Of a DNA stretch of 64,000 nucleotides, positions 1 to 64,000 are shown in pieces. The stretch comes from Chitinophaga pendula (GTDB lineage Bacteria; Bacteroidota; Bacteroidia; Chitinophagales; Chitinophagaceae), in contig NZ_CP077769.1 in assembly GCF_020386615.1 (NCBI RefSeq), positions 3,038,001 through 3,102,000 on the forward strand. Reading direction: 5' to 3'. The notes beneath the pieces are model-generated. The model was not told the origin of the DNA. It made no database searches and saw only the letters and a program-made list of their open reading frames with translations. A program made the translations under genes and the position numbers. Numbering within the stretch: the stretch's first letter is position 1; each line of letters opens with the position of its first letter.

Positions 1-1167
1 GTCGAACAGCATGAATAGTTCTTCGGTATTTTGTTCGTAGGCCAGTTGCATGCTTTGGTAGTTTCGTTTCAGGGCGGGAAGGATATTGTTCTCGTACAGA
101 GCAACCTGGCGGCGGGCGGTTTCCATTTCTGCGCGCATGCCGAAAGCCATGCCGGTGGCTTCATTGAGCAGCATATTTTTTTGTGCTGTCAGTGCTTCTT
201 GTTTCCATTGGAGGCTTTCTATTTTGGCTTTGTTCATTTTTGATGCCCATGATACGAACGGGAGTTTGACCATTCCCATGAGGGAGAATTGTGCTGGTTG
301 GCCACCGAATCCGAACATATGATCGTATTTGACGCCGAAGTCGGGTTTTAGTTTGGCTTTTTCTGCTACCTGCTGGAGGCTGGCGAGGCGGATATCCTGT
401 TCGATGGCTTTGATATCGCTGCGAGCTTGCATCATGGTGGCGGTATCGATGAGTTGTGCGGAGTAGTCGTGGATGATATAGGCGGTATCTATATCGTATT
501 CGGTCATGCTGTTGCGGTTCATGAGGGTGTTGAGGCGGATGCGGCGTTGTCTGATCTCGTTGCTGGTCATTTGCCGCATTTTGGCGACGTTGCCGAGGGC
601 TGCCTGAGCTTTGTAGTAGCCATTGACTTTGTCGAGGCCATTTTTGAACCGTAGTTCTGCGCTACGGAGCATGAAATGGAGGAGGCGTTCATTTTCGTTG
701 ATGACGGTTAGTTTTTTCTTCATGATGAGCCATTCGAAGTAGAATTGTTTGGCCTGGGCGAGCAGTTCGTTGAGGGCGGCACTTTTCTTTTCTTTTTCTA
801 CGGCGGACATGGCGCCCATGAATGCTGCTTCGGTGTTTTGTTTCTTTTTTGACGGGATCATCTGTTCGCCGGAGATCATGAATGAGCCCATACCGGTGGT
901 TCCCATCATGGGATCGCGTTTCCACATTTGTACATTATACGGTGTCATGAAGAATCCTGCGCCTACCTGTGGTGGCATCCAGCTACGGGCGCCTTTAGCG
1001 GCGGCATCCATGGACCGGGCTTCGGCGTCGTACATCTGGAGGGCCGGGTTGGCGGTGGCGATGCGTGACAGTATGTCTTCGAGGCGTTCTGTTTGTTGTG
1101 CCTGTGTCTGTGTGCGTGTTAAGGTGATTGTTAAGGTGAATGCTATTATTAAAAGGATCTGTTTCAT
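1..1167 (-). CDS. TolC/CusC-type outer-membrane efflux protein, partial (C-terminus beyond window)
   Basis: The frame is open from an ATG at 1165-1167 to base 1 (389 codons, no stop), so the gene continues past the left edge. A signal peptide of about 24 residues (MKQILLIIAFTLTITLTRTQ then TQAQQ) is followed by long helical, Gln/Ala/Glu-rich stretches typical of the two outer-membrane efflux protein repeats; the segment near residues 60-90 is Met-rich. It would form the trimeric outer-membrane channel of a metal efflux complex. It lies 5 bp downstream of the second CusA frame on the same strand, so it belongs to the pump operon. No periplasmic adaptor (CusB) is in the window; by analogy with other Bacteroidota operons it may come next, off the left edge. 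The family call is firm; the metal is inferred from neighbours. Confidence 0.85.
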   Translation of the reverse strand, partial: MKQILLIIAFTLTITLTRTQTQAQQTERLEDILSRIATANPALQMYDAEARSMDAAAKGARSWMPPQVGAGFFMTPYNVQMWKRDPMMGTTGMGSFMISGEQMIPSKKKQNTEAAFMGAMSAVEKEKKSAALNELLAQAKQFYFEWLIMKKKLTVINENERLLHFMLRSAELRFKNGLDKVNGYYKAQAALGNVAKMRQMTSNEIRQRRIRLNTLMNRNSMTEYDIDTAYIIHDYSAQLIDTATMMQARSDIKAIEQDIRLASLQQVAEKAKLKPDFGVKYDHMFGFGGQPAQFSLMGMVKLPFVSWASKMNKAKIESLQWKQEALTAQKNMLLNEATGMAFGMRAEMETARRQVALYENNILPALKRNYQSMQLAYEQNTEELFMLFD

Positions 1168-1172
1168 ACTTA

Positions 1173-3128
1173 TCAATGTTTTACTTCCAGTACATCTATC
1201 TTTCCATGTTTGCGCAGTTCATATTCTTTTACCATCAGGAAGATGAGTGGGGTGACGAGGAGGATATGTGTGGAGGAGGTGAGTACTCCACCTATCATGG
1301 GCAGTACGATGGGTTTCATGACATCGCTGCCGATGCCATGGCTCCAGAGAATGGGTGCCAGTCCGAAGAGGGATACGCATACGGTCATGATTTTGGGGCG
1401 CAGGCGTTTGGCGGCGCCGGCGATGACATATTCGCGGAGGTCGTCCCGGGTGATGGTGTCGCGGGAGTTGCCTTTGAGGGTTACCAGTTGCTGCATGGCA
1501 TCGTTGAGATAGATGACCATGACGATACCTGTTTCTACGGCGAGGCCGAATAAGGCGATGAATCCTACGGCGACGGCGACGGACAGGTTGACGCCATAGA
1601 ACCATATCATGTAGGCTCCTCCTATCAGTGCAAACGGGATGGATATGAGGCTAAAGAAGGCTTCTCTGGCGGAGTGGAAGGCGAAGTACATGCAAGCGAA
1701 GATGATGAGTATTACGACCGGCAATATTAATTTGAGGGTACGTTCGCCACGGATGAGGTTTTCGTACTGGCCGCTCCATTCTATGAAGTAGCCTTTGGGC
1801 AGTTGTTTAACTAATGCTTCCAGCTGACGTTGTGCGTCGGTGACGGTGCTGCCGAGGTCTCTGCCGCGGACATTGAACAGTACGGTGCCTCTGAGCAATG
1901 CGTTTTCGGAGCTGATCATGGGGGCTCCTTCGGAGAGTCTGATATCGGCGACGGCTTCGAGGGGTACGGGGCCGAAGTCCATGGTGTTGACCGGGAGGCG
2001 TTTGAGAGCGGTGAGGTTGTTACGAAAATCTTGTCCGTATCGGGCATTGACGGAGAAACGCTGGCGGCCTTCTATGGTGGTGGTGAGTTTCATTCCACCC
2101 AATGCTCCTTCAATCACGGCGTTTACATCGTCGATGCTGAGGCTGTAGCGGCCTATTTGATCGCGGCGGATGGTGATGTCGATATATTTCCCACCGGTGA
2201 TGGGATCGACGTAGATATCTTTTACGCCCTCCATTCCCTGCAAGGCGGTTTTTATTTGTTGGGCGAAGGCATCGATGGTATCGAGGTGCTGTCCATATAC
2301 TTTTACGCCGACGTCGGTGCGGATACCGGTGGACAGCATATTGATCCTGTTAATGATGGGTTGGGTCCAGCCGTTGGTGACGCCCGGCAGTTGTAATTTG
2401 TTATTGAGTTCGTTGATGATCTTTTCTTTGGTCATTCCTTTGCGCCATTCGGCGGAGGGTTTGAGCAGTACGATGGTTTCGATCATGCTGATCGGGGAAT
2501 TGTCGGTGGCGGAGTTGGCCCTGCCTGCTTTTCCCAGTACGGATCTCACTTCTGGTAGGGACTTGATGATCTTGTCCTGGACTTGCAGGATGCGTTTAGC
2601 TTCTGCATTGGAGACGTCTGGTAGAGTAACTGGCATGAAGAGGAGGCTTCCTTCGTCGAGTGGCGGCATGAATTCGCGGCCCAGGTTCATGATCAGCGGT
2701 ATGCTGATGAGCAAGGCGATGATATTGATGGCCAGGGTGGTCTTCCGCCATTTTACGCAAGTGCGGATGATGGGTTCGTAGATGCGTTCGAGGCCACGAT
2801 TGACTGGGTTGGCGGTTTCGGAGCGGAATTTTCCTTTCATAAAGAAGGACAGCAGTACCGGGGCCAGTGTGACTACGAGGATGGCATCTACGATGAGGAT
2901 GAATGTTTTGGTATATGCCAGTGGGTTGAACAGTTTGCCTTCCTGGCCGGTGAGTAAAAATACCGGCAGGAAGGAAGCGATGATGATGACGGTGGAGAAG
3001 AATACGCCTCTGGATACTTGCTGGCAAGCTTTTTCTATGATGGCCAGGCGGGTGGTTTCCGGGATGTGGCCCTGTTCGTCTTTTTTCCCACCGAAGAGGC
3101 GGCGGATAAATGTATTGATACGGCTCAT
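1173..3128 (-). CDS. cusA: CusA-type heavy-metal RND pump, C-terminal half (separate frame)
   Basis: This 651-residue product carries TM5 onward of a CusA/CzcA family pump. It starts in the cytoplasmic loop after TM4 (residues 1-40), followed by TM5-6, the second periplasmic porter/docking domain and TM7-12. Proton-relay residues are present: Glu532 (LAVETGIVM) and Lys579 (RLRPKIMTV). Comparing from memory with E. coli CusA, the Met of the RINML motif is kept (Met264), but the RDM Met is Leu425 (GRDLG), so the Cu/Ag methionine triad is not complete; a divalent-cation or mixed substrate is possible. The ATG at 3126-3128 overlaps the stop of the N-terminal half as ATGA. Together the halves total 1076 residues, the length of one normal pump. 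It may be a true two-subunit arrangement or a one-base frameshift (see findings). Confidence 0.85.
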   Translation of the reverse strand: MSRINTFIRRLFGGKKDEQGHIPETTRLAIIEKACQQVSRGVFFSTVIIIASFLPVFLLTGQEGKLFNPLAYTKTFILIVDAILVVTLAPVLLSFFMKGKFRSETANPVNRGLERIYEPIIRTCVKWRKTTLAINIIALLISIPLIMNLGREFMPPLDEGSLLFMPVTLPDVSNAEAKRILQVQDKIIKSLPEVRSVLGKAGRANSATDNSPISMIETIVLLKPSAEWRKGMTKEKIINELNNKLQLPGVTNGWTQPIINRINMLSTGIRTDVGVKVYGQHLDTIDAFAQQIKTALQGMEGVKDIYVDPITGGKYIDITIRRDQIGRYSLSIDDVNAVIEGALGGMKLTTTIEGRQRFSVNARYGQDFRNNLTALKRLPVNTMDFGPVPLEAVADIRLSEGAPMISSENALLRGTVLFNVRGRDLGSTVTDAQRQLEALVKQLPKGYFIEWSGQYENLIRGERTLKLILPVVILIIFACMYFAFHSAREAFFSLISIPFALIGGAYMIWFYGVNLSVAVAVGFIALFGLAVETGIVMVIYLNDAMQQLVTLKGNSRDTITRDDLREYVIAGAAKRLRPKIMTVCVSLFGLAPILWSHGIGSDVMKPIVLPMIGGVLTSSTHILLVTPLIFLMVKEYELRKHGKIDVLEVKH

Positions 3129-4402
3129 TTGTTATTGTTTTTTTGTTGCCATTCGGCGAGGTGGCGGTATGCATTTTCCGACATGATGATACCATTGTCT
3201 ACGATTACGCCGATGGCCAATGCGATGCCTGTGAGGGACATGATGTTGGAGCTCAGGCCGAAGGCGTTGAGCAGGATGAAGCTGATGGAGATGGTCAGCG
3301 GAATTTGTATGAGGATGCTGACGGCGCTGCGCCAGTGCAGGAGGAAGATGATGACGATGACGGAAACGACGATCATTTCTTCGAGGAGTTTGCTTTTTAC
3401 GTTATTGATGGCACCTTCTATGAGTTCGCTGCGATCGTAGTCGATATCGAATGAGACTCCTGCGGGGAGGCCTTTTTCTACATCTTTCATTTTAGCTTTG
3501 ACGGCTTTGATGACTTCGTCGGCATTTTGGCCATATCGCATGACTACGATGCCCCCTACGGCTTCGCCTTCTCCGTTTTTGTCGAATATACCCAGGCGGA
3601 GGTCTCCGCCCATTTGTACAGAGGCGATGTCTTTAATGCGTACGGGTATTCCGTTGTAGTTGGCGACGACGATGGCTTCTACATCGGTTTTGTTGCCGAT
3701 GTATCCTTTTCCGCGGACGATGTAGGCCATGTCGCTCATTTCGAACTTGCGGCCGCCGACATCGTTGTTATTTGTTTTGACCTTTTGCATGACATCCATC
3801 AGTTTGACGCCATAGTATTGCATTTTTACGGGGTCCATGACGATCTGGTATTGTTTTTCGAATCCGCCGAAGGAGGCGACTTCTGCTACGCCGGGGACAG
3901 TTTGCAAGGCCAGTTTGATGTACCAGTCCTGCAAGGCTCTTTGTTCGCCGAGGTCCATGTTGCCTGCTTTGAGTGTATACCATAGGATATGACCGACGCC
4001 GGTGCCATCGGGACCGAGGGAAGGTATGACTCCTTCGGGGAGGAGGCGTTGGGCGTAGCTGAGTTTTTCAGATACGCGTGTCCGTGCCCAGTAGATGTCT
4101 ACATCATCGTCGAAGATGATGTAGACGAAACTCATACCGAACATGGAGTTGGCTCTTATGTTCTTGACCCTGGGGACCCCCTGTAGGTTGGAGACCAGTG
4201 GGTAGGTGATCTGGTCTTCTACTACCTGGGGGCTGCGGCCCATCCATTCGGTGAATACGATGACCTGGTTTTCGGATAGGTCGGGTATGGCATCCACGGG
4301 GTTACGATTTACTTCATAGATACCCCATGCGAAGAGGCCGGCAGCGAGGAGCAGCACGATATATCTATTGCGCAAGGATAATGAGATCAGTTGCTGTACC
4401 AC
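3125..4402 (-). CDS. cusA: CusA-type heavy-metal RND pump, N-terminal half
   Basis: This 425-residue frame covers TM1, the first periplasmic domain and TM2-4 of a CusA/CzcA pump. Family motifs include NPVDAIPDLSENQVIVFTEW near the N-terminus and a GPDGTGVG loop. The proton-relay Asp402 lies in AIGVIVDNG, just before the frame ends with NAYRHLAEWQQKNNNK and a TGA. The start is a GTG at 4400-4402, the first codon matching the family N-terminus. The 3' end overlaps the next frame by 4 bases. Its neighbours are a DUF3347 lipoprotein upstream and the C-terminal half plus TolC downstream, so this is the motor of a tripartite efflux system for copper or another metal. Adding one A to the AAA run before TGA would fuse the two frames in phase. 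Confidence 0.85.
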   Translation of the reverse strand: MVQQLISLSLRNRYIVLLLAAGLFAWGIYEVNRNPVDAIPDLSENQVIVFTEWMGRSPQVVEDQITYPLVSNLQGVPRVKNIRANSMFGMSFVYIIFDDDVDIYWARTRVSEKLSYAQRLLPEGVIPSLGPDGTGVGHILWYTLKAGNMDLGEQRALQDWYIKLALQTVPGVAEVASFGGFEKQYQIVMDPVKMQYYGVKLMDVMQKVKTNNNDVGGRKFEMSDMAYIVRGKGYIGNKTDVEAIVVANYNGIPVRIKDIASVQMGGDLRLGIFDKNGEGEAVGGIVVMRYGQNADEVIKAVKAKMKDVEKGLPAGVSFDIDYDRSELIEGAINNVKSKLLEEMIVVSVIVIIFLLHWRSAVSILIQIPLTISISFILLNAFGLSSNIMSLTGIALAIGVIVDNGIIMSENAYRHLAEWQQKNNNK

Positions 4403-4414
4403 TGTTAATCTTTT

Positions 4415-5083
4415 TTACTGAATTGTTTCTTTTATTTCGCCGCAGGAAAGCATATCCTGACCGTAGAATGGATTTTTTATTTCTGCTACTTCGCTAAGCC
4501 AATTAGCGCCTTTATCGAAGGCCATGGGGCAATGTGTGTAGTAGACGGTTTCTCCTGCACCGAAGGCTTTGACCAGTTCATATACTGGTGAGGTGAGATC
4601 GGCGAGGTGTTCGCGTTGGTGTGGCAGTTCTTTGTTGCCCGCTATGTGAGTGGCGTTTTCTTTGATTGCCGCTATTTGTGCGTTGTATATTTTGAGTTGG
4701 TCTGCGGAGAGCAGGGAGCCATCGAAGCCGGCGGCGGACTTAGCCAGTTGTTGGCCGGCGGCGGCGGCCTCCTGTGCATTGCTGGCAACCAGGGCATTTT
4801 TAATGCGGAGGTAGTCAGTGACCAATGTTTTGATATGGGCGGCGGCCTGGGGATCGACCTGTTTGAAAGACGGTGTGATGGCGGTGGCGGTTTCGGATGT
4901 GGCAGCTTGTTCGGCAGGTGTTGCAGCATGTTGATGTTGATGTCCCTGTTCTTCGGTATGGGATTTTTCTGCCGGTGTGCTATTGCATGCTGCGAGCCAG
5001 GAGGTGGTTACGAATGCGGAGGCCAGTAGTCCGATGGAGAGGATACGTGTGTGCATGTTGGATGGAAATTTGATCTTTTTCAT
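4415..5083 (-). CDS. DUF3347 domain lipoprotein (CusB-like metal-binding domain)
   Basis: This 222-residue protein has a signal segment ending in a lipobox-like LAAC (about residue 32), a His-rich stretch (GHQHQH) and then a DUF3347 domain. The domain starts at DYLRIKNALVAS and ends in the family signature HCPMAF...GANWLS...IKNPFYGQDMLSCGE. DUF3347 domains occur alone or fused to CusB-type adaptor proteins. The conserved His/Cys/Met positions fit periplasmic metal binding. It sits 12 bp upstream of the CusA N-terminal frame in the same operon, so a role as metal chaperone or adaptor for the pump is likely. The family is recognised from sequence; the exact metal is inferred. Confidence 0.8.
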   Translation of the reverse strand: MKKIKFPSNMHTRILSIGLLASAFVTTSWLAACNSTPAEKSHTEEQGHQHQHAATPAEQAATSETATAITPSFKQVDPQAAAHIKTLVTDYLRIKNALVASNAQEAAAAGQQLAKSAAGFDGSLLSADQLKIYNAQIAAIKENATHIAGNKELPHQREHLADLTSPVYELVKAFGAGETVYYTHCPMAFDKGANWLSEVAEIKNPFYGQDMLSCGEIKETIQ

Positions 5084-5107
5084 ATTTACTTTTTATGTTG
5101 ATGAATA

Positions 5108-5713
5108 TTAGTGTTGGTGTACATGTTGTTCGAGTAGTCTGCCCTGAGGTCCGACGCCGTATTTATGTACCAGTGCGGCGCCGTAGTGGCCTGCTATGCT
5201 GACGCATGCGGCGACCAATAGCAGTACTAGGAGGGTGCCCCATTGCGTGAAGGTTCGCCAAGCGGGGCGTTTGATGACGCAGGCGATGATCTTGAGTAGC
5301 AGTGCGGCGGTGCTGAGCCATACGGTCCAGGCAGCGAATACTTCATGTTGTTGTAGTACTATCTCTATTTCAGGCGGCATTGGACCGGTGTGTGCGTGGA
5401 AGGTGTTGCTGGCCAGCCAGGCTGTAAATGTGGCGACGGCCAGGACGGCGGTGATGGTATAATGATAAATGGACTGATAAACGAACATTCCTACCAGTTG
5501 CAGTATTGCTGCCAGTATGAGCAGTACTATGGGGAAGTGTACGATCATGGGATGTATGGACGGGAAAGGATTGTTTGCGTTGATGGTTGTCTGCGAGGCG
5601 GTGTGTGTTTGTGCGGTGGAGTTGTGCGGATGGCCATCATGTGCGAGTAGTGGCCATGATAGTTGCAGGCACAGTATGGTCACTGCTGCCAGGAAAAAGC
5701 GAACCTTTTTCAT
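5108..5713 (-). CDS. DUF2231-like four-helix membrane protein
   Basis: This roughly 201-residue protein has an N-terminal signal/TM (KKVRFFLAAVTILCLQLSWP), a His-rich exported segment (AHDGHPHN), the conserved HPMIVHFPIVLL motif near residue 55 and three further hydrophobic helices, ending in HVHQH. The 'HPMIVHFP' signature is that of DUF2231-type membrane proteins, often next to metal or heme genes. The ATG at 5711-5713 is chosen over an upstream TTG. It is 24 bp upstream of the DUF3347 gene on the same strand and so co-transcribed with the efflux operon. Function unknown; the His clusters suggest metal contact at the membrane surface. Confidence 0.7.
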   Translation of the reverse strand: MKKVRFFLAAVTILCLQLSWPLLAHDGHPHNSTAQTHTASQTTINANNPFPSIHPMIVHFPIVLLILAAILQLVGMFVYQSIYHYTITAVLAVATFTAWLASNTFHAHTGPMPPEIEIVLQQHEVFAAWTVWLSTAALLLKIIACVIKRPAWRTFTQWGTLLVLLLVAACVSIAGHYGAALVHKYGVGPQGRLLEQHVHQH

Positions 5714-5824
5714 ATGCAAGTTGATGAGGTACGCGGGCGTACCGGTGGTAGTAATCGGATATCTGCGTGTGAATGCGGAAGCTGTGCTGACGAGGTTGTC
5801 AGGCGGTAAGTGGTTGGGATGCTA

Positions 5825-6232
5825 TCAGATCAGCCAGGTACGGTGGAGTGTAAACAGGGGGATATCTGTGAGTGGAGGTATGGGGTAGGTGACGTCTGTA
5901 GCAGGTACTTGTATACCTGTGACGGCCGGGCGATTATGAAATACGGGAATAGGTATGGCTAGAGGACATGCTGCGGTGTCGGATTGCAGCAGGTGTGTGT
6001 TTGTTTCCTGGTCTTTTTCTGTAACGGAGCGTTGTTCGTGTTTGCAGCAGCCATTGTGTTGCTGTGAAGATTGTTTCATGCCGCACATGGGGCACGGTGT
6101 GGGTGTTGCCGGCGTTTGGCTGACGGTGTCCATACTTACCAGCTGGCCCATGCAGTAGTGCAGCTGTATGCCGGCACCGCTGGCACTAGCCAGGTAGATG
6201 ATTGCGAGTATGGTGGTCAGAAAACGTTTCAC
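5825..6232 (-). CDS. HYC_CC_PP-type small cysteine-rich secreted protein
   Basis: About 135 residues: a signal/TM segment (KRFLTTILAIIYLASASGAG), then HYCMG, CPMCGM, a CC pair (NGCCKHE) and a PP-containing tail ending HRTWLI. These motifs match the Bacteroidota family known as HYC_CC_PP, which is often found beside metal genes. A GTG at 6230-6232 is preferred because it aligns with the MKRILATILL start of the paralogue at 9294; another GTG at 6262 is possible. It is the first gene of the minus-strand efflux operon. A perfect inverted repeat sits about 136-160 bp upstream of the start (6368-6393). The Cys/His/Met clusters suggest copper binding in the periplasm, which is inference. Confidence 0.7.
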   Translation of the reverse strand: MKRFLTTILAIIYLASASGAGIQLHYCMGQLVSMDTVSQTPATPTPCPMCGMKQSSQQHNGCCKHEQRSVTEKDQETNTHLLQSDTAACPLAIPIPVFHNRPAVTGIQVPATDVTYPIPPLTDIPLFTLHRTWLI

Positions 6233-6367
6233 TATATGATATCTTAAAGTATAGCGGATCACGTAAATACCGGCTGAGAGGCTTTTCCGTAATCCGCTAC
6301 TGAGTTATAAAACCAGCATTGCTTTTCGGATATTTACGTAACAAAAGTAAGTGCTGGTGTTATTTGA

Positions 6368-6393
6368 AACTTTATATAATTCACTATAAAGTT
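6368..6393. promoter_or_regulatory. inverted repeat, candidate metal-responsive operator
   Basis: Perfect 9-bp arms AACTTTATA and TATAAAGTT with an 8-bp spacer, immediately followed by TACATAATTTT. It lies between the end of the copZ-like gene and the start of the HYC/efflux operon. The TATAAAGT half recurs in the copA divergent promoter at 9157-9164 (TATAAAGTGTTATAGAATT). Two metal promoters sharing this word suggest a common regulator; no metal-regulator gene is in the window. Confidence 0.45.
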
Positions 6394-6418
6394 TACATAA
6401 TTTTAAGTTCGCCTGTTT

Positions 6419-6628
6419 TTACAAGGGGGCTATTTCGAAGCCTGCTTTTTTCACTACCTGTTCTATTGTTTCGGCGCTGATGCCCTCTGCATCTACGGTT
6501 AGTATTTTAGCGGGGTTGGCGGTATCTACTTCCCAATGTTTGATGCCTTCGGCTTTTTCGAGATGGGGAGTTACTGCTTTAATACAACCTGCGCAATTGA
6601 TGTTCGTCTTAAATTTCAACGTTTCCAT
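6419..6628 (-). CDS. copZ: CopZ-like copper chaperone (heavy-metal-associated domain)
   Basis: A single 69-residue HMA domain with the metal site NINCAGCIKAV (CxxC at about residues 13-16) and the betaalphabetabetaalphabeta layout of Atx1/CopZ chaperones. It would carry Cu(I) in the cytosol and hand it to the CopA ATPase. It follows copA by 35 bp on the same strand and is probably co-transcribed. The length is normal for the family. The residue before the first Cys is Asn rather than the common Met (GMTC), a variation seen in Bacteroidota HMA proteins. Confidence 0.85.
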   Translation of the reverse strand: METLKFKTNINCAGCIKAVTPHLEKAEGIKHWEVDTANPAKILTVDAEGISAETIEQVVKKAGFEIAPL

Positions 6629-6663
6629 AATTATTATTGTTAGTAGTTATCAATGATTATTCA

Positions 6664-9096
6664 TTATAGTTTGCTCCATTTGAGCCGGAGGCTGTTGCTT
6701 ACTACGGATACGGAGCTGAGCGCCATGGCGGCGCCGGCGATCATGGGATCGAGGAGGAAGCCATTGACGGGATAAAGTACTCCGGCGGCGAGGGGTATGC
6801 CGATCACATTATATATAAATGCCCAGAAGAGGTTTTGCCGGATGGTGGCGACAGTCTTGCGGGACAGTTTGAGGGCAGCCGGTATCCTGGTGAGGTCGTT
6901 GGTGATGAGTGTCATTTTAGCGACGTCCATGGCGATATCGGAGCCTTTGCCCATGGCGATGCTGACATCGGCCTGTGCGAGTGCATGGGAGTCGTTGATA
7001 CCATCTCCTACCATTGCGACTACTTTTCCCTGCTGTTGTAATTGTTGTACGAAGGCTGCTTTATCGGCCGGCAGGGCTTCGGCGCGGTATTCTTTGATAC
7101 CTGCCTGTGCGGCTACGGCGGCGGCTGTCTGTTGGTTATCTCCGGTGAACATATATACTGCGATGCCTAGTTCCTGCAGGGATTGTACGGCATCTTTGGA
7201 AGTCGGTTTGATCTGGTCTGCGATGGCGATGCCTGCCAGTACTTTACCATTGCCGGCGAAGAGTACGACGGTCTGTGCTTTGGCGCTTTGTTCGGATGCC
7301 CATGTACTTATTGCTGTGGTGACGGTGATGCTTTGTTCTTTCATGAGGCGGCTGTTGCCGACGGAGAAGGTGACATTTCTGTACCCTGCTTTGATACCTC
7401 CACCGGTGACGGACTGGATATCTGACAGTGGCAGTAGTTTATTATTTCCTTTCTCTTTCAGATAGCTGGTGACTGCTGTTGCGAGCGGGTGTTCGGATGC
7501 ATGTTCGAGGCTGTAAAGCACCTGTGCGGCTTCGGGCATGCTGTTGTCGAACCATTGGAGGGCGGTAACGGAAGGTTTGCCTTCGGTGATGGTACCTGTT
7601 TTATCGAGGACGACGGCGTTGACTTTGTGGGCCAGTTCGAGGCTTTCGGCATCTTTGATGAGGATGCCCTGTTCGGCGCCTTTACCTACTCCTACCATGA
7701 TGGCGGTAGGTGTGGCCAGGCCGAGGGCGCAAGGACAAGCGATAACCAGGACGGTGACCAGTGCCAGTAGTCCCTGGGTGAGGGCATTATCACCACCCAG
7801 TATTTGCCAGGTGATAAAAGCCAGTACGGCGATAGCTATCACTACTGGAACGAATATGCCTGCGATCCTATCTACCAGTTTCTGCACCGGGGCTTTGGAG
7901 CCCTGTGCTTCCTGTACCATGCGAATGATCTGTGCCAGCAAGGTATTGCCACCTACTTTTTCTGCTACGAACTGGAAGGACCCTTTCTGGTTGATGGTGC
8001 CGGCAAAAACTTTCCGTCCTTTTTCTTTTTCTACCGGTACGGGTTCGCCGCTGATCATGCTTTCGTCTACGAATGAGTTGCCAGCGACTACTTCTCCATC
8101 TACGGGTATCTTTTCTCCCGGTTTAACCAGGAGGATGTTGCCGGTTATTACTTCGCTGATGGGAATTTCTTTTGTCTCATCGTGCGGAAGAACGAGGGTG
8201 ACGGTTTTGGGTTGGAGGCCGATCAGTTTTTTGATGGCGGAGGAGGTGGATGCTTTGGCTCTTTCTTCGAGGAGTTTGCCGAGGAGGATGAAAGCGATGA
8301 CGACGGCAGCGGATTCGAAGTATACATGTGCATGTACGCCTCTGCTATGCCAGAATTGCGGGAATAAGGTATTGAATACGCTGAATATGTAGGCGATACC
8401 GGTGCTGAGGGCTACCAATGTGTCCATGTTAGCCTGGCGATGGGATGCCTGTTTCCAGGCGTTGACAAAGAACTGGCGGCCGAACACCAGTACGACGGGA
8501 GTTGCGAGTGCCCACATGATGTAGTTTGCATAGGGCATGTTCATGAAGAACATGCCGATGATGAACAGTGGTATAGAGAATATGACGGCCCAGCGGGTTT
8601 TTGTTTTAAGTTGTTGTAGTTGATTACGGTGGATGGATTCGAGGGTTTCCTGTGCATCCTGTTCTTCTCCGACGATGAGGTCGTAGCCGACAGCCTGCAA
8701 GGCGGAGCGGAGGCCGGTAACGTCGATGACACCCGGTATATATTCTACCTGTACGCTGGTGTTGGCGAAGTTAACGCTGGCGTTGACTACACCTTTGGTG
8801 GCTATGAGGGTGGATTCTGCACTAACGGCGCAGGAAGCGCAGCTCATGCCGGTAAGGGAGTACTGTTGTTTGACGGTGTCCACATCGTAGCCGAGTCCTC
8901 GGATGGCATCTACTGCTTTTATTACGGTCTCATTATCTTCATCTGTTACTATTACTGCGCGGTGGTTATTGAGTTCGACTTTATGTTTGTTGATACCTTT
9001 CACTCCTGCCAGGCCTTTGTCGACTGTCAGTGCGCAATGTTCGCTTTCTACGCCGGAAAGTGGAAGATAGATCGTCGATGTTTCTTTAGTTCTCAT
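6664..9096 (-). CDS. copA: Copper-translocating P1B-type ATPase
   Basis: About 810 residues. There are two N-terminal HMA domains: the first (residues 6-75) lacks the CxxC, having ESEHCALTV instead, and the second carries GMSCASC. Eight TM helices follow with the ion-path motif CPC ([10 protein letters not shown]), the phosphorylation motif DKTGT, the SEHP loop, TGDN and GDGIND hinge motifs, and the YN and MxxSS residues of TM7/TM8 that mark Cu(I) exporters. The ATG at 9094-9096 is chosen; the in-frame codon at 9117 is TTG. It pumps cytosolic Cu(I) to the periplasm, where the oxidase at 9811 would act on it. Upstream lies a repeat-rich divergent promoter. The degenerate first HMA domain may be regulatory or structural. 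Confidence 0.92.
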
Positions 9097-9140
9097 TGTC
9101 TTAGGATTGTATGGCAAAGGTCCGAAGCAGGCGGTTGGGG

Positions 9141-9250
9141 AGTGTTATACAATTCCTATAAAGTGTTATAGAATTTCTCGGCGGGAAGGCGTTGTAAATC
9201 AGCGCTAACGTGGATCTTACAGAATTCCGACAAAGTGTTATACAATTTCC
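9141..9250. promoter_or_regulatory. three copies of a 16-19-bp repeat in the copA/HYC divergent promoter
   Basis: Copies of the word AGTGTTATASAATT lie at 9141-9156, 9160-9178 and 9232-9250; the last two are nearly identical over 19 bp (AAAGTGTTATASAATTTCY). They are direct repeats between copA (minus) and the HYC paralogue (plus). Multiple regularly built copies in a metal promoter suggest an operator array. A related sequence is upstream of the efflux operon at 6385-6403. Confidence 0.5.
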
Positions 9251-9280
9251 ACTTTATGCATTCCAGATGATAGCAGGTAT

Positions 9281-9288
9281 TATCTTTG
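9281..9288 (+). promoter_or_regulatory. TATCTTTG -7 element 5 nt before start codon
   Basis: This is a perfect match to the Bacteroidota -7 consensus TAnnTTTG. It lies five bases before the ATG at 9294, so the predicted transcript would start at or next to the start codon. No good TTTG -33 box is seen at the usual distance. Confidence 0.4.
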
Positions 9289-9293
9289 CCCTG

Positions 9294-9692
9294 ATGAAAC
9301 GCATATTGGCCACTATATTGTTATTTCTTTATCTCGCCGCTTCGACTGGTGCAACGATGCATATACACAGTTGTATGGGTGAGCTGGTGAGCTGGCAGTT
9401 GTGGCATGACGGTGCTGAGGACAAGTGTACGCATTGTGGCATGAAGCGTAGTGGCGGGCAGTCAGCGGACTGTTGTGCGGATACGCATGTGCCCTTGAAG
9501 TTGCCGCAGGAGCAACACAGTGCGGAAGGGCATGTGGAGTTGCAGCCAGCGATATTATCACTTCCATTTGTGGTGTATGCGGATCATCCTGTTTTTGCCA
9601 CCTATTTATTTCCCCGTTCTGCTGTGCCCCAGGTATTATTGGCAGCCGGTGCCACTCCCCTATTTGTCCGGCATTGTACCTTCCTGATCTGA
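9294..9692 (+). CDS. HYC_CC_PP-type small cysteine-rich secreted protein (paralogue)
   Basis: 132 residues with the signal/TM segment MKRILATILLFLYLAASTGA, then HSCMGELV (a variant of HYCMG), CTHCGMKRS, a CC pair (SADCCAD) and a C-terminus VRHCTFLI that parallels HRTWLI of the copy at 5825. The ATG at 9294 is chosen from alignment with that copy and the adjacent -7 element. It is divergent from copA and precedes the multicopper oxidase by 118 bp, probably in one transcript. Paired HYC genes flanking the copA block support a role in copper handling at the cell envelope; that role is inferred. Confidence 0.7.
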   Translation: MKRILATILLFLYLAASTGATMHIHSCMGELVSWQLWHDGAEDKCTHCGMKRSGGQSADCCADTHVPLKLPQEQHSAEGHVELQPAILSLPFVVYADHPVFATYLFPRSAVPQVLLAAGATPLFVRHCTFLI

Positions 9693-9810
9693 TCGTTCGT
9701 GTTTTTCCCACCCGGCTATTGCAGCTTATCTCCGAACTATTGTAACTGCCCGTTGTTAATTCGACATATTGACACCTGCGGCAGCCTGCTCATACTTTAT
9801 TTACTACGAT

Positions 9811-12030
9811 ATGAACCGTTTCTTTTTAATAGCCTTACTGGCTTTACTTATCAGCACTTTTGCGCGTGCCCAGGAGGCCTCCTCGACTACGACGTACGAT
9901 CTTTACATCAGCGATACTACTGTTAATTATACTGGTAAGGTCCGGCATGCTATGGCGATCAACGGGCAGATACCCGGGCCGGTCTTACACTTTAGAGAAG
10001 GCGACACGGCGGTGATCCGTGTGCATAATACGATGATGCATGAGAGTTCTGTGCACTGGCACGGATTGCTGTTGCCCAACGAGATGGACGGTGTGCCTTA
10101 CCTGACGACTCCTTACATTAAACCTCACAGTACTTTTACTTATAAATTTCCCTTACGGCAGTCTGGCACCTATTGGTATCATTCGCATACGATGTTACAA
10201 GAGCAGAGTGGTCTGTACGGGAGTATTGTGATACACCCCAGGGACAAAAAGCCACTTGCGGATGAGGAAGTGGTATTATTATTTTCTGACTGGAGTAATG
10301 AAAAGCCACATGAGATACTCAAAACGCTGCGACGTAATGATGGCGGCAGTGAATGGTACAGTATTAAAAAAGGGTATCCACAGAGTCTGGACAAGCTGAT
10401 CCAGCATAAGGCCTGGGGCGAGCGTGTAAAAGGAGGATTGGAGCGGATGCCACCGATGGACCTGTCGGATGTATTGTATGACCGATTTTTGTTGAACGGG
10501 CAGCCGAAGGTGGACCTATCCCATTTAAAGCCCGGCAGTACGGTACGTTTGCGGGTGATCAACGGTTCGTCGTCGACTTATATGTACCTGCAATATGCGG
10601 GCGGTAAGATGGAGCTGGTATCCGCAGACGGTATTGACGTGCAGCCGGTACAGATAGACCGTATCCTGATCGGTATTGCCGAAACATATGATTTTGTGAT
10701 CCGGGTGCCTATGCACGGGCGTTATGAATTGCGGGCGACGGCACAGGATGTGAGCGGTTACGCCTCGGCATATATTGGCCACGGGGATACTATTGCTGCC
10801 CCCACTATTCCCCGCCCGAATGTGTGGAAGATGAGCGAGATGATGATGGGCATGGCGGTGAATATGCCCGGCCAGATGGACCATGGTAATATGAAGGGGA
10901 TGGAAGGTATGGACCATTCCGGGCATGGGATGAAGATGGATATGGATATGCCGATGGATCACAGCAAACATATGATGGGGAAGGATACGATGAAGATGGA
11001 CATGGATATGCCGATGAATCATAGCAAACATTCTTTGAAGAAAGACACTGGTATGGTGGTTTTCAACTATAATATGTTGCGGGCGCTGGCGCCGACGACA
11101 TTTGATAGTAGCAAGCCGGTGCGTAAGATGACATTGCGGTTGACCGGTAATATGTACCGTTATGTATGGTCGATAAATAATGTACCGCTTTCGAAGGCGG
11201 ATAAGATCGCTATTAAACGCGGGGAAGTAGTGGAAGTAACGCTTAAGAACGAGACGATGATGAACCATCCTATGCATCTGCACGGTCATTTCTTCCGGGT
11301 GTTGAATGAGCAAGGGGATTATTCGCCGCTGAAACATACGGTGGATGTGCCGCCGATGACGAGCATTACGATTGTTTTTGATGCGGTAGAAGATAAGGAC
11401 TGGTTTTTCCATTGTCATGTGTTGTATCATATGATGAGTGGGATGGGGCGTATTTTCCATTATGAAGGCAGTACGAGGGACACGGTGTTGCAGGCATTTC
11501 CTTTAAAGAAATTGTTAAAGGAGGAAAAGGAATGGTTCTTTTACGGAAGTGTGGCGGCGAAAAGTCATATTGCGGAGTTGCAGGCGAATTATATCAATCT
11601 GAACAATGCTTTCCGGGTGGAAGCCGATGCCAATTACTCCGGGCAATATGAGATCGAGGGAAGTTATGAGCGTTATATAAATGGCTGGTTGCGTCCGTAT
11701 GTAGGATTTTCTGCTACGCGGCAGGAATATTTTAACGTTTTCAATAACCGGAAGTTGTTTGAGCAGGATTTCAGTTTGCCGGTGGTAGGTTTACGATATA
11801 CCTTGCCATTTTTTGTGGAGGCGGATCTGCGGGTGAATCTGAAGGGCCGGGTACGGTTGCAGCTGGAGGGAGAGCAATGGTTATTGCCCCGGTTGTTTCT
11901 GAACTGGCGGGCGAATACGGACTGGGAGTATCATACGGATCTTTTGTATATGCTGAGCAAGCGATTTTCGTTGTCTGCCGGGTATGATTCGCGGTATAAG
12001 TTTGGCGGTGGTTTAGTGATGCGTTTTTAG
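9811..12030 (+). CDS. Multicopper oxidase (CopA/CueO-like) with Met/His-rich linker and C-terminal barrel-like domain
   Basis: 739 residues with signal peptide MNRFFLIALLALLISTFARA. Copper motifs: HWHG (about 83-86) and HSH (124-126) in the first cupredoxin domain, HPMHLHGH (486-493) and FHCHVLYHMMSGM (533-545) in the last, giving the T1 Cys535 and the T2/T3 His ligands. Residues 344-410 form a Met/His-rich insert containing two 20-residue tandem copies of MKMDMDMPM(D/N)HSKH. After about residue 575 a domain of some 165 residues continues, with alternating hydrophobic beta strands ending GGGLVMRF as in outer-membrane barrels. It likely oxidises periplasmic Cu(I) delivered by CopA; the tail resembles the location and style of CopB-type proteins. 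The ATG at 9811 precedes the signal peptide. Confidence 0.88.
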   Translation: MNRFFLIALLALLISTFARAQEASSTTTYDLYISDTTVNYTGKVRHAMAINGQIPGPVLHFREGDTAVIRVHNTMMHESSVHWHGLLLPNEMDGVPYLTTPYIKPHSTFTYKFPLRQSGTYWYHSHTMLQEQSGLYGSIVIHPRDKKPLADEEVVLLFSDWSNEKPHEILKTLRRNDGGSEWYSIKKGYPQSLDKLIQHKAWGERVKGGLERMPPMDLSDVLYDRFLLNGQPKVDLSHLKPGSTVRLRVINGSSSTYMYLQYAGGKMELVSADGIDVQPVQIDRILIGIAETYDFVIRVPMHGRYELRATAQDVSGYASAYIGHGDTIAAPTIPRPNVWKMSEMMMGMAVNMPGQMDHGNMKGMEGMDHSGHGMKMDMDMPMDHSKHMMGKDTMKMDMDMPMNHSKHSLKKDTGMVVFNYNMLRALAPTTFDSSKPVRKMTLRLTGNMYRYVWSINNVPLSKADKIAIKRGEVVEVTLKNETMMNHPMHLHGHFFRVLNEQGDYSPLKHTVDVPPMTSITIVFDAVEDKDWFFHCHVLYHMMSGMGRIFHYEGSTRDTVLQAFPLKKLLKEEKEWFFYGSVAAKSHIAELQANYINLNNAFRVEADANYSGQYEIEGSYERYINGWLRPYVGFSATRQEYFNVFNNRKLFEQDFSLPVVGLRYTLPFFVEADLRVNLKGRVRLQLEGEQWLLPRLFLNWRANTDWEYHTDLLYMLSKRFSLSAGYDSRYKFGGGLVMRF
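10930..11049 (+). repeat. two tandem 60-bp repeats coding the Met-rich linker
   Basis: Units 10930-10989 and 10990-11049 both begin ATGAAGATGGA and encode nearly the same 20 residues (MKMDMDMPM then D or N, HSKH). The second half of each unit has diverged, so the duplication is not recent. Copy number sets the number of Met/His copper-binding residues. Confidence 0.85.
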
Positions 12031-12039
12031 GCACGGGCA

Positions 12040-12070
12040 GACCTTTGCCCTGAATGGGGCAAAGGTCGTT
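12040..12070 (+). terminator. hairpin after multicopper oxidase gene
   Basis: A perfect 11-bp stem (GACCTTTGCCC / GGGCAAAGGTC) with a 6-nt loop starts 10 bp after the stop codon; the tail GTTGTGCTT is only moderately T-rich. Confidence 0.6.
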
Positions 12071-12157
12071 GTGCTTATGCTGGCGGAATGTATGTCATTG
12101 GAAAGTAACCTAATAAATAGTGCTGATGAAAATCATAGTTTGAAAACAGCAAAAGTG

Positions 12158-12165
12158 TACCTTTG
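12158..12165 (+). promoter_or_regulatory. TACCTTTG -7 element 4 nt before desaturase start
   Basis: A perfect TAnnTTTG match ends four bases before the ATG at 12170, predicting a leaderless or nearly leaderless mRNA. A TTTG at 12139-12142 is 15 bp upstream, shorter than the usual spacing of about 20. Confidence 0.4.
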
Positions 12166-12169
12166 GCAT

Positions 12170-13078
12170 ATGGAATTGGTAAAGCAAGACAGAAAAGGGC
12201 CCAATTGGTGGCGCCAGATAGACTTTTTGGGTATGCACCTGATACCCTTCTTTGCGATATTTACGGGCACTACGGCCTTTGACTGGGCTTTGTGTGTGTT
12301 CCTGTATTTTGCGCGTATGTTTTTTGTGACGGGAGGTTATCATCGTTATTTCTCTCACCGAACGTTCAAGACTTCGCGTTTCTTTCAGTTTATACTGGCG
12401 GGTGGAGCGCAGAGCAGTGTGCAGAAAGGCGTGTTGTGGTGGGCGGCTAATCACCGTATACATCATAAGCACAGTGATACGCCGGACGATCCGCATTCTG
12501 CGAACGTGTACGGGTTCTGGTATGCACATATGGGTTGGATCATGGGGCCTGAGTACAAACCTACCCGTTATGACCTGATCCGTGATCTGAAACACCGTGA
12601 GTTGTACTGGTTGAACAAGTATCATTTTGTACCACCGTTGGTATTGGCCATTGCGGTATGGCTGATTGGTAATAAGGTGAACGGTACTGGTTTCTTTGAT
12701 TGGGGGGCGGGTGTGTCTACTTTGCTGATAGGTTTCTTTGCCAGCACTATTTTCCTGTTCCACGGTACTTTTACGATCAATTCGCTGATGCACAAGATCG
12801 GCAAGCAGCGTTATAAGACAGGCGATCAGTCCCGCAACAGTTTCATTCTGGCTATTGTTACTATGGGCGAGGGCTGGCATAATAATCACCACTATTACCA
12901 GAGTACTGCGCGTCAGGGTTTTTACTGGTGGGAATTTGACCCGACCTATTATATCTTGCGTCTACTTGGTTTCTTTGGTATTGTGTGGGATATACGCGGA
13001 GTATCTGAGAAGATCAAGGAGAGTAATAAACTCGGTGCGGATAATGAATTGCGGCCGATGAGTAAGGCAGCAGTTTAA
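12170..13078 (+). CDS. Acyl-CoA/acyl-lipid delta-9-type fatty acid desaturase
   Basis: 302 residues with the three His boxes of membrane desaturases: HRYFSH (58-63), HRIHHKH (95-101) and HNNHH near residue 239, separated by pairs of TM helices. It introduces a double bond into fatty acyl chains using a di-iron centre, electrons from a ferredoxin or cytochrome b5-type donor and O2, at the inner membrane. The ATG at 12170 (MELVKQDRKGPNWW) is chosen over upstream in-frame ATGs because the protein family starts here. A terminator follows at 13105. Part of this coding sequence (12777-12808) is copied in the region upstream of the M28 peptidase gene. Confidence 0.9.
   Translation: MELVKQDRKGPNWWRQIDFLGMHLIPFFAIFTGTTAFDWALCVFLYFARMFFVTGGYHRYFSHRTFKTSRFFQFILAGGAQSSVQKGVLWWAANHRIHHKHSDTPDDPHSANVYGFWYAHMGWIMGPEYKPTRYDLIRDLKHRELYWLNKYHFVPPLVLAIAVWLIGNKVNGTGFFDWGAGVSTLLIGFFASTIFLFHGTFTINSLMHKIGKQRYKTGDQSRNSFILAIVTMGEGWHNNHHYYQSTARQGFYWWEFDPTYYILRLLGFFGIVWDIRGVSEKIKESNKLGADNELRPMSKAAV
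12777..12808 (+). repeat. 32-bp segment shared with 16349-16380
   Basis: This in-frame part of the desaturase gene (encoding INSLMHKIGKQ) matches 16349-16380 at 31 of 32 bases. The two copies are in the same orientation and 3.6 kb apart. Confidence 0.9.
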
Positions 13079-13104
13079 CATATCTCCTTTAGCATATTTT
13101 TACG

Positions 13105-13134
13105 GGGCTGGTGGTGGACCACTGGCCCTTTTTT
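13105..13134 (+). terminator. rho-independent terminator of the desaturase gene
   Basis: A 10-bp stem GGGCTGGTGG / CCACTGGCCC (two G-T pairs) with loop TGGA is followed at once by TTTTTT. Confidence 0.85.
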
Positions 13135-13153
13135 ATTGTGTGCTGGCAACAAG

Positions 13154-13181
13154 ATGCCGCTTCCTGGAGAGGGAGCGGCAT
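13154..13181. terminator. second hairpin downstream of the desaturase gene
   Basis: An 11-bp stem ATGCCGCTTCC / GGGAGCGGCAT (one G-T pair) is followed by TTGCATTT. It may back up the terminator at 13105. Confidence 0.5.
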
Positions 13182-13593
13182 TTGCATTTAACCAACTATA
13201 AGTATGAACGTGTGCCAGGGGCTATCCTGGTCATTAATATATTCCCTGTAAGGGGAAGACACTATTTGATGCGCTTTCACGTACGATGACGGAGGAGTGC
13301 AACACGACTTTATAAAGGTATTGTAAGGCCGGTGCAGGGGAAATACCCGGATACCTGTAATTGCTGTTACTGGAAAACAAGTAGTATAGGGGGATGCTTA
13401 TAGGAATGATACAGGAGAGCTATAGGTTACTTAAGGGAGAGGTGGACGTGAGCAGTCATCAATTTGATAATCAGTCACTTGGGATATTCAATATAATAAG
13501 TAAACTAATGGTTATTAATCACTTATCACCAAAAACACACAACAAATTAATCCTCAATCACTTATAACAAAAGTGGTTGAGGGGGGAATATAT
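13182..13593. other. gene-free interval containing a dispersed repeat
   Basis: I find no convincing coding sequence in these 412 bases, which separate the convergent desaturase and Sel1 genes. It holds the 50-bp repeat at 13403-13452 and AT-rich sequence from 13460 to 13570. Confidence 0.6.
13403..13452 (+). repeat. dispersed intergenic repeat, copy 1
   Basis: Matches the reverse complement of 56637-56686 at 46 of 50 positions, with weaker similarity continuing on both sides (for example TTGATAATCAGT against TTGATTTTCAGT downstream). The strictly shared core is TTAAGGGAGAGGTGGACGTG. Confidence 0.8.
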
Positions 13594-15690
13594 TTACCAG
13601 ATGGATCTTGCTTTTTTAAGGAGGGGTTTTGCGGCATCGTCGCCATTTTCGATGGCGAGTTCGAGCCAGTAGCGAGCCTGTTTTTTGTCTTTGGGGACGG
13701 CGCGGCCCTGCAGGTAGTAGCGGCCTACCTGGGTTTGTGCGTAGGCGTATCCTGCTTCTGCTGCCTGCATGAAGTAAGCCATGGCTTTTTGGAGGTCCCG
13801 GTCGTCGGCATCATAGTATGCGCCGAGGTTATGGATGCCATTGAGGCTACCGGCGGCGGCGGCGCGTTCGTAGAGGGTGACGGCGATGGCGGTATTGCGT
13901 TGATCGGCGGGGCCATCGTGTACATGGAGGTTGTTTTTTTCGTCGTATGCGAAGCCACCTTCCATGAGTTCATAAGCGAGGCGTACCTGGCATTGGGAGC
14001 CATCCTGGCTGGCGCCCTGGTGGAGGTACCTGGCGGCGGCATCGGCGTTATGGGGGATGTTTTGTTCTTCTGCTACTTCTATGAAGGCATCCCAGCAGCA
14101 ATTGAGGGTATCTTCCGGGTCGCGGTCGGCTACGAGGCAGTACCAGTTGGCGCCCTCTGCTTTATCTTCTTCTACGCCGTCGCCGGTGTAGTAGCAGTAA
14201 GCGAGGTCGCGCATGGCTTTCAGGTATCCGAGATCGGCGCTTTTGTGGAGGTACCAGATGCCGCTGCTTTTTTCTTTGTCGGTGGCTTCGCCATTTCCCG
14301 GGATGAGGGTGTTGTCGTCGTCGAGCATGAAGACCCCTTCGTGGAGGCGGCTGCCGAGGAGGTAGTAGCATTGTGGGCTACCGAGGTAGATGCCGCGGGT
14401 GACGTAGGCAACGGCCTGGTCGAAATCGTATTCTACCATATCGCCATGGAGGTGCATATCGGCCATGCGGGCGCAGGCGAATGGGAGGCCTTCTTCTGCC
14501 AGTTTGCGCCACATGGCGATGGAGGTATCGGTATCGCCTTCTTCCCAGTACATGGAGGCCATGTATTCGCCTGCTTCGAGGTTGCCGGCCATATAGGCTT
14601 TGGTGTACCAGCTGATGGCTTTGTCGAAGTCGAGCGGGCAGCCATCGATTCCTTCGCGGAAGCCGGAGCCTAGTCTTATCCAGGCAGGTATATGTTCGAG
14701 GGCGGCGGCTTTTTCGTATTGTTCTCTGGCTTCGTGTCTGCGGTCGGGTATGGTGGAGAGGAATTCGCCATAGGACAGATAGCTATCGCCGCTTTCGGGC
14801 CAGTGGCGGATATCTTCGAGCATATATTTTTCTGCCAGTTCGGGATGGCCCTGGTGCCAGTAGAATTCGCCCAGGTAGTGGGCGGCTCTTCTGGGGCTGA
14901 GGGTGTATGCATGGAGGAAGTGTTCTTCTATCCATACTTTGCGTCCTTCTTTTGTGCCTTCCCAGCGCCATATGTAGTCGGCGTGGTTGATATGATAGAA
15001 AGCCTTGAGTTGTGCGAGCTGATCGGCGGTGAGGCCAGGATGTTGCATGTAGGCGAATGTTTCCATTGCCTGCGCGGAGCCTCCCCACCGGATGCGGAGG
15101 GCATCCATCATGACTACACGCAATACATAGGATGCCGGGCTGATGCGGGCGGCTTCTCGGTACCAGCGGGGCATTTGACCATCGTTAATTTCGGGGGCGG
15201 TGGGTTTGGCGATGCCTTGTTCGCCCGCGGAAATTAGTACGCGTTCATCGGAGCCGAACCTGGGATCGAATCCGTATAGCCTACCGATATAGAGCCATGC
15301 GAAGAATGGTTGTTTATGTAGTTTGAGTGCGTCCTGGAGGAGGTTGTTTGCGGTATCGAAGGCTTCGTTAAGGGCTTCCCATCCATGTGCGGAGACGAGG
15401 TCGGCGGTGCCGGAACCTCTGCGCGCATATCCTGCGGCGAGTATACATTGAGACAGTAGGATATGTGCGACATAGGAACGGGGATATTTATCCAGCCAAT
15501 CCTGCGCGATGGACATACCGGCGACTGTTTCTGACGGATAGTCGCTGACGGCATTGAAGAAATCTTCGTGAGAGGGGTCACTTTCGAATTTTTCCTGCAG
15601 CCCGGTATACAGGCTTTCGATGGCGTCAATATCTCCGTCTTCTATACACCGGTGAATGAATCCCGCTATGCTAATCTGTACTTGTGCCAT
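13594..15690 (-). CDS. Sel1-like tetratricopeptide repeat protein, DUF4034-like N-terminus
   Basis: 698 residues. The first half (to about residue 300) is a helical region resembling DUF4034 proteins; the second half has at least eight Sel1-like repeats of about 36 residues with the A..LG..Y..G pattern (for example GSPQCYYLLGSRLHEGV and YAQTQVGRYYLQGRAVPKD). Such alpha-solenoids mediate protein-protein contacts. No signal peptide or enzyme motif is seen, so it is probably cytoplasmic. The ATG at 15688-15690 (MAQVQISIAGF) is preferred to an upstream in-frame ATG. It is monocistronic between convergent and divergent genes. Function unknown. Confidence 0.75.
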   Translation of the reverse strand: MAQVQISIAGFIHRCIEDGDIDAIESLYTGLQEKFESDPSHEDFFNAVSDYPSETVAGMSIAQDWLDKYPRSYVAHILLSQCILAAGYARRGSGTADLVSAHGWEALNEAFDTANNLLQDALKLHKQPFFAWLYIGRLYGFDPRFGSDERVLISAGEQGIAKPTAPEINDGQMPRWYREAARISPASYVLRVVMMDALRIRWGGSAQAMETFAYMQHPGLTADQLAQLKAFYHINHADYIWRWEGTKEGRKVWIEEHFLHAYTLSPRRAAHYLGEFYWHQGHPELAEKYMLEDIRHWPESGDSYLSYGEFLSTIPDRRHEAREQYEKAAALEHIPAWIRLGSGFREGIDGCPLDFDKAISWYTKAYMAGNLEAGEYMASMYWEEGDTDTSIAMWRKLAEEGLPFACARMADMHLHGDMVEYDFDQAVAYVTRGIYLGSPQCYYLLGSRLHEGVFMLDDDNTLIPGNGEATDKEKSSGIWYLHKSADLGYLKAMRDLAYCYYTGDGVEEDKAEGANWYCLVADRDPEDTLNCCWDAFIEVAEEQNIPHNADAAARYLHQGASQDGSQCQVRLAYELMEGGFAYDEKNNLHVHDGPADQRNTAIAVTLYERAAAAGSLNGIHNLGAYYDADDRDLQKAMAYFMQAAEAGYAYAQTQVGRYYLQGRAVPKDKKQARYWLELAIENGDDAAKPLLKKARSIW

Positions 15691-15968
15691 ACTGCAATAA
15701 TAAAAACTTTTATGTAAAGGCGATAGCATTGCTGCATTCGCCTTGCGCCCGTTGCCGGGCCGATATGAATGGTTAAGTTACTAATGGGTTATACTGCTTA
15801 CTATTATAACGACGCTGGCGGTGTTTACCACCATTTGATTACCTGAAAACAGGGAGATAATGATAAGTATTTATTCTCTATCTTCATAACGTTACGGTAC
15901 CTTTTGCCCGACCGCCTGTGCCCCTGGATAATACCAATAGCTTCTTATCACCAATTGTTTATTACACT

Positions 15969-16223
15969 ATGAAAAAGATCCGATTTACGCTATTTGCGTT
16001 AGCTATTCTTGCAGGCATTACTGCTGCTGTCGGGCAAGAGCCCTTTGACTGTGCGAAGCAGACACAGTATTATCTTTACCAAGGTCAGTTCTACCCTGCA
16101 GGTGTGGAGAATGTGGACTTTATCTGTGGTCCGGGAGCGGACTGGGACATGCCTTGTACTTACTATTATGACGGTACAAAATATCGTCCCTGTAAATACG
16201 GGAAGATCCTGTTTTTACGATAA
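15969..16223 (+). CDS. small secreted DUF6520-like protein
   Basis: 84 residues: signal peptide MKKIRFTLFALAILAGITAA followed by about 60 residues with four cysteines (FDCAKQTQYYLYQGQFYP, VDFICG, PCTYYY, RPCKYG). The layout, with a Cys-x-x-x-x-QYY motif and a late C, resembles the Bacteroidota DUF6520 family; I recognise this from pattern only. The cysteines may form disulfides in the periplasm or outside. The ATG at 15969 begins the signal peptide. An AACGTT-centred near-palindrome is at 15885-15896, about 75 bp upstream, and a strong hairpin follows the stop. Function unknown. Confidence 0.65.
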   Translation: MKKIRFTLFALAILAGITAAVGQEPFDCAKQTQYYLYQGQFYPAGVENVDFICGPGADWDMPCTYYYDGTKYRPCKYGKILFLR

Positions 16224-16228
16224 AAGCG

Positions 16229-16258
16229 AGGGTGTCTCATCCGTGTATGAGACACCCT
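16229..16258. terminator. 12-bp perfect hairpin, possible bidirectional terminator
   Basis: The stem AGGGTGTCTCAT / ATGAGACACCCT has a 6-nt loop and begins 6 bp after the stop of the DUF6520-like gene. On the minus strand it is followed by CGCTTTTAT, so it could also end a minus-strand transcript of the 16.26-16.45 kb region. Confidence 0.7.
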
Positions 16259-16348
16259 TACCGATGTGTTATTAATTTGTTATTCCTATTTCCTATTACT
16301 TGTTGTTCCAGTTCTTGCATGCTCTTTTTTAGGTCCTGATGGTTTTGT

Positions 16349-16380
16349 TCAATTCGATGATGCACAAGATCGGCAAGCAG
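16349..16380 (+). repeat. copy of desaturase coding segment upstream of the peptidase gene
   Basis: 31 of 32 bases equal 12777-12808. The copy lies about 60-90 bp before the peptidase start. Read on the minus strand it lies inside an open frame (16258-16452, 64 codons) whose product would contain LLADLVHHRIEQNHQDLKKS, helical in style. Whether the DNA is a stray duplication, a minus-strand small gene or an antisense RNA is open. Confidence 0.8.
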
Positions 16381-16440
16381 TATCCACGATATGCTCTTTT
16401 TATTATTTACTGTTCTATATTTACTATAGAAAGTATTCCT

Positions 16441-17910
16441 ATGATGAGACAACTATCCATTACACTGGCGACATTGCTGGTGTCCCTGACGGGGATTACC
16501 CAAAGTAAAAAACCTATTGACGCCATCAGGCAGGCGGATATTAAACAAGACCTTTATGACCTGGCGGACGATCATTTCCGGGGGCGTGAGGCAGGTACCC
16601 TTGACGAGTTGAAGGCGGCAGCCTGGCTGGCAGAGCAGGCCCGGAAGGCCGGATTGGAGCCGGCTGGGGATGACGGTACTTATTTTCAGTATTTCCCTAT
16701 GATACGCGAGCGGGTGAGCAGTCGCAGCAGTCTATCGATCGGCAACCGGTCTTTTAAGCTCTGGCAAGATGCGATTGTGTATGAGCCTACTTTTGCCGAT
16801 ATAGATGCGCCTATTGTATTCATACAGCAAGCCGATACGGTATCAGCTGCTACTATCCGGGGCAAGGTAGTCGCCCTGCCATTCTCTCCCCGTGGCATAT
16901 CTGATCCGCGTATTCATATCCCCATGCGTTATGTTGGTATCGTCGTTAACTACTGGGTACGGCGGTTAGCGGAGAAGGGAGCTGTGGGGATCATTTTCAT
17001 CTCGGACGACCTTGCGGCGCAGCACTGGTCTAAAGCTACGCAGTATAATAGCCGTGGGTCTTACCAGATCGAGGGGAGTTTGTTTCACCGGCAGTTACTC
17101 ACGGGTGTGCCTATTATATGGCTGCAACAGGATGCACTTCCATTGGTACAAGCTACTGGACAGCAGCTTTATGCGCATTTGTTTTCCGAAACGTTCAGCT
17201 ATCCTTCGGTGAATGTGGTAGCTAAAGTGAAAGGCAGCGATCCGCGCATGTCTAAAGAGTATGTGGTATTCAGCGGGCATACTGACCATGATGGTGTGAG
17301 GAATGTGGTAGGTGTAGCGGACTCTATTTACAATGGTGCTGACGATAATGCGACGGTATGTGCTGCTTTGCTGGCTATAGGCAGGGCCTTTCACCGCCAG
17401 CCCGGAAAGCGGTCTGCGCTTTTCATCTGGCATGGTGCTGAAGAAAGGGGGCTGTTCGGTTCTACGTGGTATGCGGATCATCCTACTGTGCCGCGGGAAT
17501 CGCTGGTAGCTGTTCTCAATGCTGATATGATCGGTAACAATGCGCCTGATAGTGCGGCTTTATTGGGCCTGTTACCGCCCCACCTGAGTTCTTCCACACT
17601 GGCTAAGATAGGTTTGGAGGCAAACAATAAAGGTCCGCGCTTCAAACTGGACACTACCTGGGATAAAGCTATGCATCCGGAAGGTTGGTATTTCCGCAGT
17701 GATCATTTCCCTTATGCCAAGAAGAACATCCCGGTGCTTTATTTCAGTTCTCTGCCGCATGCGTTGTATCATACGCCGGCGGATGAAGCCAGCACCATCA
17801 ATATTGAAAAGCTGACAAAGTTTGCACGCTGGATGTATGCGACGGGATTTACTGTGGCTAATATGCCGGAAAGGCCCGCCCTGGAGAAGGGGTTCAAGCT
17901 GGAGCGGTAG
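16441..17910 (+). CDS. secreted M28-family zinc metallopeptidase
   Basis: About 489 residues with signal peptide MMRQLSITLATLLVSLTGIT. The M28 metal ligands are visible: HTDHDG (about 280-285), GADDNAT with Asp301, AEERG with Glu334/Glu335, NADMIG with Asp362, and a late His in YHTPADE. A PA-like insert lies before the catalytic domain. It would remove residues from the N-terminus of peptides, or act as a dipeptidase, in the periplasm or outside. ATG codons at 16441 and 16444 are both possible; an in-frame ATG at 16339 would add a non-family N-terminus derived from a desaturase-like repeat and is rejected. Monocistronic. Confidence 0.88.
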   Translation: MMRQLSITLATLLVSLTGITQSKKPIDAIRQADIKQDLYDLADDHFRGREAGTLDELKAAAWLAEQARKAGLEPAGDDGTYFQYFPMIRERVSSRSSLSIGNRSFKLWQDAIVYEPTFADIDAPIVFIQQADTVSAATIRGKVVALPFSPRGISDPRIHIPMRYVGIVVNYWVRRLAEKGAVGIIFISDDLAAQHWSKATQYNSRGSYQIEGSLFHRQLLTGVPIIWLQQDALPLVQATGQQLYAHLFSETFSYPSVNVVAKVKGSDPRMSKEYVVFSGHTDHDGVRNVVGVADSIYNGADDNATVCAALLAIGRAFHRQPGKRSALFIWHGAEERGLFGSTWYADHPTVPRESLVAVLNADMIGNNAPDSAALLGLLPPHLSSSTLAKIGLEANNKGPRFKLDTTWDKAMHPEGWYFRSDHFPYAKKNIPVLYFSSLPHALYHTPADEASTINIEKLTKFARWMYATGFTVANMPERPALEKGFKLER

Positions 17911-18092
17911 GCGGCCATGCGGAAATGGTATAGGAAGGAGTGGTGGAGAAGGGGCATGTTCTCCGAACGGTGCCGCCACCAACTATTTACAAGCGCACGG
18001 AGAAAGCCACCGCACTGATTGCGATACTGAAGCAGTTGCATTTATGGGAAAAGAAAAAATGGGAAAAGTAACTTGTTATTGCTGACCGGACA

Positions 18093-18689
18093 TTAGTCTT
18101 TCTTTTTGAATTCGCGTATGATCTTTATCACTACTGGGACTGTAACAACGACGATGATACCGGTTACGACATACTTGAGGTAAGGCTGTAGGAAGGGCAT
18201 GCTGCCAATGAGGAAACCTGCCATTGTGAAGCTGAGGATATATCCTACAGAGCCGGTAAAAACATATAGCAGAAAGCGTACAAAATTGAGATTAATTATA
18301 CCGGCTACGATAGGGCCAAAAGTTCTCACGATAGGCAGGAACACGCCAATGCTCAGGGCGATGCCACCATGTTTTTTATAGAAGTTCTCTGCTTTGATGA
18401 GGTATTGTTGTTTGAAGAACCGGGAGTCTTGCCGTTTGTATAGCAACGGGCCGGTTTTTATGCCGATCCAATAGCCGGTCAGGTTGCCTAATACGGCGCC
18501 TAGCACACCTAATGCCAGGATTGTAAAGAGGCTATAGTCTAGCACGCCGGTCGCCACCATTACGCCCCCCATAAAGAGGAAGCCACCACTAGGAATAAAA
18601 AAGCAAGGGATGAGGCCTGTCTGAGCGTATACGGCGAGGAAAATGAGTATGGGTCCTCCTAATTTGATCAATGCTTCTGAGTCGAACAT
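18093..18689 (-). CDS. DedA/SNARE-associated family membrane protein
   Basis: 198 residues with five to six hydrophobic helices. DedA signatures: FIPSGGFLFMGG early, a re-entrant loop, GYWIGIKTGPLLYKR in the middle, FLPIVRTFGPIVAG (the conserved F/LxxxRxxxPxxAG motif) and a second re-entrant half. DedA proteins are linked to lipid (undecaprenyl-phosphate or phospholipid) flipping and membrane homeostasis. The ATG at 18687-18689 (MFDSEALIKLGG) is chosen; the codon further upstream is TTG. The C-terminus is Lys-rich (KIIREFKKKD), cytosolic by the positive-inside rule. Monocistronic. Confidence 0.88.
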   Translation of the reverse strand: MFDSEALIKLGGPILIFLAVYAQTGLIPCFFIPSGGFLFMGGVMVATGVLDYSLFTILALGVLGAVLGNLTGYWIGIKTGPLLYKRQDSRFFKQQYLIKAENFYKKHGGIALSIGVFLPIVRTFGPIVAGIINLNFVRFLLYVFTGSVGYILSFTMAGFLIGSMPFLQPYLKYVVTGIIVVVTVPVVIKIIREFKKKD

Positions 18690-18798
18690 GCAGTCAAGTT
18701 GATAGGGTGCCAAGATAAGGATAATGCCGGATTATTGATAATATGCGGATATTTGTTAATTTGCATTCCGTATTACTGTAGCAAACCTATTACCTACT

Positions 18799-19518
18799 AT
18801 GAAACGTATTTTCTTAGCCGGCGCATTCATGACCTATGCGCTATTCACCCAAGCCCAACATACTTTTGACAACAGGGGTAATGCCAATGTAGGTATTGGT
18901 ACTGAAACACCTAATGACAGGCTGGAGGTGATCGGAAGGACACGATTGACCCGTACGGATTCCCTAAAGGCGGTAGGGCAATTATTGATGACATCTTCTG
19001 ACGGAAATTTTCTACTGGCAGGTAGCAGTATGCCATCGGGCGCGTGGAATAATATTACGCAGGCCGGAGATCAGGCGTTGATATATTCAGGTAGTAATTA
19101 CGGTACCGGCAACCTGGTCATTGCCCCCTGGTCGCTGGTGGAAGGCGGGTCAGGTATGCGGCTGGATAAAGACGGGAATGTAAGCATAGGCCTCCCTTTT
19201 AGCGCCGGATATAAACTTGCTGTCAATGGCGCGGCGATCTTCAACCGTATAAAAGTGAAACCAACGGCGAACTGGCCGGACTATGTTTTTCACGAGCGGT
19301 ATCCCCTCCTACCCTTGTCTGTACTGGAAATTTTTATTAAGACGCATCATCATCTGCCGGAGATACCCTCTGCCAAAGAGATGGAACGGCAGGAGCTGGA
19401 TGTGGCTGAGATGCATCAGCAATTATTAAAAAAGGTAGAGGAGCTTACGCTTTACATTATTCAACAACAAAAAGAGATCGCTGAATTAAAAACAAAAGTA
19501 GCAGCGATCCATCATTAA
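18799..19518 (+). CDS. secreted Bacteroidota-type fibre protein with C-terminal coiled coil
   Basis: 239 residues: signal peptide MKRIFLAGAFMTYALFTQAQ; then the repetitive 'NVGIGTETPNDRLEV' beta-type region often seen in Bacteroidota surface proteins; a YKLAVNGAAIFNRIKVKP segment; and a C-terminal region with PEIPSAKEMERQELDVAEMH leading to a coiled coil (LLKKVEELTLYIIQQQKEIAELKTKV). Proteins of this layout resemble phage tail fibres and are thought to be exported adhesins or structural fibres. No catalytic motif. The gene stands alone. Function unproven. Confidence 0.7.
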   Translation: MKRIFLAGAFMTYALFTQAQHTFDNRGNANVGIGTETPNDRLEVIGRTRLTRTDSLKAVGQLLMTSSDGNFLLAGSSMPSGAWNNITQAGDQALIYSGSNYGTGNLVIAPWSLVEGGSGMRLDKDGNVSIGLPFSAGYKLAVNGAAIFNRIKVKPTANWPDYVFHERYPLLPLSVLEIFIKTHHHLPEIPSAKEMERQELDVAEMHQQLLKKVEELTLYIIQQQKEIAELKTKVAAIHH

Positions 19519-19551
19519 ACACATGCTTATTAACCGACAAATCCGAGCTAG

Positions 19552-19746
19552 TTACACCTTACTTACCTGGTCACGGATATCACCGAAACGTGCCGGGAGA
19601 TGCACCAGCTGGTCGGCACCCAACAGATAGCTGCTGCGCAGGCTTTGCTGCTGCAGGAACAGCCTTATGACCTACTTGATGCCACCAGGGCACGGTTTAC
19701 GGCAACCGGGTATTTTCATCCCTGTTATCTTTCCTCATCTGCTTAA
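19552..19746 (+). pseudogene. open segment without a normal start, possible gene remnant
   Basis: After a TAG at 19549 the frame stays open for 64 codons to a TAA at 19744. The translation has protein-like composition (for example QIAAAQALLLQEQPYDLLD) but no start codon near its beginning, and its last 50 bases overlap the 3' end of the convergent receptor gene. I do not recognise the family. It could be the 3' end of a lost gene or chance. Confidence 0.3.
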
Positions 19747-21859
19747 TCCGCATCCCTTTCCGTAACTGATAGCTGATCCCTACCGTTATATTCCTGGTGT
19801 CCCACTGCCTTTGCGTGTAACCTACTACGCTATGCTGTCGCCACTCCCGTCTGTCTATCCGGGTATAGGCGATATCCCGCAGGTTCAATTGAATGGTGCC
19901 TTTATCTTGCCATATCTTTTTGCTCACACCGGCATGTATGTACCAATTGCCCGCCTGTATATATTGTGCGAACACCTGTGTGCTGGTATAGTTACTCATG
20001 ATGGTGGCTGTCCATCCATGCGGGAAGCGGATCGTCTGGTTGAGCGAGATATCCCAGTTGCTACCAGTGGTGTGTAACCCGTTGTGCTGCCAGGTACCTA
20101 TGGTAGTCGTAGAGGTGTACAGTATTGACGGATTAAGCTCCCACCAAGGCAAGGGCTTCCAGGTGATCGACAATGAGGCGCCGTACTGTCTCCTGTTGAG
20201 GATATTAGCAGGCTGATAGTACAGGCGATCGTCGTGGATGGTTATGGTCTCTTCCTGTGCGTTTCGCAGGTGATTATAGAAAACGGTGCCATGGATCATT
20301 TGCCGGAAGAGATAGGCCAGTTCGATATTATCGGACAGTTGTGGTTGCAGCAACGGGTTGCCGGAGCGCCAGGTATAGCGGTCGGCCGGTGTTGAGAACG
20401 GCGACAGGTCTGTATATCCCGGGCGATCTATGCGGCGTCCGTAAGTGGCATTGAACTGATGATCGGACTGCGCAGCAGGTTTGTATGAGATGTAGGCTGT
20501 AGGGAACAACTGTATATACTGGCGGGCTACCCCGGTACCCTTTTGCCGGGTGTGTTCTGTTCTCAGCCCCATTTGCAAGGACCAATGTCCGCCGGTATTC
20601 CTATAACTCAGATACGCTGCATGTACCTGCTCCTGGTATCTGAAAGTATTATGGCGATCGTCTTTGGGGACAGGTGCTCCATTCACTTCGAAAAGGTAGG
20701 AAGCGTTGCTTATTGTATTCGCCAACACAGTCTTCCAGCCAGCTTCCAGGCGGGCATTTTTTGTGAGCGGGCGCTGGTAATCTGATTTCAGGGTGACGAT
20801 GTTTGTCTTAAAAGATAATGCTGTACGGAGGCGTTCTGTGAGGGGGGACGGATCGGCTGTTGTGCTCAGCCGGTTGTTGTTGTCATAGCTATATTGTTGA
20901 TGGTAGCTGATGTAATCGGCATCGGCAGACCACTCATGGCCGCTGCTGTCGAACTGGTGGTGCATGCCGATAGCAAAACTGCCATTGCGGGTGTTTCTGA
21001 TACCCTGATTGCCCGCATGGGTGAGTGTATCTCTCTGGCTGGGGGTGCCCGATTGGCGGCTGTCGAGCCAGATGTATTCCTGTTGTCGTGCGGATTGCAG
21101 GTGTGTAGCGATCGACCAGGATGTGCGAGGTGAGGCGTAGCAGGTGGTGCTTAGCCTGAAGATACTTCTTTCGTTGGGTATCCTGGAGAAGGCATTTTGT
21201 TGCAGCCTGCTTTTATTGTTTGATGACAGTGATGCTCTTCTGCTGTCTGTTTCAAATAGTCCGGTTCCCTTGTAGTAATTGGCGTTACCGGAAAGTTGCC
21301 AGCTGCTATTGCGCCAGCCGAAGTTGGTGCTTTGCGAGGATCTGTTATACCGGCCCTGGGTATCTTCCGACAATAGTTGCAGGCTGGAGCCCTGTTGTTG
21401 TTGTTTTTTCAGGCGGATATTAATGATGCCGCCGTTGCCAGCGGCATCATGTCTGGCGGAAGGATTACTCAAGACTACGATTTGCTCTAACATAGCTGCC
21501 GGCAGGGAGCGCAGGTAGGCTGCCAGTTCGCTGCCCTGCAGGTAGGTGGGTTTATCATCGATGAATATGGTGACAGTGGGACGACCTCTGAGGGAGATGT
21601 TATCCTGATCTACTTTTACACCCGGTAGCTGTTCCAGTAGCTCCAGTGCATGTGTTCCTGCACTGGTAGCCGGATCTACACGAAATATCAGTTGATCGGC
21701 CTTCATCACTACGCGGGATTGTGCGGTGATGACGTTGACGGTACGCAGCAGGCGGGTCGTGGTGTCTCGTTGCTGTGCACAGACGGTATTCATATTCAGC
21801 AGGAGACAACCTGTTATTAAGCAAGTGATGACGGGATAAATGATGTGTACGTTGATCAT
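19697..21859 (-). CDS. TonB-dependent outer-membrane beta-barrel receptor
   Basis: 720 residues: signal peptide, then directly a plug domain (LELLEQLPGVKVDQDNISLR, TVTIFIDDKPTYL, LPAAMLEQIVVLSNPSARHD, GGIINIRLKK) without the N-terminal carboxypeptidase-D-like domain usual in this family, and a large beta-barrel ending in ITVGISYQLRKGMRIKQMRK. It belongs to the outer_membrane_beta-barrel group often paired with LytS/LytTR regulators in Bacteroidota. The substrate is unknown. It is divergent from the kinase/regulator pair at 22060, with a repeat-rich promoter region between them. The C-terminus extends past the last strand with a Lys/Arg-rich tail, which is unusual because most barrels end in an aromatic residue. 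Confidence 0.8.
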   Translation of the reverse strand: MINVHIIYPVITCLITGCLLLNMNTVCAQQRDTTTRLLRTVNVITAQSRVVMKADQLIFRVDPATSAGTHALELLEQLPGVKVDQDNISLRGRPTVTIFIDDKPTYLQGSELAAYLRSLPAAMLEQIVVLSNPSARHDAAGNGGIINIRLKKQQQQGSSLQLLSEDTQGRYNRSSQSTNFGWRNSSWQLSGNANYYKGTGLFETDSRRASLSSNNKSRLQQNAFSRIPNERSIFRLSTTCYASPRTSWSIATHLQSARQQEYIWLDSRQSGTPSQRDTLTHAGNQGIRNTRNGSFAIGMHHQFDSSGHEWSADADYISYHQQYSYDNNNRLSTTADPSPLTERLRTALSFKTNIVTLKSDYQRPLTKNARLEAGWKTVLANTISNASYLFEVNGAPVPKDDRHNTFRYQEQVHAAYLSYRNTGGHWSLQMGLRTEHTRQKGTGVARQYIQLFPTAYISYKPAAQSDHQFNATYGRRIDRPGYTDLSPFSTPADRYTWRSGNPLLQPQLSDNIELAYLFRQMIHGTVFYNHLRNAQEETITIHDDRLYYQPANILNRRQYGASLSITWKPLPWWELNPSILYTSTTTIGTWQHNGLHTTGSNWDISLNQTIRFPHGWTATIMSNYTSTQVFAQYIQAGNWYIHAGVSKKIWQDKGTIQLNLRDIAYTRIDRREWRQHSVVGYTQRQWDTRNITVGISYQLRKGMRIKQMRKDNRDENTRLP

Positions 21860-21919
21860 AGCGGATGTACGGGATTTGTCGTGACAAAGGAAGTGAGGAA
21901 AGCCACAGGCATTCTTTTA

Positions 21920-21996
21920 TTTAGACCAACGACGATTATGTCCGTGAATAAGACGCTATTCATGTGTAGCTGTCGAAAGTGGTCTAAAAGCTGTCG
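21920..21996. promoter_or_regulatory. candidate LytTR-regulator binding repeats
   Basis: AGCTGTCG occurs at 21968-21975 and 21989-21996, 21 bp apart (two helical turns), the spacing typical of LytTR direct-repeat sites. TTTAGACCAAC at 21920-21930 is inverted as GTGGTCTAAA at 21979-21988. All lie between the divergent receptor and kinase genes. Confidence 0.45.
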
Positions 21997-22059
21997 TTTG
22001 TCGAAATAACTAGTACAGCAGGGATTAATCTGCTAACTTGGTCTGACAAAGCGCGTTCT

Positions 22060-23118
22060 ATGTCACGACAGTTTTACGTAGCCAATAACCGGTTACTCAC
22101 GCATATCGTGTTCTGGGTTTGTTACCTGTTGGCTTGTACGGGAGTACATGCCGACGGAGATGAAAGTTTCTTACGTTATCTGCAATATGAAGCACAATGG
22201 TTGCCTGCGGCTATCACCGTGGTATATGTGAACCTGTATGTATTGTATCCGTGGCTGTTTGTGAGGAAACATTATGTCGCCTATGCGATCGTTACCCTGT
22301 TACTATTGTTTGCCGGATCGTTATGCAGCCGAATCCTGATCGAGTGGTACCTGGAGCCGACGTTCTTCGCCGACACCACACATGTAGATGACATCTTTGT
22401 ATGGTATATGTTGTTCAAGGGCATGCTTTGGTTCTTAAGTCCGGTGGTGTTATTCACGCTGTTACTACGTGTATTCAGGCAATCTTACGAGCAGGAGCAG
22501 CATCACCAGGAGATGATACGGGAGAAGTTACAAGCGGAATTGAACTTTCTCAAGGCGCAGGTGCATCCTCACTTTCTTTTCAACACCCTTAACAACCTGT
22601 ATTCTTTGACGCTGACGGCCTCGCCGGTAGCACCGCAGGTAGTATTGAAGCTGTCTGACCTGTTGAGTTATATGCTGTATGATACGCAATCGGGTAGTGT
22701 ACCATTGAGTACGGAGATCGCGCATATCAGAAACTATATTGAGCTGGAGCAGCTACGTTATGGTCACCGGCTGGATGTGTCGCTGAATATATCCGGAGAT
22801 ATCAGCGGGCAGCGGGTGGCGCCGTTGCTGCTCATACCATTCGTGGAAAATGCGTTTAAGCACGGAGTGAGTCAGGAGATGGACCAGGCATGGATCACGA
22901 TAGACATTAAGCTGAAGGAAGGGTGGTTGATCCTGAAGGTGGAGAACAGTCATGCGGATATGGCGGAGGCGTCCTCCGCTACGCTTGTCAAAAATGGGAT
23001 TGGCCTGCAGAATATAGTGCGGCGGCTGGAATTGTTGTACCAGCATGCTCATGAGCTGGTGCTCAGAAAAGAAAGTGGTCGTTATATTGCAGATCTTAGA
23101 ATTAAAATGTACGTATGA
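22060..23118 (+). CDS. LytS-type sensor histidine kinase
   Basis: 352 residues: four predicted TM helices in residues 12-138, a short coiled linker (EQEQHHQEMIREKLQAELN), then the His_kinase motif KAQVHPHFLFNTLNNLYSL with phospho-acceptor His169 and a HATPase region with LLLIPFVENAFKHG (N box) and NGIGLQNI (G box). It should phosphorylate the LytTR regulator encoded 1 bp downstream. The sensor is short and membrane-embedded with no large periplasmic domain. The gene is divergent from an outer-membrane receptor that may be its target. Confidence 0.88.
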   Translation: MSRQFYVANNRLLTHIVFWVCYLLACTGVHADGDESFLRYLQYEAQWLPAAITVVYVNLYVLYPWLFVRKHYVAYAIVTLLLLFAGSLCSRILIEWYLEPTFFADTTHVDDIFVWYMLFKGMLWFLSPVVLFTLLLRVFRQSYEQEQHHQEMIREKLQAELNFLKAQVHPHFLFNTLNNLYSLTLTASPVAPQVVLKLSDLLSYMLYDTQSGSVPLSTEIAHIRNYIELEQLRYGHRLDVSLNISGDISGQRVAPLLLIPFVENAFKHGVSQEMDQAWITIDIKLKEGWLILKVENSHADMAEASSATLVKNGIGLQNIVRRLELLYQHAHELVLRKESGRYIADLRIKMYV

Positions 23119-23119
23119 T

Positions 23120-23857
23120 ATGGAGGACAATAAGATCAAATGCCTGGTAGTAGATGATGAGCCTTTGGCCAAGGAGGTGCTGATAAAATATATCGGGCAG
23201 CTGGAAACGCTTTCGCTGGCCGGTAGTTGTGATAATGCGATAGATACGTTATTGTTCCTGCAACAGCATAAAGTGGACCTGCTGTTCCTGGATATCCAGA
23301 TGCCACGTCTCAGTGGCATTGACCTGCTCCGGACATTGACATATCGACCGAAGGTGATCTTCACTACTGCATTCCGGGAATATGCGCTGGAAGGTTTTGA
23401 GCTGAATGTGCTGGACTATCTATTGAAACCTATCTCCTTTGAGCGGTTCCTGATGGCGATCAATAAATATCATGCGACCAGTGCGATATTGCCTGTTGTC
23501 CCCTACCCGGTAGCTACTGAAGTGACGACTGGTATTTCCGCGGCCCCTTTCATGTATATCAAAGTGGATAAAAAGATGGTAAAGATATTTCTCCGTGATA
23601 TTCTATATATAGAGGGTTTGAAGGATTATATAAAGGTAAAGACGATCGACCGGTCACTGGTGACCTATCAGCGTCTTACTTACCTGGAGGAGAAGTTACC
23701 CGACACGCATTTTTTACGTATTCACCGTTCTTATATCATCGCGCTGGATAAGATATCTTCTTTCAGCAATACGCTGATTGAGATCGGGCAGGAGGAGTTG
23801 CCGATAGGGCGGCAATATAAACCGGAGGTGATGAAAGCTTTGGGTGTTACTGAATAG
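23120..23857 (+). CDS. LytTR-family response regulator
   Basis: 245 residues. Receiver domain (6-120): acidic pair VDDE, phospho-acceptor Asp58 in LLFLDIQMP, Thr/Ser in FTTAF, and Lys in YLLKPI. The LytTR DNA-binding domain (about 145-240) includes DILYIEGLKDYIKV and FLRIHRSYIIALDKI. The ATG at 23120 follows the kinase stop by one base, so the two are translationally coupled. Its 3' end overlaps the convergent amidohydrolase gene by 11 bp. It probably binds the repeats at 21968-21996 and controls the divergent receptor. Confidence 0.9.
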   Translation: MEDNKIKCLVVDDEPLAKEVLIKYIGQLETLSLAGSCDNAIDTLLFLQQHKVDLLFLDIQMPRLSGIDLLRTLTYRPKVIFTTAFREYALEGFELNVLDYLLKPISFERFLMAINKYHATSAILPVVPYPVATEVTTGISAAPFMYIKVDKKMVKIFLRDILYIEGLKDYIKVKTIDRSLVTYQRLTYLEEKLPDTHFLRIHRSYIIALDKISSFSNTLIEIGQEELPIGRQYKPEVMKALGVTE

Positions 23858-25196
23858 CGTTTTTTTCCAGTGGCCCTTGGCTAACCTGTTGACCGGCTTT
23901 GTAAACGGCTGTTATCTTCCTTGTATTTTTTATATCATCGGCTGGATTGCCATCGAGGATGAGCAGATCTGCAAGTTTACCTTTTTCTATAGTGCCTGTC
24001 TGACGATCTATTTTCAATGTGCGGGCGGCATTGCCGGTTGCTACGGTGATGGCCTGAACGGGCGTTAGTCCGGCCTGTACCATGAGCTCTAACTCGAGGT
24101 GTTCGGAGAAGCCCTGTGCGCGTACCGGGTTTGCGCCGGAATCTGTGCCGAAGGACACCAGTATTCCCGCGTCGTGGATTTTCTTCAGATTACGTTGGGC
24201 GGTCTTAAATGCTTTGAGGTTTTTGTCATAGCCCGCCTGCAGCTGTTGCTGGTATTTTTCTGCGGTGATCATCTCGTATACGCCCGGTTCGAGGGCAGCT
24301 TTAAAAAACGCATCATCTATCCATTCTGGTCTGCGGGCATAGATATAGGCATATTCATCCAGCGATAGTGTGGGGATGTAAATGACTCCTTTTTGCTTCA
24401 TCGCCTGTAGGATATCCTGGTCTACGTCTTTGTCCCGGATGCTGTGAGCGATGATGTCTACGCCGGCGGCGATCAGTTTGCGGGCGTCTTCCAGGTAATA
24501 CAGATGTGAGGCTACCCGCAAGTGATGTCGATGTGCTTCCCAGATGATGGCGGTATAGACTTCTGGCGTCATTTTAGGGGTGCCGCCGCCGAAGTCGTCG
24601 ACCCATATCTTTACGACAGCAGGTTTTACTTTGGCCAGTTGTTCCATTTGGGCAGGCACTTCACCGGCATTGGCGGGGCGGTATAGCAGGTCCATGGGGA
24701 ACGGCGGGGGCGGTGCGCCACCAGGTATGGTAAAACCATATCCTGCGGAGTGCAGGCGGGCACCCGGCAGCAGGCCAGCAACTGATGAATCCCGGAAGCC
24801 GGTCTGGAAGATCAGCGGCCTGTCGGTACCCATTGCGAGCACTTGCGTGATACCATAGTCCTGATAACGAATTAGCTGACGCAGGAGGTTGTCCCGGCTA
24901 TAGTTGCCGGGAGGTGTTGTAAGGCCTTTCAGGGTGCCTGCGTGGGCGTGGGTAACTATAAAGGAAGGGATAACAGTTTTTCCTTTGAGGTCTATGACCG
25001 TCGCACCTTTGGATGGCAGGCTATTTCCGACGGCGGCAATGTTGGGACCCTGTATCAGGATGTCTGTATTTTGCCGCGGTGCTTTACCGGTACCATCGAT
25101 AAGGGTTGCATTTTTGAGTAATGTCGTCTGGGCGAAAATAACATTAGCATTTAACAAGCTGATGAGCAGTATCAGGAGTAGATAAGGTTTCCGCAT
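23847..25196 (-). CDS. secreted metal-dependent amidohydrolase
   Basis: 449 residues with signal peptide MRKPYLLLILLISLLNANVIFA. Amidohydrolase-superfamily metal motifs: HAHAG early (HxH), Lys in VVKIWVDD, His in VASHLYY and IIAHSIRD, and Asp in SFGTDSGAN. The C-terminus carries the usual small beta sandwich with DRQTGTIEKGKLADLLILDGNP. It resembles imidazolonepropionase/prolidase-like enzymes; the exact substrate cannot be read. The ATG at 25194-25196 starts the signal peptide. Monocistronic, tail to tail with the regulator at 23120. Confidence 0.85.
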   Translation of the reverse strand: MRKPYLLLILLISLLNANVIFAQTTLLKNATLIDGTGKAPRQNTDILIQGPNIAAVGNSLPSKGATVIDLKGKTVIPSFIVTHAHAGTLKGLTTPPGNYSRDNLLRQLIRYQDYGITQVLAMGTDRPLIFQTGFRDSSVAGLLPGARLHSAGYGFTIPGGAPPPPFPMDLLYRPANAGEVPAQMEQLAKVKPAVVKIWVDDFGGGTPKMTPEVYTAIIWEAHRHHLRVASHLYYLEDARKLIAAGVDIIAHSIRDKDVDQDILQAMKQKGVIYIPTLSLDEYAYIYARRPEWIDDAFFKAALEPGVYEMITAEKYQQQLQAGYDKNLKAFKTAQRNLKKIHDAGILVSFGTDSGANPVRAQGFSEHLELELMVQAGLTPVQAITVATGNAARTLKIDRQTGTIEKGKLADLLILDGNPADDIKNTRKITAVYKAGQQVSQGPLEKNAIQ

Positions 25197-25394
25197 AGTC
25201 CGTGATTTTGATAACAAAGGATTACTTCTTCATTAAATGTACCAAAAACAACGGCTAAAACATATCTGGGCGGATCATTTTAAGCATTGGTGTACTATCA
25301 AACTATCTGTTTTCCGGTATATTTGTATTCATAGTAGATACCCGGCCCTGCTCTCCCCCGAAGAGCGATGGGGGATTTTTTAAATCAGTATCGC

Positions 25395-25934
25395 ATGACA
25401 ATAATACCCGATATTTCAATCAGAGAAGAGCAAGAAGGGGACCGTGCGTTGGTTTTTGAGATCAACAAACAAGCCTTTGGCCGACCGGAAGAGGCGATGT
25501 TGGTGGACCAATTGAGAAAGAGCGCGGCATTTATCCCCGAATTATCATTAGTAGCGGTGGTTCACTCGAAGGTAGTGGGGCATATTCTTTTTACGCAAAT
25601 AAAGATCCATCATCCGGATCAGGCACTCCCTTATACGACGGCGCTGGCATTGGCTCCGCTGGCAGTGCTACCTGGGTTTCAGCACAATGGTATTGGCGGA
25701 GCATTGATTACTAACGGGTTGCGTATTGCTACGGCGTTAGGGCATAATGCCGTTATTGTCATGGGGCATGAGGCCTATTATCCGAAGTTTGGTTTTATAC
25801 CCGCGGAGAAGTGGCAGATCAAGGCACCTTTTGAGGTACCGGAGAGTAATTTTATGGCGGTGGAGCTGATCCCTCATGCATTGGATCATGCGGCAGGTAC
25901 GGTGGAATATGCCCGGGAATTTGGTATCATGTAG
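25395..25934 (+). CDS. GNAT-family N-acetyltransferase (YhbS-like)
   Basis: 179 residues with the full GNAT fold: SIREEQEGDRALVFEINKQAF, beta4 ALALAPLAVLPGFQ, the acetyl-CoA pyrophosphate loop QHNGIGGALI, and VIVMGHEAYYPKFGFIPA. It transfers an acetyl group from acetyl-CoA to an unknown amine. The ATG at 25395 (MTIIPDISIREE) is chosen over an upstream in-frame codon. A TATATTTG -7 element at 25318-25325 lies 69 bp upstream. It is intact, unlike the remnant at 29913, which belongs to a different GNAT group. Confidence 0.85.
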   Translation: MTIIPDISIREEQEGDRALVFEINKQAFGRPEEAMLVDQLRKSAAFIPELSLVAVVHSKVVGHILFTQIKIHHPDQALPYTTALALAPLAVLPGFQHNGIGGALITNGLRIATALGHNAVIVMGHEAYYPKFGFIPAEKWQIKAPFEVPESNFMAVELIPHALDHAAGTVEYAREFGIM

Positions 25935-25946
25935 CTATGCCCTGGC

Positions 25947-25984
25947 TATAGGAATGATATACCGCAGGTACAGGAAAGGTGGAC
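25947..25984 (+). repeat. possible truncated copy of the dispersed intergenic repeat
   Basis: Starts with TATAGGAATGATA, identical to the bases at 13399-13411 that lead into copy 1, and ends with AGGTGGAC as in that copy, but the middle is shortened. It lies just after the GNAT stop codon. Confidence 0.35.
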
Positions 25985-26003
25985 TTATACTATACATTCT
26001 TAT

Positions 26004-26029
26004 CGTCCATAGGCGAGTGCCTATGGACG
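26004..26029. terminator. perfect 11-bp hairpin between convergent genes
   Basis: CGTCCATAGGC / GCCTATGGACG with loop GAGT lies between the GNAT gene and the end of the DJ-1/PfpI gene. There is no T-run, so it is a stem-loop terminator or mRNA end stabiliser at best. Confidence 0.55.
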
Positions 26030-26048
26030 GATCAAGTTATTCTGATCG

Positions 26049-26810
26049 TTATTTTAATGCCGTCAATATGGCCTCTCCTACCCCTTTGGCGGACTGGGGA
26101 TTTTGTCCGGTGATCAGCCGTTGGTCTGACACGACATGAGCTTGCCAGCGGCCAGCTTTCTCAAAGCGGGCACCTCTTTCTTTCAGTTTATCTTCCAGCA
26201 GGAATGGTACTATTTTATCAAGTTTGACGGCAGTCTCTTCTTCGTTGGTAAAGGCATTTACTTTTTTACCCGCCACCAGGTATTTACCATTACTGAGTTT
26301 AACATTGACGAGGCCGGCAGGTCCGTGACAAACGGCACCTACTATTCCATTTTGTTCATATATGCGGGCGGCGATGCCGGCGAGCGCCGTATTATCAGCC
26401 AGGTCCCACATTGCTCCATGTCCGCCCGCATAATAGATAGCTGCGTAGGCTTCCGGTTTTACCTGATCGGGAGTCATGGTATGAGTAATTTTCTCGTGGT
26501 AGGCAGGGTCTTCCCAGAATTTCTTATTTACCGGATCTTTGAGATCGAATCCATCTACAGGTGCTTGTCCGCCCTGAGGGCTAACAAAGTCAATATCGTA
26601 CCCGGCAGCGGAGAGGACTTCCCAGGGATGGGATACTTCTCCCAGGTAGAAACCGGTAGGTTCTCCGGTACTGCCTTTTTTGTCATGACTGGTTACTACG
26701 AAAAGGATCTTCTTGCTCATATGTTTAAATTTTTGCGTTTGTGCGAAAGCGCCGGTACTGATAGTTAGTAGCAGTGCAGCAGCCAATGCAACTCTAATAG
26801 TCTGTTTCAT
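26049..26810 (-). CDS. secreted DJ-1/PfpI-family (Hsp31-like) protein
   Basis: 253 residues: signal peptide (VALAAALLLTISTGAFAQ) and a class I glutamine amidotransferase-like fold. The nucleophile elbow is GAVCHGPAGL, the acidic partner sits in GFYLGEVSHPWE, and AIYYAGGHGAMWDL is the oxyanion loop. Family members act as glyoxalase III/chaperones or hydrolases; the Cys-His-Glu set is present. An exported version is less usual. The gene lies 108 bp downstream of a Crp-family regulator on the same strand, which may control it under stress. Confidence 0.85.
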   Translation of the reverse strand: MKQTIRVALAAALLLTISTGAFAQTQKFKHMSKKILFVVTSHDKKGSTGEPTGFYLGEVSHPWEVLSAAGYDIDFVSPQGGQAPVDGFDLKDPVNKKFWEDPAYHEKITHTMTPDQVKPEAYAAIYYAGGHGAMWDLADNTALAGIAARIYEQNGIVGAVCHGPAGLVNVKLSNGKYLVAGKKVNAFTNEEETAVKLDKIVPFLLEDKLKERGARFEKAGRWQAHVVSDQRLITGQNPQSAKGVGEAILTALK

Positions 26811-26918
26811 ATGCTATTATCCGATATGTTGTTAACACATATCTATGATGCAAAGTTGGGACCATCCAGGTTACCAGGAAAGGGCGGGACGCACAATATT
26901 AGTGTGCGCCTGATCACA

Positions 26919-27485
26919 TTAATCCTGATTAAGGCGGCTGAGTGCTTGCCGGGAGACGCCGAGATAGGAAGCCAGTAATGTTTTGGGTACACGTTGCAGC
27001 AAAAGGGGATTCAGCTGCAATAACTGATCATATCTTGACTTGGGGTCTTTATTGAGCAGGAGCAGTATTCGTTTAAGAAGCGCGTTATAACCGGCATTTG
27101 ATTTTTTGCGGAAGAAATTGGCCATGCTATGTAGTTCATTACACAGCTTTTCCCTGTTTTCTGCAGACAGTACCAGGAGCTGTGCATTTTCTATGCAGTC
27201 GATCTGCAAGGTAGCCCTGGTACTGTTGGCCAATGCCTGGTAATCGGATATCCACCAATCTTCCATCGCGAATTGCAAGATCCGTTCCTTTCCATCTTCG
27301 TCAGTATGATAGGCTTTCAATAGTCCTTTTTCCACCCAATGGTCATTCAGGACGATCTCTCCTTCCTGGATAAGGAACTGATGTTTCTTCAGCCGTTTCA
27401 CCTTAAAATGTGACAATACGTATGCAAATTCTTCGTCGGTGATGGTTACGATCCGGGCAATATGTGCTTTGAACAATTCACTCAT
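26919..27485 (-). CDS. Crp/Fnr-family transcriptional regulator
   Basis: 188 residues. The N-terminal cyclic-nucleotide-binding beta-roll (about 25-115: QFLIQEGEIVLNDHWVEKGLLKAYH) lacks the classical cAMP-binding Arg/Glu set, as in most Bacteroidota homologues. A long dimer helix follows, then a C-terminal helix-turn-helix (RVPKTLLASYLGVSRQALSR). It likely senses an unknown ligand and controls nearby genes, most plausibly the DJ-1/PfpI gene downstream. A short hairpin (CGCACA / TGTGCG) lies between them. Confidence 0.85.
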   Translation of the reverse strand: MSELFKAHIARIVTITDEEFAYVLSHFKVKRLKKHQFLIQEGEIVLNDHWVEKGLLKAYHTDEDGKERILQFAMEDWWISDYQALANSTRATLQIDCIENAQLLVLSAENREKLCNELHSMANFFRKKSNAGYNALLKRILLLLNKDPKSRYDQLLQLNPLLLQRVPKTLLASYLGVSRQALSRLNQD

Positions 27486-27590
27486 GTAGGGCTATTGGTA
27501 TTAAACGGTAACATAAATATAGGGAAAGGTGTGGATAGCGTTGTTGTATCTCCTTGTAAAAGAAAGTATTATCTTAAACGGCGGAACATT

Positions 27591-27598
27591 TATCTTTG
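27591..27598 (+). promoter_or_regulatory. TATCTTTG -7 element 6 nt before start codon
   Basis: Perfect TAnnTTTG six bases before the ATG at 27605; the predicted mRNA would have almost no leader. No clear -33 TTTG. Confidence 0.4.
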
Positions 27599-27604
27599 AT
27601 TTTT

Positions 27605-28729
27605 ATGAAAAGAAGGCAGTTTTTACAACATATGACCGCTGGTATTGTGCTGCCCGGCTTATTGGGCTTGAAGGATAGTTATGCCCGGGGGTGGCAGGAA
27701 TCCTTTGCGGATAAATTGTTGCCTGCGCCGGTGGGTGGAGGTTTTATGATGGAGGGCTATTGGATATGGGATCCTTCTGTTATAAAAGGAGAAGACGGGC
27801 GTTATCATATGTTTGCTTCCCGCTGGTCAAAAGAAGTAGGATTTGGCAACTGGGTGACCAATTCCGAGATCGTGCGTGCCGTATCTGATACTCCCGTGGG
27901 GCCTTATACGTTTGTAGAGACTGTATTGCCTGCCAGAGGCGGTCCATATTTTGACGGGCGTGTTACGCATAATCCACGGATCACGAAGTACGGGAAGCAA
28001 TATTTGTTGTACTATATGGGTACTACTTATGATTTTGCCATACCTGATAATAAGGACGATGTATGGGCCGATGGACGAGCCCAGCGTGCTTGGATGAATA
28101 AGCGGATAGGCCTTGCCGTGGCCGACAAGATCACGGGCCCCTGGAAGCGGGTGGATACACCTGTGATCCAACCCAGGAAAGGTAAGTGGGATGCTTCTAT
28201 CACCTCCAATCCCTCTCCGGTAGTAAAACCGGATGGGAATGTGTACCTGATGTACAAATCATCTTCCAAGGATCACCATCCACCGCTATTATTGGGGGCA
28301 GCCCAATCAAAAGGAGGATACAATGGTCCTTATGAACGTTTATCTGATGAGCCGGTGTTTGCGTTTCACAGTAAGGAGAATATGGATAACGACGTGGAGG
28401 ACCCATTTGTCTGGTGGGCTGGTAATCGTTTCGAGCTGATCATGAAAGACCGGTTCGGACATATCTGCGGGGAAGAGGGCGGAGGCATTCATGCCAGTTC
28501 GCGGGACGGGATCAAGTGGCAGTTATCAAGCCCTGTTAAGGCTTATTCCCGACAGGTAAAATGGACCGACGGCAGCACCACCCGGCAGGCCAATTTTGAA
28601 CGACCCTTTCTTTTATTTGAGCAAGGAGTGCCCACGCATCTTTTTGCTGCCACGGGTTCGGGACCTGGGCTTTACCAAGTGGACAAGACCTGGAATATGG
28701 TCATCCCATTGCGGCACGGAGGTATTTAA
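27605..28729 (+). CDS. secreted five-bladed beta-propeller glycosidase (GH43/GH117-like)
   Basis: 374 residues with a twin-arginine-like leader (KRRQFLQHMTAGIVLPGLLG), so export may be by Tat or Sec. Blade motifs fit clan GH-F/117-like propellers: WIWDPSVIKGEDGRYHMFAS (candidate base Asp), VTHNPRITKYGKQYLLYYMG, WDASITSNPSPVVKPDG, and DNDVEDPFVWWAGNRFELIM. It would cleave or bind plant or algal polysaccharide side chains in the periplasm; the substrate is unknown. The ATG at 27605 is chosen over an upstream in-frame TTG. It stands at the start of a possible transcript with the DUF4180 gene, 16 bp downstream. Confidence 0.75.
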   Translation: MKRRQFLQHMTAGIVLPGLLGLKDSYARGWQESFADKLLPAPVGGGFMMEGYWIWDPSVIKGEDGRYHMFASRWSKEVGFGNWVTNSEIVRAVSDTPVGPYTFVETVLPARGGPYFDGRVTHNPRITKYGKQYLLYYMGTTYDFAIPDNKDDVWADGRAQRAWMNKRIGLAVADKITGPWKRVDTPVIQPRKGKWDASITSNPSPVVKPDGNVYLMYKSSSKDHHPPLLLGAAQSKGGYNGPYERLSDEPVFAFHSKENMDNDVEDPFVWWAGNRFELIMKDRFGHICGEEGGGIHASSRDGIKWQLSSPVKAYSRQVKWTDGSTTRQANFERPFLLFEQGVPTHLFAATGSGPGLYQVDKTWNMVIPLRHGGI

Positions 28730-28745
28730 TTTAACACGCATTACA

Positions 28746-29105
28746 ATGGAAATCATCTTACATAATATCAACGGACATACCATAGCGCAAATACAATCTG
28801 ATGGGATCGCCATCCACAATACAGCAGACGCGCTTGATGTGATAGGCAATGTGCGATATCAGGGAGCTGGTAGCATTATCGTGGAATCCGGTCAATTACA
28901 TCCTGATTTCTTCGATCTGAAAACCGGTGTCGCGGGAGACATTCTACAGAAATTTTCCACTTATGATACCCGGCTGGCTATAGTAGGTGACTTTTCTATT
29001 TTTAACAGTAATGCTTTACGTGACTTTATTTACGAGAGTAATAAAGGCGGGAGGGTCAATTTTGTGGCGACGATCGCTGAAGCACGGGAGAAGCTTTCAA
29101 AATAG
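28746..29105 (+). CDS. DUF4180 domain protein
   Basis: 119 residues fitting the whole DUF4180 domain: an N-terminal beta strand/turn (ILHNINGHTIAQIQSDGIAI), DALDVIGNVRYQGAGSIIVE, FFDLKTGVAGDILQKFSTY, and the ending IYESNKGGRVNFVATIAEAR. The fold is small and alpha/beta, and the protein is probably cytoplasmic (no signal peptide). The function of the family is unknown; it resembles STAS/Sulp-like anti-anti-sigma folds in outline. The ATG at 28746 is the family start. It follows the glycosidase by 16 bp. Confidence 0.82.
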   Translation: MEIILHNINGHTIAQIQSDGIAIHNTADALDVIGNVRYQGAGSIIVESGQLHPDFFDLKTGVAGDILQKFSTYDTRLAIVGDFSIFNSNALRDFIYESNKGGRVNFVATIAEAREKLSK

Positions 29106-29166
29106 CCGCTTCAGGCACGTTGTTTGCGGCCTGCCCTACTTCCATTACTATAAATATGCACCCCTG

Positions 29167-29901
29167 ATGATCAAACGTATTGTATTGTTGATACTGTTAT
29201 CCGGATACAGTGTTATTTGCCATGCGCAGTTCAGCGACTCCGTTAACTACTATATAAAATATGCTTCTACAGGATCCATCAACCGTACCAATGATGGGAA
29301 TTCTTACCTGCTGAATAACAATATGCGTTTCAGGATCAGCAAAAAAAAGATCAGTCTGAATGCCGCAGCAGGATATATTTATGGTAAGAATAACCAGGCG
29401 CTGACGAATGATGATATTTCGGCGGCTGTGGACTTTAGTGTATTCCGGTCCAAGGACTATTTCTATTACTGGGGGCTGGCTAACTTTGACAAGAGCTTTT
29501 CGCTGAAGATCAATCGCAGGTTTCAGGGAGGCGTTGGTGTGGCATATGATATTATTCATCGTCCTAATGCCACATTGAATATCAGTGATGGGGTATTATT
29601 TGAAAACAGCGATCTGTTCCTTAAGGATACGATCCCGGATGTTTATCATACTTTCCGTAATTCGCTCCGCATATTATACCGTTGGGTAATCAAAGATATC
29701 GTCGTGCTGGAAGGCACTCACTTCCTACAAAATTCGCTCTCACACGGTAATGACTTTATCATCAAAAGTAATACGAGTCTATCGGTAAAACTGCGTTCCT
29801 GGCTGAGTATCACGGCTGCACTGAACTACAACAAACTAAACAGGACGGACAGGGAGAACCTGCTGATCAATTATGGCGTGGCGATAGAGAAGTATTTTTA
29901 A
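29167..29901 (+). CDS. DUF481-type outer-membrane protein
   Basis: 244 residues: signal peptide MIKRIVLLILLSGYSVICHA, then alternating beta strands with YGKNNQALTNDDISAAVDFS and GGVGVAYDIIHRP, and the C-terminus NYGVAIEKYF ending in an aromatic residue as outer-membrane barrels do. It matches the DUF481 group of small barrels. The role is unknown. The ATG at 29167 starts the signal peptide; the longer upstream frame is out-of-frame overlap with DUF4180. It is followed after 11 bp by a GNAT gene remnant. Confidence 0.75.
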   Translation: MIKRIVLLILLSGYSVICHAQFSDSVNYYIKYASTGSINRTNDGNSYLLNNNMRFRISKKKISLNAAAGYIYGKNNQALTNDDISAAVDFSVFRSKDYFYYWGLANFDKSFSLKINRRFQGGVGVAYDIIHRPNATLNISDGVLFENSDLFLKDTIPDVYHTFRNSLRILYRWVIKDIVVLEGTHFLQNSLSHGNDFIIKSNTSLSVKLRSWLSITAALNYNKLNRTDRENLLINYGVAIEKYF

Positions 29902-29912
29902 GTAGACCGCTA

Positions 29913-30110
29913 ATGACAACCTATCTTTTTACCGCTGACCGGCTGGGTTTCAGAGGCTGGCAGGACAGTGATATCTTACCCTTTTCTCAATTGAATTTGT
30001 CTTCGATATCCGTCCTGAGTCAGGGTCGTTACTGTGGTTCATTTGCACCATTATGCCCTATCTTTAGTACAACATTTTCCCATTTACCCTTTTTTGCTTG
30101 CTTTATATGA
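29913..30110 (+). pseudogene. truncated RimJ/RimL-type GNAT acetyltransferase remnant
   Basis: Residues 1-27 (MTTYLFTADRLGFRGWQDSD then ILPFSQL) match the canonical N-terminus of RimL-like acetyltransferases ('F.SERLxFR.w...Dl..f..ln'). The rest of the frame loses all family features and stops after 65 codons; the acetyl-CoA-binding core is absent, so the gene is broken, probably by deletion. A strong terminator at 30113 now follows. Confidence 0.6.
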
Positions 30111-30112
30111 TG

Positions 30113-30144
30113 AGCGGCAGCCCTCGATCAGGCTGCCGCTTTTT
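30113..30144 (+). terminator. rho-independent terminator
   Basis: Perfect 10-bp stem AGCGGCAGCC / GGCTGCCGCT, 8-nt loop, then TTTT. It ends the 27.6-30.1 kb transcript(s). Confidence 0.9.
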
Positions 30145-30258
30145 AATTCTCCCCTCTTAACAGTTCATGGCATTATTCTTGGATTATCCTAAAAGCGATC
30201 TGATCCTGCTAATTATAAATCAGCGATCAGCATAGTTTACCCAAAAAATCATAATTAT
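30145..30258. other. gene-free spacer before the 102-residue secreted protein
   Basis: No coding signal. AT-rich, near the point where the strand composition changes from G-rich to C-rich. Contains GCGATC twice (30191 and 30222 areas); no promoter consensus stands out. Confidence 0.4.
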
Positions 30259-30567
30259 ATGAGCACTGCAAAGCATATCCGTCATTTATTTCTTGCAGCT
30301 ACCCTCGGTCTATTTGCTACAGCAGCTACAATGCCGGCAAATGCCCAGAAAAAAGTAGACAGCACTCTTAAAAAGATCGGCAACAAAACTGCTTCGGTAG
30401 CAGTAAAGGGAGCCTCTACGATCGCTGACAAGACTTATAAAGGTAAAGAAGGGCCTGATGGTCAAACGGTATACATTGACAAAAAGGACCGCAAATATTA
30501 CGTGGACGATAAAGGAAAAAAGATCTATCTGAAAGCATCACAGATCAGGAACAAACAGGAAAGATAA
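30259..30567 (+). CDS. small Lys-rich secreted protein of unknown function
   Basis: 102 residues with a signal peptide (HLFLAATLGLFATAATMPANAQ) and a basic mature part of about 73 residues rich in Lys (KKVDSTLKKIGNKTASVAVKG, TYKGKEGPDGQTVYIDKKDR, KYYVDDKGKKIYLKASQI). The KYYVDDKGKKIYL segment is a beta-hairpin-like repeat seen in several Bacteroidota periplasmic proteins. No Cys and no catalytic motif. I cannot assign a family. A terminator follows. Confidence 0.6.
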   Translation: MSTAKHIRHLFLAATLGLFATAATMPANAQKKVDSTLKKIGNKTASVAVKGASTIADKTYKGKEGPDGQTVYIDKKDRKYYVDDKGKKIYLKASQIRNKQER

Positions 30568-30597
30568 ATTCCTGATGATTAGATGGTTTGAGATAGT

Positions 30598-30627
30598 GGG
30601 GCGATGTGTAAGCATGCGCCCCTTTTT
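30598..30627. terminator. terminator between convergent genes
   Basis: GGGGCG...CGCCCC hairpin with T5 after it on the plus strand; it ends the small secreted protein gene and overlaps the stop of the convergent exporter gene. Confidence 0.75.
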
Positions 30628-31822
30628 ATGTTCTATACCAGGCCCTTTTGACCGCTACTAAGTGTATTATCAAGGCGATGGTTGCCAGTATAATAAATAA
30701 ACAAGGCATGACACTTATGTATTCTGAATGTAACACACTCATGACTCCCATAATTCCTCCTGTAACAACATAGTAATATAATCCGAACAATGCTCCGGCT
30801 GTCCCGATAGCCATCTTATAATGTGACAAACCTGCACTAAGGCAATGAGGCATTGCTAAACCGGTTCCACAAAGTATAATAAACATTCCGCCCGCAAATC
30901 CGATTATAAAAGGTATAGTCGTGAGACCGGGTAACAGACACGTCCCTGTCATCACCAAGCTACCTGAAAGCATCACCCATAACCCGGATTGAATAATCAA
31001 CATGGAGGGATTTCTGCGCATGAGACTCCTATTCAGTTGTGCAGCTAATATGGCGGAAGAAGACTCACACATGCCGATCCAACCATACTGTGCAGGGCTG
31101 CATCTAAGATGATCAATAAATACAAAAGGGGATTCTGCATAGAAACAGAAGATCATACCATACATGATCCCTACCAGTGCCCCCAGTGCGATGACATGCC
31201 GATCTGCAGCCATCTGTATCATCATCCCGGCAGCTCTAAATTTCACGCGGCCTATTTCCTTACCGGTTTCAGGTAATGAATACCATGCGCACGCTCCGAT
31301 CACTGTTCCCATACCGGTCAATAGCGTGAATACAGCCGTAATCCCCCCATAATTCACCATATAACCACCCAGCAATGGTCCTATAGCCGGGGAGCATGCT
31401 AACACGGCAAACATACGGGCGAATATCAGCGACCGTTGCTGTTCGTCGTAACAGTCACGTATCATCGTCTGCGTGACGACGGCACCTGTAGCTGCGCCTA
31501 CTGCCTGTATCAACCGGCTTAGCAGGAATAGGTGGATATGTGTAACCAGCAAACAACCCAATGATCCCACAATAAATAGCAATATGCCATAGAGAATGGC
31601 AGGGCGACGTCCCATCCTGTCGGCTAGCCATCCCCACAAGACAAAACCGATGGCAAAACCCACAAAGTAGATACTCAGGCTTGCCTGTATCCAGTTATCA
31701 TCTGTACGCAGCCTGGAAGCCAGTGCAGGTAACGAAGGGGTATAGATAGTTTCAGCAATCTGCGGAAAGCCCACCAGCAAAATCAGCAGCCAGAATGCCG
31801 GCCGCGTCTTTATGTCTGTCAT
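30626..31822 (-). CDS. Bcr/CflA-type MFS drug exporter
   Basis: 398 residues with 12 TM helices. The N-half carries the MFS motif A GWLADRMGRRPAILYG and the DHA1 motif C-like region LACSPAIGPLLGGYMVNYGG; RDCYDEQQRS is the Bcr/CflA-type loop after TM4. It would export small toxic compounds by proton antiport across the inner membrane. The ATG at 31820-31822 fits the family start. Monocistronic; the 205-bp upstream region is purine-rich on the plus strand and shows no clear operator. Confidence 0.88.
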   Translation of the reverse strand: MTDIKTRPAFWLLILLVGFPQIAETIYTPSLPALASRLRTDDNWIQASLSIYFVGFAIGFVLWGWLADRMGRRPAILYGILLFIVGSLGCLLVTHIHLFLLSRLIQAVGAATGAVVTQTMIRDCYDEQQRSLIFARMFAVLACSPAIGPLLGGYMVNYGGITAVFTLLTGMGTVIGACAWYSLPETGKEIGRVKFRAAGMMIQMAADRHVIALGALVGIMYGMIFCFYAESPFVFIDHLRCSPAQYGWIGMCESSSAILAAQLNRSLMRRNPSMLIIQSGLWVMLSGSLVMTGTCLLPGLTTIPFIIGFAGGMFIILCGTGLAMPHCLSAGLSHYKMAIGTAGALFGLYYYVVTGGIMGVMSVLHSEYISVMPCLFIILATIALIIHLVAVKRAWYRT

Positions 31823-32027
31823 AAGAAAAAGAAATTTAAGAGTAATACAGGTATGAAGGGATATGGGAATACAGTAATGCCTTTAGCGAAAAGGGGACAG
31901 GCAATACAGGAGTGGTAATGAGGAAAAAGGAGAAGAAGAAAGGAAAAAAGGGGTTCTCCTATGTGGTATCACAAAGGTAGGTATTTATGCGATCGTTGCA
32001 AAGTGAGACTAACGGGCTATGGCATAT

Positions 32028-32489
32028 TTATATTTTAAGACTGAGCTTTCGATAGATAAAACTTAATAACCAAGCAGGTCCTATGAGGAGAAATTGTAAA
32101 TCTTTAAAGAAGGACGGCTTATGGCCTTCTATTTTATGCCCGATGAACTGTCCTATCCAGGCTAATACAAAAATGACCAGGGATACTTTCCATACAGCGA
32201 TTCCACTATGTTCAATCTGATAACATAACCAAAAACATAGCAGCCCAATCAGTAGCATGCCTACTGCAAGGGAAGGCGACAGTCTTGCATAGTAGAAAAT
32301 CACCAGCAGCAATACGACCGCCGCGATATTCATGGTCTCTCCCCATAGGGTAAAAGGTAATTTGATTTCATACAGGAATCCTACTACGCTGAAGAAAATA
32401 GCAGGCACACAAATCCAGTGGATCGTTTTGTTAGTGGCGTTACGGTGGCTGCTACCGTACTCATCCAACCACTGATGGATAGTTTTCAT
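32028..32489 (-). CDS. Mpo1-like / DUF962 family membrane protein
   Basis: 153 residues with four TM helices and the N-terminal signature W...Y...HRNATNKTIHWICVPAI, the HxxxNxxxHxxxxP pattern of DUF962/Mpo1. The yeast relative Mpo1 is an Fe(II) dioxygenase that alpha-oxidises 2-hydroxy fatty acids; His residues for the metal are present here (including HKIEGHKPSF near the C-terminus). The bacterial role is inferred. The ATG at 32487-32489 (MKTIHQWLDEYG) is chosen over an earlier in-frame ATG. A large palindrome lies 42 bp upstream. Confidence 0.82.
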   Translation of the reverse strand: MKTIHQWLDEYGSSHRNATNKTIHWICVPAIFFSVVGFLYEIKLPFTLWGETMNIAAVVLLLVIFYYARLSPSLAVGMLLIGLLCFWLCYQIEHSGIAVWKVSLVIFVLAWIGQFIGHKIEGHKPSFFKDLQFLLIGPAWLLSFIYRKLSLKI

Positions 32490-32530
32490 AACGGGGAGTT
32501 TTGTATAATTTACCCCATTTTTTTTAGGTG

Positions 32531-32560
32531 GCAAAAACAGGTATTAATACCTGCGTTTGC
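32531..32560. promoter_or_regulatory. 30-bp palindrome in a divergent promoter region
   Basis: GCAAA, two mismatched bases, CAGGTATTAATACCTG (perfect 16-bp core at 32538-32553), two mismatched bases, TTTGC. It lies 42 bp upstream of the DUF962 gene and about 185 bp before the plus-strand gene at 32744. The symmetry suggests an operator for a dimeric regulator; no candidate regulator is adjacent. Confidence 0.5.
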
Positions 32561-32743
32561 GTGATTAAAATTCGAAACAAATCTTTATATTTAATAAGCA
32601 ATTTTTTAGGGGGACCATCATCACACCAAGTCAAACTAAAGAGGTGCCTATACCGGCACGACACCGTGCAACCAATTTCAGCGTAATACCCTGTCACTAT
32701 ACACTCGCAGCCTTAGCTAGAGGAGAACTATATAGCAGCGTCT

Positions 32744-33202
32744 ATGGAAAAAACAGATCGTTATATCATGGGCAGATTTTACTGGAAAGCAAAACAGTAT
32801 CATATTCCCTCAACGTCGTCCTGTTATTATGAGCAACTGGATGATGCCACCAAACAGCGTTTGGCCGGCCATATCCAGCATAGCTCGGGCATTCCTGCTT
32901 TATTTTTTACAGGTCATGGTAAGACATGGACATTACTATGTACCCGGCAAGTAATAGGATATAATGGCGAGGGTTATTCAACAATCTGCCTTGCCGGTAT
33001 AAAACGCCTGTTTCCTCATCAACTTGATATGCTGGAACAAAAAACTGATAACAGGAATATTGCCAAATCCACCTGGACGGAGTTGTCCGTACATGATATT
33101 AACGATGCCAGGCATACGCTGTATACCGCAAATGGTACAGACCTCTTTGCTTTATGGAATTTGCTCTTGATGGGCATCCGGATGGAGCGTCCTTCCCGAT
33201 AG
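32744..33202 (+). CDS. conserved-looking hypothetical protein
   Basis: 152 residues, no signal peptide or TM helix, mixed alpha/beta composition: MEKTDRYIMGRFYWKAKQYH, PALFFTGHGKTWTLLCTRQV, and a C-terminal DLFALWNLLLMGIRMERPSR. I do not recognise a family. The stop is 2 bp before the stop of the convergent sugar transporter gene. Other in-frame start codons are not better supported. It is probably real because the frame is long and free of a competing frame, but its function is unknown. Confidence 0.55.
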   Translation: MEKTDRYIMGRFYWKAKQYHIPSTSSCYYEQLDDATKQRLAGHIQHSSGIPALFFTGHGKTWTLLCTRQVIGYNGEGYSTICLAGIKRLFPHQLDMLEQKTDNRNIAKSTWTELSVHDINDARHTLYTANGTDLFALWNLLLMGIRMERPSR

Positions 33203-33204
33203 GT

Positions 33205-34533
33205 TTATCTTTCTTTATTACGCATCACGATAGCTGCTGCGCATAACATACAAACACCTGCCAGTACCAGCGCGTAGATCGCTTCTCCGTTAAAGCAATA
33301 TTTGATGATGAAGCCACCTAACAGTCCATTGACGATCTGGGGGAAGGTGATAAAGAAGTTGAAAATGCCCATGTATACGCCCATTTTATGCGCTGGGATA
33401 TGAGCGGATAAGATGGCATATGGCATTGCTAATATGCTTCCCCATGCCATACCAATACCTATCATGGGGAATATCAAGGCCATTGGCTCATGAATGAAAA
33501 AGACGGCAATAAGACCAATTCCTCCCATAGTCAACGAAAACGCATGCGCGGCTTTGCGACTGGTACGGCGGGCAATGCCGGGCAATAACAGCGCGTAGAT
33601 CGCAGACACACCATTGTAAACACCGAATAATATACCTACCCAGTTGCCCGCATCTGCATAGGCGGCAGACGATACATCTCCGGGAGCAACATTATAGACA
33701 TGTTGGGCAATAGCTGGTGTAGTGAACACCCACATTGAAAACAAGGCAAACCAGCTAAAAAACTGTACCAGCCCCAGTTGCCGCATAGCTGCCGGCATAC
33801 TGGAGAAATCCTTAAATATGTTTAACAGCCCTTTCTGTTGTTCTTCATTACTTTCCGGGTGGTACTTCGCATGTTCTGCAGGAGAATATTCTTTTGTCGT
33901 AATGACGGTCCAGAGGATAGCTCCTAGCAATACTGCTGCTCCTATGTAGAAGGAATAGATCACATTCTGCTCTACCTGTCCTTCTGGTGCCGTTTTAGCT
34001 ACGCCACCATATTCTGCCAGCAGGTAGGGCAACCAGGAACCCAGTACCGCCCCTATCCCTATCAGGAATGTCTGGATAGAGAATCCTGCATTACGCTGGC
34101 TGTCAGGCAGATTGTCTGCTACCAGTGCCCTGAATGGCTCCATGGCAACATTGAACGATGCATCCATCATCATCAGAATGCCTGCCCCGATAAATATAGG
34201 AGGTAATACGGAAGTCAATACACTAGCATTGGGCAACAACATCAATCCCAATGCACTCAGGATGGCGCCAACCAGGAAGTAGGGTTTACGGCGTCCCAAG
34301 CGATTCCAGGTACGGTCGCTGTAATGTCCGATGATAGGTTGAACGATGATCCCTGTGAGCGGGGCAGCCAGCCAGAAAAGGGACAGATGTTCTACATCTG
34401 CGCCGAATTTCTGTAATATTCTCGAAGCGTTACCATTCTGTAACGCGAAGCCGAACTGAATGCCCAGAAATCCCAGGCTCATATTCCAGATACTGCTGAG
34501 CGGCAGCCTGGGCTTTTCCAATATTTGACTCAT
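33205..34533 (-). CDS. SLC45-like MFS maltose/oligosaccharide transporter
   Basis: 442 residues with 12 TM helices. Sugar-transporter features: FGFALQNGNASRIL in TM1, PIIGHYSDRTWNRLGRRKPY (the D-R-x-G-R-R-P loop of the SLC45/GPH group) after TM2, and AMPYAILSAHIPAHKMGVYMG mid-C-half. Such carriers import maltose or sucrose with protons across the inner membrane. It is the last gene of the starch/maltose operon, 38 bp after the GH13 gene at 34572, and would bring maltose to the GH65 phosphorylase. Confidence 0.88.
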   Translation of the reverse strand: MSQILEKPRLPLSSIWNMSLGFLGIQFGFALQNGNASRILQKFGADVEHLSLFWLAAPLTGIIVQPIIGHYSDRTWNRLGRRKPYFLVGAILSALGLMLLPNASVLTSVLPPIFIGAGILMMMDASFNVAMEPFRALVADNLPDSQRNAGFSIQTFLIGIGAVLGSWLPYLLAEYGGVAKTAPEGQVEQNVIYSFYIGAAVLLGAILWTVITTKEYSPAEHAKYHPESNEEQQKGLLNIFKDFSSMPAAMRQLGLVQFFSWFALFSMWVFTTPAIAQHVYNVAPGDVSSAAYADAGNWVGILFGVYNGVSAIYALLLPGIARRTSRKAAHAFSLTMGGIGLIAVFFIHEPMALIFPMIGIGMAWGSILAMPYAILSAHIPAHKMGVYMGIFNFFITFPQIVNGLLGGFIIKYCFNGEAIYALVLAGVCMLCAAAIVMRNKER

Positions 34534-34571
34534 CCAAACAACGTATTAATAAGGTAAAGGATAAACCAGAT

Positions 34572-36401
34572 TTACTGAATATAAGATATATCGCATATCC
34601 AGGCATCACCGGGAGGTACATTAACAGGTATACCGGCCTGCAGCTGTTTTACTGACAAAACTTTATCCGTAAGCAGCTCGCGTACTTTTAATTGTTTTTT
34701 GCCCTCACGCGTCCACTTCATTTGTATGGCAGCGGGTATCATCAACGTGGTTGTAAGGGGTGCTTTCCTATCAAAGTTGGCAACTATAAGAACCTGTTTA
34801 TTATCTGAATACCGAAGATAAGCATACTGGCGCTTGTTCAGTGCATCATTAGTGATTTCATAGAAGGAGCCTTGGCGTATAGCCTCATGTTCACCCGTCA
34901 ATTGTAACAACCTGTTATAAAAAGTACGAAGCCGCTGTTGATCTGCTGTAAGTTTTCCGCCATCAAAAGCACCCCCATTCATCCAAGCTTGGTGCTGCGG
35001 CATGCCCCAGTAATCGAAAATGGTACTACGACCATCGTCTCCGTTAAAACCTTCTTTTCCGCTCCCCCTTTCTCCGCTTTCCTGTCCGGCATATATCATA
35101 ACAGGTCCGCTACCCAGGGTAGCAGTGATCACCATCGCTGGTTTTGCCAGCCATGCATTGCCGGCAAAAGCTGTTGATGCAATCCGCTCTTCATCATGGT
35201 TCTCCAGGAAACGTAACATACGGGAACCATATCCCCTACTCTCCTGCTGCCATACAAAACGAATATCGTTGACATCTGCCTGGGGCTCATTTCTGATCAA
35301 CCGTTTTAGGCCATCATATAGCCCCACCTTATCATACAGGTAGTTAAACCCTGCTTTGTCAAGATATTCTTTATATACGCGAGGATTGTAAGCTTCCGCT
35401 ATAAAGATAATATCGGGCTTTACCGCCTTCACTGCCGGGATAACCCATTGCCAGAATGCCACCGGCACCATCTCCGCCATATCACAGCGGAATCCATCTA
35501 CATCTTGCTGTGCCCAATATACCAAGATGTCCTTCATTTTTAACCATACCGGTGGGATAGGATCAAAATAGCCCTTTTCTCCATGGGCATAATCAACACC
35601 ATAATTCAGCTTAATAGTCTCATACCAGTCATCTTCTTTCGGCTGCGCTGAAAATACGTTGTTGCCTGTAGCTTTGGCGGGATGCTCCTCATAGGAGGCT
35701 GGCATCACGCCCGCAGTCAGCAGGTTGCTCAATGCCGGACTGGGCGGTAATATCAATGGTGTACCAGGGATATAATAAAAATCATTGCAAGGAGAGAACG
35801 CCTGGGTGGTATCATCTGCTGTGCCAAAATCTGTTACACCTGACGGTTTCACATCGGAATAGTAAGTACGGGCAACGTGATTCGGCACGAAGTCTATCAA
35901 TACCTTCAGACCATGGGCATGTGTTCTTTTTACTAATGCCTGAAATTCGGACATGCGCTCCGGTACATTATTCGCCAGATCAGGATCAACATCATAATAA
36001 TCTTTGATCGCATAAGGTGACCCCGCCCTGCCTTTTACGACAGCAGGATGATCTTTGCTGATACCGTATCGGGTATAATCCGACATAGTAGCATGTTCTA
36101 CCACACCGGTATACCATACGTGTGATATTCCCAGGTCTTTGATAGCTTTCAGGGCGTTATCGTTGATATCATCAAATTTACCGCAACCATTTTCCCTAAT
36201 GTCTCCGTAGTACTTATTCGTCGTCTGTTTGTTTCCGAACAGTCTGACCATTAATTGATAGATCCTCAATTTATGATCGCTGATCTCTTCTCCTGTCGTA
36301 TACTCTTTTTTGATCGTCACTTGTTTTGATTGCTGGGCCATTACCTGGCCACTGCTTAACAGCGCTGTATAAAGTAACCATCTGTTGGCCCGAAAATGCA
36401 T
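34572..36401 (-). CDS. secreted GH13 alpha-amylase
   Basis: 609 residues with signal peptide WLLYTALLSSGQVMAQ. GH13 regions: VLIDFVPNHV (region I), GFRCDMAEM with nucleophile Asp307 (II), IFIAEAYNP with acid/base Glu336 (III) and FLENHDEER with Asp403 (IV). The C-terminal beta domain is at about 520-605. It hydrolyses starch or maltodextrins in the periplasm (or at the surface). It lies within the operon between the GH65 gene (24 bp) and the MFS gene. Its sequence is quite different from the second GH13 enzyme at 39471, so the two probably differ in specificity. Confidence 0.9.
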   Translation of the reverse strand: MHFRANRWLLYTALLSSGQVMAQQSKQVTIKKEYTTGEEISDHKLRIYQLMVRLFGNKQTTNKYYGDIRENGCGKFDDINDNALKAIKDLGISHVWYTGVVEHATMSDYTRYGISKDHPAVVKGRAGSPYAIKDYYDVDPDLANNVPERMSEFQALVKRTHAHGLKVLIDFVPNHVARTYYSDVKPSGVTDFGTADDTTQAFSPCNDFYYIPGTPLILPPSPALSNLLTAGVMPASYEEHPAKATGNNVFSAQPKEDDWYETIKLNYGVDYAHGEKGYFDPIPPVWLKMKDILVYWAQQDVDGFRCDMAEMVPVAFWQWVIPAVKAVKPDIIFIAEAYNPRVYKEYLDKAGFNYLYDKVGLYDGLKRLIRNEPQADVNDIRFVWQQESRGYGSRMLRFLENHDEERIASTAFAGNAWLAKPAMVITATLGSGPVMIYAGQESGERGSGKEGFNGDDGRSTIFDYWGMPQHQAWMNGGAFDGGKLTADQQRLRTFYNRLLQLTGEHEAIRQGSFYEITNDALNKRQYAYLRYSDNKQVLIVANFDRKAPLTTTLMIPAAIQMKWTREGKKQLKVRELLTDKVLSVKQLQAGIPVNVPPGDAWICDISYIQ

Positions 36402-36425
36402 ATGAACTGTCTTTGATGTTTTTAC

Positions 36426-38753
36426 CTAGGCGATCCTGTGTAATGACAGGGCCGTTACTATTCTTTCTCCGCCTGCAATGGTGACCATCTGCTCATTAAT
36501 ATAAAGTTGGATAGGCGTTCCGGATTGGTTGCTTATGCTCACATCTTCCTTGCTGATAGCGACCTCCAGCAATATTCCTCTGAAGCGTATTTTGAATGCA
36601 AATGACTGCCATTGATCTGGTACAAAAGGGGTAAAATGTAGTTGTCCATCTCTTACCCGCATACCGGCAAATCCCTCTACTACACTCATCCAGGTACCAG
36701 CCATGGACGTAATGTGCAGTCCATCTTCGGTATCGTTATTATAGTCGTCCAGGTCCAGGCGGGAAGTTCGCAGATAGAATTCATAGGCACGTTGTCCATC
36801 TCCGAGTTTTGCTGCCAGGATCGCATGTACACATGGAGACAATGAGCTCTCATGTACCGTTCTTGGTTCATAGAAATCAAAGTTCCGACGGATGGTATCC
36901 ATGTCATATCGCTCTTCCAGGAAATAAAGCCCCTGCAATACGTCCGCCTGCTTGATAAAGCAGGAGCGTAATATCCGGTCCCAGCTCCACTTTTGATTAA
37001 GTGGTCGTTGTGCAGGGTCCAGGTCGCGGGCCAGTACCTGTTCTTTGTCGAGGTAACCATCCTGCTGCAGGAAGATTCCCAATTCCGCAGATACCGGATA
37101 ATACATATTATCGACGATATGTTGCCATTGCTGTGGCTCCTGCCCTGCATCAAATGCAGTTACACCCAGTATTCTGGCGTAGTCCGCAGGTGCTTCTGCC
37201 TCCACCTGTTGTAATGCTTCCAGCGTATAGGAAAGGCACCACGTAGCCATGGTACTGGTGTACCAATTGTTGTTTACATTATTCTCATACTCATTTGGCC
37301 CGGTAACACCCAGCATTACATACTGGCTCCGTTCTTCACTCCAGTTGACCCTTTGCGACCAGAAACGGGCAATACCGATCAATACCTCCAGACCATATGC
37401 TGACAAGTAACTGTGCTCACCGGTATAACGGATGTAATTATAAATAGCAAAAGCAATGGCCGCATTACGATGGATCTCTTCAAAAGTAATTTCCCACTCA
37501 TTATGGCATTCTTCCCCATTCATCGTAACCATGGGATATAATGCCGCACCGTTCTTAAAGCCCAGTTTAGCCGCATTTTCGATTGCCTTGGGCAGATGTT
37601 TATAACGATACACCAGCAGGTTACGCGCTACCTGCGGATCTGCTGTTGCCAGATAAAAGGGAATACAATAAGCTTCCGTATCCCAATAGGTAGAGCCGCC
37701 ATATTTTTCTCCTGTGAAGCCTTTAGGACCAATATTCAAACGAGCATCTTCACCGGTATAGGTCTGGTGTAACTGGAAGATATTAAACCGTATCCCCTGC
37801 TGGGCTGCCACATCCCCCTTTATCACAATGTCACTCTCCTCCCACTTTTTAGCCCAGGCCAATGCCTGATCTGCCAGCAGCTGATCAAATCCCTTTGCCG
37901 TAATCCGGTCTAATGCGGCCTGACCTGCCTGTTGCAGCTGCTCTTTGGGGTAGTTCTCCGACGATAAGTTGACAGCGTACTTATATATCGTTGTCTCCTG
38001 CTGTTCCTTCACAGCGATCACTACCTGGCTGCCTGCAAACTGTTGTTTCTTTACCGGTGTCGGCTGGAGTGACAACAACTGGCCGCCCTGCACGATACTA
38101 TATTGTACACCTGTAAACACTTCGAAAGCAGTCTTCCGTGTACGTTGTATCACGTAGGCCCGGTGGTCGCTCACACCACTGGTAATGCCTTCCCAGAACT
38201 GCTCCTCATAATTGGCGTCCTGATTTCTTACGTTCCCATCCACATACGGAAGTATTGTAATACTTCCCTCAAAATTCAGCGGGGTAATACTATATCTGAT
38301 AGCGCCTGCTTCATCATCAGCGATACTGCAAAAACGCCTAGCTTTAACACGTACCTGCTTACCACTCTTCAAGGTAGCAACGAACTGACGATCAAGATAC
38401 CCTTCCTGCATATTGAGTATACGATGGAAATCGGTAACGGTACAATGTGCCAGATCTAACACCTCCGCTTCTATCTGAATATCGATACCGATCCAGTTAG
38501 CGGCATTCAGTACTTTAGCAAAATATTCGGGATATCCATTTTTCCACCAGCCTACACGTGTTTTATCCGGATAATACACGCCTGCCACATAGCTACCTTG
38601 CAGTCGCTCTCCAGAATAAGTTTCCTCAAAATTGGCCCGTTGGCCCATGCGCCCGTTCCCGAGACTGAATATACTTTCTGAGATCTTATTAAGATGAGGG
38701 TCAAATCCTTCTTCGACAATGTTCCAGTCGTCTACTTTGATATAGTGTTTCAT
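36426..38753 (-). CDS. GH65 maltose phosphorylase
   Basis: 775 residues, the usual length of GH65 disaccharide phosphorylases, without a signal peptide, so cytosolic. Domains: N-terminal beta-sandwich (1-270), helical linker, (alpha/alpha)6 barrel with general acid Glu488 in VTGPNEYENN, and a C-terminal beta domain. MNGEECHNEWEITFEEIHRN and YWDTEAYCIP are typical of maltose phosphorylases. Reaction: maltose + phosphate to glucose + beta-glucose-1-phosphate. The neighbouring beta-phosphoglucomutase gene makes this reading strong; trehalose or kojibiose specificity is less likely in a sus-type operon. The ATG at 38751-38753 (MKHYIKVDDWN) is preferred over one seven codons upstream. Confidence 0.9.
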   Translation of the reverse strand: MKHYIKVDDWNIVEEGFDPHLNKISESIFSLGNGRMGQRANFEETYSGERLQGSYVAGVYYPDKTRVGWWKNGYPEYFAKVLNAANWIGIDIQIEAEVLDLAHCTVTDFHRILNMQEGYLDRQFVATLKSGKQVRVKARRFCSIADDEAGAIRYSITPLNFEGSITILPYVDGNVRNQDANYEEQFWEGITSGVSDHRAYVIQRTRKTAFEVFTGVQYSIVQGGQLLSLQPTPVKKQQFAGSQVVIAVKEQQETTIYKYAVNLSSENYPKEQLQQAGQAALDRITAKGFDQLLADQALAWAKKWEESDIVIKGDVAAQQGIRFNIFQLHQTYTGEDARLNIGPKGFTGEKYGGSTYWDTEAYCIPFYLATADPQVARNLLVYRYKHLPKAIENAAKLGFKNGAALYPMVTMNGEECHNEWEITFEEIHRNAAIAFAIYNYIRYTGEHSYLSAYGLEVLIGIARFWSQRVNWSEERSQYVMLGVTGPNEYENNVNNNWYTSTMATWCLSYTLEALQQVEAEAPADYARILGVTAFDAGQEPQQWQHIVDNMYYPVSAELGIFLQQDGYLDKEQVLARDLDPAQRPLNQKWSWDRILRSCFIKQADVLQGLYFLEERYDMDTIRRNFDFYEPRTVHESSLSPCVHAILAAKLGDGQRAYEFYLRTSRLDLDDYNNDTEDGLHITSMAGTWMSVVEGFAGMRVRDGQLHFTPFVPDQWQSFAFKIRFRGILLEVAISKEDVSISNQSGTPIQLYINEQMVTIAGGERIVTALSLHRIA

Positions 38754-38792
38754 AATTTGAGCAATGTTAGTCATCTCCGCTGGTGCAAGAGA

Positions 38793-39443
38793 TTAAAGCG
38801 TTAATAGTTTTTCAATGGTTATAGCGTCAAGACCAGGTACTACCAGGTCTGCGGTTTTTAATATCTCCGGATCTCCAATCCCGACTGCTTTCATCCCTCC
38901 TGCTTTAGCAGCCGCGATGCCTGCAATAGCATCTTCAAATACCACACACGCCTGCGGCTCGACGCCTAATCCGCTGGCGCCGCGCAGAAAGACTTCCGGG
39001 TTGGGCTTGGAAGCGGTTACCTGGTTACCGTCTACCATTACATCGAAGAGAGCTAACAATTCCGTTTTCTCCAGGATAGCAGTCGCATTCTTGCTGGCAG
39101 ACCCGAGGGCAGTCTTCAAACCTGCTGCACGAACAGCCATCAGGAAAGCCCTTGCACCTGGCAGTACCTCATCTGGTTGCATATGACGAATCATATCTAC
39201 ATACCAGTTGTTTTTTAAAGTGGCGAGCTCGAATTGTTCTGCGGCATTTTTTTGTACCCCACCCCATTCCAGTATCAAGGCAAGTGATTCCATTCGGCTG
39301 ATACCTTTAAGCTGTTCATTTTGCTCATGGGTAAAATCGAATCCCAGTTCATTGGCCAATCGCTTCCAGGCTTTGTAGTGATACACGGCTGTATCTACTA
39401 ATACACCATCCAGATCAAAGATGCAGGCTTTTAATACACACAT
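38793..39443 (-). CDS. pgmB: beta-phosphoglucomutase
   Basis: 216 residues of the HAD superfamily. Motif I is FDLDGVLVD (nucleophile Asp10 and acid/base Asp12), followed by the cap with HYKAWKRLANELG, the substrate loop LKGISRMESL, motif II LGSASKN and motifs III/IV KPNPEVFL...VVFEDAIAGIAAAKAGG. It converts beta-glucose-1-phosphate from the GH65 enzyme to glucose-6-phosphate for glycolysis. It is located between the two enzymes of the maltose operon, 39 bp before the GH65 start. Cytosolic. Confidence 0.92.
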   Translation of the reverse strand: MCVLKACIFDLDGVLVDTAVYHYKAWKRLANELGFDFTHEQNEQLKGISRMESLALILEWGGVQKNAAEQFELATLKNNWYVDMIRHMQPDEVLPGARAFLMAVRAAGLKTALGSASKNATAILEKTELLALFDVMVDGNQVTASKPNPEVFLRGASGLGVEPQACVVFEDAIAGIAAAKAGGMKAVGIGDPEILKTADLVVPGLDAITIEKLLTL

Positions 39444-39470
39444 TAGATAAGACTAAATTTTACTGACGGG

Positions 39471-41327
39471 TTAAGAATGTTTTATGCTTATTACATGAGT
39501 GGTATAAGCCGATACCTGTATATTATTCCTGAGATCAATGTTCGTTCCGGTATTAATCTCCTCTCCTGTCGATACTCCGTTTAGGCGTTCGGCAAATCGT
39601 TTTGTTTCTACAGTGGCATCTTTATCGCTACCATTCATGATCACCATCACGGTTTCCTCTTCATTGTAACGGAAGTATACATATACACCATTCTCCGGCA
39701 CATATTGCATGGTTTTACCGGTTTGCAATACGGCATGTTGTTTACGGTAGTTAGCCAGCTTCTTTACATAGTCGAAAATTTCATTTTCGGGAGCGGTGCG
39801 TCCACCTGCGGTGAACTTATTCACCCTATCTCCGGGCCATCCACCAGGGAAGTCTGAACGTACAAGTCCGTCCGGGTTACAGAAGTTTTTCATTAATATC
39901 TCTGCACCATAGTAGAGCTGTGGGATACCACGAGTAGTCAACAGCCATGCCATTGCAGATTTATATTTCCGCATATCTTCCCCTACTACTGAAAAAAAGC
40001 GGCTCAGGTCGTGATTGTCTAAGAAAATAACCTGCTGCATAGGATCTTTGTACATAAAGTCGCTCGCCAATGTGTTATACAGGCGTGCCACTCCTTCATC
40101 CCAACCGGGCTTTTGCGTAAGTGCATCCGTTATCGCCCATAACAATTGGAAATCTGTTACTCCGGGTAATTCACTGTCAAAACCCCGATGTATGGTATTC
40201 CCTTCTGTAAAAAACACCTGATTAGGCATACCTTTCACAAATGTCTCTCCAAAGAAACTCAGCGTGGGATATTCTTCCTTCATGACCTTGCCCCATTCCT
40301 GCATGTAACCGGCATCGTTATAGCTATAGGTATCCAGCCTGAATCCATCTAAACCGGTATATTCTATCCACCATATGTGGCTTTGTGTGAAATAATTCCT
40401 CACATAAGAATTAGCCTGGTTTATATCCGGCATATGTTTATCAAACCAACCGTCGGTCATCAGTTGTTTATCGGCTTTAGCGGCATAGGGATCAAACTGG
40501 GTTTGTTCCCGGAAGTTAGACTTGGTATAAACAGGCCATTGATGTACCCAGTCTTTGGAAGGAAGGTCCTTCATCGTCCAGTGTTGACTGCCGATGTGAT
40601 TGTGTACCAGGTCTTTGATCAGCTTCATGCCACGTTTATGCAATTCCGAAGCTAACTGCCGGTATAGCTCATTGGTGCCATAACGGCGGTCTATCTTGTA
40701 ATGCTCTGTATTGGCATATCCATGATAAGAAGCGGAAGGCTGATCATTTTCTAATACCGGATTCAGCCATAGGGCGGTCACGCCGAGATCCTGCAAGTAA
40801 TCCAGGTGATCAATGATACCTTGTATGTCGCCACCATGACGATAATACATGGAATCACGGTTCAAAGCGGTTTCCTGCATTCCTTTTACCACGTCATTTT
40901 TGGGATCGCCATTGGCAAACCTGTCCGGCATGATCAGATAGAGTAAATCCTGACTGGTAACTCCCTGTGGTTGTTGCTCATTCCGTTTCTTCAGTTCGTA
41001 GGAATAGCTGATATCCTTACTCCCTTTCCGCGTAAAACGGATGTTGAAATTCCCTGCCTGTGCTTCGGGTGCAATATGAAGATCGAGAAAGAGGTAATTG
41101 GGGTTTTCTACTTTATGTATTTCTGTTAAGGTTACGCCTGGATATTCAAGGCTGACAGTACGATCTGCGATCCGCTGTCCATGCACGATCAGTTGCAGGT
41201 TACGGTGTTTCATACCCACCCACCAGCAGGCAGGTTCTATTCTATCCAATGGTGCTATCTGGGCAAATACAGCACCTCCTGTCAGGCATATTGCCAACAA
41301 TGTTATTACCAGGCGTTTTTTCATCAT
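39471..41327 (-). CDS. secreted GH13 neopullulanase/cyclomaltodextrinase-type amylase (SusA-like)
   Basis: 618 residues: signal peptide MMKKRLVITLLAICLTGGAVFA, an N-terminal Ig-like domain (25-115) as in cyclomaltodextrinases, then the GH13 barrel with MKLIKDLVHNHIG, GFRLDTYSY (nucleophile Asp332), LSFFGETFV (acid/base Glu361) and FLDNHDLSRF (Asp440), and a C-terminal beta domain. It hydrolyses imported maltooligosaccharides in the periplasm, the role of SusA in Bacteroides. It follows susD after 84 bp that contain a terminator-like hairpin, so its level may be lower than that of SusCD. Confidence 0.9.
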   Translation of the reverse strand: MMKKRLVITLLAICLTGGAVFAQIAPLDRIEPACWWVGMKHRNLQLIVHGQRIADRTVSLEYPGVTLTEIHKVENPNYLFLDLHIAPEAQAGNFNIRFTRKGSKDISYSYELKKRNEQQPQGVTSQDLLYLIMPDRFANGDPKNDVVKGMQETALNRDSMYYRHGGDIQGIIDHLDYLQDLGVTALWLNPVLENDQPSASYHGYANTEHYKIDRRYGTNELYRQLASELHKRGMKLIKDLVHNHIGSQHWTMKDLPSKDWVHQWPVYTKSNFREQTQFDPYAAKADKQLMTDGWFDKHMPDINQANSYVRNYFTQSHIWWIEYTGLDGFRLDTYSYNDAGYMQEWGKVMKEEYPTLSFFGETFVKGMPNQVFFTEGNTIHRGFDSELPGVTDFQLLWAITDALTQKPGWDEGVARLYNTLASDFMYKDPMQQVIFLDNHDLSRFFSVVGEDMRKYKSAMAWLLTTRGIPQLYYGAEILMKNFCNPDGLVRSDFPGGWPGDRVNKFTAGGRTAPENEIFDYVKKLANYRKQHAVLQTGKTMQYVPENGVYVYFRYNEEETVMVIMNGSDKDATVETKRFAERLNGVSTGEEINTGTNIDLRNNIQVSAYTTHVISIKHS

Positions 41328-41336
41328 CTTAGCTTT

Positions 41337-41373
41337 AAAACGACAGGCAGGCCTTGCGATGACCGCCTGTCGT
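41337..41373 (-). terminator. attenuator-like hairpin between susD and the amylase gene
   Basis: On the minus strand, ACGACAGGC...GCCTGTCGT forms a strong stem (8-9 bp plus GG/CC) followed at once by TTTTAAAG. Placed between susD and the amylase gene, it would stop part of the transcripts after susD, giving more SusCD than enzyme. Confidence 0.7.
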
Positions 41374-41411
41374 ACTTTCCAATATTCTTGTACTATAGCT
41401 TATCCTCAGTG

Positions 41412-42998
41412 TTAGTATCCTGTATTCTGTGCGAGATTCGGATTGGCGGTACGGTCAGTAGCCGGAATGGGGAACAATACACGAAAATCTTCCACCCCTT
41501 TTCCGTCTTTCACATTTCCTTTCCATGGCCATACGTAGTTGGCTCCGGTATATTTTCCGAAACGGATCAGGTCCGTTCTGCGGTGTCCTTCCCAGAAGAG
41601 TTCACGTGCACGCTCATCCAGTATCACATCCAAACTAAGTTGTGTCAAGTTGCCATTTGCATTGCCATAAGCACGCTGACGAAGTGCATTAACATATCCC
41701 AGTGCTGTACCGGCATCGCCACCGGCACCACCTCTTAACACGGCTTCCGCATACATAAGATAAACGTCAGCGAGACGGAACATCGGATAATCGGTGTCAG
41801 GAAAATCTCCTGCAACATCAGATCCCGCCTTGCCGGCCTTATTTACATTTCTATACTTCGTGACAGCATAACCGTCATTGAAATTCGAGATGTTATTAAT
41901 CTCCAATGTCTGACCAGCAGTGTGGAACATGGCGCGTTTATCGGCATTACCAGCTGCATCCGGGAACAGGTTCACCAAGGCTTTGGTAGTACGCAATCCA
42001 GACCAGCCACCATTAATACCGAAATCAGATGGCTTCATTGAACCTCCTACTGCAGCATGGATCAGGAATGTCATACCACCATATGTTTTAGTACGCTGAC
42101 CGTCAAAAGCAATCGGGAAAATCAGTTCCGGTGAGGTATTATTATCCGTCAGGAACAGCTGGTTGTATTGAGGTTGTAAACTATATCCGGCTGCTATGAT
42201 CTTCTTACAATAAGTAACTGCCTCCGTGTTTTTCGCCTGACCCGTATACACTTGTGCATTTAGATATAATTTGGCCAGCACTGTCCAGGCAGCAGCTTTA
42301 TCCGCACGGGCATATTCATTCTGCCGTGCGTCTACCAACTGATTTTCTATTTCAAGTAATTCTTTTTCTACGTAGTTGAACAGGTCCGTACGTTTGATCT
42401 GAGAAGGGAAAAAAGACCCTACCTGATCCGTCTCCGTCACAAAAGGTACATTCCCAAACATATCCAGGGCATGCCAGTAACTGAGCGCGCGAAGAAAACG
42501 GGCCTCTGCCCTGAACTTACGTGCCTCATCAGCAGATGTGCCAGTGATACCTCGTTCGGACAACTTGGCGTCCGTGGTTTCGCGTATGAACTCATTACAA
42601 ATGGATATCTCATAGAAAATCCTGTCATAAATAGATTTTACGAACTCATTCCCGGCAGTCCAGGTCATACGATGGTAGTCAGGCAGGTTACCATCAGCCC
42701 ACCCTATCACAGCTTCATCCGTAGTTAATTCCTGCGCAGACCAATACTGCCTGATATAATTGGAAAACCCTTCGTCGATACCACTCAGATCAGGTTTACC
42801 TGCAGGGCCGCTCTGCCCACTGATCGCATATCCAGCATACAGTTTGGCCAATACCTGCTTATAGTTCTTAAAGTCCTTGTAAACATTCTCAGATATTTGC
42901 TCGTATTTAGGCAAACGATCCAGATCCTTGGTACAGGACGCTGCAGCCAAAGCCAGTACGCCTGCGAAGATATATTTGGTGAGGTGTTTTTTCGTCAT
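41412..42998 (-). CDS. susD: SusD/RagB-family starch-binding lipoprotein
   Basis: 528 residues with a lipoprotein signal (FAGVLALAAASC, acylated Cys22) and the SusD fold: N-terminal TPR helices, LTTDEAVIGW, EARFLRALSYWHALDMFGNVPFVTE, and the C-terminal signature DVILDERARELFWEGHRRTDLIRFGK. It forms the lid of the SusC channel and captures starch oligosaccharides at the cell surface. It is 21 bp downstream of susC. No SusE/SusF surface-binding proteins follow it, unlike in the Bacteroides sus operon. Confidence 0.92.
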   Translation of the reverse strand: MTKKHLTKYIFAGVLALAAASCTKDLDRLPKYEQISENVYKDFKNYKQVLAKLYAGYAISGQSGPAGKPDLSGIDEGFSNYIRQYWSAQELTTDEAVIGWADGNLPDYHRMTWTAGNEFVKSIYDRIFYEISICNEFIRETTDAKLSERGITGTSADEARKFRAEARFLRALSYWHALDMFGNVPFVTETDQVGSFFPSQIKRTDLFNYVEKELLEIENQLVDARQNEYARADKAAAWTVLAKLYLNAQVYTGQAKNTEAVTYCKKIIAAGYSLQPQYNQLFLTDNNTSPELIFPIAFDGQRTKTYGGMTFLIHAAVGGSMKPSDFGINGGWSGLRTTKALVNLFPDAAGNADKRAMFHTAGQTLEINNISNFNDGYAVTKYRNVNKAGKAGSDVAGDFPDTDYPMFRLADVYLMYAEAVLRGGAGGDAGTALGYVNALRQRAYGNANGNLTQLSLDVILDERARELFWEGHRRTDLIRFGKYTGANYVWPWKGNVKDGKGVEDFRVLFPIPATDRTANPNLAQNTGY

Positions 42999-43019
42999 GA
43001 TGCGTTGTTTTCAGGTTGA

Positions 43020-45995
43020 TTAGAATCCGAGATTTAATCCCAATGAGTAAACACGTGGTCTTGGATAGAAACGGTCGTCAATACCAACTGTCTGTACTTC
43101 CTTTCCTGCAAAACCAATCTCAGGGTCCAGCCCGGAATAACCGGTGATCACAAATACATTCTGCACGTTAGCATTTACGCGAAGAGATACTTTGTTGCGA
43201 AGGATCTTACCAAAATCATATCCGAGGCTGATATTGTCCATACGTAAAAAAGAGGCATTCTCTACGTAATAATCTGAGAAGTATTGGTTAGTTGTAAAAC
43301 CAGTTTTATAGATGCTACTATGAACGTTTGCCAGGTAATTAGGATACTGGAAATTACGATAGGCACCATTATCAGAACTAACGTTGTTGTACAAATAGTT
43401 ACCAAGATTAGCTCTTAGTACAAAAGCCAGATTCCACTTGTCGTAATTGAATTGAGAGTTGAAGCCAAGTAATACTTTCGGATCAGGTGATTTGTAACGA
43501 TACCTGTCTTCCGGTGTGATCTGTCCGTCTCCGTTCAGATCTTCATATTTACCATCAATGGGTCTGCCATTGTTGTCATACACCTGCTTGTATACATAAT
43601 AACTATAAGGAGCATATCCTACAGAATGTATTTCGACCTGGTTACCATTACCGCCAGTAACAGTACCGGTCAGTATGCCCTGAGAGTTATCATCCTTCAC
43701 CTTGCTGAGGTTAGTGATCCTGGTACGGTTAAATGTGGCATTAAAACCAAGGTTCCAGCTGAATCTTTTGGTACTGATAGGGTTAGCGTTTATCACGACC
43801 TCTAACCCTCTGTTCTCGATATTACCTACATTAGTCAAGATGAAGTTAGTCAGGTTGCTACCTGCTGCCACGGGTATAATGCTCAACAGGTCTTTTGTCT
43901 TCTTGAAATAGTAATCTACACTACCGGATAACTTACCTCCCAGAAATGCAAAATCAATACCCGCATTATACGTCTGTGTCTCCTCCCATTTGATATTGGA
44001 GTCATATCCTTCCGGACGTAACGTCAGATAATATGCTCCTCCGAAAGGGTATTGTGCAGTCGGATCACTAAGTGTATAACGAGGCAGATAAGGATAGTCA
44101 TTTAACACATCTTGCTGCCCTGTCAAACCGTAACCAATACGAAGTTTAAGATCGGATAATACCTTGGAATCCTTCAGGAAAGATTCTTCTTTGATCTTCC
44201 AGGCCAGCGCTGCAGAAGGAAAGTTACTCCAATGTTGTTTAAAACGGGAAGAACCATCCCGGCGGAAAGTGGCCGTCAACAGGTATTTATCTTTGAATGT
44301 ATAATTCAGACGGCCAAAGAAAGAGATCAGTGTATTTTGTGTCCATGCAGGTAATCCCGCCTGAGAGATCGTATCACCTCTCTGATTCAGATCCGGATAA
44401 CTGGGTGCCTCACGGATAAAATCCTGATAAGAGTATCCTGCCATCACATCCAGGCGGCTATCAATCTTTTTCAGCTCTTTTACGTAGTTGAGATAAAATT
44501 CCATCAACTTGTTATTCTTCTTCTGGGAATATTGGGTCTTAGTACCACCTCGCGCAAAGGCACTTCCGGCATAAGCCGGTACCTGTGTCCCTCCTTCACT
44601 GCTGGACACATCATAACCAAGATTCAGATTAGCGCGTAACTCAGGCAAGAAATGGAATTTATAGTCCAGCTGTATATTACCGATGCTCCTCTTCACTTCT
44701 CCTCTGTCATCCCTGAGTTCGAGCATGGCTAATGGATTACGGGTAGCCAGGGTATTAGGATTACCACTATTATCTACCCATTCGAAGTACCCGCCAAATT
44801 TATCCTTGGCACCATAGACAGGTTGCGTAGGATCAAAAGCAACAGCCGCATTGATAGCTCCCACATCTGCAAAACGTGACTTTACATAAGCTCCTCTTAT
44901 GTTCAAATCAATTTTTAAATGGTCATCAAAGAAACGTGGACTCAGGTTCAGACTGGCAGTGGTACGTTTCATATTGGAAGTACGAACGATACCATCCTGC
45001 CCAGTATAACCTACAGAAAAACGGTAGGGCAATGGTTTAATCCCTCCGCTTACACTCAAGTTGTTATCCGTAGTAAAGGCGTCCTGTGTGATCACTTTCT
45101 GCCAATCCGTATTTGCCGTACCCAATAATGCCTGCTGCTCCGGCGAGCCTTTTTCCCGCACCAGCTGACGCAGCTGATCACCATTAAGCACCTTTACCTG
45201 GCCGGTACGTGCAGCCAGCGAAGCTTGTGTGCTGAAATTCAGATGCAAAGGTTCACCCTTTACGCCTTTTTTGGTAGTAATGATAATTACACCATTAGAA
45301 GCCCTCGAACCGTAAATAGCAGTCGCAGATGCATCCTTCAACACGTTGAAGCTTTCGATATCATTAGGATTGATCAGACTGGAGGCACTGGGCGCCCCTT
45401 TTAATTCAGTATTGTCCAACGGAACACCGTCCACAACGAACAGTGGATCATTACTGGCATTCAATGAAGCGCCGCCACGGATACGGATACGGCTGGCAGC
45501 TCCTGGAGCACCTCCACCGGAAGTAATCTGCAAACCTGCCACCTTACCGTTGATCAACTGCTCAGGATTAGTAATAGGACCTGCATTAAAATCTTTAGTA
45601 CTGATCGTCGTAATAGCCCCGGTCAGGTCTTTCTTTTTCTGCGTACCATATCCAATTACCACCACCTCATTCAGCCCCTTTGTATCTTCCTGTAATATAA
45701 TGTCTGCAACACTACTGCCATTTACAGCGACTTGTTGCTCTTTCGTAAGATACCCGATGAAACGTATCTCCAATGTTACTGGACCATTCTTGATCCCATT
45801 CAGCGTAAATCGACCTTCCGGATTTGTTATGGCGTTCTGTGTTGTACCCTTTACGATCACAGTCGCACCCGGCAATGGCTGCGCAGTCGCATCTGTTACC
45901 CGACCACTTATACTACCGGTCTGTGCCATTGCCGCTACGGAAAGCAGCAGAAAGCACCATAGCAAAGCATACCTGTTAAGGAGCATCCTTTTCAT
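43020..45995 (-). CDS. susC: SusC/RagA-family TonB-dependent transporter
   Basis: 991 residues: signal peptide, an N-terminal carboxypeptidase-D-like domain (SGRVTDATAQPLPGATVIVK, residues 29-105), the TonB-box-like LNEVVVIGYGTQKKKDLTG, a plug with VAGLQITSGGGAPGAASRIRI and FVVDGVPL, then a 22-strand barrel ending YSLGLNLGF. It imports starch oligosaccharides across the outer membrane with energy from TonB, with SusD as lid. First gene of the operon; three AACGTT palindromes lie upstream, 124-273 bp before the start. The substrate is deduced from the operon enzymes. Confidence 0.93.
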   Translation of the reverse strand: MKRMLLNRYALLWCFLLLSVAAMAQTGSISGRVTDATAQPLPGATVIVKGTTQNAITNPEGRFTLNGIKNGPVTLEIRFIGYLTKEQQVAVNGSSVADIILQEDTKGLNEVVVIGYGTQKKKDLTGAITTISTKDFNAGPITNPEQLINGKVAGLQITSGGGAPGAASRIRIRGGASLNASNDPLFVVDGVPLDNTELKGAPSASSLINPNDIESFNVLKDASATAIYGSRASNGVIIITTKKGVKGEPLHLNFSTQASLAARTGQVKVLNGDQLRQLVREKGSPEQQALLGTANTDWQKVITQDAFTTDNNLSVSGGIKPLPYRFSVGYTGQDGIVRTSNMKRTTASLNLSPRFFDDHLKIDLNIRGAYVKSRFADVGAINAAVAFDPTQPVYGAKDKFGGYFEWVDNSGNPNTLATRNPLAMLELRDDRGEVKRSIGNIQLDYKFHFLPELRANLNLGYDVSSSEGGTQVPAYAGSAFARGGTKTQYSQKKNNKLMEFYLNYVKELKKIDSRLDVMAGYSYQDFIREAPSYPDLNQRGDTISQAGLPAWTQNTLISFFGRLNYTFKDKYLLTATFRRDGSSRFKQHWSNFPSAALAWKIKEESFLKDSKVLSDLKLRIGYGLTGQQDVLNDYPYLPRYTLSDPTAQYPFGGAYYLTLRPEGYDSNIKWEETQTYNAGIDFAFLGGKLSGSVDYYFKKTKDLLSIIPVAAGSNLTNFILTNVGNIENRGLEVVINANPISTKRFSWNLGFNATFNRTRITNLSKVKDDNSQGILTGTVTGGNGNQVEIHSVGYAPYSYYVYKQVYDNNGRPIDGKYEDLNGDGQITPEDRYRYKSPDPKVLLGFNSQFNYDKWNLAFVLRANLGNYLYNNVSSDNGAYRNFQYPNYLANVHSSIYKTGFTTNQYFSDYYVENASFLRMDNISLGYDFGKILRNKVSLRVNANVQNVFVITGYSGLDPEIGFAGKEVQTVGIDDRFYPRPRVYSLGLNLGF

Positions 45996-46118
45996 GTAAG
46001 TCTCTTTTTGTAAATAATGAATTGATTAGTGGAACTTGTTTTTCGTATCAGCCATCTTTATATTCATCCTGTGCCCCCGTGTTTTGAATGTCTATACCGC
46101 AAAAGCGGCCCCATATCT

Positions 46119-46130
46119 CATAACGTTATG
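46119..46130. promoter_or_regulatory. LacI-type operator-like palindrome CATAACGTTATG
   Basis: Perfect 12-bp palindrome with the central CG typical of LacI-family sites, 124 bp before susC. It shares the AACGTT core with the two sites at 46245-46268. The likely regulator is the LacI protein at 47670. Confidence 0.5.
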
Positions 46131-46244
46131 TGACAACTGGTTAAGGATAAATAGCAGATGCTATCAGCTTGTTTTTCTTTTCATACAATAATTCTCAATA
46201 GCAGATGAACGAATCCCCCTGTTTTAGGTACAGTGGATTTACTC

Positions 46245-46268
46245 GGGAACGTTACCGGGAACGTTCCC
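46245..46268. promoter_or_regulatory. two adjacent LacI-type operator-like palindromes
   Basis: GGGAACGTTACC (one mismatched pair) and GGGAACGTTCCC (perfect) abut head to tail, with centres 12 bp apart, about 250-270 bp upstream of susC. The spacing of just over one helical turn would allow two dimers to bind on nearly the same face. Confidence 0.6.
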
Positions 46269-46364
46269 GAAACGTGGAAAAAATTTAATCTTAACGCTAA
46301 AGTAACAAAAATATATTATCTACCAAGAAAGTTTTAGCAAATAAACCTGCCCAGAAGATCGGTA

Positions 46365-47576
46365 TTAATCTTCTCCTGGTAAACGATCCGCCCCCAGCTC
46401 TACCGCGATCCCTGGCTCCCGTAAAAAGTGCCGGGTCAACACCTCGTAAATGATCAACAACCATAATACCAGACAGGGAAACGCCTTGATAGCATAAGGA
46501 ACCGCTATATTATGCCTTACCCATGGAGTAAAAATATCGGAGTGAGAAAAACTGCAGACCACTACAATAAATCCAAACAAAATATGCCGCCATTGCAATG
46601 GCGCCGCCGCTACATACCAAATGCATACCGCCGGGAACGCAATAATATAAGTACATGCCTCCGAACTAGAACTGAACAACACCGGGAACAACAATGTAGT
46701 ACATAATATATACAACTGGTAATACCGGTTCCTCCGGTACTTCAACCAGATATACTGACTTAGGAATAATACCACCGCAGGGCCAAATACATAAATGTTC
46801 TTCATCTCCGGCCAATGAAACACCCTCCGGATAAAACCACCGGCAGATATATCCTGTAACAATACTCCTTGCTCGAACTGCATATTGTTGGCATGTTTAT
46901 GCGACAAACTTTCGAACCACTCTACATATGAACCGATTATATAAGCAGGAGAAGACAACAACATCGGCAATACAAAAAACAACACACTCCATAACAATAC
47001 ACTGACAACAAACTTTAACTTATGCTCACTAAAGAAAAAGAATGCCAACCCCACAATGCCATACAATTTTGTAAACGTACCCAACACCACAAAAAATGCT
47101 GCCCATACATCCTTCCCCTTATGGATACAGGCATACGTCAGCAGGATACAGGCAGCAATCGCCGTATTGAACTGGAAATAACTACTTGCCCCCATCAGCT
47201 CATTGGCAGAAAACAGCAGTATAAGATATTGCTGCGTCTTCGTCAAAGGCAACTGCCGGATCGCCGCATACAGGAACAACGCATTCGCCATTCCCCATAA
47301 GATCGCCCCCACCGTATCCGGAAATATCGAAAACGGCGCTATCACCAGACTAAAGATGGGTCCGTAAAGATTGACGTCAAAATAAGATTCGGGATAAGCT
47401 ATGTACAGTGGAAGCTGCTCCTTTACATGCAGGAATACATGCTTAAAAATTATATAGTTATTGATGTTGCCGTGGAATGCTTCAAGACAAACAGCTATAA
47501 AACAAAGCCCAAACCACAGTGGAAGAACCAAATACTTCCACTTTCTCCGTAGAGATGCCGCTAAAAATGTGACCAA
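46365..47576 (-). CDS. polytopic membrane glycosyltransferase-like protein (GT87/DUF2029 type)
   Basis: About 403 residues with roughly 10-11 TM helices. After TM1 comes a periplasmic loop PLYIAYPESYFDVNLYGPIF with the D-x-x-x-Y-P-like motif common in GT-C/GT87 mannosyltransferase-like proteins; VVLGTFTKLYGIVGLAFF is the next conserved segment. It probably transfers a sugar from a polyprenyl donor at the periplasmic face; acceptor unknown. The first usable start is a TTG at 47574-47576; no ATG precedes the first TM segment. It lies between the LacI gene and the starch operon on the same strand but has no evident link with starch use. Confidence 0.6.
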   Translation of the reverse strand: MVTFLAASLRRKWKYLVLPLWFGLCFIAVCLEAFHGNINNYIIFKHVFLHVKEQLPLYIAYPESYFDVNLYGPIFSLVIAPFSIFPDTVGAILWGMANALFLYAAIRQLPLTKTQQYLILLFSANELMGASSYFQFNTAIAACILLTYACIHKGKDVWAAFFVVLGTFTKLYGIVGLAFFFFSEHKLKFVVSVLLWSVLFFVLPMLLSSPAYIIGSYVEWFESLSHKHANNMQFEQGVLLQDISAGGFIRRVFHWPEMKNIYVFGPAVVLFLSQYIWLKYRRNRYYQLYILCTTLLFPVLFSSSSEACTYIIAFPAVCIWYVAAAPLQWRHILFGFIVVVCSFSHSDIFTPWVRHNIAVPYAIKAFPCLVLWLLIIYEVLTRHFLREPGIAVELGADRLPGED

Positions 47577-47669
47577 TGCCGTATGTATTTTATGAAGGTG
47601 TTACAGACTTGCGGATGATAATACCAATATAACTACAGAAACAGTATCCCCCCTAAGCCTGCATAAAAT

Positions 47670-48683
47670 TTATTCTCTGCCCGTAGAACGCCGCTCCATT
47701 AACGTAGACTTTAACACCACATGCTCATCTAATGCTACTGACTTACCAGGCTCTAGTATATTGAATAACAACGTAGCAGCCCTGGTTCCCATATCCCTGG
47801 CCGGCTGCGTGATCGTAGACAACGATGGATTCAGCAATGGCGCTATCTCCAGACTGGAAAAACAAATCACCTTTACTTGCTCCGGAATAGACAACTGCAG
47901 ATCATGACAGGCATAATAACTGGCAATCGCCAACCGCTCCACCGAAGCAAACAACCCATCCGGCTTCAGCGTCTTCAACGCCTTCCGCATGATCTCAAAA
48001 CTCTTCGCATGATCATTACTGCAATCTATCACCAGACGCTCCCTAAAAGAGATCCCTCCTTCCTCCAATGCATCAATATATCCCTGCATCCTCATCTTAC
48101 CAATAGATAAACTCTTGTTGATCACCAGAAACGCCACCTTCTTACATCCCGCCTCCAACAAATGACGGGTAGCCGCAAAACTACTCTCATAATCATTTGT
48201 CGTGATCTTAGGCGCCACGATATCATCATACACTCGGTCGAAAAATACCAGCGGCACCTTCCGCTTCTGTAAAATATCAAGATACTGATGATCATTCGCC
48301 TCACCAGACGCAGACATGATAATACCGTCCACACGCCCGTTAGAAAGATCATTGATGATCGCCACCTCCTTCTGAAAGTCATCATCCGTCACATAAATCA
48401 AAGTATGATACCCCTTGTCCCGCGCCACCCGCTCAATCCCCTTCACCGCCTGGGAAAAGAAATTATTCGCCAGCTCCGGCATTATCACCGCAATCGTCTT
48501 ACTCTTCTGCTCCCGCAAACTACTGGCATATAAATTGGGCTGATAATTGAGCTCCTTCGCCAATTTCAATATACGCTCCTTCGTCTCAGGATTAATGTCG
48601 CTGTTCCCACGAAATGCCCTGGATACCGTCGATGTCGACAGGTTCAGGTCCTTAGCGAGCTTCTTTATATTGATGCTCTCCAT
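47670..48683 (-). CDS. LacI-family transcriptional regulator of the starch/maltose operon
   Basis: 337 residues. The N-terminal HTH (INIKKLAKDLNLSTSTVSRA, residues 4-23) and hinge helix (NYQPNLYASSLR) are followed by a periplasmic-binding-protein-like ligand domain (SKTIAVIMPELANNFFSQAV, DGIIMSASGE, VPLVFFDRVYDD, TQPARDMGTRAATLLFN). Dimers should bind the AACGTT palindromes upstream of susC and respond to maltose or a related sugar. In Bacteroides the sus operon uses SusR instead; LacI control of maltose genes is known in other bacteria, including Flavobacteria. The target is inferred from position. Confidence 0.85.
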   Translation of the reverse strand: MESINIKKLAKDLNLSTSTVSRAFRGNSDINPETKERILKLAKELNYQPNLYASSLREQKSKTIAVIMPELANNFFSQAVKGIERVARDKGYHTLIYVTDDDFQKEVAIINDLSNGRVDGIIMSASGEANDHQYLDILQKRKVPLVFFDRVYDDIVAPKITTNDYESSFAATRHLLEAGCKKVAFLVINKSLSIGKMRMQGYIDALEEGGISFRERLVIDCSNDHAKSFEIMRKALKTLKPDGLFASVERLAIASYYACHDLQLSIPEQVKVICFSSLEIAPLLNPSLSTITQPARDMGTRAATLLFNILEPGKSVALDEHVVLKSTLMERRSTGRE

Positions 48684-48808
48684 GTTTATTTGATCATTTA
48701 GCTTATCTCCCGGCTCAAGAACGATCCCAGCACAGGCACATCGCGCAATTTAGTGAAATTTAATGATCACGCTATTACCCGCCCCGCCCCCCGCCTCCTA
48801 AAATTTTA

Positions 48809-48840
48809 TTTGCTATACCCGTCCATATAGCTTAAAATTG
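48809..48840 (+). promoter_or_regulatory. promoter of the lanthipeptide biosynthesis operon
   Basis: TTTG at 48809-48812, 20-bp spacer, then TAAAATTG at 48833-48840 (seven of eight to TAnnTTTG with fixed positions mostly kept). Only five bases separate it from the ATG at 48846, so the mRNA is predicted to be leaderless. Confidence 0.6.
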
Positions 48841-48845
48841 CAACA

Positions 48846-51056
48846 ATGTTTCAAATAGGAAATAAACATAACGACTTTCCCTTCTACAGACAATCAGATG
48901 CCATGGATTGCGGCCCCACCTGCCTTAAAATGATCGCAACGCACCACGGCCGCAAATTCCCGCTGCAGTACATCCGTAATATCAGTAAGATCACCCGCCA
49001 GGGCGTTACCATAGCCGACCTTATGGCCACCGCCGAAAATATGGGCTTCAAATCCCTCCCGGCAGAACTTCCCCTGCAGATACTCATCAAAAAAGCACCG
49101 CTACCTTGCATCCTCCATTGGGAAAAAAAACACTTCGTCGTTCTATACCGCATTACAGATACACATGCCTACATTGCAGACCCGGCCCTCGAAAGGCCGG
49201 TGAAATACTCCTTACAGGATTTCCTGCTCTCCTGGCAGCTGGATGAACATACCACCACCGGCCGGGCCCTCTTCCTGGAACCACAGCCACAATTCCATTC
49301 CCAGGAAATAAAAGGCACCTACAATACTTCCCTCCGGTCCCTTTGGCCACACCTGCGCGACCATCGTAGTAGCTGGCTCCCCGTAGCCATCACCTTGCTA
49401 CTGGCCACCCTATGCTCCGTACTCACTCCGCTGCTTACCCAGCGTATCGTCGATAGCGCCATCAGCGAAAAAAGTACCTCCATCCTGCTACTCATCTGTA
49501 TCGGTCAACTGCTGCTATTCGCCGGCCGCCTGTTCACCGACTTCATCCGCGCCCGCTTACTCTATAAAATGGGCGCTCGCATCAGCATACAAATGCTGAA
49601 AGCATATCTCGACAAACTAATGCGTCTGCCCCTTCCCTTCTTCGATAACAGACATGCCGGCGACAATATGCAACGGGTCACCGACAATCAACGGGTGGAA
49701 GACTTCCTAACCTCTTCCCTGGTCAACTTTATCCTCTCCGTAGTCACCATCATCGTATTAGGTGTCGTATTGTGCTACTATAACGGCTGGATATTCCTGC
49801 TCTTCCTCGCCGGAGCTGCCGCCAGTATCATCTGGGCCAACTCCTTCCAGGAAAGACGAAGAGTGCTCGACCAAAAGAAATTCAAAGTCCTAGCCGCCAA
49901 TCAGCATATCCTGCTCGAGATCTTTTCCGCCATGCAGGAAATTAAACTAACGGGCAGCGAAAAACTAAAAGGCAACCAGTGGCTGGACCTCCAGGAAAAA
50001 TCCTTCGACCTTAAACTGGAAAGCCTCCGCATGGATCAATTCATGCAAGGCACCGGCGCTTTCATCAACGAGATCAAGAACGTGCTGATCACCGGACTGG
50101 CCGCCAGCCTGGTCATACAGGGCGATATCACCTTGGGTGCCATGTTAGCCATCACTTTCATCTGCGGACAACTCAATGCACCCGTATTACAACTGGCCGA
50201 CTTCATCCGGGTCGCACAGAACACACGATTCAGCCTGCAACGCATGGCAGAAGTCGCACACGAACCGGATGAAGATCCACAACCCGATGCCTCCCTACCC
50301 TTGCAGGCCGTCACCGGGAAAGATATCGTCTTCAACCAGGTCAGTTTTCAATACGGACACCGGCACTCCCCCATGGTATTGAAAAATATAGACGTAACCA
50401 TCCCCTCAGGTAAGATCACAGCGATAGTAGGCATGAGCGGCGGCGGCAAAACAACCTTGCTCAAACTGCTGTTGAAATCCTACCACCCCGTAGCAGGCAA
50501 CATATATCTAGGTAGCCAGCCACTTACTGGCATTCCCGCCAAAGCGTGGAGAAAACATATCGGTGTAGTCATGCAGGATGGATATGTATTCATGGACACC
50601 ATCGCCAACAATATATTCGCAGGTGCCGAAGAAAGAAACCAGGAAAGACTTCAGCAGGCAGCAAAAATGGCTTGTATACACGATTTCTTCATAAGCATGC
50701 CCTTCGGATACGACACCGTCATAGGCAGCGAAGGCTATGGCCTCAGCGAAGGCCAGACACAACGCCTCCTCATCGCCCGCCTGATATATAGAAATCCCGC
50801 TTTTATCTTCCTCGACGAAGCCACCAACTCACTCGACGCACATAACGAAAAAGCCATCATTGATAACCTGAATAACTTCTTCCCGGGAAAAACAGTGGTC
50901 GTGGTGGCTCATAGACTCAGCACCGTCCGCCATGCCGATCAGATCCTCGTCATGGACCATGGCAGGATCGTAGAAAATGGTACGCACCAGGAACTGATCG
51001 CTACCGAAGGCCGATACTTTCAACTTATCCGCAACCAGCTTGAACTGGGGAAATAG
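48846..51056 (+). CDS. C39-peptidase ABC exporter of the lanthipeptide (LanT type)
   Basis: 736 residues in three parts. Peptidase C39 (1-135): Gln16, catalytic Cys22 in MDCGPTCLKM, His96 in HWEKKHFVVLY and Asp112 in ADPA. ABC membrane domain with six TM helices (about 160-440). ATPase: Walker A GMSGGGKTTLL, signature LSEGQ (variant of LSGGQ) in GLSEGQTQRLLIARLIYRNP, Walker B FIFLDEATNSLD and the H-loop VAHRLSTVRHAD. It cuts the leader after a Gly-Gly motif and exports the mature peptide. The precursor at 56813 has the fitting LAGG site. First gene of the operon; 15 bp before lanB. Confidence 0.92.
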   Translation: MFQIGNKHNDFPFYRQSDAMDCGPTCLKMIATHHGRKFPLQYIRNISKITRQGVTIADLMATAENMGFKSLPAELPLQILIKKAPLPCILHWEKKHFVVLYRITDTHAYIADPALERPVKYSLQDFLLSWQLDEHTTTGRALFLEPQPQFHSQEIKGTYNTSLRSLWPHLRDHRSSWLPVAITLLLATLCSVLTPLLTQRIVDSAISEKSTSILLLICIGQLLLFAGRLFTDFIRARLLYKMGARISIQMLKAYLDKLMRLPLPFFDNRHAGDNMQRVTDNQRVEDFLTSSLVNFILSVVTIIVLGVVLCYYNGWIFLLFLAGAAASIIWANSFQERRRVLDQKKFKVLAANQHILLEIFSAMQEIKLTGSEKLKGNQWLDLQEKSFDLKLESLRMDQFMQGTGAFINEIKNVLITGLAASLVIQGDITLGAMLAITFICGQLNAPVLQLADFIRVAQNTRFSLQRMAEVAHEPDEDPQPDASLPLQAVTGKDIVFNQVSFQYGHRHSPMVLKNIDVTIPSGKITAIVGMSGGGKTTLLKLLLKSYHPVAGNIYLGSQPLTGIPAKAWRKHIGVVMQDGYVFMDTIANNIFAGAEERNQERLQQAAKMACIHDFFISMPFGYDTVIGSEGYGLSEGQTQRLLIARLIYRNPAFIFLDEATNSLDAHNEKAIIDNLNNFFPGKTVVVVAHRLSTVRHADQILVMDHGRIVENGTHQELIATEGRYFQLIRNQLELGK

Positions 51057-51071
51057 AAAAATATAAACCGC

Positions 51072-53777
51072 ATGAGAGTAAAAATATTTCCATATGCCTT
51101 CGCCAGGTATACCACCATACATCAACAGCATTTTGAGGCCCTCCTGCTGGCTGATATACCCGTACAGCTTACAGCAATGGCCAATCTGTCCGCCCGGATC
51201 ACTCAAAGCAAAGAAGCCGCCTGCGAGCTGCTGTATCATAATATCCAATCACAAAACAATGACGCCGACAGACAACCACTCATACGGCTAAAACGACTCG
51301 TATTCAATACCAGGCTCCCCGACGAACACCTGCTACAAACAGTCATCCCACAACTCCCCGATACAACACAGCGTGCATTAAAAGAATACCTCGACCTGGT
51401 ACACCAGCAACAACAACTAACAAGCAGCTGGCAACAACACTTCGATGAACAACTAACCCGTCACCGCCAATCAATCCAGCAACTAAGTACCAATCCCTTG
51501 TTGGAGAATGGCTTGCTGTTATCCAGCCCTGTACTATTCGATCAGCTTCCCTCCTTCAGAAAAAGACCTGCGGATAACTTCAGACATAAAGAAGTAAAGA
51601 ATGAATACAGCTTGTTAAGATACCTCTCCCGTATGGCGTTCAAAACCTCGCCTTTTAGTACGTTCACCTATACAGGTATTGCAGAGATCAACAACACAGA
51701 CACCGCTTTGACCATCCCTCATCCGGAAACGATTAAAAGTGGCGTAAGGCTTAATAATGCGCTTTTCACCTACCTGCAGTCCCTGATGGTACATCACCCC
51801 GCCCTCAATGAAATATTGCTGGTAAGACTCAACAATACCACCATCCGGCACGACAATCACTTACAGTTCCTGGTCAACTGTTTCAATATAGAAGCCTTTC
51901 AGCGTATGCCCGCCGCCGGCATTGCCTTGTGGCTGTTCCACACACTGGAAGAACAATCTGCCACGCAGCTCACATTAAAAGAATTGATAGCAACTTTAGG
52001 CAACGCCATGGCAGATGCCGACCGGGAAAGTATCAAGTCATTCCTGCTCAAACTCATACGGGCTGGACTCCTCGAAGCAAGCACCGGCTGCTCCGGCATC
52101 AGCCCCGAATGGGATCTGGCCCTGATCTTCTTCCTCCGGCAATGCCGCGAAGAACATCCGCAGGTCATCCCGCTGTGCAACGTCCTCGAAGAACTACATG
52201 CCATCAGGGAAACATATACCACCGCATCGCCTGTACAACGAAGACCGTTATTACAAAAGGCAGCAGACAGCCTCAATCACACCCTTAACATATTACACCA
52301 ACAGGCAGGCTTCCCAACAGCAGATCCCGGGCAACAGGAGACCGGTAAAGAAGCCCTCATCCGGCAACAGCTGGAAGCAACCACCTTCGAAACGAACGTA
52401 TTCAGCCCACGGTATTTTCAGCCGGCTAATATCTTTTACGAAGATGCATCCACTCCCGAGGTCGCGACACTGCCAGCAAACAGCTTGCAACCGCTCGTGG
52501 AGAAAATAGACCAACTCTGCCAGGCCATCGCCTGCCTGGACGACCTGCAGGACGAAAGAGACGCGATGCGTAATTTCTTCCGGAAACATTACCAGGACAA
52601 CGATACCGTCCCCATAACAACATTCTATCACGACTACTACTTGCAGGAAAAAAAGAAAAGCAAAGAAACAACAGCCCAAAAGGCATCGCCCAACAGAAGA
52701 TCGGTCTCACCGGAAAACAAACAACTATTACTGCAATACCTCGACATACAATACAATAGTAAATCAGTAGTCAATATATGCCCCCAGCCGCGCTCAGCAA
52801 AGATTACAACACCAGCATCCCCTGCAGCAAAAGCAGTATTCGCGCAGCTATTTACCACATCTGTAGATAACTCATGCCGCTTGCAGGCAGTGATAAATAA
52901 TTTCCTGCCAGGTATGGGGAAAGTGGCAGGCCGATTCCTGGACTTGTTTGATCCGGCTATCACCAACACGTTCAGAGAATGGAACAATCGCCTCCACCAG
53001 GATACCGTCCTAATGGAATTAAGTGATGGCTCCAGCTTCAATGCCAATATACACCCACCCCTGCTAGCTTGTGAAATAAGGATCCCAGGGGGCCATAATA
53101 ATTATCCCGCTACACAACAAGCCCAGTTGCAGGACATCGTCGTAGCGTATGACAACAACAACAAAGCACTCTATCTGCATCACCTTACCTCCGGCAAAAG
53201 GATCTACGCATTCGACCTCTGCCTGGAGTCTTTCTATATGCGCTCCAACTTTTACCAGCTGCTCGCACACTTTAATCCCGAACAACATATCCCCGTCCGG
53301 CGTTTCGTACATATGCTGGATGAAACACATCTACACCTCCACCCATCCGGCGCTGCAGGCATCCTGTATAAGCCACGCATTGTCTATGCCGATGATGTGA
53401 TCATCCGCCGTAAAGGTTGGCTGATGGACGTAGCGATTATACCCACGCAGGGAAAAGAAGAAACAGAGGCTGGTTTTCTGCTGAGACTCAATCAATGGAG
53501 AATCTCACACGACATTCCCGAACAGGTCTTCCTGGTACTCCGTACACATTATAACACCATCCCGCTGACAGATAAAAATGAGCTGCAACGCGACGACTAT
53601 AAACCGCAATACATACATTTCTACAATCCGCTGCTGGTTATGTTATGGAAGAAACTGTTGTCCAGAGCAGACAAACAGATATACGTAGAAGAAATGTTAC
53701 CGCATACCGCGGATCTTAACCAGCCAACCAGCTCCCTACCCGTTACAGAACATCTTTTACATTGGTATAAATACTGA
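51072..53777 (+). CDS. Lantibiotic dehydratase, glutamylation half (split LanB)
   Basis: 901 residues matching the N-terminal LanB domain. The conserved block YSLLRYLSRMAFKTSPFSTF (179-198) corresponds to the tRNA-Glu/substrate-binding region of NisB-type enzymes; a further family segment is near residues 770-860 (RRKGWLMDVAIIP, FLVLRTHYN). It uses glutamyl-tRNA to activate Ser/Thr of the precursor as glutamyl esters. The elimination domain is not fused here but is encoded by the next gene, as in thiopeptide-type and pinensin-type systems. The stop is 3 bp before the next ATG. Cytosolic. Confidence 0.9.
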   Translation: MRVKIFPYAFARYTTIHQQHFEALLLADIPVQLTAMANLSARITQSKEAACELLYHNIQSQNNDADRQPLIRLKRLVFNTRLPDEHLLQTVIPQLPDTTQRALKEYLDLVHQQQQLTSSWQQHFDEQLTRHRQSIQQLSTNPLLENGLLLSSPVLFDQLPSFRKRPADNFRHKEVKNEYSLLRYLSRMAFKTSPFSTFTYTGIAEINNTDTALTIPHPETIKSGVRLNNALFTYLQSLMVHHPALNEILLVRLNNTTIRHDNHLQFLVNCFNIEAFQRMPAAGIALWLFHTLEEQSATQLTLKELIATLGNAMADADRESIKSFLLKLIRAGLLEASTGCSGISPEWDLALIFFLRQCREEHPQVIPLCNVLEELHAIRETYTTASPVQRRPLLQKAADSLNHTLNILHQQAGFPTADPGQQETGKEALIRQQLEATTFETNVFSPRYFQPANIFYEDASTPEVATLPANSLQPLVEKIDQLCQAIACLDDLQDERDAMRNFFRKHYQDNDTVPITTFYHDYYLQEKKKSKETTAQKASPNRRSVSPENKQLLLQYLDIQYNSKSVVNICPQPRSAKITTPASPAAKAVFAQLFTTSVDNSCRLQAVINNFLPGMGKVAGRFLDLFDPAITNTFREWNNRLHQDTVLMELSDGSSFNANIHPPLLACEIRIPGGHNNYPATQQAQLQDIVVAYDNNNKALYLHHLTSGKRIYAFDLCLESFYMRSNFYQLLAHFNPEQHIPVRRFVHMLDETHLHLHPSGAAGILYKPRIVYADDVIIRRKGWLMDVAIIPTQGKEETEAGFLLRLNQWRISHDIPEQVFLVLRTHYNTIPLTDKNELQRDDYKPQYIHFYNPLLVMLWKKLLSRADKQIYVEEMLPHTADLNQPTSSLPVTEHLLHWYKY

Positions 53778-53780
53778 GTG

Positions 53781-54701
53781 ATGGAAAGACACTGGCTATC
53801 CGCACATATATTTTTCGATGGAGACCTCAACCTGCTACTACGACAGGGGGTACAGCCATTACTGGCCGGGCTCTCCGCACAACTCGATATGAAATGCCCT
53901 TACTTTTTCATTCGCTATGGAGAAGAAGGACCACATATCCGCCTGCGGCTACTGACAACTCCCGCTCACGAAGCGGCTGTAAAAAACAGGTTGCAGGAAA
54001 ACATGGCCGCTTTCTTCCAACTGCATGCCACCGGCAGCAACACCCATCGCATACACTTCAGAGACTATCTGCCGGAAACAGACCGGTATGGTAATGCCTG
54101 CACCCTCCCTTATGCAGAACAACTTTTCTATCATTCCTCAGCCATCATCCTCGATTGGATCACACACAGCAGCACCTGGGGGCAATCACAGGCCTTCGTC
54201 AGCGCCATCCGACTCCATCTCATACTCCTGCATGCCACACAATACGACATGCCGCGTATTACATCCTGCTGCCAACATTTCATCAACAGCTGGCTGCCGC
54301 ATACTGAAGACCCTCAGCAACGACATTTGCTACTACAGCATATGCAACAGATGTTTAACCGGTACGCCGGCATATTATTGCCCACCACACAGGAGCTCTG
54401 GTCCGATCTATCCCGTTCACAGGCAGCAGGCAATCTCCAACTCATCCGGCAACAATACCATCATATTTACCGGCAATACCAACAGACCGGGCTTTCCGAT
54501 ACCCGGCTGGCAGATATCACCGGCAGCTTCCTGCACATGACCAACAACCGGCTGGGCATCGCCAACCAGGAAGAATCATTTATCGTTTACCTGACCCTTA
54601 AATGCATTGAACATATCCATGGAGCAAACACCACAACAATCGATCATACAGGAAGTAACAAGAATAGCCCATCACCTGATAGCTACCGCGACAACGGATG
54701 A
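53781..54701 (+). CDS. Thiopeptide-type biosynthesis protein, glutamate-elimination half of split LanB
   Basis: 306 residues of the SpaB C-terminal / lantibiotic dehydratase C family: ERHWLSAHIFFDGDLNLLL, YFFIRYGEEGPHIRLRLL (with the Arg/His set typical of the family near 45-60), HRIHFRDYLPETDRYG and AEQLFYHSSAIIL. It removes glutamate from the esterified Ser/Thr to give dehydroalanine/dehydrobutyrine. The ATG at 53781 is preferred over the GTG at 53778 that abuts the lanB stop. Its last 83 bases overlap the lanC gene in another frame; the tail after KCIEHIHG looks like low-complexity overlap sequence. Confidence 0.9.
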   Translation: MERHWLSAHIFFDGDLNLLLRQGVQPLLAGLSAQLDMKCPYFFIRYGEEGPHIRLRLLTTPAHEAAVKNRLQENMAAFFQLHATGSNTHRIHFRDYLPETDRYGNACTLPYAEQLFYHSSAIILDWITHSSTWGQSQAFVSAIRLHLILLHATQYDMPRITSCCQHFINSWLPHTEDPQQRHLLLQHMQQMFNRYAGILLPTTQELWSDLSRSQAAGNLQLIRQQYHHIYRQYQQTGLSDTRLADITGSFLHMTNNRLGIANQEESFIVYLTLKCIEHIHGANTTTIDHTGSNKNSPSPDSYRDNG

Positions 54702-56526
54702 ACAGGGTATATACTGGCTGACACCAGCCCCTGATCCCGGCAGCCAGCCTGCAGAGAGCTTCGATCTGTTTAATGGCTCCCCCGGCGTCATCCTTTTCCT
54801 GCTAACCCTATATGGATACAACCACGATAAATACTATCTCGAAAAAGCATTACTCGCCGCCAACCGCTTACTACAACAACCACAGGTAAAAGATCCTGCT
54901 TATTTCACATTCTATACCGGCGCGACCTCCGTCCTGTTCCTCTGCCTGCGCCTGCACCAGGCTACCAATGACCACCAATACCTCGAAAAAGCCAGGACAC
55001 TCTCCGCACACTATCTGGAAAGCATCAATACCAAAGTAGAACAGGATGACCTGCTGAGCGGAAATGCCGGCAACCTCCTCCTCTTTACCCACCTCTACGC
55101 CTATACTGCGGATGAATACTATCTGCAGCCCATCCGCACCCTCACAGACAAATTGATAGATAAAGCCCGCATCGCAGATAACGGCCTGAAGTGGGACCCT
55201 ATCAAACATGCATACGACAGCCTCACCGGCTTCTCTCATGGCGTTGCAGGTATCGCCTTTGCGCTCCTGCAAACAGCCCGCTGCTTCAATAGTACAGGTC
55301 TGTTATACCTGGCCGAACAGGCACTTGCATATGAAATGCAGTACTATGATCATGATCGTAATAACTGGATGGACCTCCGTATAGGCGCCCAACGGCTCCG
55401 CAATATCCATGACCAGCTGGGTCCACAACTTGCAAGCTGGCAACTACAATACTTCTACCCCACCATGAGCGATGTCAATACCTGGGCACATGGCGCAGCA
55501 GGCAGTGGCCTCAGCAGACTCTACGCCTGGGAAATGACGGGCAATAACAGCTACCTCGAACAGGCCACCGCAGCACTGCAAAAAGGGCTCTCGGATATCA
55601 CCGGCAGCGAACGTGGAGATTTCACCCTCTGCAGCGGATATGGCGGCATCGCCGCCCTCATGATGGAAACCGCCCGCATACGCCGCCAACCCGATTGGCA
55701 ATACCAAACCCAACACATCGCCCTAAAAGCAATCGCCCATTTCCGCCAACAACAAACCTACAATAGCTACATCAACAACAGCATAGCAGACCCGGGCCTC
55801 TTCTCCGGCCTGTCGGGCGTAGGATATTTTCTCCTGAGCACCATCCACCCCGCCGGAACAGCATCCATACTACATCCCATCATTACTACATCCCTACCGC
55901 ATCAACAAATGGAGCAATACACAATAGAAGCGGTCAAACAACGCCTCTTTACCAGATATTTCCCCAACACCATCCCACTGCTGTTACGCCAAAAACATCT
56001 CGATCACGCACATATCAACAGTACAGACAACATACACCAGCTATACCGGACAATAGCAGCTAAGATCACACCGACTTATGAAGACAAAGAAACCGTACAT
56101 CGCTGGGAAACAGATAAGCAAACCACCACCCTATGGCTGCAACACAAAGGATGGCTCTCCCACCGGAAAAGAAAAGAAATACATGAACAGTTGATAACCC
56201 ATCTCCTCACCACAAACAACGATGCCTTCCTGCAACAAATACTGGTAACCTCAGCCAATATCAGGTGGTTCCCTAACGCAGCCGCAGCAGAATTCCCCTA
56301 CACACTACTCTATAGCCACGAGACAGGCATCAGCAGCCTGCAGACAGGCAACTTCACCATCTGGATACTCAACCACCTCCAAACCCCGGCTACCCCCCAA
56401 GACTTATTCAACAAAATCCCCTTACCTGCCGCTACACAAAAACAGCATATTACCTCTACCCTCCTCTCCCAACTGAAAGAATTATTGCAAAGCGGCCTCA
56501 TAACTGTATATATACCCGCATCATGA
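54619..56526 (+). CDS. LanC-like lanthionine cyclase with altered zinc site and C-terminal extension
   Basis: 635 residues from the ATG at 54619 (a TTG at 54607 is also in frame), against about 410 for typical LanC. The alpha/alpha-barrel repeats are clear: NGSPGVILFLL, SGNAGNLLLFTHLY, GFSHGVAGIAFALLQT (His207), TWAHGAAGSGLSRL (290 region), TLCSGYGGIAALM (338 region) and DPGLFSGLSGVGYFLL. Against NisC (zinc ligands Cys284, Cys330, His331) the first Cys is Ala290 and the last His is Ser339; only Cys338 is kept, with His291 beside the lost Cys. Residues 430-635 are an extra region ending in a winged-helix-like unit (FTIWILNHLQTPATPQDLF then LLSQLKELLQSGLITVY). It should close (methyl)lanthionine rings, or bind the precursor if it is no longer catalytic. 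Confidence 0.85.
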   Translation: MEQTPQQSIIQEVTRIAHHLIATATTDEQGIYWLTPAPDPGSQPAESFDLFNGSPGVILFLLTLYGYNHDKYYLEKALLAANRLLQQPQVKDPAYFTFYTGATSVLFLCLRLHQATNDHQYLEKARTLSAHYLESINTKVEQDDLLSGNAGNLLLFTHLYAYTADEYYLQPIRTLTDKLIDKARIADNGLKWDPIKHAYDSLTGFSHGVAGIAFALLQTARCFNSTGLLYLAEQALAYEMQYYDHDRNNWMDLRIGAQRLRNIHDQLGPQLASWQLQYFYPTMSDVNTWAHGAAGSGLSRLYAWEMTGNNSYLEQATAALQKGLSDITGSERGDFTLCSGYGGIAALMMETARIRRQPDWQYQTQHIALKAIAHFRQQQTYNSYINNSIADPGLFSGLSGVGYFLLSTIHPAGTASILHPIITTSLPHQQMEQYTIEAVKQRLFTRYFPNTIPLLLRQKHLDHAHINSTDNIHQLYRTIAAKITPTYEDKETVHRWETDKQTTTLWLQHKGWLSHRKRKEIHEQLITHLLTTNNDAFLQQILVTSANIRWFPNAAAAEFPYTLLYSHETGISSLQTGNFTIWILNHLQTPATPQDLFNKIPLPAATQKQHITSTLLSQLKELLQSGLITVYIPAS

Positions 56527-56732
56527 TAAACAAATGGATTCCCCGTAGCACATCTACCCCCTAAAGGGTGCTTTTATGACGCATTAAATATAGCCCATTT
56601 TCGCCTGCAACAAACTGAAAATCAACAAGTAAAACCCTCACGTCCACCTCTCCCTTAATTAACCTATAACACTCCTATATCATTTGTATATCCAACCCAT
56701 ATTCCCCCTTTCTACCGGTATCCCCAAACAAA
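56527..56732. other. gene-free interval after lanC
   Basis: No coding signal. Holds copy 2 of the dispersed repeat (56637-56686), on the minus strand relative to copy 1. Confidence 0.5.
56637..56686 (-). repeat. dispersed intergenic repeat, copy 2
   Basis: Reverse complement matches 13403-13452 at 46 of 50 positions; looser similarity reaches about 30 bp further on each side. It lies between the lanC stop and the precursor terminator. Confidence 0.8.
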
Positions 56733-56764
56733 AGGGGCCGTCTCATTTTCATGAAACAGCCCCT
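56733..56764 (-). terminator. rho-independent terminator of the precursor gene
   Basis: Read on the minus strand: a 14-bp stem (AGGGGCTGTTTCAT with two G-U pairs), GAAA tetraloop, then TTTTGTTT. On the plus strand the wobble pairs become mismatches, so it serves the minus-strand precursor gene, ending 49-80 bp after its stop. Confidence 0.85.
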
Positions 56765-56812
56765 ATTTCGTTACTGAGTCCGTATTAAATCAAATCCAGC
56801 GTGACTTAATAC

Positions 56813-56998
56813 TTAGCAAACTTTTGTAGTGCAAAAATGGTGTTCGTCATCTGTCTGCTGAGTGTGAGTAGGGTGAGACTGGGCAGCCAGACCACCAGCG
56901 AGACGCATGCTCATTTCGCTGTCGATGCTGGTTACAAAGCTTTCAATTTTCAAATCGTCCAGGCTCAGTTTGATTTTGTCTGCATTGTTCTCTTTCAT
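56813..56998 (-). CDS. Class I lanthipeptide precursor (pinensin-like)
   Basis: 61 residues. The leader (1-36) carries KLSLDDLKIESFVTSI, close in style to pinensin-family leaders, and ends RLAGG, a double-Gly site for the C39 exporter. The core (37-61, beginning LAAQSHPTHTQQ) holds one Ser, five Thr, two Cys (56 and 61, the C-terminal residue) and four His. Thr49 to Cys56 and Thr57 or Thr58 to Cys61 are possible rings. The gene is convergent with the biosynthetic operon and has its own promoter (57067-57098) and terminator, allowing the high expression a precursor needs. The assignment rests on leader, site, Cys/Thr content and position; the product has not been shown. No second precursor is visible. 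Confidence 0.85.
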   Translation of the reverse strand: MKENNADKIKLSLDDLKIESFVTSIDSEMSMRLAGGLAAQSHPTHTQQTDDEHHFCTTKVC

Positions 56999-57066
56999 AA
57001 AATAGTATTTAATTGATTAATGCCTACTATTAAAGGGTCTCGGCATTCCCCGGATTGCAATCCATA

Positions 57067-57098
57067 TAAAGATATAATAAATGATACAATGTTGCAAA
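57067..57098 (-). promoter_or_regulatory. promoter of the lanthipeptide precursor gene
   Basis: On the minus strand TTTG (57095-57098), 20-bp spacer, TATCTTTA (57067-57074): seven of eight to TAnnTTTG with a normal spacing. Start of transcription is expected near 57060, giving a leader of about 60 nt before the ATG at 56998. Confidence 0.65.
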
Positions 57099-57263
57099 AA
57101 AATAAGCTCACTTTTTCTTTACTTTTTCTACACAAATTTTTCCTTCAAAGGCTTACAGGAAAAGGATTACAGCACAACACCAATTACTGTGTGCATAACA
57201 GTTGTAAACAAAATAAATGATGTGTAATAATTATTGCCGCATGCTCATTAAATGATTGTTCTT

Positions 57264-59369
57264 TTATAATCTCACACCAAAAAATGCTCTCATATTAAAT
57301 GGGTTACCATCGATATAATAAGTGGTCTTTACATCAGGATAAATAGAACCGATCAGGATATCCCCACTAGAGAAATAACGCTTGTCGGTGATATTATCAG
57401 CAATCACCCGCACATACCATTTCCCTGCATCAAAAGCTACGCCCGCATCAAACTTCGTATAACCAGGCAGGTATACATCTTTTGTATAGGTAGCAGGTTT
57501 CACCACTGTACTCTCTCCCAGGCTGAAACTTAATCTGCCGGCATCGCTGATAGGCAGACTGTATTGTATCCAGGCATTTGCTATCTGCTGCGGCATAAAC
57601 GCCAGCGACATACCTACATTGTTAGATTTGGTATCCTTGCTCGTAACAGCATGCGTATAGGCATAGTTGGCAGATACCGTCCACCTGTCCGTCAGCTGCC
57701 CGTTGATATCCAGCTCTACACCTGTGCTCGTCGCCTGCCCCGTTTGTATCCGGTAACGCGGATGCGTCAGATCAGACACCAACAGGTTGTTTTTGGTCAC
57801 CCGGAATACCGTAACATTTGTCGTCAACCGTTTATGCCACCACTCCCCTTTCATACCTACCTCCATATCATTTCCCCTCAGCGGCTTGAAAGAACGTTTT
57901 TCGAAATCCTGTCCGGGCTGCGGTATAAAAGATTGATCATACAACGCATACACGGAGATATTATCACGGATCAGCCAGGTAAGGCCCAGCCGGGGTGAAA
58001 ATGCCTGTTCTGACTCCCCTCCCGTCTGCTGTGTCGCAGTATATCGACCGCCTACATTGAGCCGCCACCGTGGACCAAGGTGTATCATATCATGTACAAA
58101 CACCGACCACCAGTTATTGATCTCATTAGAAGAAAACACATTTGTCAACATCTTCACACTGTCAGTGGGCAAGCCATACTGAGGACGATTACGGTCAAAA
58201 GCAAATGAATACTGTCCGTTATTATAATCATACAGATCCTTCGTATAATTATGATCCGCACCAGCTAACAGGTAATGTTTCACCGCAACTCCGGTCTGGA
58301 AATTACCCTTTACATATGCCTGCGTCGCAATTACCTCCGCCTGCTGAAAGCTTTTCACCGGCAACCGCCGCGTAGTATTGCTGGGGTCAAAGTTCACAGG
58401 AGATTGGTTATCAGACATCAGGTACCAGCTCTCAATAGGAGTCCTCGTATATTTACTCTGTAATATCAGTTTCCATTGCGGATGAAAAGCATGTGTGAAC
58501 ATTAGCCTGGCAGATTCCGTCTGCCCGTAAGAATCCGGCAATCCGGGATCACCACCATAATTACTGCTCAGCTTCGCATTACGTATCTCTTCATCTGTAC
58601 CTACTTTGGTCGTACTACTCCCTCCCTTCGCATTCATCCGTACCAGGTTATATTCTCCTAGTATATAGGTCTTCGGACTAAAATTATATTGCAATACCGG
58701 CGCCACCACGAATTTATTAGTCTTAATAAAATCCAGAAACGACTGCTGATACTGGTACGCCGCATTTAACCGGTAAGAAAACCCTTTATTCCTCACCGCA
58801 CTCCCCAGGTCTATAGCACCCCGCCACAGATTAAAGCTGCCACCGGATATCTCTACTTCTCTCACACGTTGCGACTTCGGCGCTTTTGTATTGATGTTGA
58901 TACTACCCCCAGGCTCTCCGGAAGATGCCAGGAAACCCGCCGGTCCCTTGATAAACTCCACTGACTCTATAATAGCGGCATCATCCACCGAACTCTTTTG
59001 ATATAACCCGTTCACAAAAGTCGGCGCAGGGAACCCTCTCATAAATATCGTGGTAGATGCATCAAATAGGTTGGAACTATATCCCATATGCACACCGCTG
59101 GCATTACGTACAATATCACGTAACACCAACCCTCCTTGTTCCCGGATCAGTGCACTACTCACATTTACAATATGCTGAGGTGTCTCCAGGAAACTGCCCT
59201 CCAAGCGCAACAGGGACGATACACTATCCGTTCTGAAACGACGTTTCCGATCTGCGACCTCCACCTCCTTGAGCCGCATTTTACGTAGACTGTCAGGTAC
59301 ACGCTGCTGTGCATATACCCAACCAGACAAATGAATAATAATACTTAGTATAACGACATTTTTTTTCAT
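57264..59369 (-). CDS. TonB-dependent siderophore-type receptor
   Basis: 701 residues: signal peptide (VILSIIIHLSGWVYAQ), a short linker without a carboxypeptidase-D domain, a TonB-box-like LKEVEVADRKRRFRTDSV, plug motifs LRDIVRNASGVHMGY, STTIFMRGF, ESVEFIKGPAGFLASSGEPG and GSININTKAP, and a barrel ending GNPFNMRAFFGVRL. The plug is of the FhuE/FpvA siderophore-receptor group. It is the last gene of a minus-strand set with two ABC permeases, an ATPase and a small metal-motif protein, 26 bp after the permease. It may import a metallophore, or bind the lanthipeptide encoded next to it; neither can be proven here. Confidence 0.85.
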   Translation of the reverse strand: MKKNVVILSIIIHLSGWVYAQQRVPDSLRKMRLKEVEVADRKRRFRTDSVSSLLRLEGSFLETPQHIVNVSSALIREQGGLVLRDIVRNASGVHMGYSSNLFDASTTIFMRGFPAPTFVNGLYQKSSVDDAAIIESVEFIKGPAGFLASSGEPGGSININTKAPKSQRVREVEISGGSFNLWRGAIDLGSAVRNKGFSYRLNAAYQYQQSFLDFIKTNKFVVAPVLQYNFSPKTYILGEYNLVRMNAKGGSSTTKVGTDEEIRNAKLSSNYGGDPGLPDSYGQTESARLMFTHAFHPQWKLILQSKYTRTPIESWYLMSDNQSPVNFDPSNTTRRLPVKSFQQAEVIATQAYVKGNFQTGVAVKHYLLAGADHNYTKDLYDYNNGQYSFAFDRNRPQYGLPTDSVKMLTNVFSSNEINNWWSVFVHDMIHLGPRWRLNVGGRYTATQQTGGESEQAFSPRLGLTWLIRDNISVYALYDQSFIPQPGQDFEKRSFKPLRGNDMEVGMKGEWWHKRLTTNVTVFRVTKNNLLVSDLTHPRYRIQTGQATSTGVELDINGQLTDRWTVSANYAYTHAVTSKDTKSNNVGMSLAFMPQQIANAWIQYSLPISDAGRLSFSLGESTVVKPATYTKDVYLPGYTKFDAGVAFDAGKWYVRVIADNITDKRYFSSGDILIGSIYPDVKTTYYIDGNPFNMRAFFGVRL

Positions 59370-59395
59370 ACAGTTGTTAAGTTTATAGATCGGTA

Positions 59396-60841
59396 CTATC
59401 CTTGGGTACGACGGAGCACCATCGTGCCTGCCAATGCAAATGCAGCGCTGAGCAAACCGAAGTATAGCAACCCTTTTGATAGCATGGAAATACGACCTGG
59501 ATCGGCAGTAGGCACATATACCGGTAATGTGGCATAGTCCGCCGCCTTAAATGTCCGGTCATTAAAATTGAAATCATACATGTAGTGTTTCCAGCTGTCC
59601 CGGAACACACGCACCCGCTCCCGGAAAAATGACTGATCCAATACATCCGTCTGCGCGATCCGGTTCAGTAATGCCTGCGCATATACCGATGGACTAAACG
59701 AATAAGCCCGCATCACCATCCCTAACTCTTGCTGGTACGTAGCTTCCTGCGCCGCCAGCACCCGGTCCATCCTGTCTTCCGCCAGCTGATAATAAGCCAT
59801 TGACCTCCGCATACTCAACTCGCTGGTGTCATAAGCACTTTGATTCCGGTATACAGGGTACCGCAGGTAAAAACTATCCAACAAGTCCTTCTGAGGCAGG
59901 TCCCAGGTCTCCCAGGCGATCTCCCGCTGCCGGGACGCATTTACCGCCGTATGATCTGTCGTGGCCGTCCGTACCAGCGAAAAATGCACCAGCGCCGGAA
60001 TGATCACCAGCAACAACAACCAGCTGAATAACAGTGCCACCAGATTAGTCGCCGAACTCCGGTTCCACGAGATCACAAACCAGATCAACGCCATCCAGAA
60101 AGCCAGGTAAATACCCGTAATGCCTATCCAAAATAGTAGCTCCGCCGACCGGAAATGACTGCCCGCAGGTGCCAGCAAAAGTCCGGCAAATGTCAGCAAC
60201 AACACACCGGCCAATAACAATAGGTAGCGCAATAATAGACGGAACAGTAACACACACACAACGCCTCCTCCCTGTATCGTCAGCAAGGCCAGCGTCCCTT
60301 GCTCCTTATCCAATGATAATAACTGGTAACTAAAACCGATCGCCAGCAATGGCAACAAGTAGATCACCAGGAAAGCCAGGTCGAAATTGCCGGCAACCAA
60401 CTGCTGCGGATTGCTGATCTTTTCCTCCGCAGCCTGATAGATATCTTTGATCCGCACCGGGTAATAAGCATTGGCAATATCACTCACCCCTATCGACAAG
60501 GCACTGAATGCCGCCGCCTCCTGGTGCGCAGTACGATATAACCGGTATTCCACCACCGCCGGCGATATAGCAGCAGCATAATCACTCTTCCCTTGTGCCG
60601 TAGTCGTGTCGGCAGATAACTGCCCGTAAAGCTGATCGTATCGCGACCGGTAATCCTGCCGCAAACTATCCATCACCACCATCCGCTGCATCGCTACCGA
60701 ATGCCCATAAAACAAGGCATATCCGCCCGTCAGCAACAACACCGAAAGGATCACCAGCAACGTGTAACTACGCAATACGCCCTGCCACTCGTAGCGCAAC
60801 AACCAACGGCTACTATGCACAAACTGCTTATAAGATGCCAT
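59396..60841 (-). CDS. DUF3526-type ABC-2 permease (second)
   Basis: 481 residues: TM1 near residue 30 (SYTLLVILSVLLLTGGYALF), a large extracytoplasmic domain of about 110 residues, five TM helices (about 155-310), a second long loop (AWETWDLPQKDLLDSFYLRY) typical of DUF3526 and a last TM with the C-terminal VLRRTQG. It forms the membrane part of an ABC-2 transporter with its neighbour at 60828. The ATG at 60839-60841 (MASYKQFVHSSRW) is chosen; it overlaps the end of the upstream permease by 14 bp, implying coupled translation. The substrate is unknown. Confidence 0.8.
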   Translation of the reverse strand: MASYKQFVHSSRWLLRYEWQGVLRSYTLLVILSVLLLTGGYALFYGHSVAMQRMVVMDSLRQDYRSRYDQLYGQLSADTTTAQGKSDYAAAISPAVVEYRLYRTAHQEAAAFSALSIGVSDIANAYYPVRIKDIYQAAEEKISNPQQLVAGNFDLAFLVIYLLPLLAIGFSYQLLSLDKEQGTLALLTIQGGGVVCVLLFRLLLRYLLLLAGVLLLTFAGLLLAPAGSHFRSAELLFWIGITGIYLAFWMALIWFVISWNRSSATNLVALLFSWLLLLVIIPALVHFSLVRTATTDHTAVNASRQREIAWETWDLPQKDLLDSFYLRYPVYRNQSAYDTSELSMRRSMAYYQLAEDRMDRVLAAQEATYQQELGMVMRAYSFSPSVYAQALLNRIAQTDVLDQSFFRERVRVFRDSWKHYMYDFNFNDRTFKAADYATLPVYVPTADPGRISMLSKGLLYFGLLSAAFALAGTMVLRRTQG

Positions 60842-62249
60842 CAACAGAGATTTTCCTGAGTAAAAACACACCGAATAATAACCACAACACAAGCGAAACG
60901 ATCGCATACCGCTGCTCCCACAACACCGCTGTCAATACAGGGGGCTGATAACGGAACACCGGCATCGACTTAAAGAAAGCAGCTTCCGTCTTCCAGCCAT
61001 AATCGCCGGTCTTACTGCCGCCATATGCCATCCGCTCATTCAGCTGACGGATAAAATCATTACGATACTGCTGCGCTGCCCGGAAAAAAGACGCGTGATG
61101 CCGGTAATCCGATCCGCAGATCGCCATCGAAAGACTACGCAGAGCCAGATAAGGGTCCAGAAAAGCCACCTGATCAGCGATCTTGTTCTGCGCCCGGATC
61201 AGCCTATCCACCTTGCCCATCTCCGCATCATAGATGCGTTGCATATAATCCTCCGCAGCCTGCATTTGTATAGCGTCAAAGTTAACCGGCAACGCCGCCA
61301 GGGTCTTCACCCCGTAACGCTGTAACCATTCCCGTTGCAGCCGCTCCTGCCGCTTACTCCTGGGATCATCCCCATGAATACCAAACTTCTCCGCTTCGTC
61401 TATCTTTTGTTGTAATACCTGCCTCGAAGGAAGCGGATAAAGCATCCCTCCGGCCGCTGCCGCCACCCGGGGCGCCAGTACGTTACCAAATAGCCAGCAG
61501 GCCAGTAACAGTAACAACACCTGCGTCCCCCGTTTTAGCTTTGCAGAAAAGAACACACATAATAACACGAGTATGCTGGTATAGGAACCGTACACCAGTA
61601 CCAACAATCCCGCTCGTATATAGTCTGTTCCCGCTGCCCTCAACCCGGTGCCAACAAACAGCAAAGGCAGGTATAACAATAAACCCAAGAGTAACAATCC
61701 ATTACATACTAAAAGGTTAAACCCCGTCTTGCCGGCCAGTAACCTCCGCTGATCGGCTCCCTGTAGCAGTAATAATTTTAATGTCCCGCTCTCCCGCTCC
61801 TGGGTATACGTAGCATAACAAAATAGTATAATGAATAAGGGAAAAAACAATCCCAGCACAGTGGCCATCGTCAACCCGCCAAAACGCAGGTAGTTATCCG
61901 CCGGCCCTACAGGCCCCGCTGCCAGCAAATGCTGCACATGGGCCTCCACCCGCATACTATAACCGCTTACCGCATTCACACCATTATCAAAACCACTCAA
62001 CACCGGTAACGGCTTGAATAAATAAGTACCAAAATGTGCCGCATCATGCGGATTCCCCGCTTTCATGCCCTCCCATTGCGAACGGAACAACGCCGTGGCA
62101 GCAGCCCGTTGCACACGCAACTGCGATGCCTCCCGCTGCGTACCGGCAAAGGCAATCCCCAACAGCAGCAATAAACATAACGCTCCCCCCACAATAGTGC
62201 GGTTACGCCACGCCGTCCGCCATTCTTTTATAGCAATCGTCTTGAACAT
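60828..62249 (-). CDS. DUF3526-type ABC-2 permease (first)
   Basis: 473 residues with the same plan as the gene at 59396: N-terminal TM (IVGGALCLLLLLGIAFAG), a large outer domain with DAAHFGTYLFKPLPVL, five TM helices including QERESGTLKLLLLQGADQRR (the cytoplasmic coupling loop shared with the partner's DKEQGTLALLTIQGG), the DUF3526 loop and a final TM. The two permeases are paralogues and probably form a heterodimer with the ATPase, whose stop is 4 bp upstream. In Bacteroidota such pairs often accompany TonB receptors. Confidence 0.8.
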   Translation of the reverse strand: MFKTIAIKEWRTAWRNRTIVGGALCLLLLLGIAFAGTQREASQLRVQRAAATALFRSQWEGMKAGNPHDAAHFGTYLFKPLPVLSGFDNGVNAVSGYSMRVEAHVQHLLAAGPVGPADNYLRFGGLTMATVLGLFFPLFIILFCYATYTQERESGTLKLLLLQGADQRRLLAGKTGFNLLVCNGLLLLGLLLYLPLLFVGTGLRAAGTDYIRAGLLVLVYGSYTSILVLLCVFFSAKLKRGTQVLLLLLACWLFGNVLAPRVAAAAGGMLYPLPSRQVLQQKIDEAEKFGIHGDDPRSKRQERLQREWLQRYGVKTLAALPVNFDAIQMQAAEDYMQRIYDAEMGKVDRLIRAQNKIADQVAFLDPYLALRSLSMAICGSDYRHHASFFRAAQQYRNDFIRQLNERMAYGGSKTGDYGWKTEAAFFKSMPVFRYQPPVLTAVLWEQRYAIVSLVLWLLFGVFLLRKISVDGIL

Positions 62250-62253
62250 AGAT

Positions 62254-62961
62254 TTATTTGTCGGCTAACATATGTTCCATATAGATCTCCTCCAGCGCAT
62301 AATGATCTACCTCGCTGGCCTGCATTACCGTCAGCAACCGCCCCTCTTTCATAATACCGATCCGGCTGGCTACTTCCCGCGCACGGTACAGATCATGCGT
62401 GGCCATCAATACTGCCCGGCCTTCCCGGCTGAACCGCTGCAGCAACAGCGAAAATTCATTGCTGGCACTGGGGTCCAACCCGGATGTCGGCTCATCCAGC
62501 AACAATGCCTTGGCCTGCTTCGCCGTCGCAATAGCAATGCCGACCTTCTGCCGCATCCCCTTGGAATAACCTTGCACCCGCCGGTGAATAGCATCCGCCT
62601 GCAAACCAGCATCCAGCAGATACCGCTCCAACTGCTCCCGGCTCGCTACCGCTCCCGTCAGCGTATGAAAAAATGCCAGGTTCTCCAGCCCGCTGAGATA
62701 AGGATACAACATCACCGTCTCCGGAATGTATGCAATAGCCCTCCGCGCAGCCGCCAAGTGCTCATGCACCGTGATCCCGTTTACCTTCGCACTGCCGGCC
62801 GATGGAGTGGTAAATCCAAGAAAACAGTTGATAGTCGTCGTTTTACCGGCGCCGTTAGGGCCTAACAAACAAAACACTTCCCCTGCTCCTACCTCCAGGT
62901 CCAGCCCGTGCAACGCCGTGTACCGCCCAAATCGCTTGGACAGCCCGATTGCTTGCAGCAT
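62254..62961 (-). CDS. ABC transporter ATP-binding protein
   Basis: 235 residues, complete nucleotide-binding domain: Walker A GPNGAGKTTT, Q-loop region YIPETVMLYPYLSGLENLAF, signature YSKGMRQKVGIAIAT (variant of LSGGQ, common in ABC-2/CcmA-type ATPases), Walker B ALLLDEPTSGLDP and H-loop MATHDLYRA. It powers the DUF3526 permease pair encoded next. It is 48 bp downstream of the small membrane-protein gene on the same strand. Confidence 0.92.
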   Translation of the reverse strand: MLQAIGLSKRFGRYTALHGLDLEVGAGEVFCLLGPNGAGKTTTINCFLGFTTPSAGSAKVNGITVHEHLAAARRAIAYIPETVMLYPYLSGLENLAFFHTLTGAVASREQLERYLLDAGLQADAIHRRVQGYSKGMRQKVGIAIATAKQAKALLLDEPTSGLDPSASNEFSLLLQRFSREGRAVLMATHDLYRAREVASRIGIMKEGRLLTVMQASEVDHYALEEIYMEHMLADK

Positions 62962-63009
62962 AATTGAATGTGATAGTCAGTAAATAATGATGGAAATACG
63001 TAAAGCAGA

Positions 63010-63387
63010 TTACATCATCGCAACAGGAGGTCCCCTGTTACTACGTACCGTATGAACACCGGTATAAGAAGAAGAAGAAAATAAAAGATAGGGTAAAAAC
63101 CAAAAGGATAATATCGCAACCGCCGGCAAGGAATAGTCAATCACGGCGTCCTTACTCAAATCATAATCACAAATAATACAGGCATGCCCCCGCTGCACAA
63201 ATGCCTCGCCCGAAACACATAGCTCCCCACCTCCTGCCAGCAATTGCCGCCAGCTCCACAACGACCGGTGCTGAGCGCCTGCATGATCATGCGTATGTCC
63301 CGTCTTCACTAACTGCACAAAACACAACACCACCAGCAGAAAGATCGCCGGCAACTGTCGCTTTATATGATATGCAGATATACGCAT
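63010..63387 (-). CDS. small membrane protein with His and CxxC motifs
   Basis: 125 residues: N-terminal TM (LPAIFLLVVLCFVQLVKTG), a His-rich stretch (GHTHDHAGAQH), Cys57, HACIICDYDLSKDA with a CxxC pair (70/73), and a second hydrophobic stretch near 85-105. The HTHDH and CIIC motifs suggest metal binding on the periplasmic side. It starts the minus-strand set ABC ATPase, permeases, TonB receptor, supporting a link of that set to a metal or metallophore. I do not recognise a named family. A TATATTTG -7 element is 4 nt before the ATG. Confidence 0.6.
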   Translation of the reverse strand: MRISAYHIKRQLPAIFLLVVLCFVQLVKTGHTHDHAGAQHRSLWSWRQLLAGGGELCVSGEAFVQRGHACIICDYDLSKDAVIDYSLPAVAILSFWFLPYLLFSSSSYTGVHTVRSNRGPPVAMM

Positions 63388-63391
63388 ACAG

Positions 63392-63399
63392 CAAATATA
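63392..63399 (-). promoter_or_regulatory. TATATTTG -7 element 4 nt before start codon
   Basis: On the minus strand a perfect TAnnTTTG precedes the ATG at 63387 by four bases, predicting a leaderless transcript for the transport set. No TTTG lies at the usual -33 distance. Confidence 0.4.
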
Positions 63400-63653
63400 A
63401 GTGTTATGAATTCAAATATGATACTTAGTTGCAATTATTTTTTATAATAATAGTTTGTGTGCTAACTACATACTCCCGTATCATACACCTGGATAAGTAA
63501 CAGTTGTCAGCTAAGAAATAGATGGCACAACATCTATCAAAACGGCAATAACGTCCGCCCTTACACGTAGCGATTGCCCGCAACCGGATACCCCCTCCCG
63601 ATCCGCCATACGAGCTGCGCAAAACATTATCCAACAAATAGTCATGTTGATTA

Positions 63654-63680
63654 AAAAAATGTTTGTAAAAAACATTTTTT
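63654..63680. promoter_or_regulatory. AT-rich inverted repeat, operator- or terminator-like
   Basis: Perfect 11-bp arms AAAAAATGTTT / AAACATTTTTT around a 5-nt centre, 26 bp before a TAATTTTG element. It could be an operator for a plus-strand promoter or a weak hairpin. Confidence 0.4.
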
Positions 63681-63755
63681 GATTAGTAATTGTAGAAAAA
63701 AGGAGTAATTTTGATTACACATTTGAAACAATAACGTAGCAGCATACACAAACCT

Positions 63756-63893
63756 ATGATACCGGGAACATTACTTTGGTACACCGCAGTACCTGGGGAA
63801 AAAAGTAATCTTCTTCTTGACGGTTTGCCAATGATTTGCTCAACCCTTTTTACCCTGGTCATTAAAACGAAGAATTGCAAAATTACCCACTGA
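63756..63893 (+). CDS. possible 45-residue small protein
   Basis: ATG at 63756 to TGA at 63891-63893. The translation starts MIPGTLLWYTAVPGEKSNLL and has two Cys near the end; no signal peptide, no leader-type double-Gly site, no recognised family. A -7-like TAATTTTG is 42 bp upstream. It may be chance. Confidence 0.2.
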   Translation: MIPGTLLWYTAVPGEKSNLLLDGLPMICSTLFTLVIKTKNCKITH

Positions 63894-64000
63894 CAAATTC
63901 AAATTTAGTCTGTGAATAGCCATGTGTAACAACGGTTGGCAATAAGTAAGGATATCAGGCCATAGTCACACCTATGCGCGTATACCAGCTATACGGCACT

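Follow-up and report, generated by a model that had tools for sequence, protein, structure and literature searches.

A pinensin-type LanC of Chitinophaga pendula that lacks two of three zinc ligands, a probable zinc-independent class I lanthipeptide cyclase

Our analysis indicates that the LanC encoded at positions 54619 to 56526 (forward strand) of the window, i.e., of the whole 64,000-nucleotide stretch of Chitinophaga pendula DNA analyzed here, has lost two of its three zinc ligands. We consider this protein likely to be an active, zinc-independent class I cyclase of a pinensin-type pathway that has kept its Asp/His acid-base machinery. The loss of the ligands is neither chance nor a sequencing error, since Ala stands in the first ligand column in 78 of the 78 closest proteins and in 39 of 39 loci of the same family from genome contigs.

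Zinc-site positions of LanC and the surrounding cluster

The open ORF encodes 635 amino acids from its ATG, and its product matches PF05147 (LANC_like) with 172.7 bits (cut-off, 23.2), which places it among the LanC alpha,alpha-toroid proteins; PF05147 is the sole Pfam domain found in it, with no kinase or lyase domain fused. Where zinc LanCs show the motifs WC(H/Y)G and CHG, with Cys, Cys, and His (or Cys) as ligands, this protein instead reads WAHG and LCSG, leaving Ala290, Cys338, and Ser339 in the three positions. By sequence and alignment, TWAHGAAG (55480 to 55503, forward strand) carries Ala290 (codon at 55486 to 55488, forward strand, by translation) in place of NisC Cys284 and retains His291, and LCSGY (55627 to 55641, forward strand), within TLCSGYGG, retains Cys338 and carries Ser339 in place of NisC His331 (codons of both at 55630 to 55635, forward strand, by translation). 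The three aligned columns can be taken as ligand columns because 42 other homologs (P0079 to P0120) show Cys in 42, Cys in 42, and His in 34 plus Cys in 8, respectively. ORF and alignment bear out the original prediction that Ala has replaced the first Cys and Ser the last His in these two motifs, with Cys338 kept.

The genome (7.66 Mb, single contig) harbors the gene in a compact lanthipeptide cluster of the antifungal type at 48846 to 56998, consisting of a C39 ABC exporter, the N- and C-terminal parts of LanB, LanC, and a precursor on the opposite strand. The exporter LanT (48846 to 51056, forward strand; 736 amino acids; PF03412, PF00664, and PF00005) combines a C39 peptidase with an ABC transporter and is expected to cleave the precursor behind GG and secrete the product. 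The LanB N-part (51072 to 53777, forward strand; 901 amino acids; PF04738, 124 bits), the glutamylation half of the split dehydratase, aligns to TbtB (6ec7), including KTSPFSTFT/KTSPYSTFT, and the LanB C-part (53778 to 54701, forward strand; 307 amino acids; PF14028, 143 bits) is the elimination half. In the latter, FIRY..HIRLRL, DRYG, and HMTNNRL, which we take to hold the elimination residues, align with FIRY..HLRVRF, ERYG, and HMTCNRL of MibB. This distribution of PF04738 and PF14028 over two genes is that of a pinensin-type cluster. The 61-residue precursor LanA (56813 to 56998, reverse strand) matches the pinensin leader model NF038180 (leader_pinensin) with 47.4 bits (cut-off, 24), as do, above the cut-off, six of six tested relatives. 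Its leader extends to GG (56891 to 56998, reverse strand) and is followed by the core LAAQSHPTHTQQTDDEHHFCTTKVC (56816 to 56890, reverse strand), which contains two Cys and suitable Thr residues. Directly beyond the precursor, a TonB-dependent siderophore receptor is encoded at 57264 to 59369 (reverse strand).

The same arrangement recurs throughout the family. The order LanT, LanB N-part, LanB C-part, and LanC is found in 38 of 39 named loci (no LanT was found near L040), and in each of the 39 a single precursor with the pinensin leader is encoded downstream of LanC on the other strand, at a distance of about 1 kb or less in 38. The precursor of L015 (L015:19091-19273), 7.3 kb from LanC, is the only far one in the set. 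All 39 cores contain THT with flanking His and Asp, and 38 contain two Cys; a third Cys in L031 lies upstream of the likely start. The locus with one Cys, L045, belongs to an uncultured Hymenobacter MAG on a deep branch of the family, and its LanB N-part consists of two overlapping ORFs in different frames.

Another of these loci, L016, links the family to a known product. It comes from Chitinophaga sp. YR627, the core peptide of which is described as identical to pinensin in a study that also names C. pinensis DSM 2588 as a carrier of the cluster (PMC9248904), and its LanC reads GLSHG, WAHG, and LCSG, motifs that also occur, in separate frames, in a C. pinensis YS-16 fragment (L060). Pinensins are described in a preprint as containing two methyllanthionine (MeLan) rings and as products of class I enzymes, a LanC among them (PMC13060382). 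Judged by sequence, the zinc-less pinensin-type LanC is therefore the one in the cluster of this characterized two-ring product. The original prediction had held that a close homolog with the same motifs and proven normal cyclase activity would speak against it; YR627 largely supplies such a case, with the product described (PMC9248904 and PMC13060382) and the activity of the enzyme predicted. The window's pathway shares with pinensin biosynthesis in Chitinophaga the NF038180 leader, the core pattern SHPTHT..TDDE.H.CTT..C, the split LanB, the C39 transporter, and a LanC of the same clade. The two precursors are 75% identical, but the cores differ at several positions, and pinensins are called two-component (PMC13060382), whereas one precursor gene was found in the window.

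Ligand loss across the family and its evolution

A protein search in which 7999 candidates were scored provided P0001 to P0120, the best 120 of 133 homologs, with the window's LanC included. A scan of genome contigs with two patterns that contain no zinc motifs, and hence do not select for ligand loss, provided 59 loci, of which 39 (L007 to L045) represent the pinensin-type family; their hosts are Chitinophaga, Pedobacter, Sphingobacterium, Sinomicrobium, Aquimarina, Fulvivirga, Hymenobacter, and others. The resulting 117 aligned rows are composed of 78 database proteins and the 39 loci, 12 of which share 99% identity or more with one of these proteins. The comparison with Bacteroidota LanCs that the original prediction had proposed shows the ligand loss to be family-wide: the first ligand column is Ala in 117 of 117 rows, the second is Cys in 100, Val in 13, Ser in 3, and Thr in 1, and the third is Ser in 111, Thr in 4, Asn in 1, and Ala in 1, with His in none. 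Among the best 120 of 133 homologs, P0001 to P0078 follow their invariant Ala with CS in 74 cases, VS in 2 (P0066 and P0067), and ST in 2 (P0076 and P0077) at the second and third ligands, the 42 remaining proteins having Cys at the first; WAHG is present in all 39 loci. P0066 is a Pedobacter-like pinensin LanC that carries the database label Agrobacterium tumefaciens, probably through contamination of the assembly.

Beyond what had been predicted, Cys338 itself is not conserved, being lost in 17 of the 117 rows. Since Pedobacter clusters of the CSG type and the VSG type (L019 and L022) have nearly the same core peptide, this residue looks, from the sequences, dispensable for that Pedobacter product. 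A search of the LanC domain across the 117 rows yielded no conserved alternative Cys/His triad and no new invariant Cys or His; His207 and His291 are the only Cys/His columns above 95%, followed by Cys338 (100/117) and Cys109 (95/114).

With respect to the origin of the loss, a 35-row tree from which the ligand columns had been dropped unites the 19 zinc-less family rows in a single branch (99/98) adjacent to P0079, L049, and L154. L154, which comes from a genome belonging to the genus of the window, encodes a 648-residue LanC that has the same C-terminal extension as the window's protein (38.4 bits) together with intact WCHG and LCHG. Because this zinc-bearing sister shares the extension, the sequences indicate that the extension arose first and that the pinensin-type family lost the zinc site later. 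The cluster of L154 (L154:6167-10533) pairs the zinc-type, extended LanC with a putative Thr-rich precursor of 89 amino acids that has a different core, beside a 559-amino-acid ORF. L049 lost the zinc site separately, and His207 with it; no LanB or precursor was found within 10 kb.

A 115-row tree in which the ligand columns were kept requires at least seven changes of zinc-site state, four of them forced by starred branches, and contains several long branches. Across Bacteroidota LanCs, these sequences indicate, the zinc site was lost several times, and we rejected the idea of a loss unique to the window's LanC or its family on the basis of these state changes. In the same tree the pinensin LanCs cluster with cyclases of the LanM type, as noted by Walker et al. 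(PMC7268733). Elsewhere among Bacteroidota, neighboring LanC pairs were observed (L077, L114, and L131; L142/L143; L144/L145) in which one member is of the zinc type and the other is ligand-less (e.g., WSYG/RHG); such pairs are possible heteromeric cyclases. Pedobacter-type genomes contain a second zinc-less LanC group of about 410 amino acids (L148 to L153; surroundings L155 to L157), which lies next to LanB-sized ORFs and ORFs for C39-type transporters; the published Pedobacter peptides may belong to this group.

Retained residues and the closing of the rings

The counterparts of the NisC acid-base residues Asp141 and His212 are present as Asp144 and His207, each in 116 of 116 rows, and His291 is present in 117 of 117 pinensin-type rows. 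The prediction that the His of GFSHG is intact thus proved correct for His207, which lies together with Asp200 in residues 200 to 208 (55216 to 55242, forward strand). As the first scan pattern includes Asp200 and His207 and is matched by 35 of the 39 loci, the conservation of these two is partly due to row selection; in the database rows alone, His207 is found in 77/77, Asp144 in 77/77, His291 in 78/78, and Asp200 in 76/77. Work on LanCL1 assigns enolate protonation to the His212 counterpart and contact with the enolate oxygen to the residue that follows the first ligand (LanCL1 His277, NisC Tyr285; PMC9934072), to which His291 corresponds. Because these enolate and acid-base residues are kept, the part of the site that has been lost is, as far as sequence can tell, the thiol-activating metal part. 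The suggestion that His291, next to the lost Cys, serves as a substitute ligand did not hold, given that 38 of the 42 zinc-type homologs P0079 to P0120 have His at this position too and that it is the enolate-oxygen residue (PMC9934072).

Thirteen columns of the LanC domain are switched (at least 90% in the family versus 10% in 43 zinc-bearing rows), and in ten of them (51, 200, 231, 242, 290, 339, 341, 382, 396, and 409) the family state is not common to P0079, L154, or P0087. The most suggestive candidate for a base is Asp200, seven residues before His207, which is Arg in the zinc-bearing sisters P0079, P0087, and L154. The same replacement could be read as part of another metal site, e.g., a 2-His-1-carboxylate site formed by His207 and His291 with Asp144, Asp200, or Asp391, residues that are 98 to 100% conserved in the family (Asp200 and His207 partly by row choice) and sit in loops just before predicted helices. 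We regard such a site as very unlikely, in that the 42 zinc-type rows conserve His207, His291, and Asp144 to an equal or almost equal degree, both His have other reported roles (PMC9934072), and no new conserved Cys or His exists. Asp391 as a family-specific substitute for zinc was rejected, as P0079, P0087, and L154 carry it as well.

The LanC gene is under purifying selection, with dN/dS values of 0.09 to 0.24 in the 11 measurable pairs of 13 chosen (two were saturated, and 5 of the 11 have dS above 1.1). Gene decay was rejected in view of these values, the retained catalytic residues, and the kept gene order; the cluster, with its C39 transporter, split LanB, LanC, and precursor, is complete and free of decay, as had been proposed. 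Thiol addition to Dhb is slower than addition to Dha, and because of this MeLan rings should need help, which counts against a noncatalytic LanC that serves the LanB complex as scaffold or chaperone while the rings close spontaneously in the held Dhb peptide. The absence of two of three ligands in 117 of 117 rows would fit such a scaffold, as would an RRE-like fold, predicted on the same chain, that could hold the peptide, and CA_C0082, a LanM-like protein without the zinc motif, is described as unneeded for its suspected peptide product (PMC10301443). Yet Asp144, His207, and His291, which a pure scaffold would not obviously require, are kept, while the orphan L049, around which neither a LanB nor a precursor was found within 10 kb, has lost His207 and Trp289 and may picture what release from function looks like. 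We therefore consider the scaffold unlikely. Of the two outcomes that had been joined in the original prediction, ring formation by other than the usual zinc chemistry gains support, whereas a pure scaffold is disfavored because of the retained acid/base residues, the purifying selection, and the presence of the family LanC in the cluster of a product with two MeLan rings.

By the accepted mechanism, class I, II, and IV cyclases activate the Cys thiol with zinc. Mutations in NisC and SgbL are reported to show that the zinc ligands are essential (PMC9889658), and the title of a paper given in reference lists states that zinc-ligand mutants of LctM are impaired, both of which count against a zinc-free reading. 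In the literature searched, we found no activity or metal measurement on any pinensin-type LanC and, in its listings and passages, no statement of a zinc-less pinensin cyclase or of zinc-less class I LanCs. We infer that LanC would itself carry out the cyclization, with no metal bound. In this model, the split LanB would dehydrate Thr (and Ser) in the precursor core, and LanC would bind the precursor, possibly by the leader via its fused RRE-like domain, so that the Cys thiols are set beside Dhb. In place of zinc, positioning and a base from the protein (candidates are Asp200 and Asp144) would activate the thiols, while His291 would stabilize the enolate oxygen and His207, with Asp144, would protonate the alpha-carbon, both as in zinc LanCs. 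LanT would then cleave at GG and export the product. A substrate-assisted variant, in which, after docking of the leader by the RRE-like domain, the near-invariant pinensin core itself provides the base or metal ligands for the activation of its Cys, would divide catalysis between enzyme and peptide and render the enzyme core-specific; we hold this to be highly improbable.

Our search for PF05147 proteins covered 41 genomes (39 with an intact family member and those of L049 and L060), and 60 regions with other LanC matches, along with four wider surroundings, were examined; the counts that follow are among the matches listed. Two zinc-type proteins, the LanC L003 (WCYG/LCHG) and the LanM-like L001 (WCHG/ICHG), are encoded in the window's genome, all 12 Chitinophaga genomes (L007 to L018) have at least three PF05147 matches, and YR627 has zinc-type LanCs elsewhere (L109 and L133), so that in Chitinophaga a helper LanC is possible. 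However, ring closure in trans by a zinc-type LanC encoded at another locus of the genome appears extremely improbable to us, and as a general rule it is disfavored: in nine of the 41 genomes, which are drafts, no zinc-type PF05147 protein was found among the matches listed, and their precursors keep both Cys. In six of these (L020, L021, L032, L035, L040, and L043) the pinensin-type LanC is the sole match listed, and in the other three (L027, L033, and L036) the one other match listed (L150, L151, and L152) is also ligand-less. In addition, L003 has partners of its own in an apparent second class I cluster of the window's genome (L159; G000:C1:5480000-5498000), where this 406-residue LanC lies beside a LanB-sized ORF of 1049 amino acids and two small ORFs that contain Cys. 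The genome also encodes a LanC-like protein of 391 amino acids (L004; G000:C1:6887970-6889145, L158:7971-9146), divergent from a 1035-amino-acid LanB-sized ORF, which reads WKSG/IEEG and GLGSG and has none of the ligands nor the acid His.

The C-terminal extension and comparison with known cyclases

A further feature absent from the original prediction is the C-terminal extension of about 210 residues (424 to 635; 55888 to 56523, forward strand), a helical part followed by an RRE-like winged-helix part. Its Pfam search gave no match above the cut-off, and a sequence profile compared with PDB chains gave no useful match. In the predicted model (pLDDT, 90.9), residues 540 to 634, approximately (56236 to 56520, forward strand), show a tentative resemblance to PqqD-like winged-helix RRE folds, and we infer that the extension is a possible leader-binding RRE. 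Should this domain indeed bind the leader, LanC would need no partner to recruit its precursor, a property that engineering might exploit.

The window's LanC resembles the zinc-dependent class I enzymes NisC and MadC in its fold, in the counterparts of Asp141 and His212, and in its class I dehydratase partner, and it differs from them in the replacement of Cys284 and His331 and in the added extension. Bothwell et al. in 2021 reportedly described a class I cyclase of Pedobacter lusitanus without canonical zinc ligands that still makes lanthionines; this enzyme would thus be, like the window's LanC, a class I protein of Bacteroidota without the canonical ligands, and it may belong to the L148 to L153 group. 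A precedent for zinc-free cyclization is the class III LanKC ThurKC (PMC10604976). Class III LanKCs lack zinc ligands, of which two of three are also absent here, but in them kinase and lyase domains are fused to the cyclase, which the window's LanC does not have. In ThurKC, Asp141 and His212 are reported to be replaced by Ser608 and Asp667, and Asp771, which may serve as the base, stands at the third ligand (PMC10604976), whereas the window's LanC keeps Asp144 and His207 and has Ser339. The conserved class I family without a zinc site, with its MeLan product, and the zinc-bearing L154, which has the same architecture and occurs in the genus of the window, form a natural pair for testing the role of zinc. 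Zinc-free cyclization is thus already known, and the new parts are the putative fusion to an RRE-like domain and the zinc-bearing sister.
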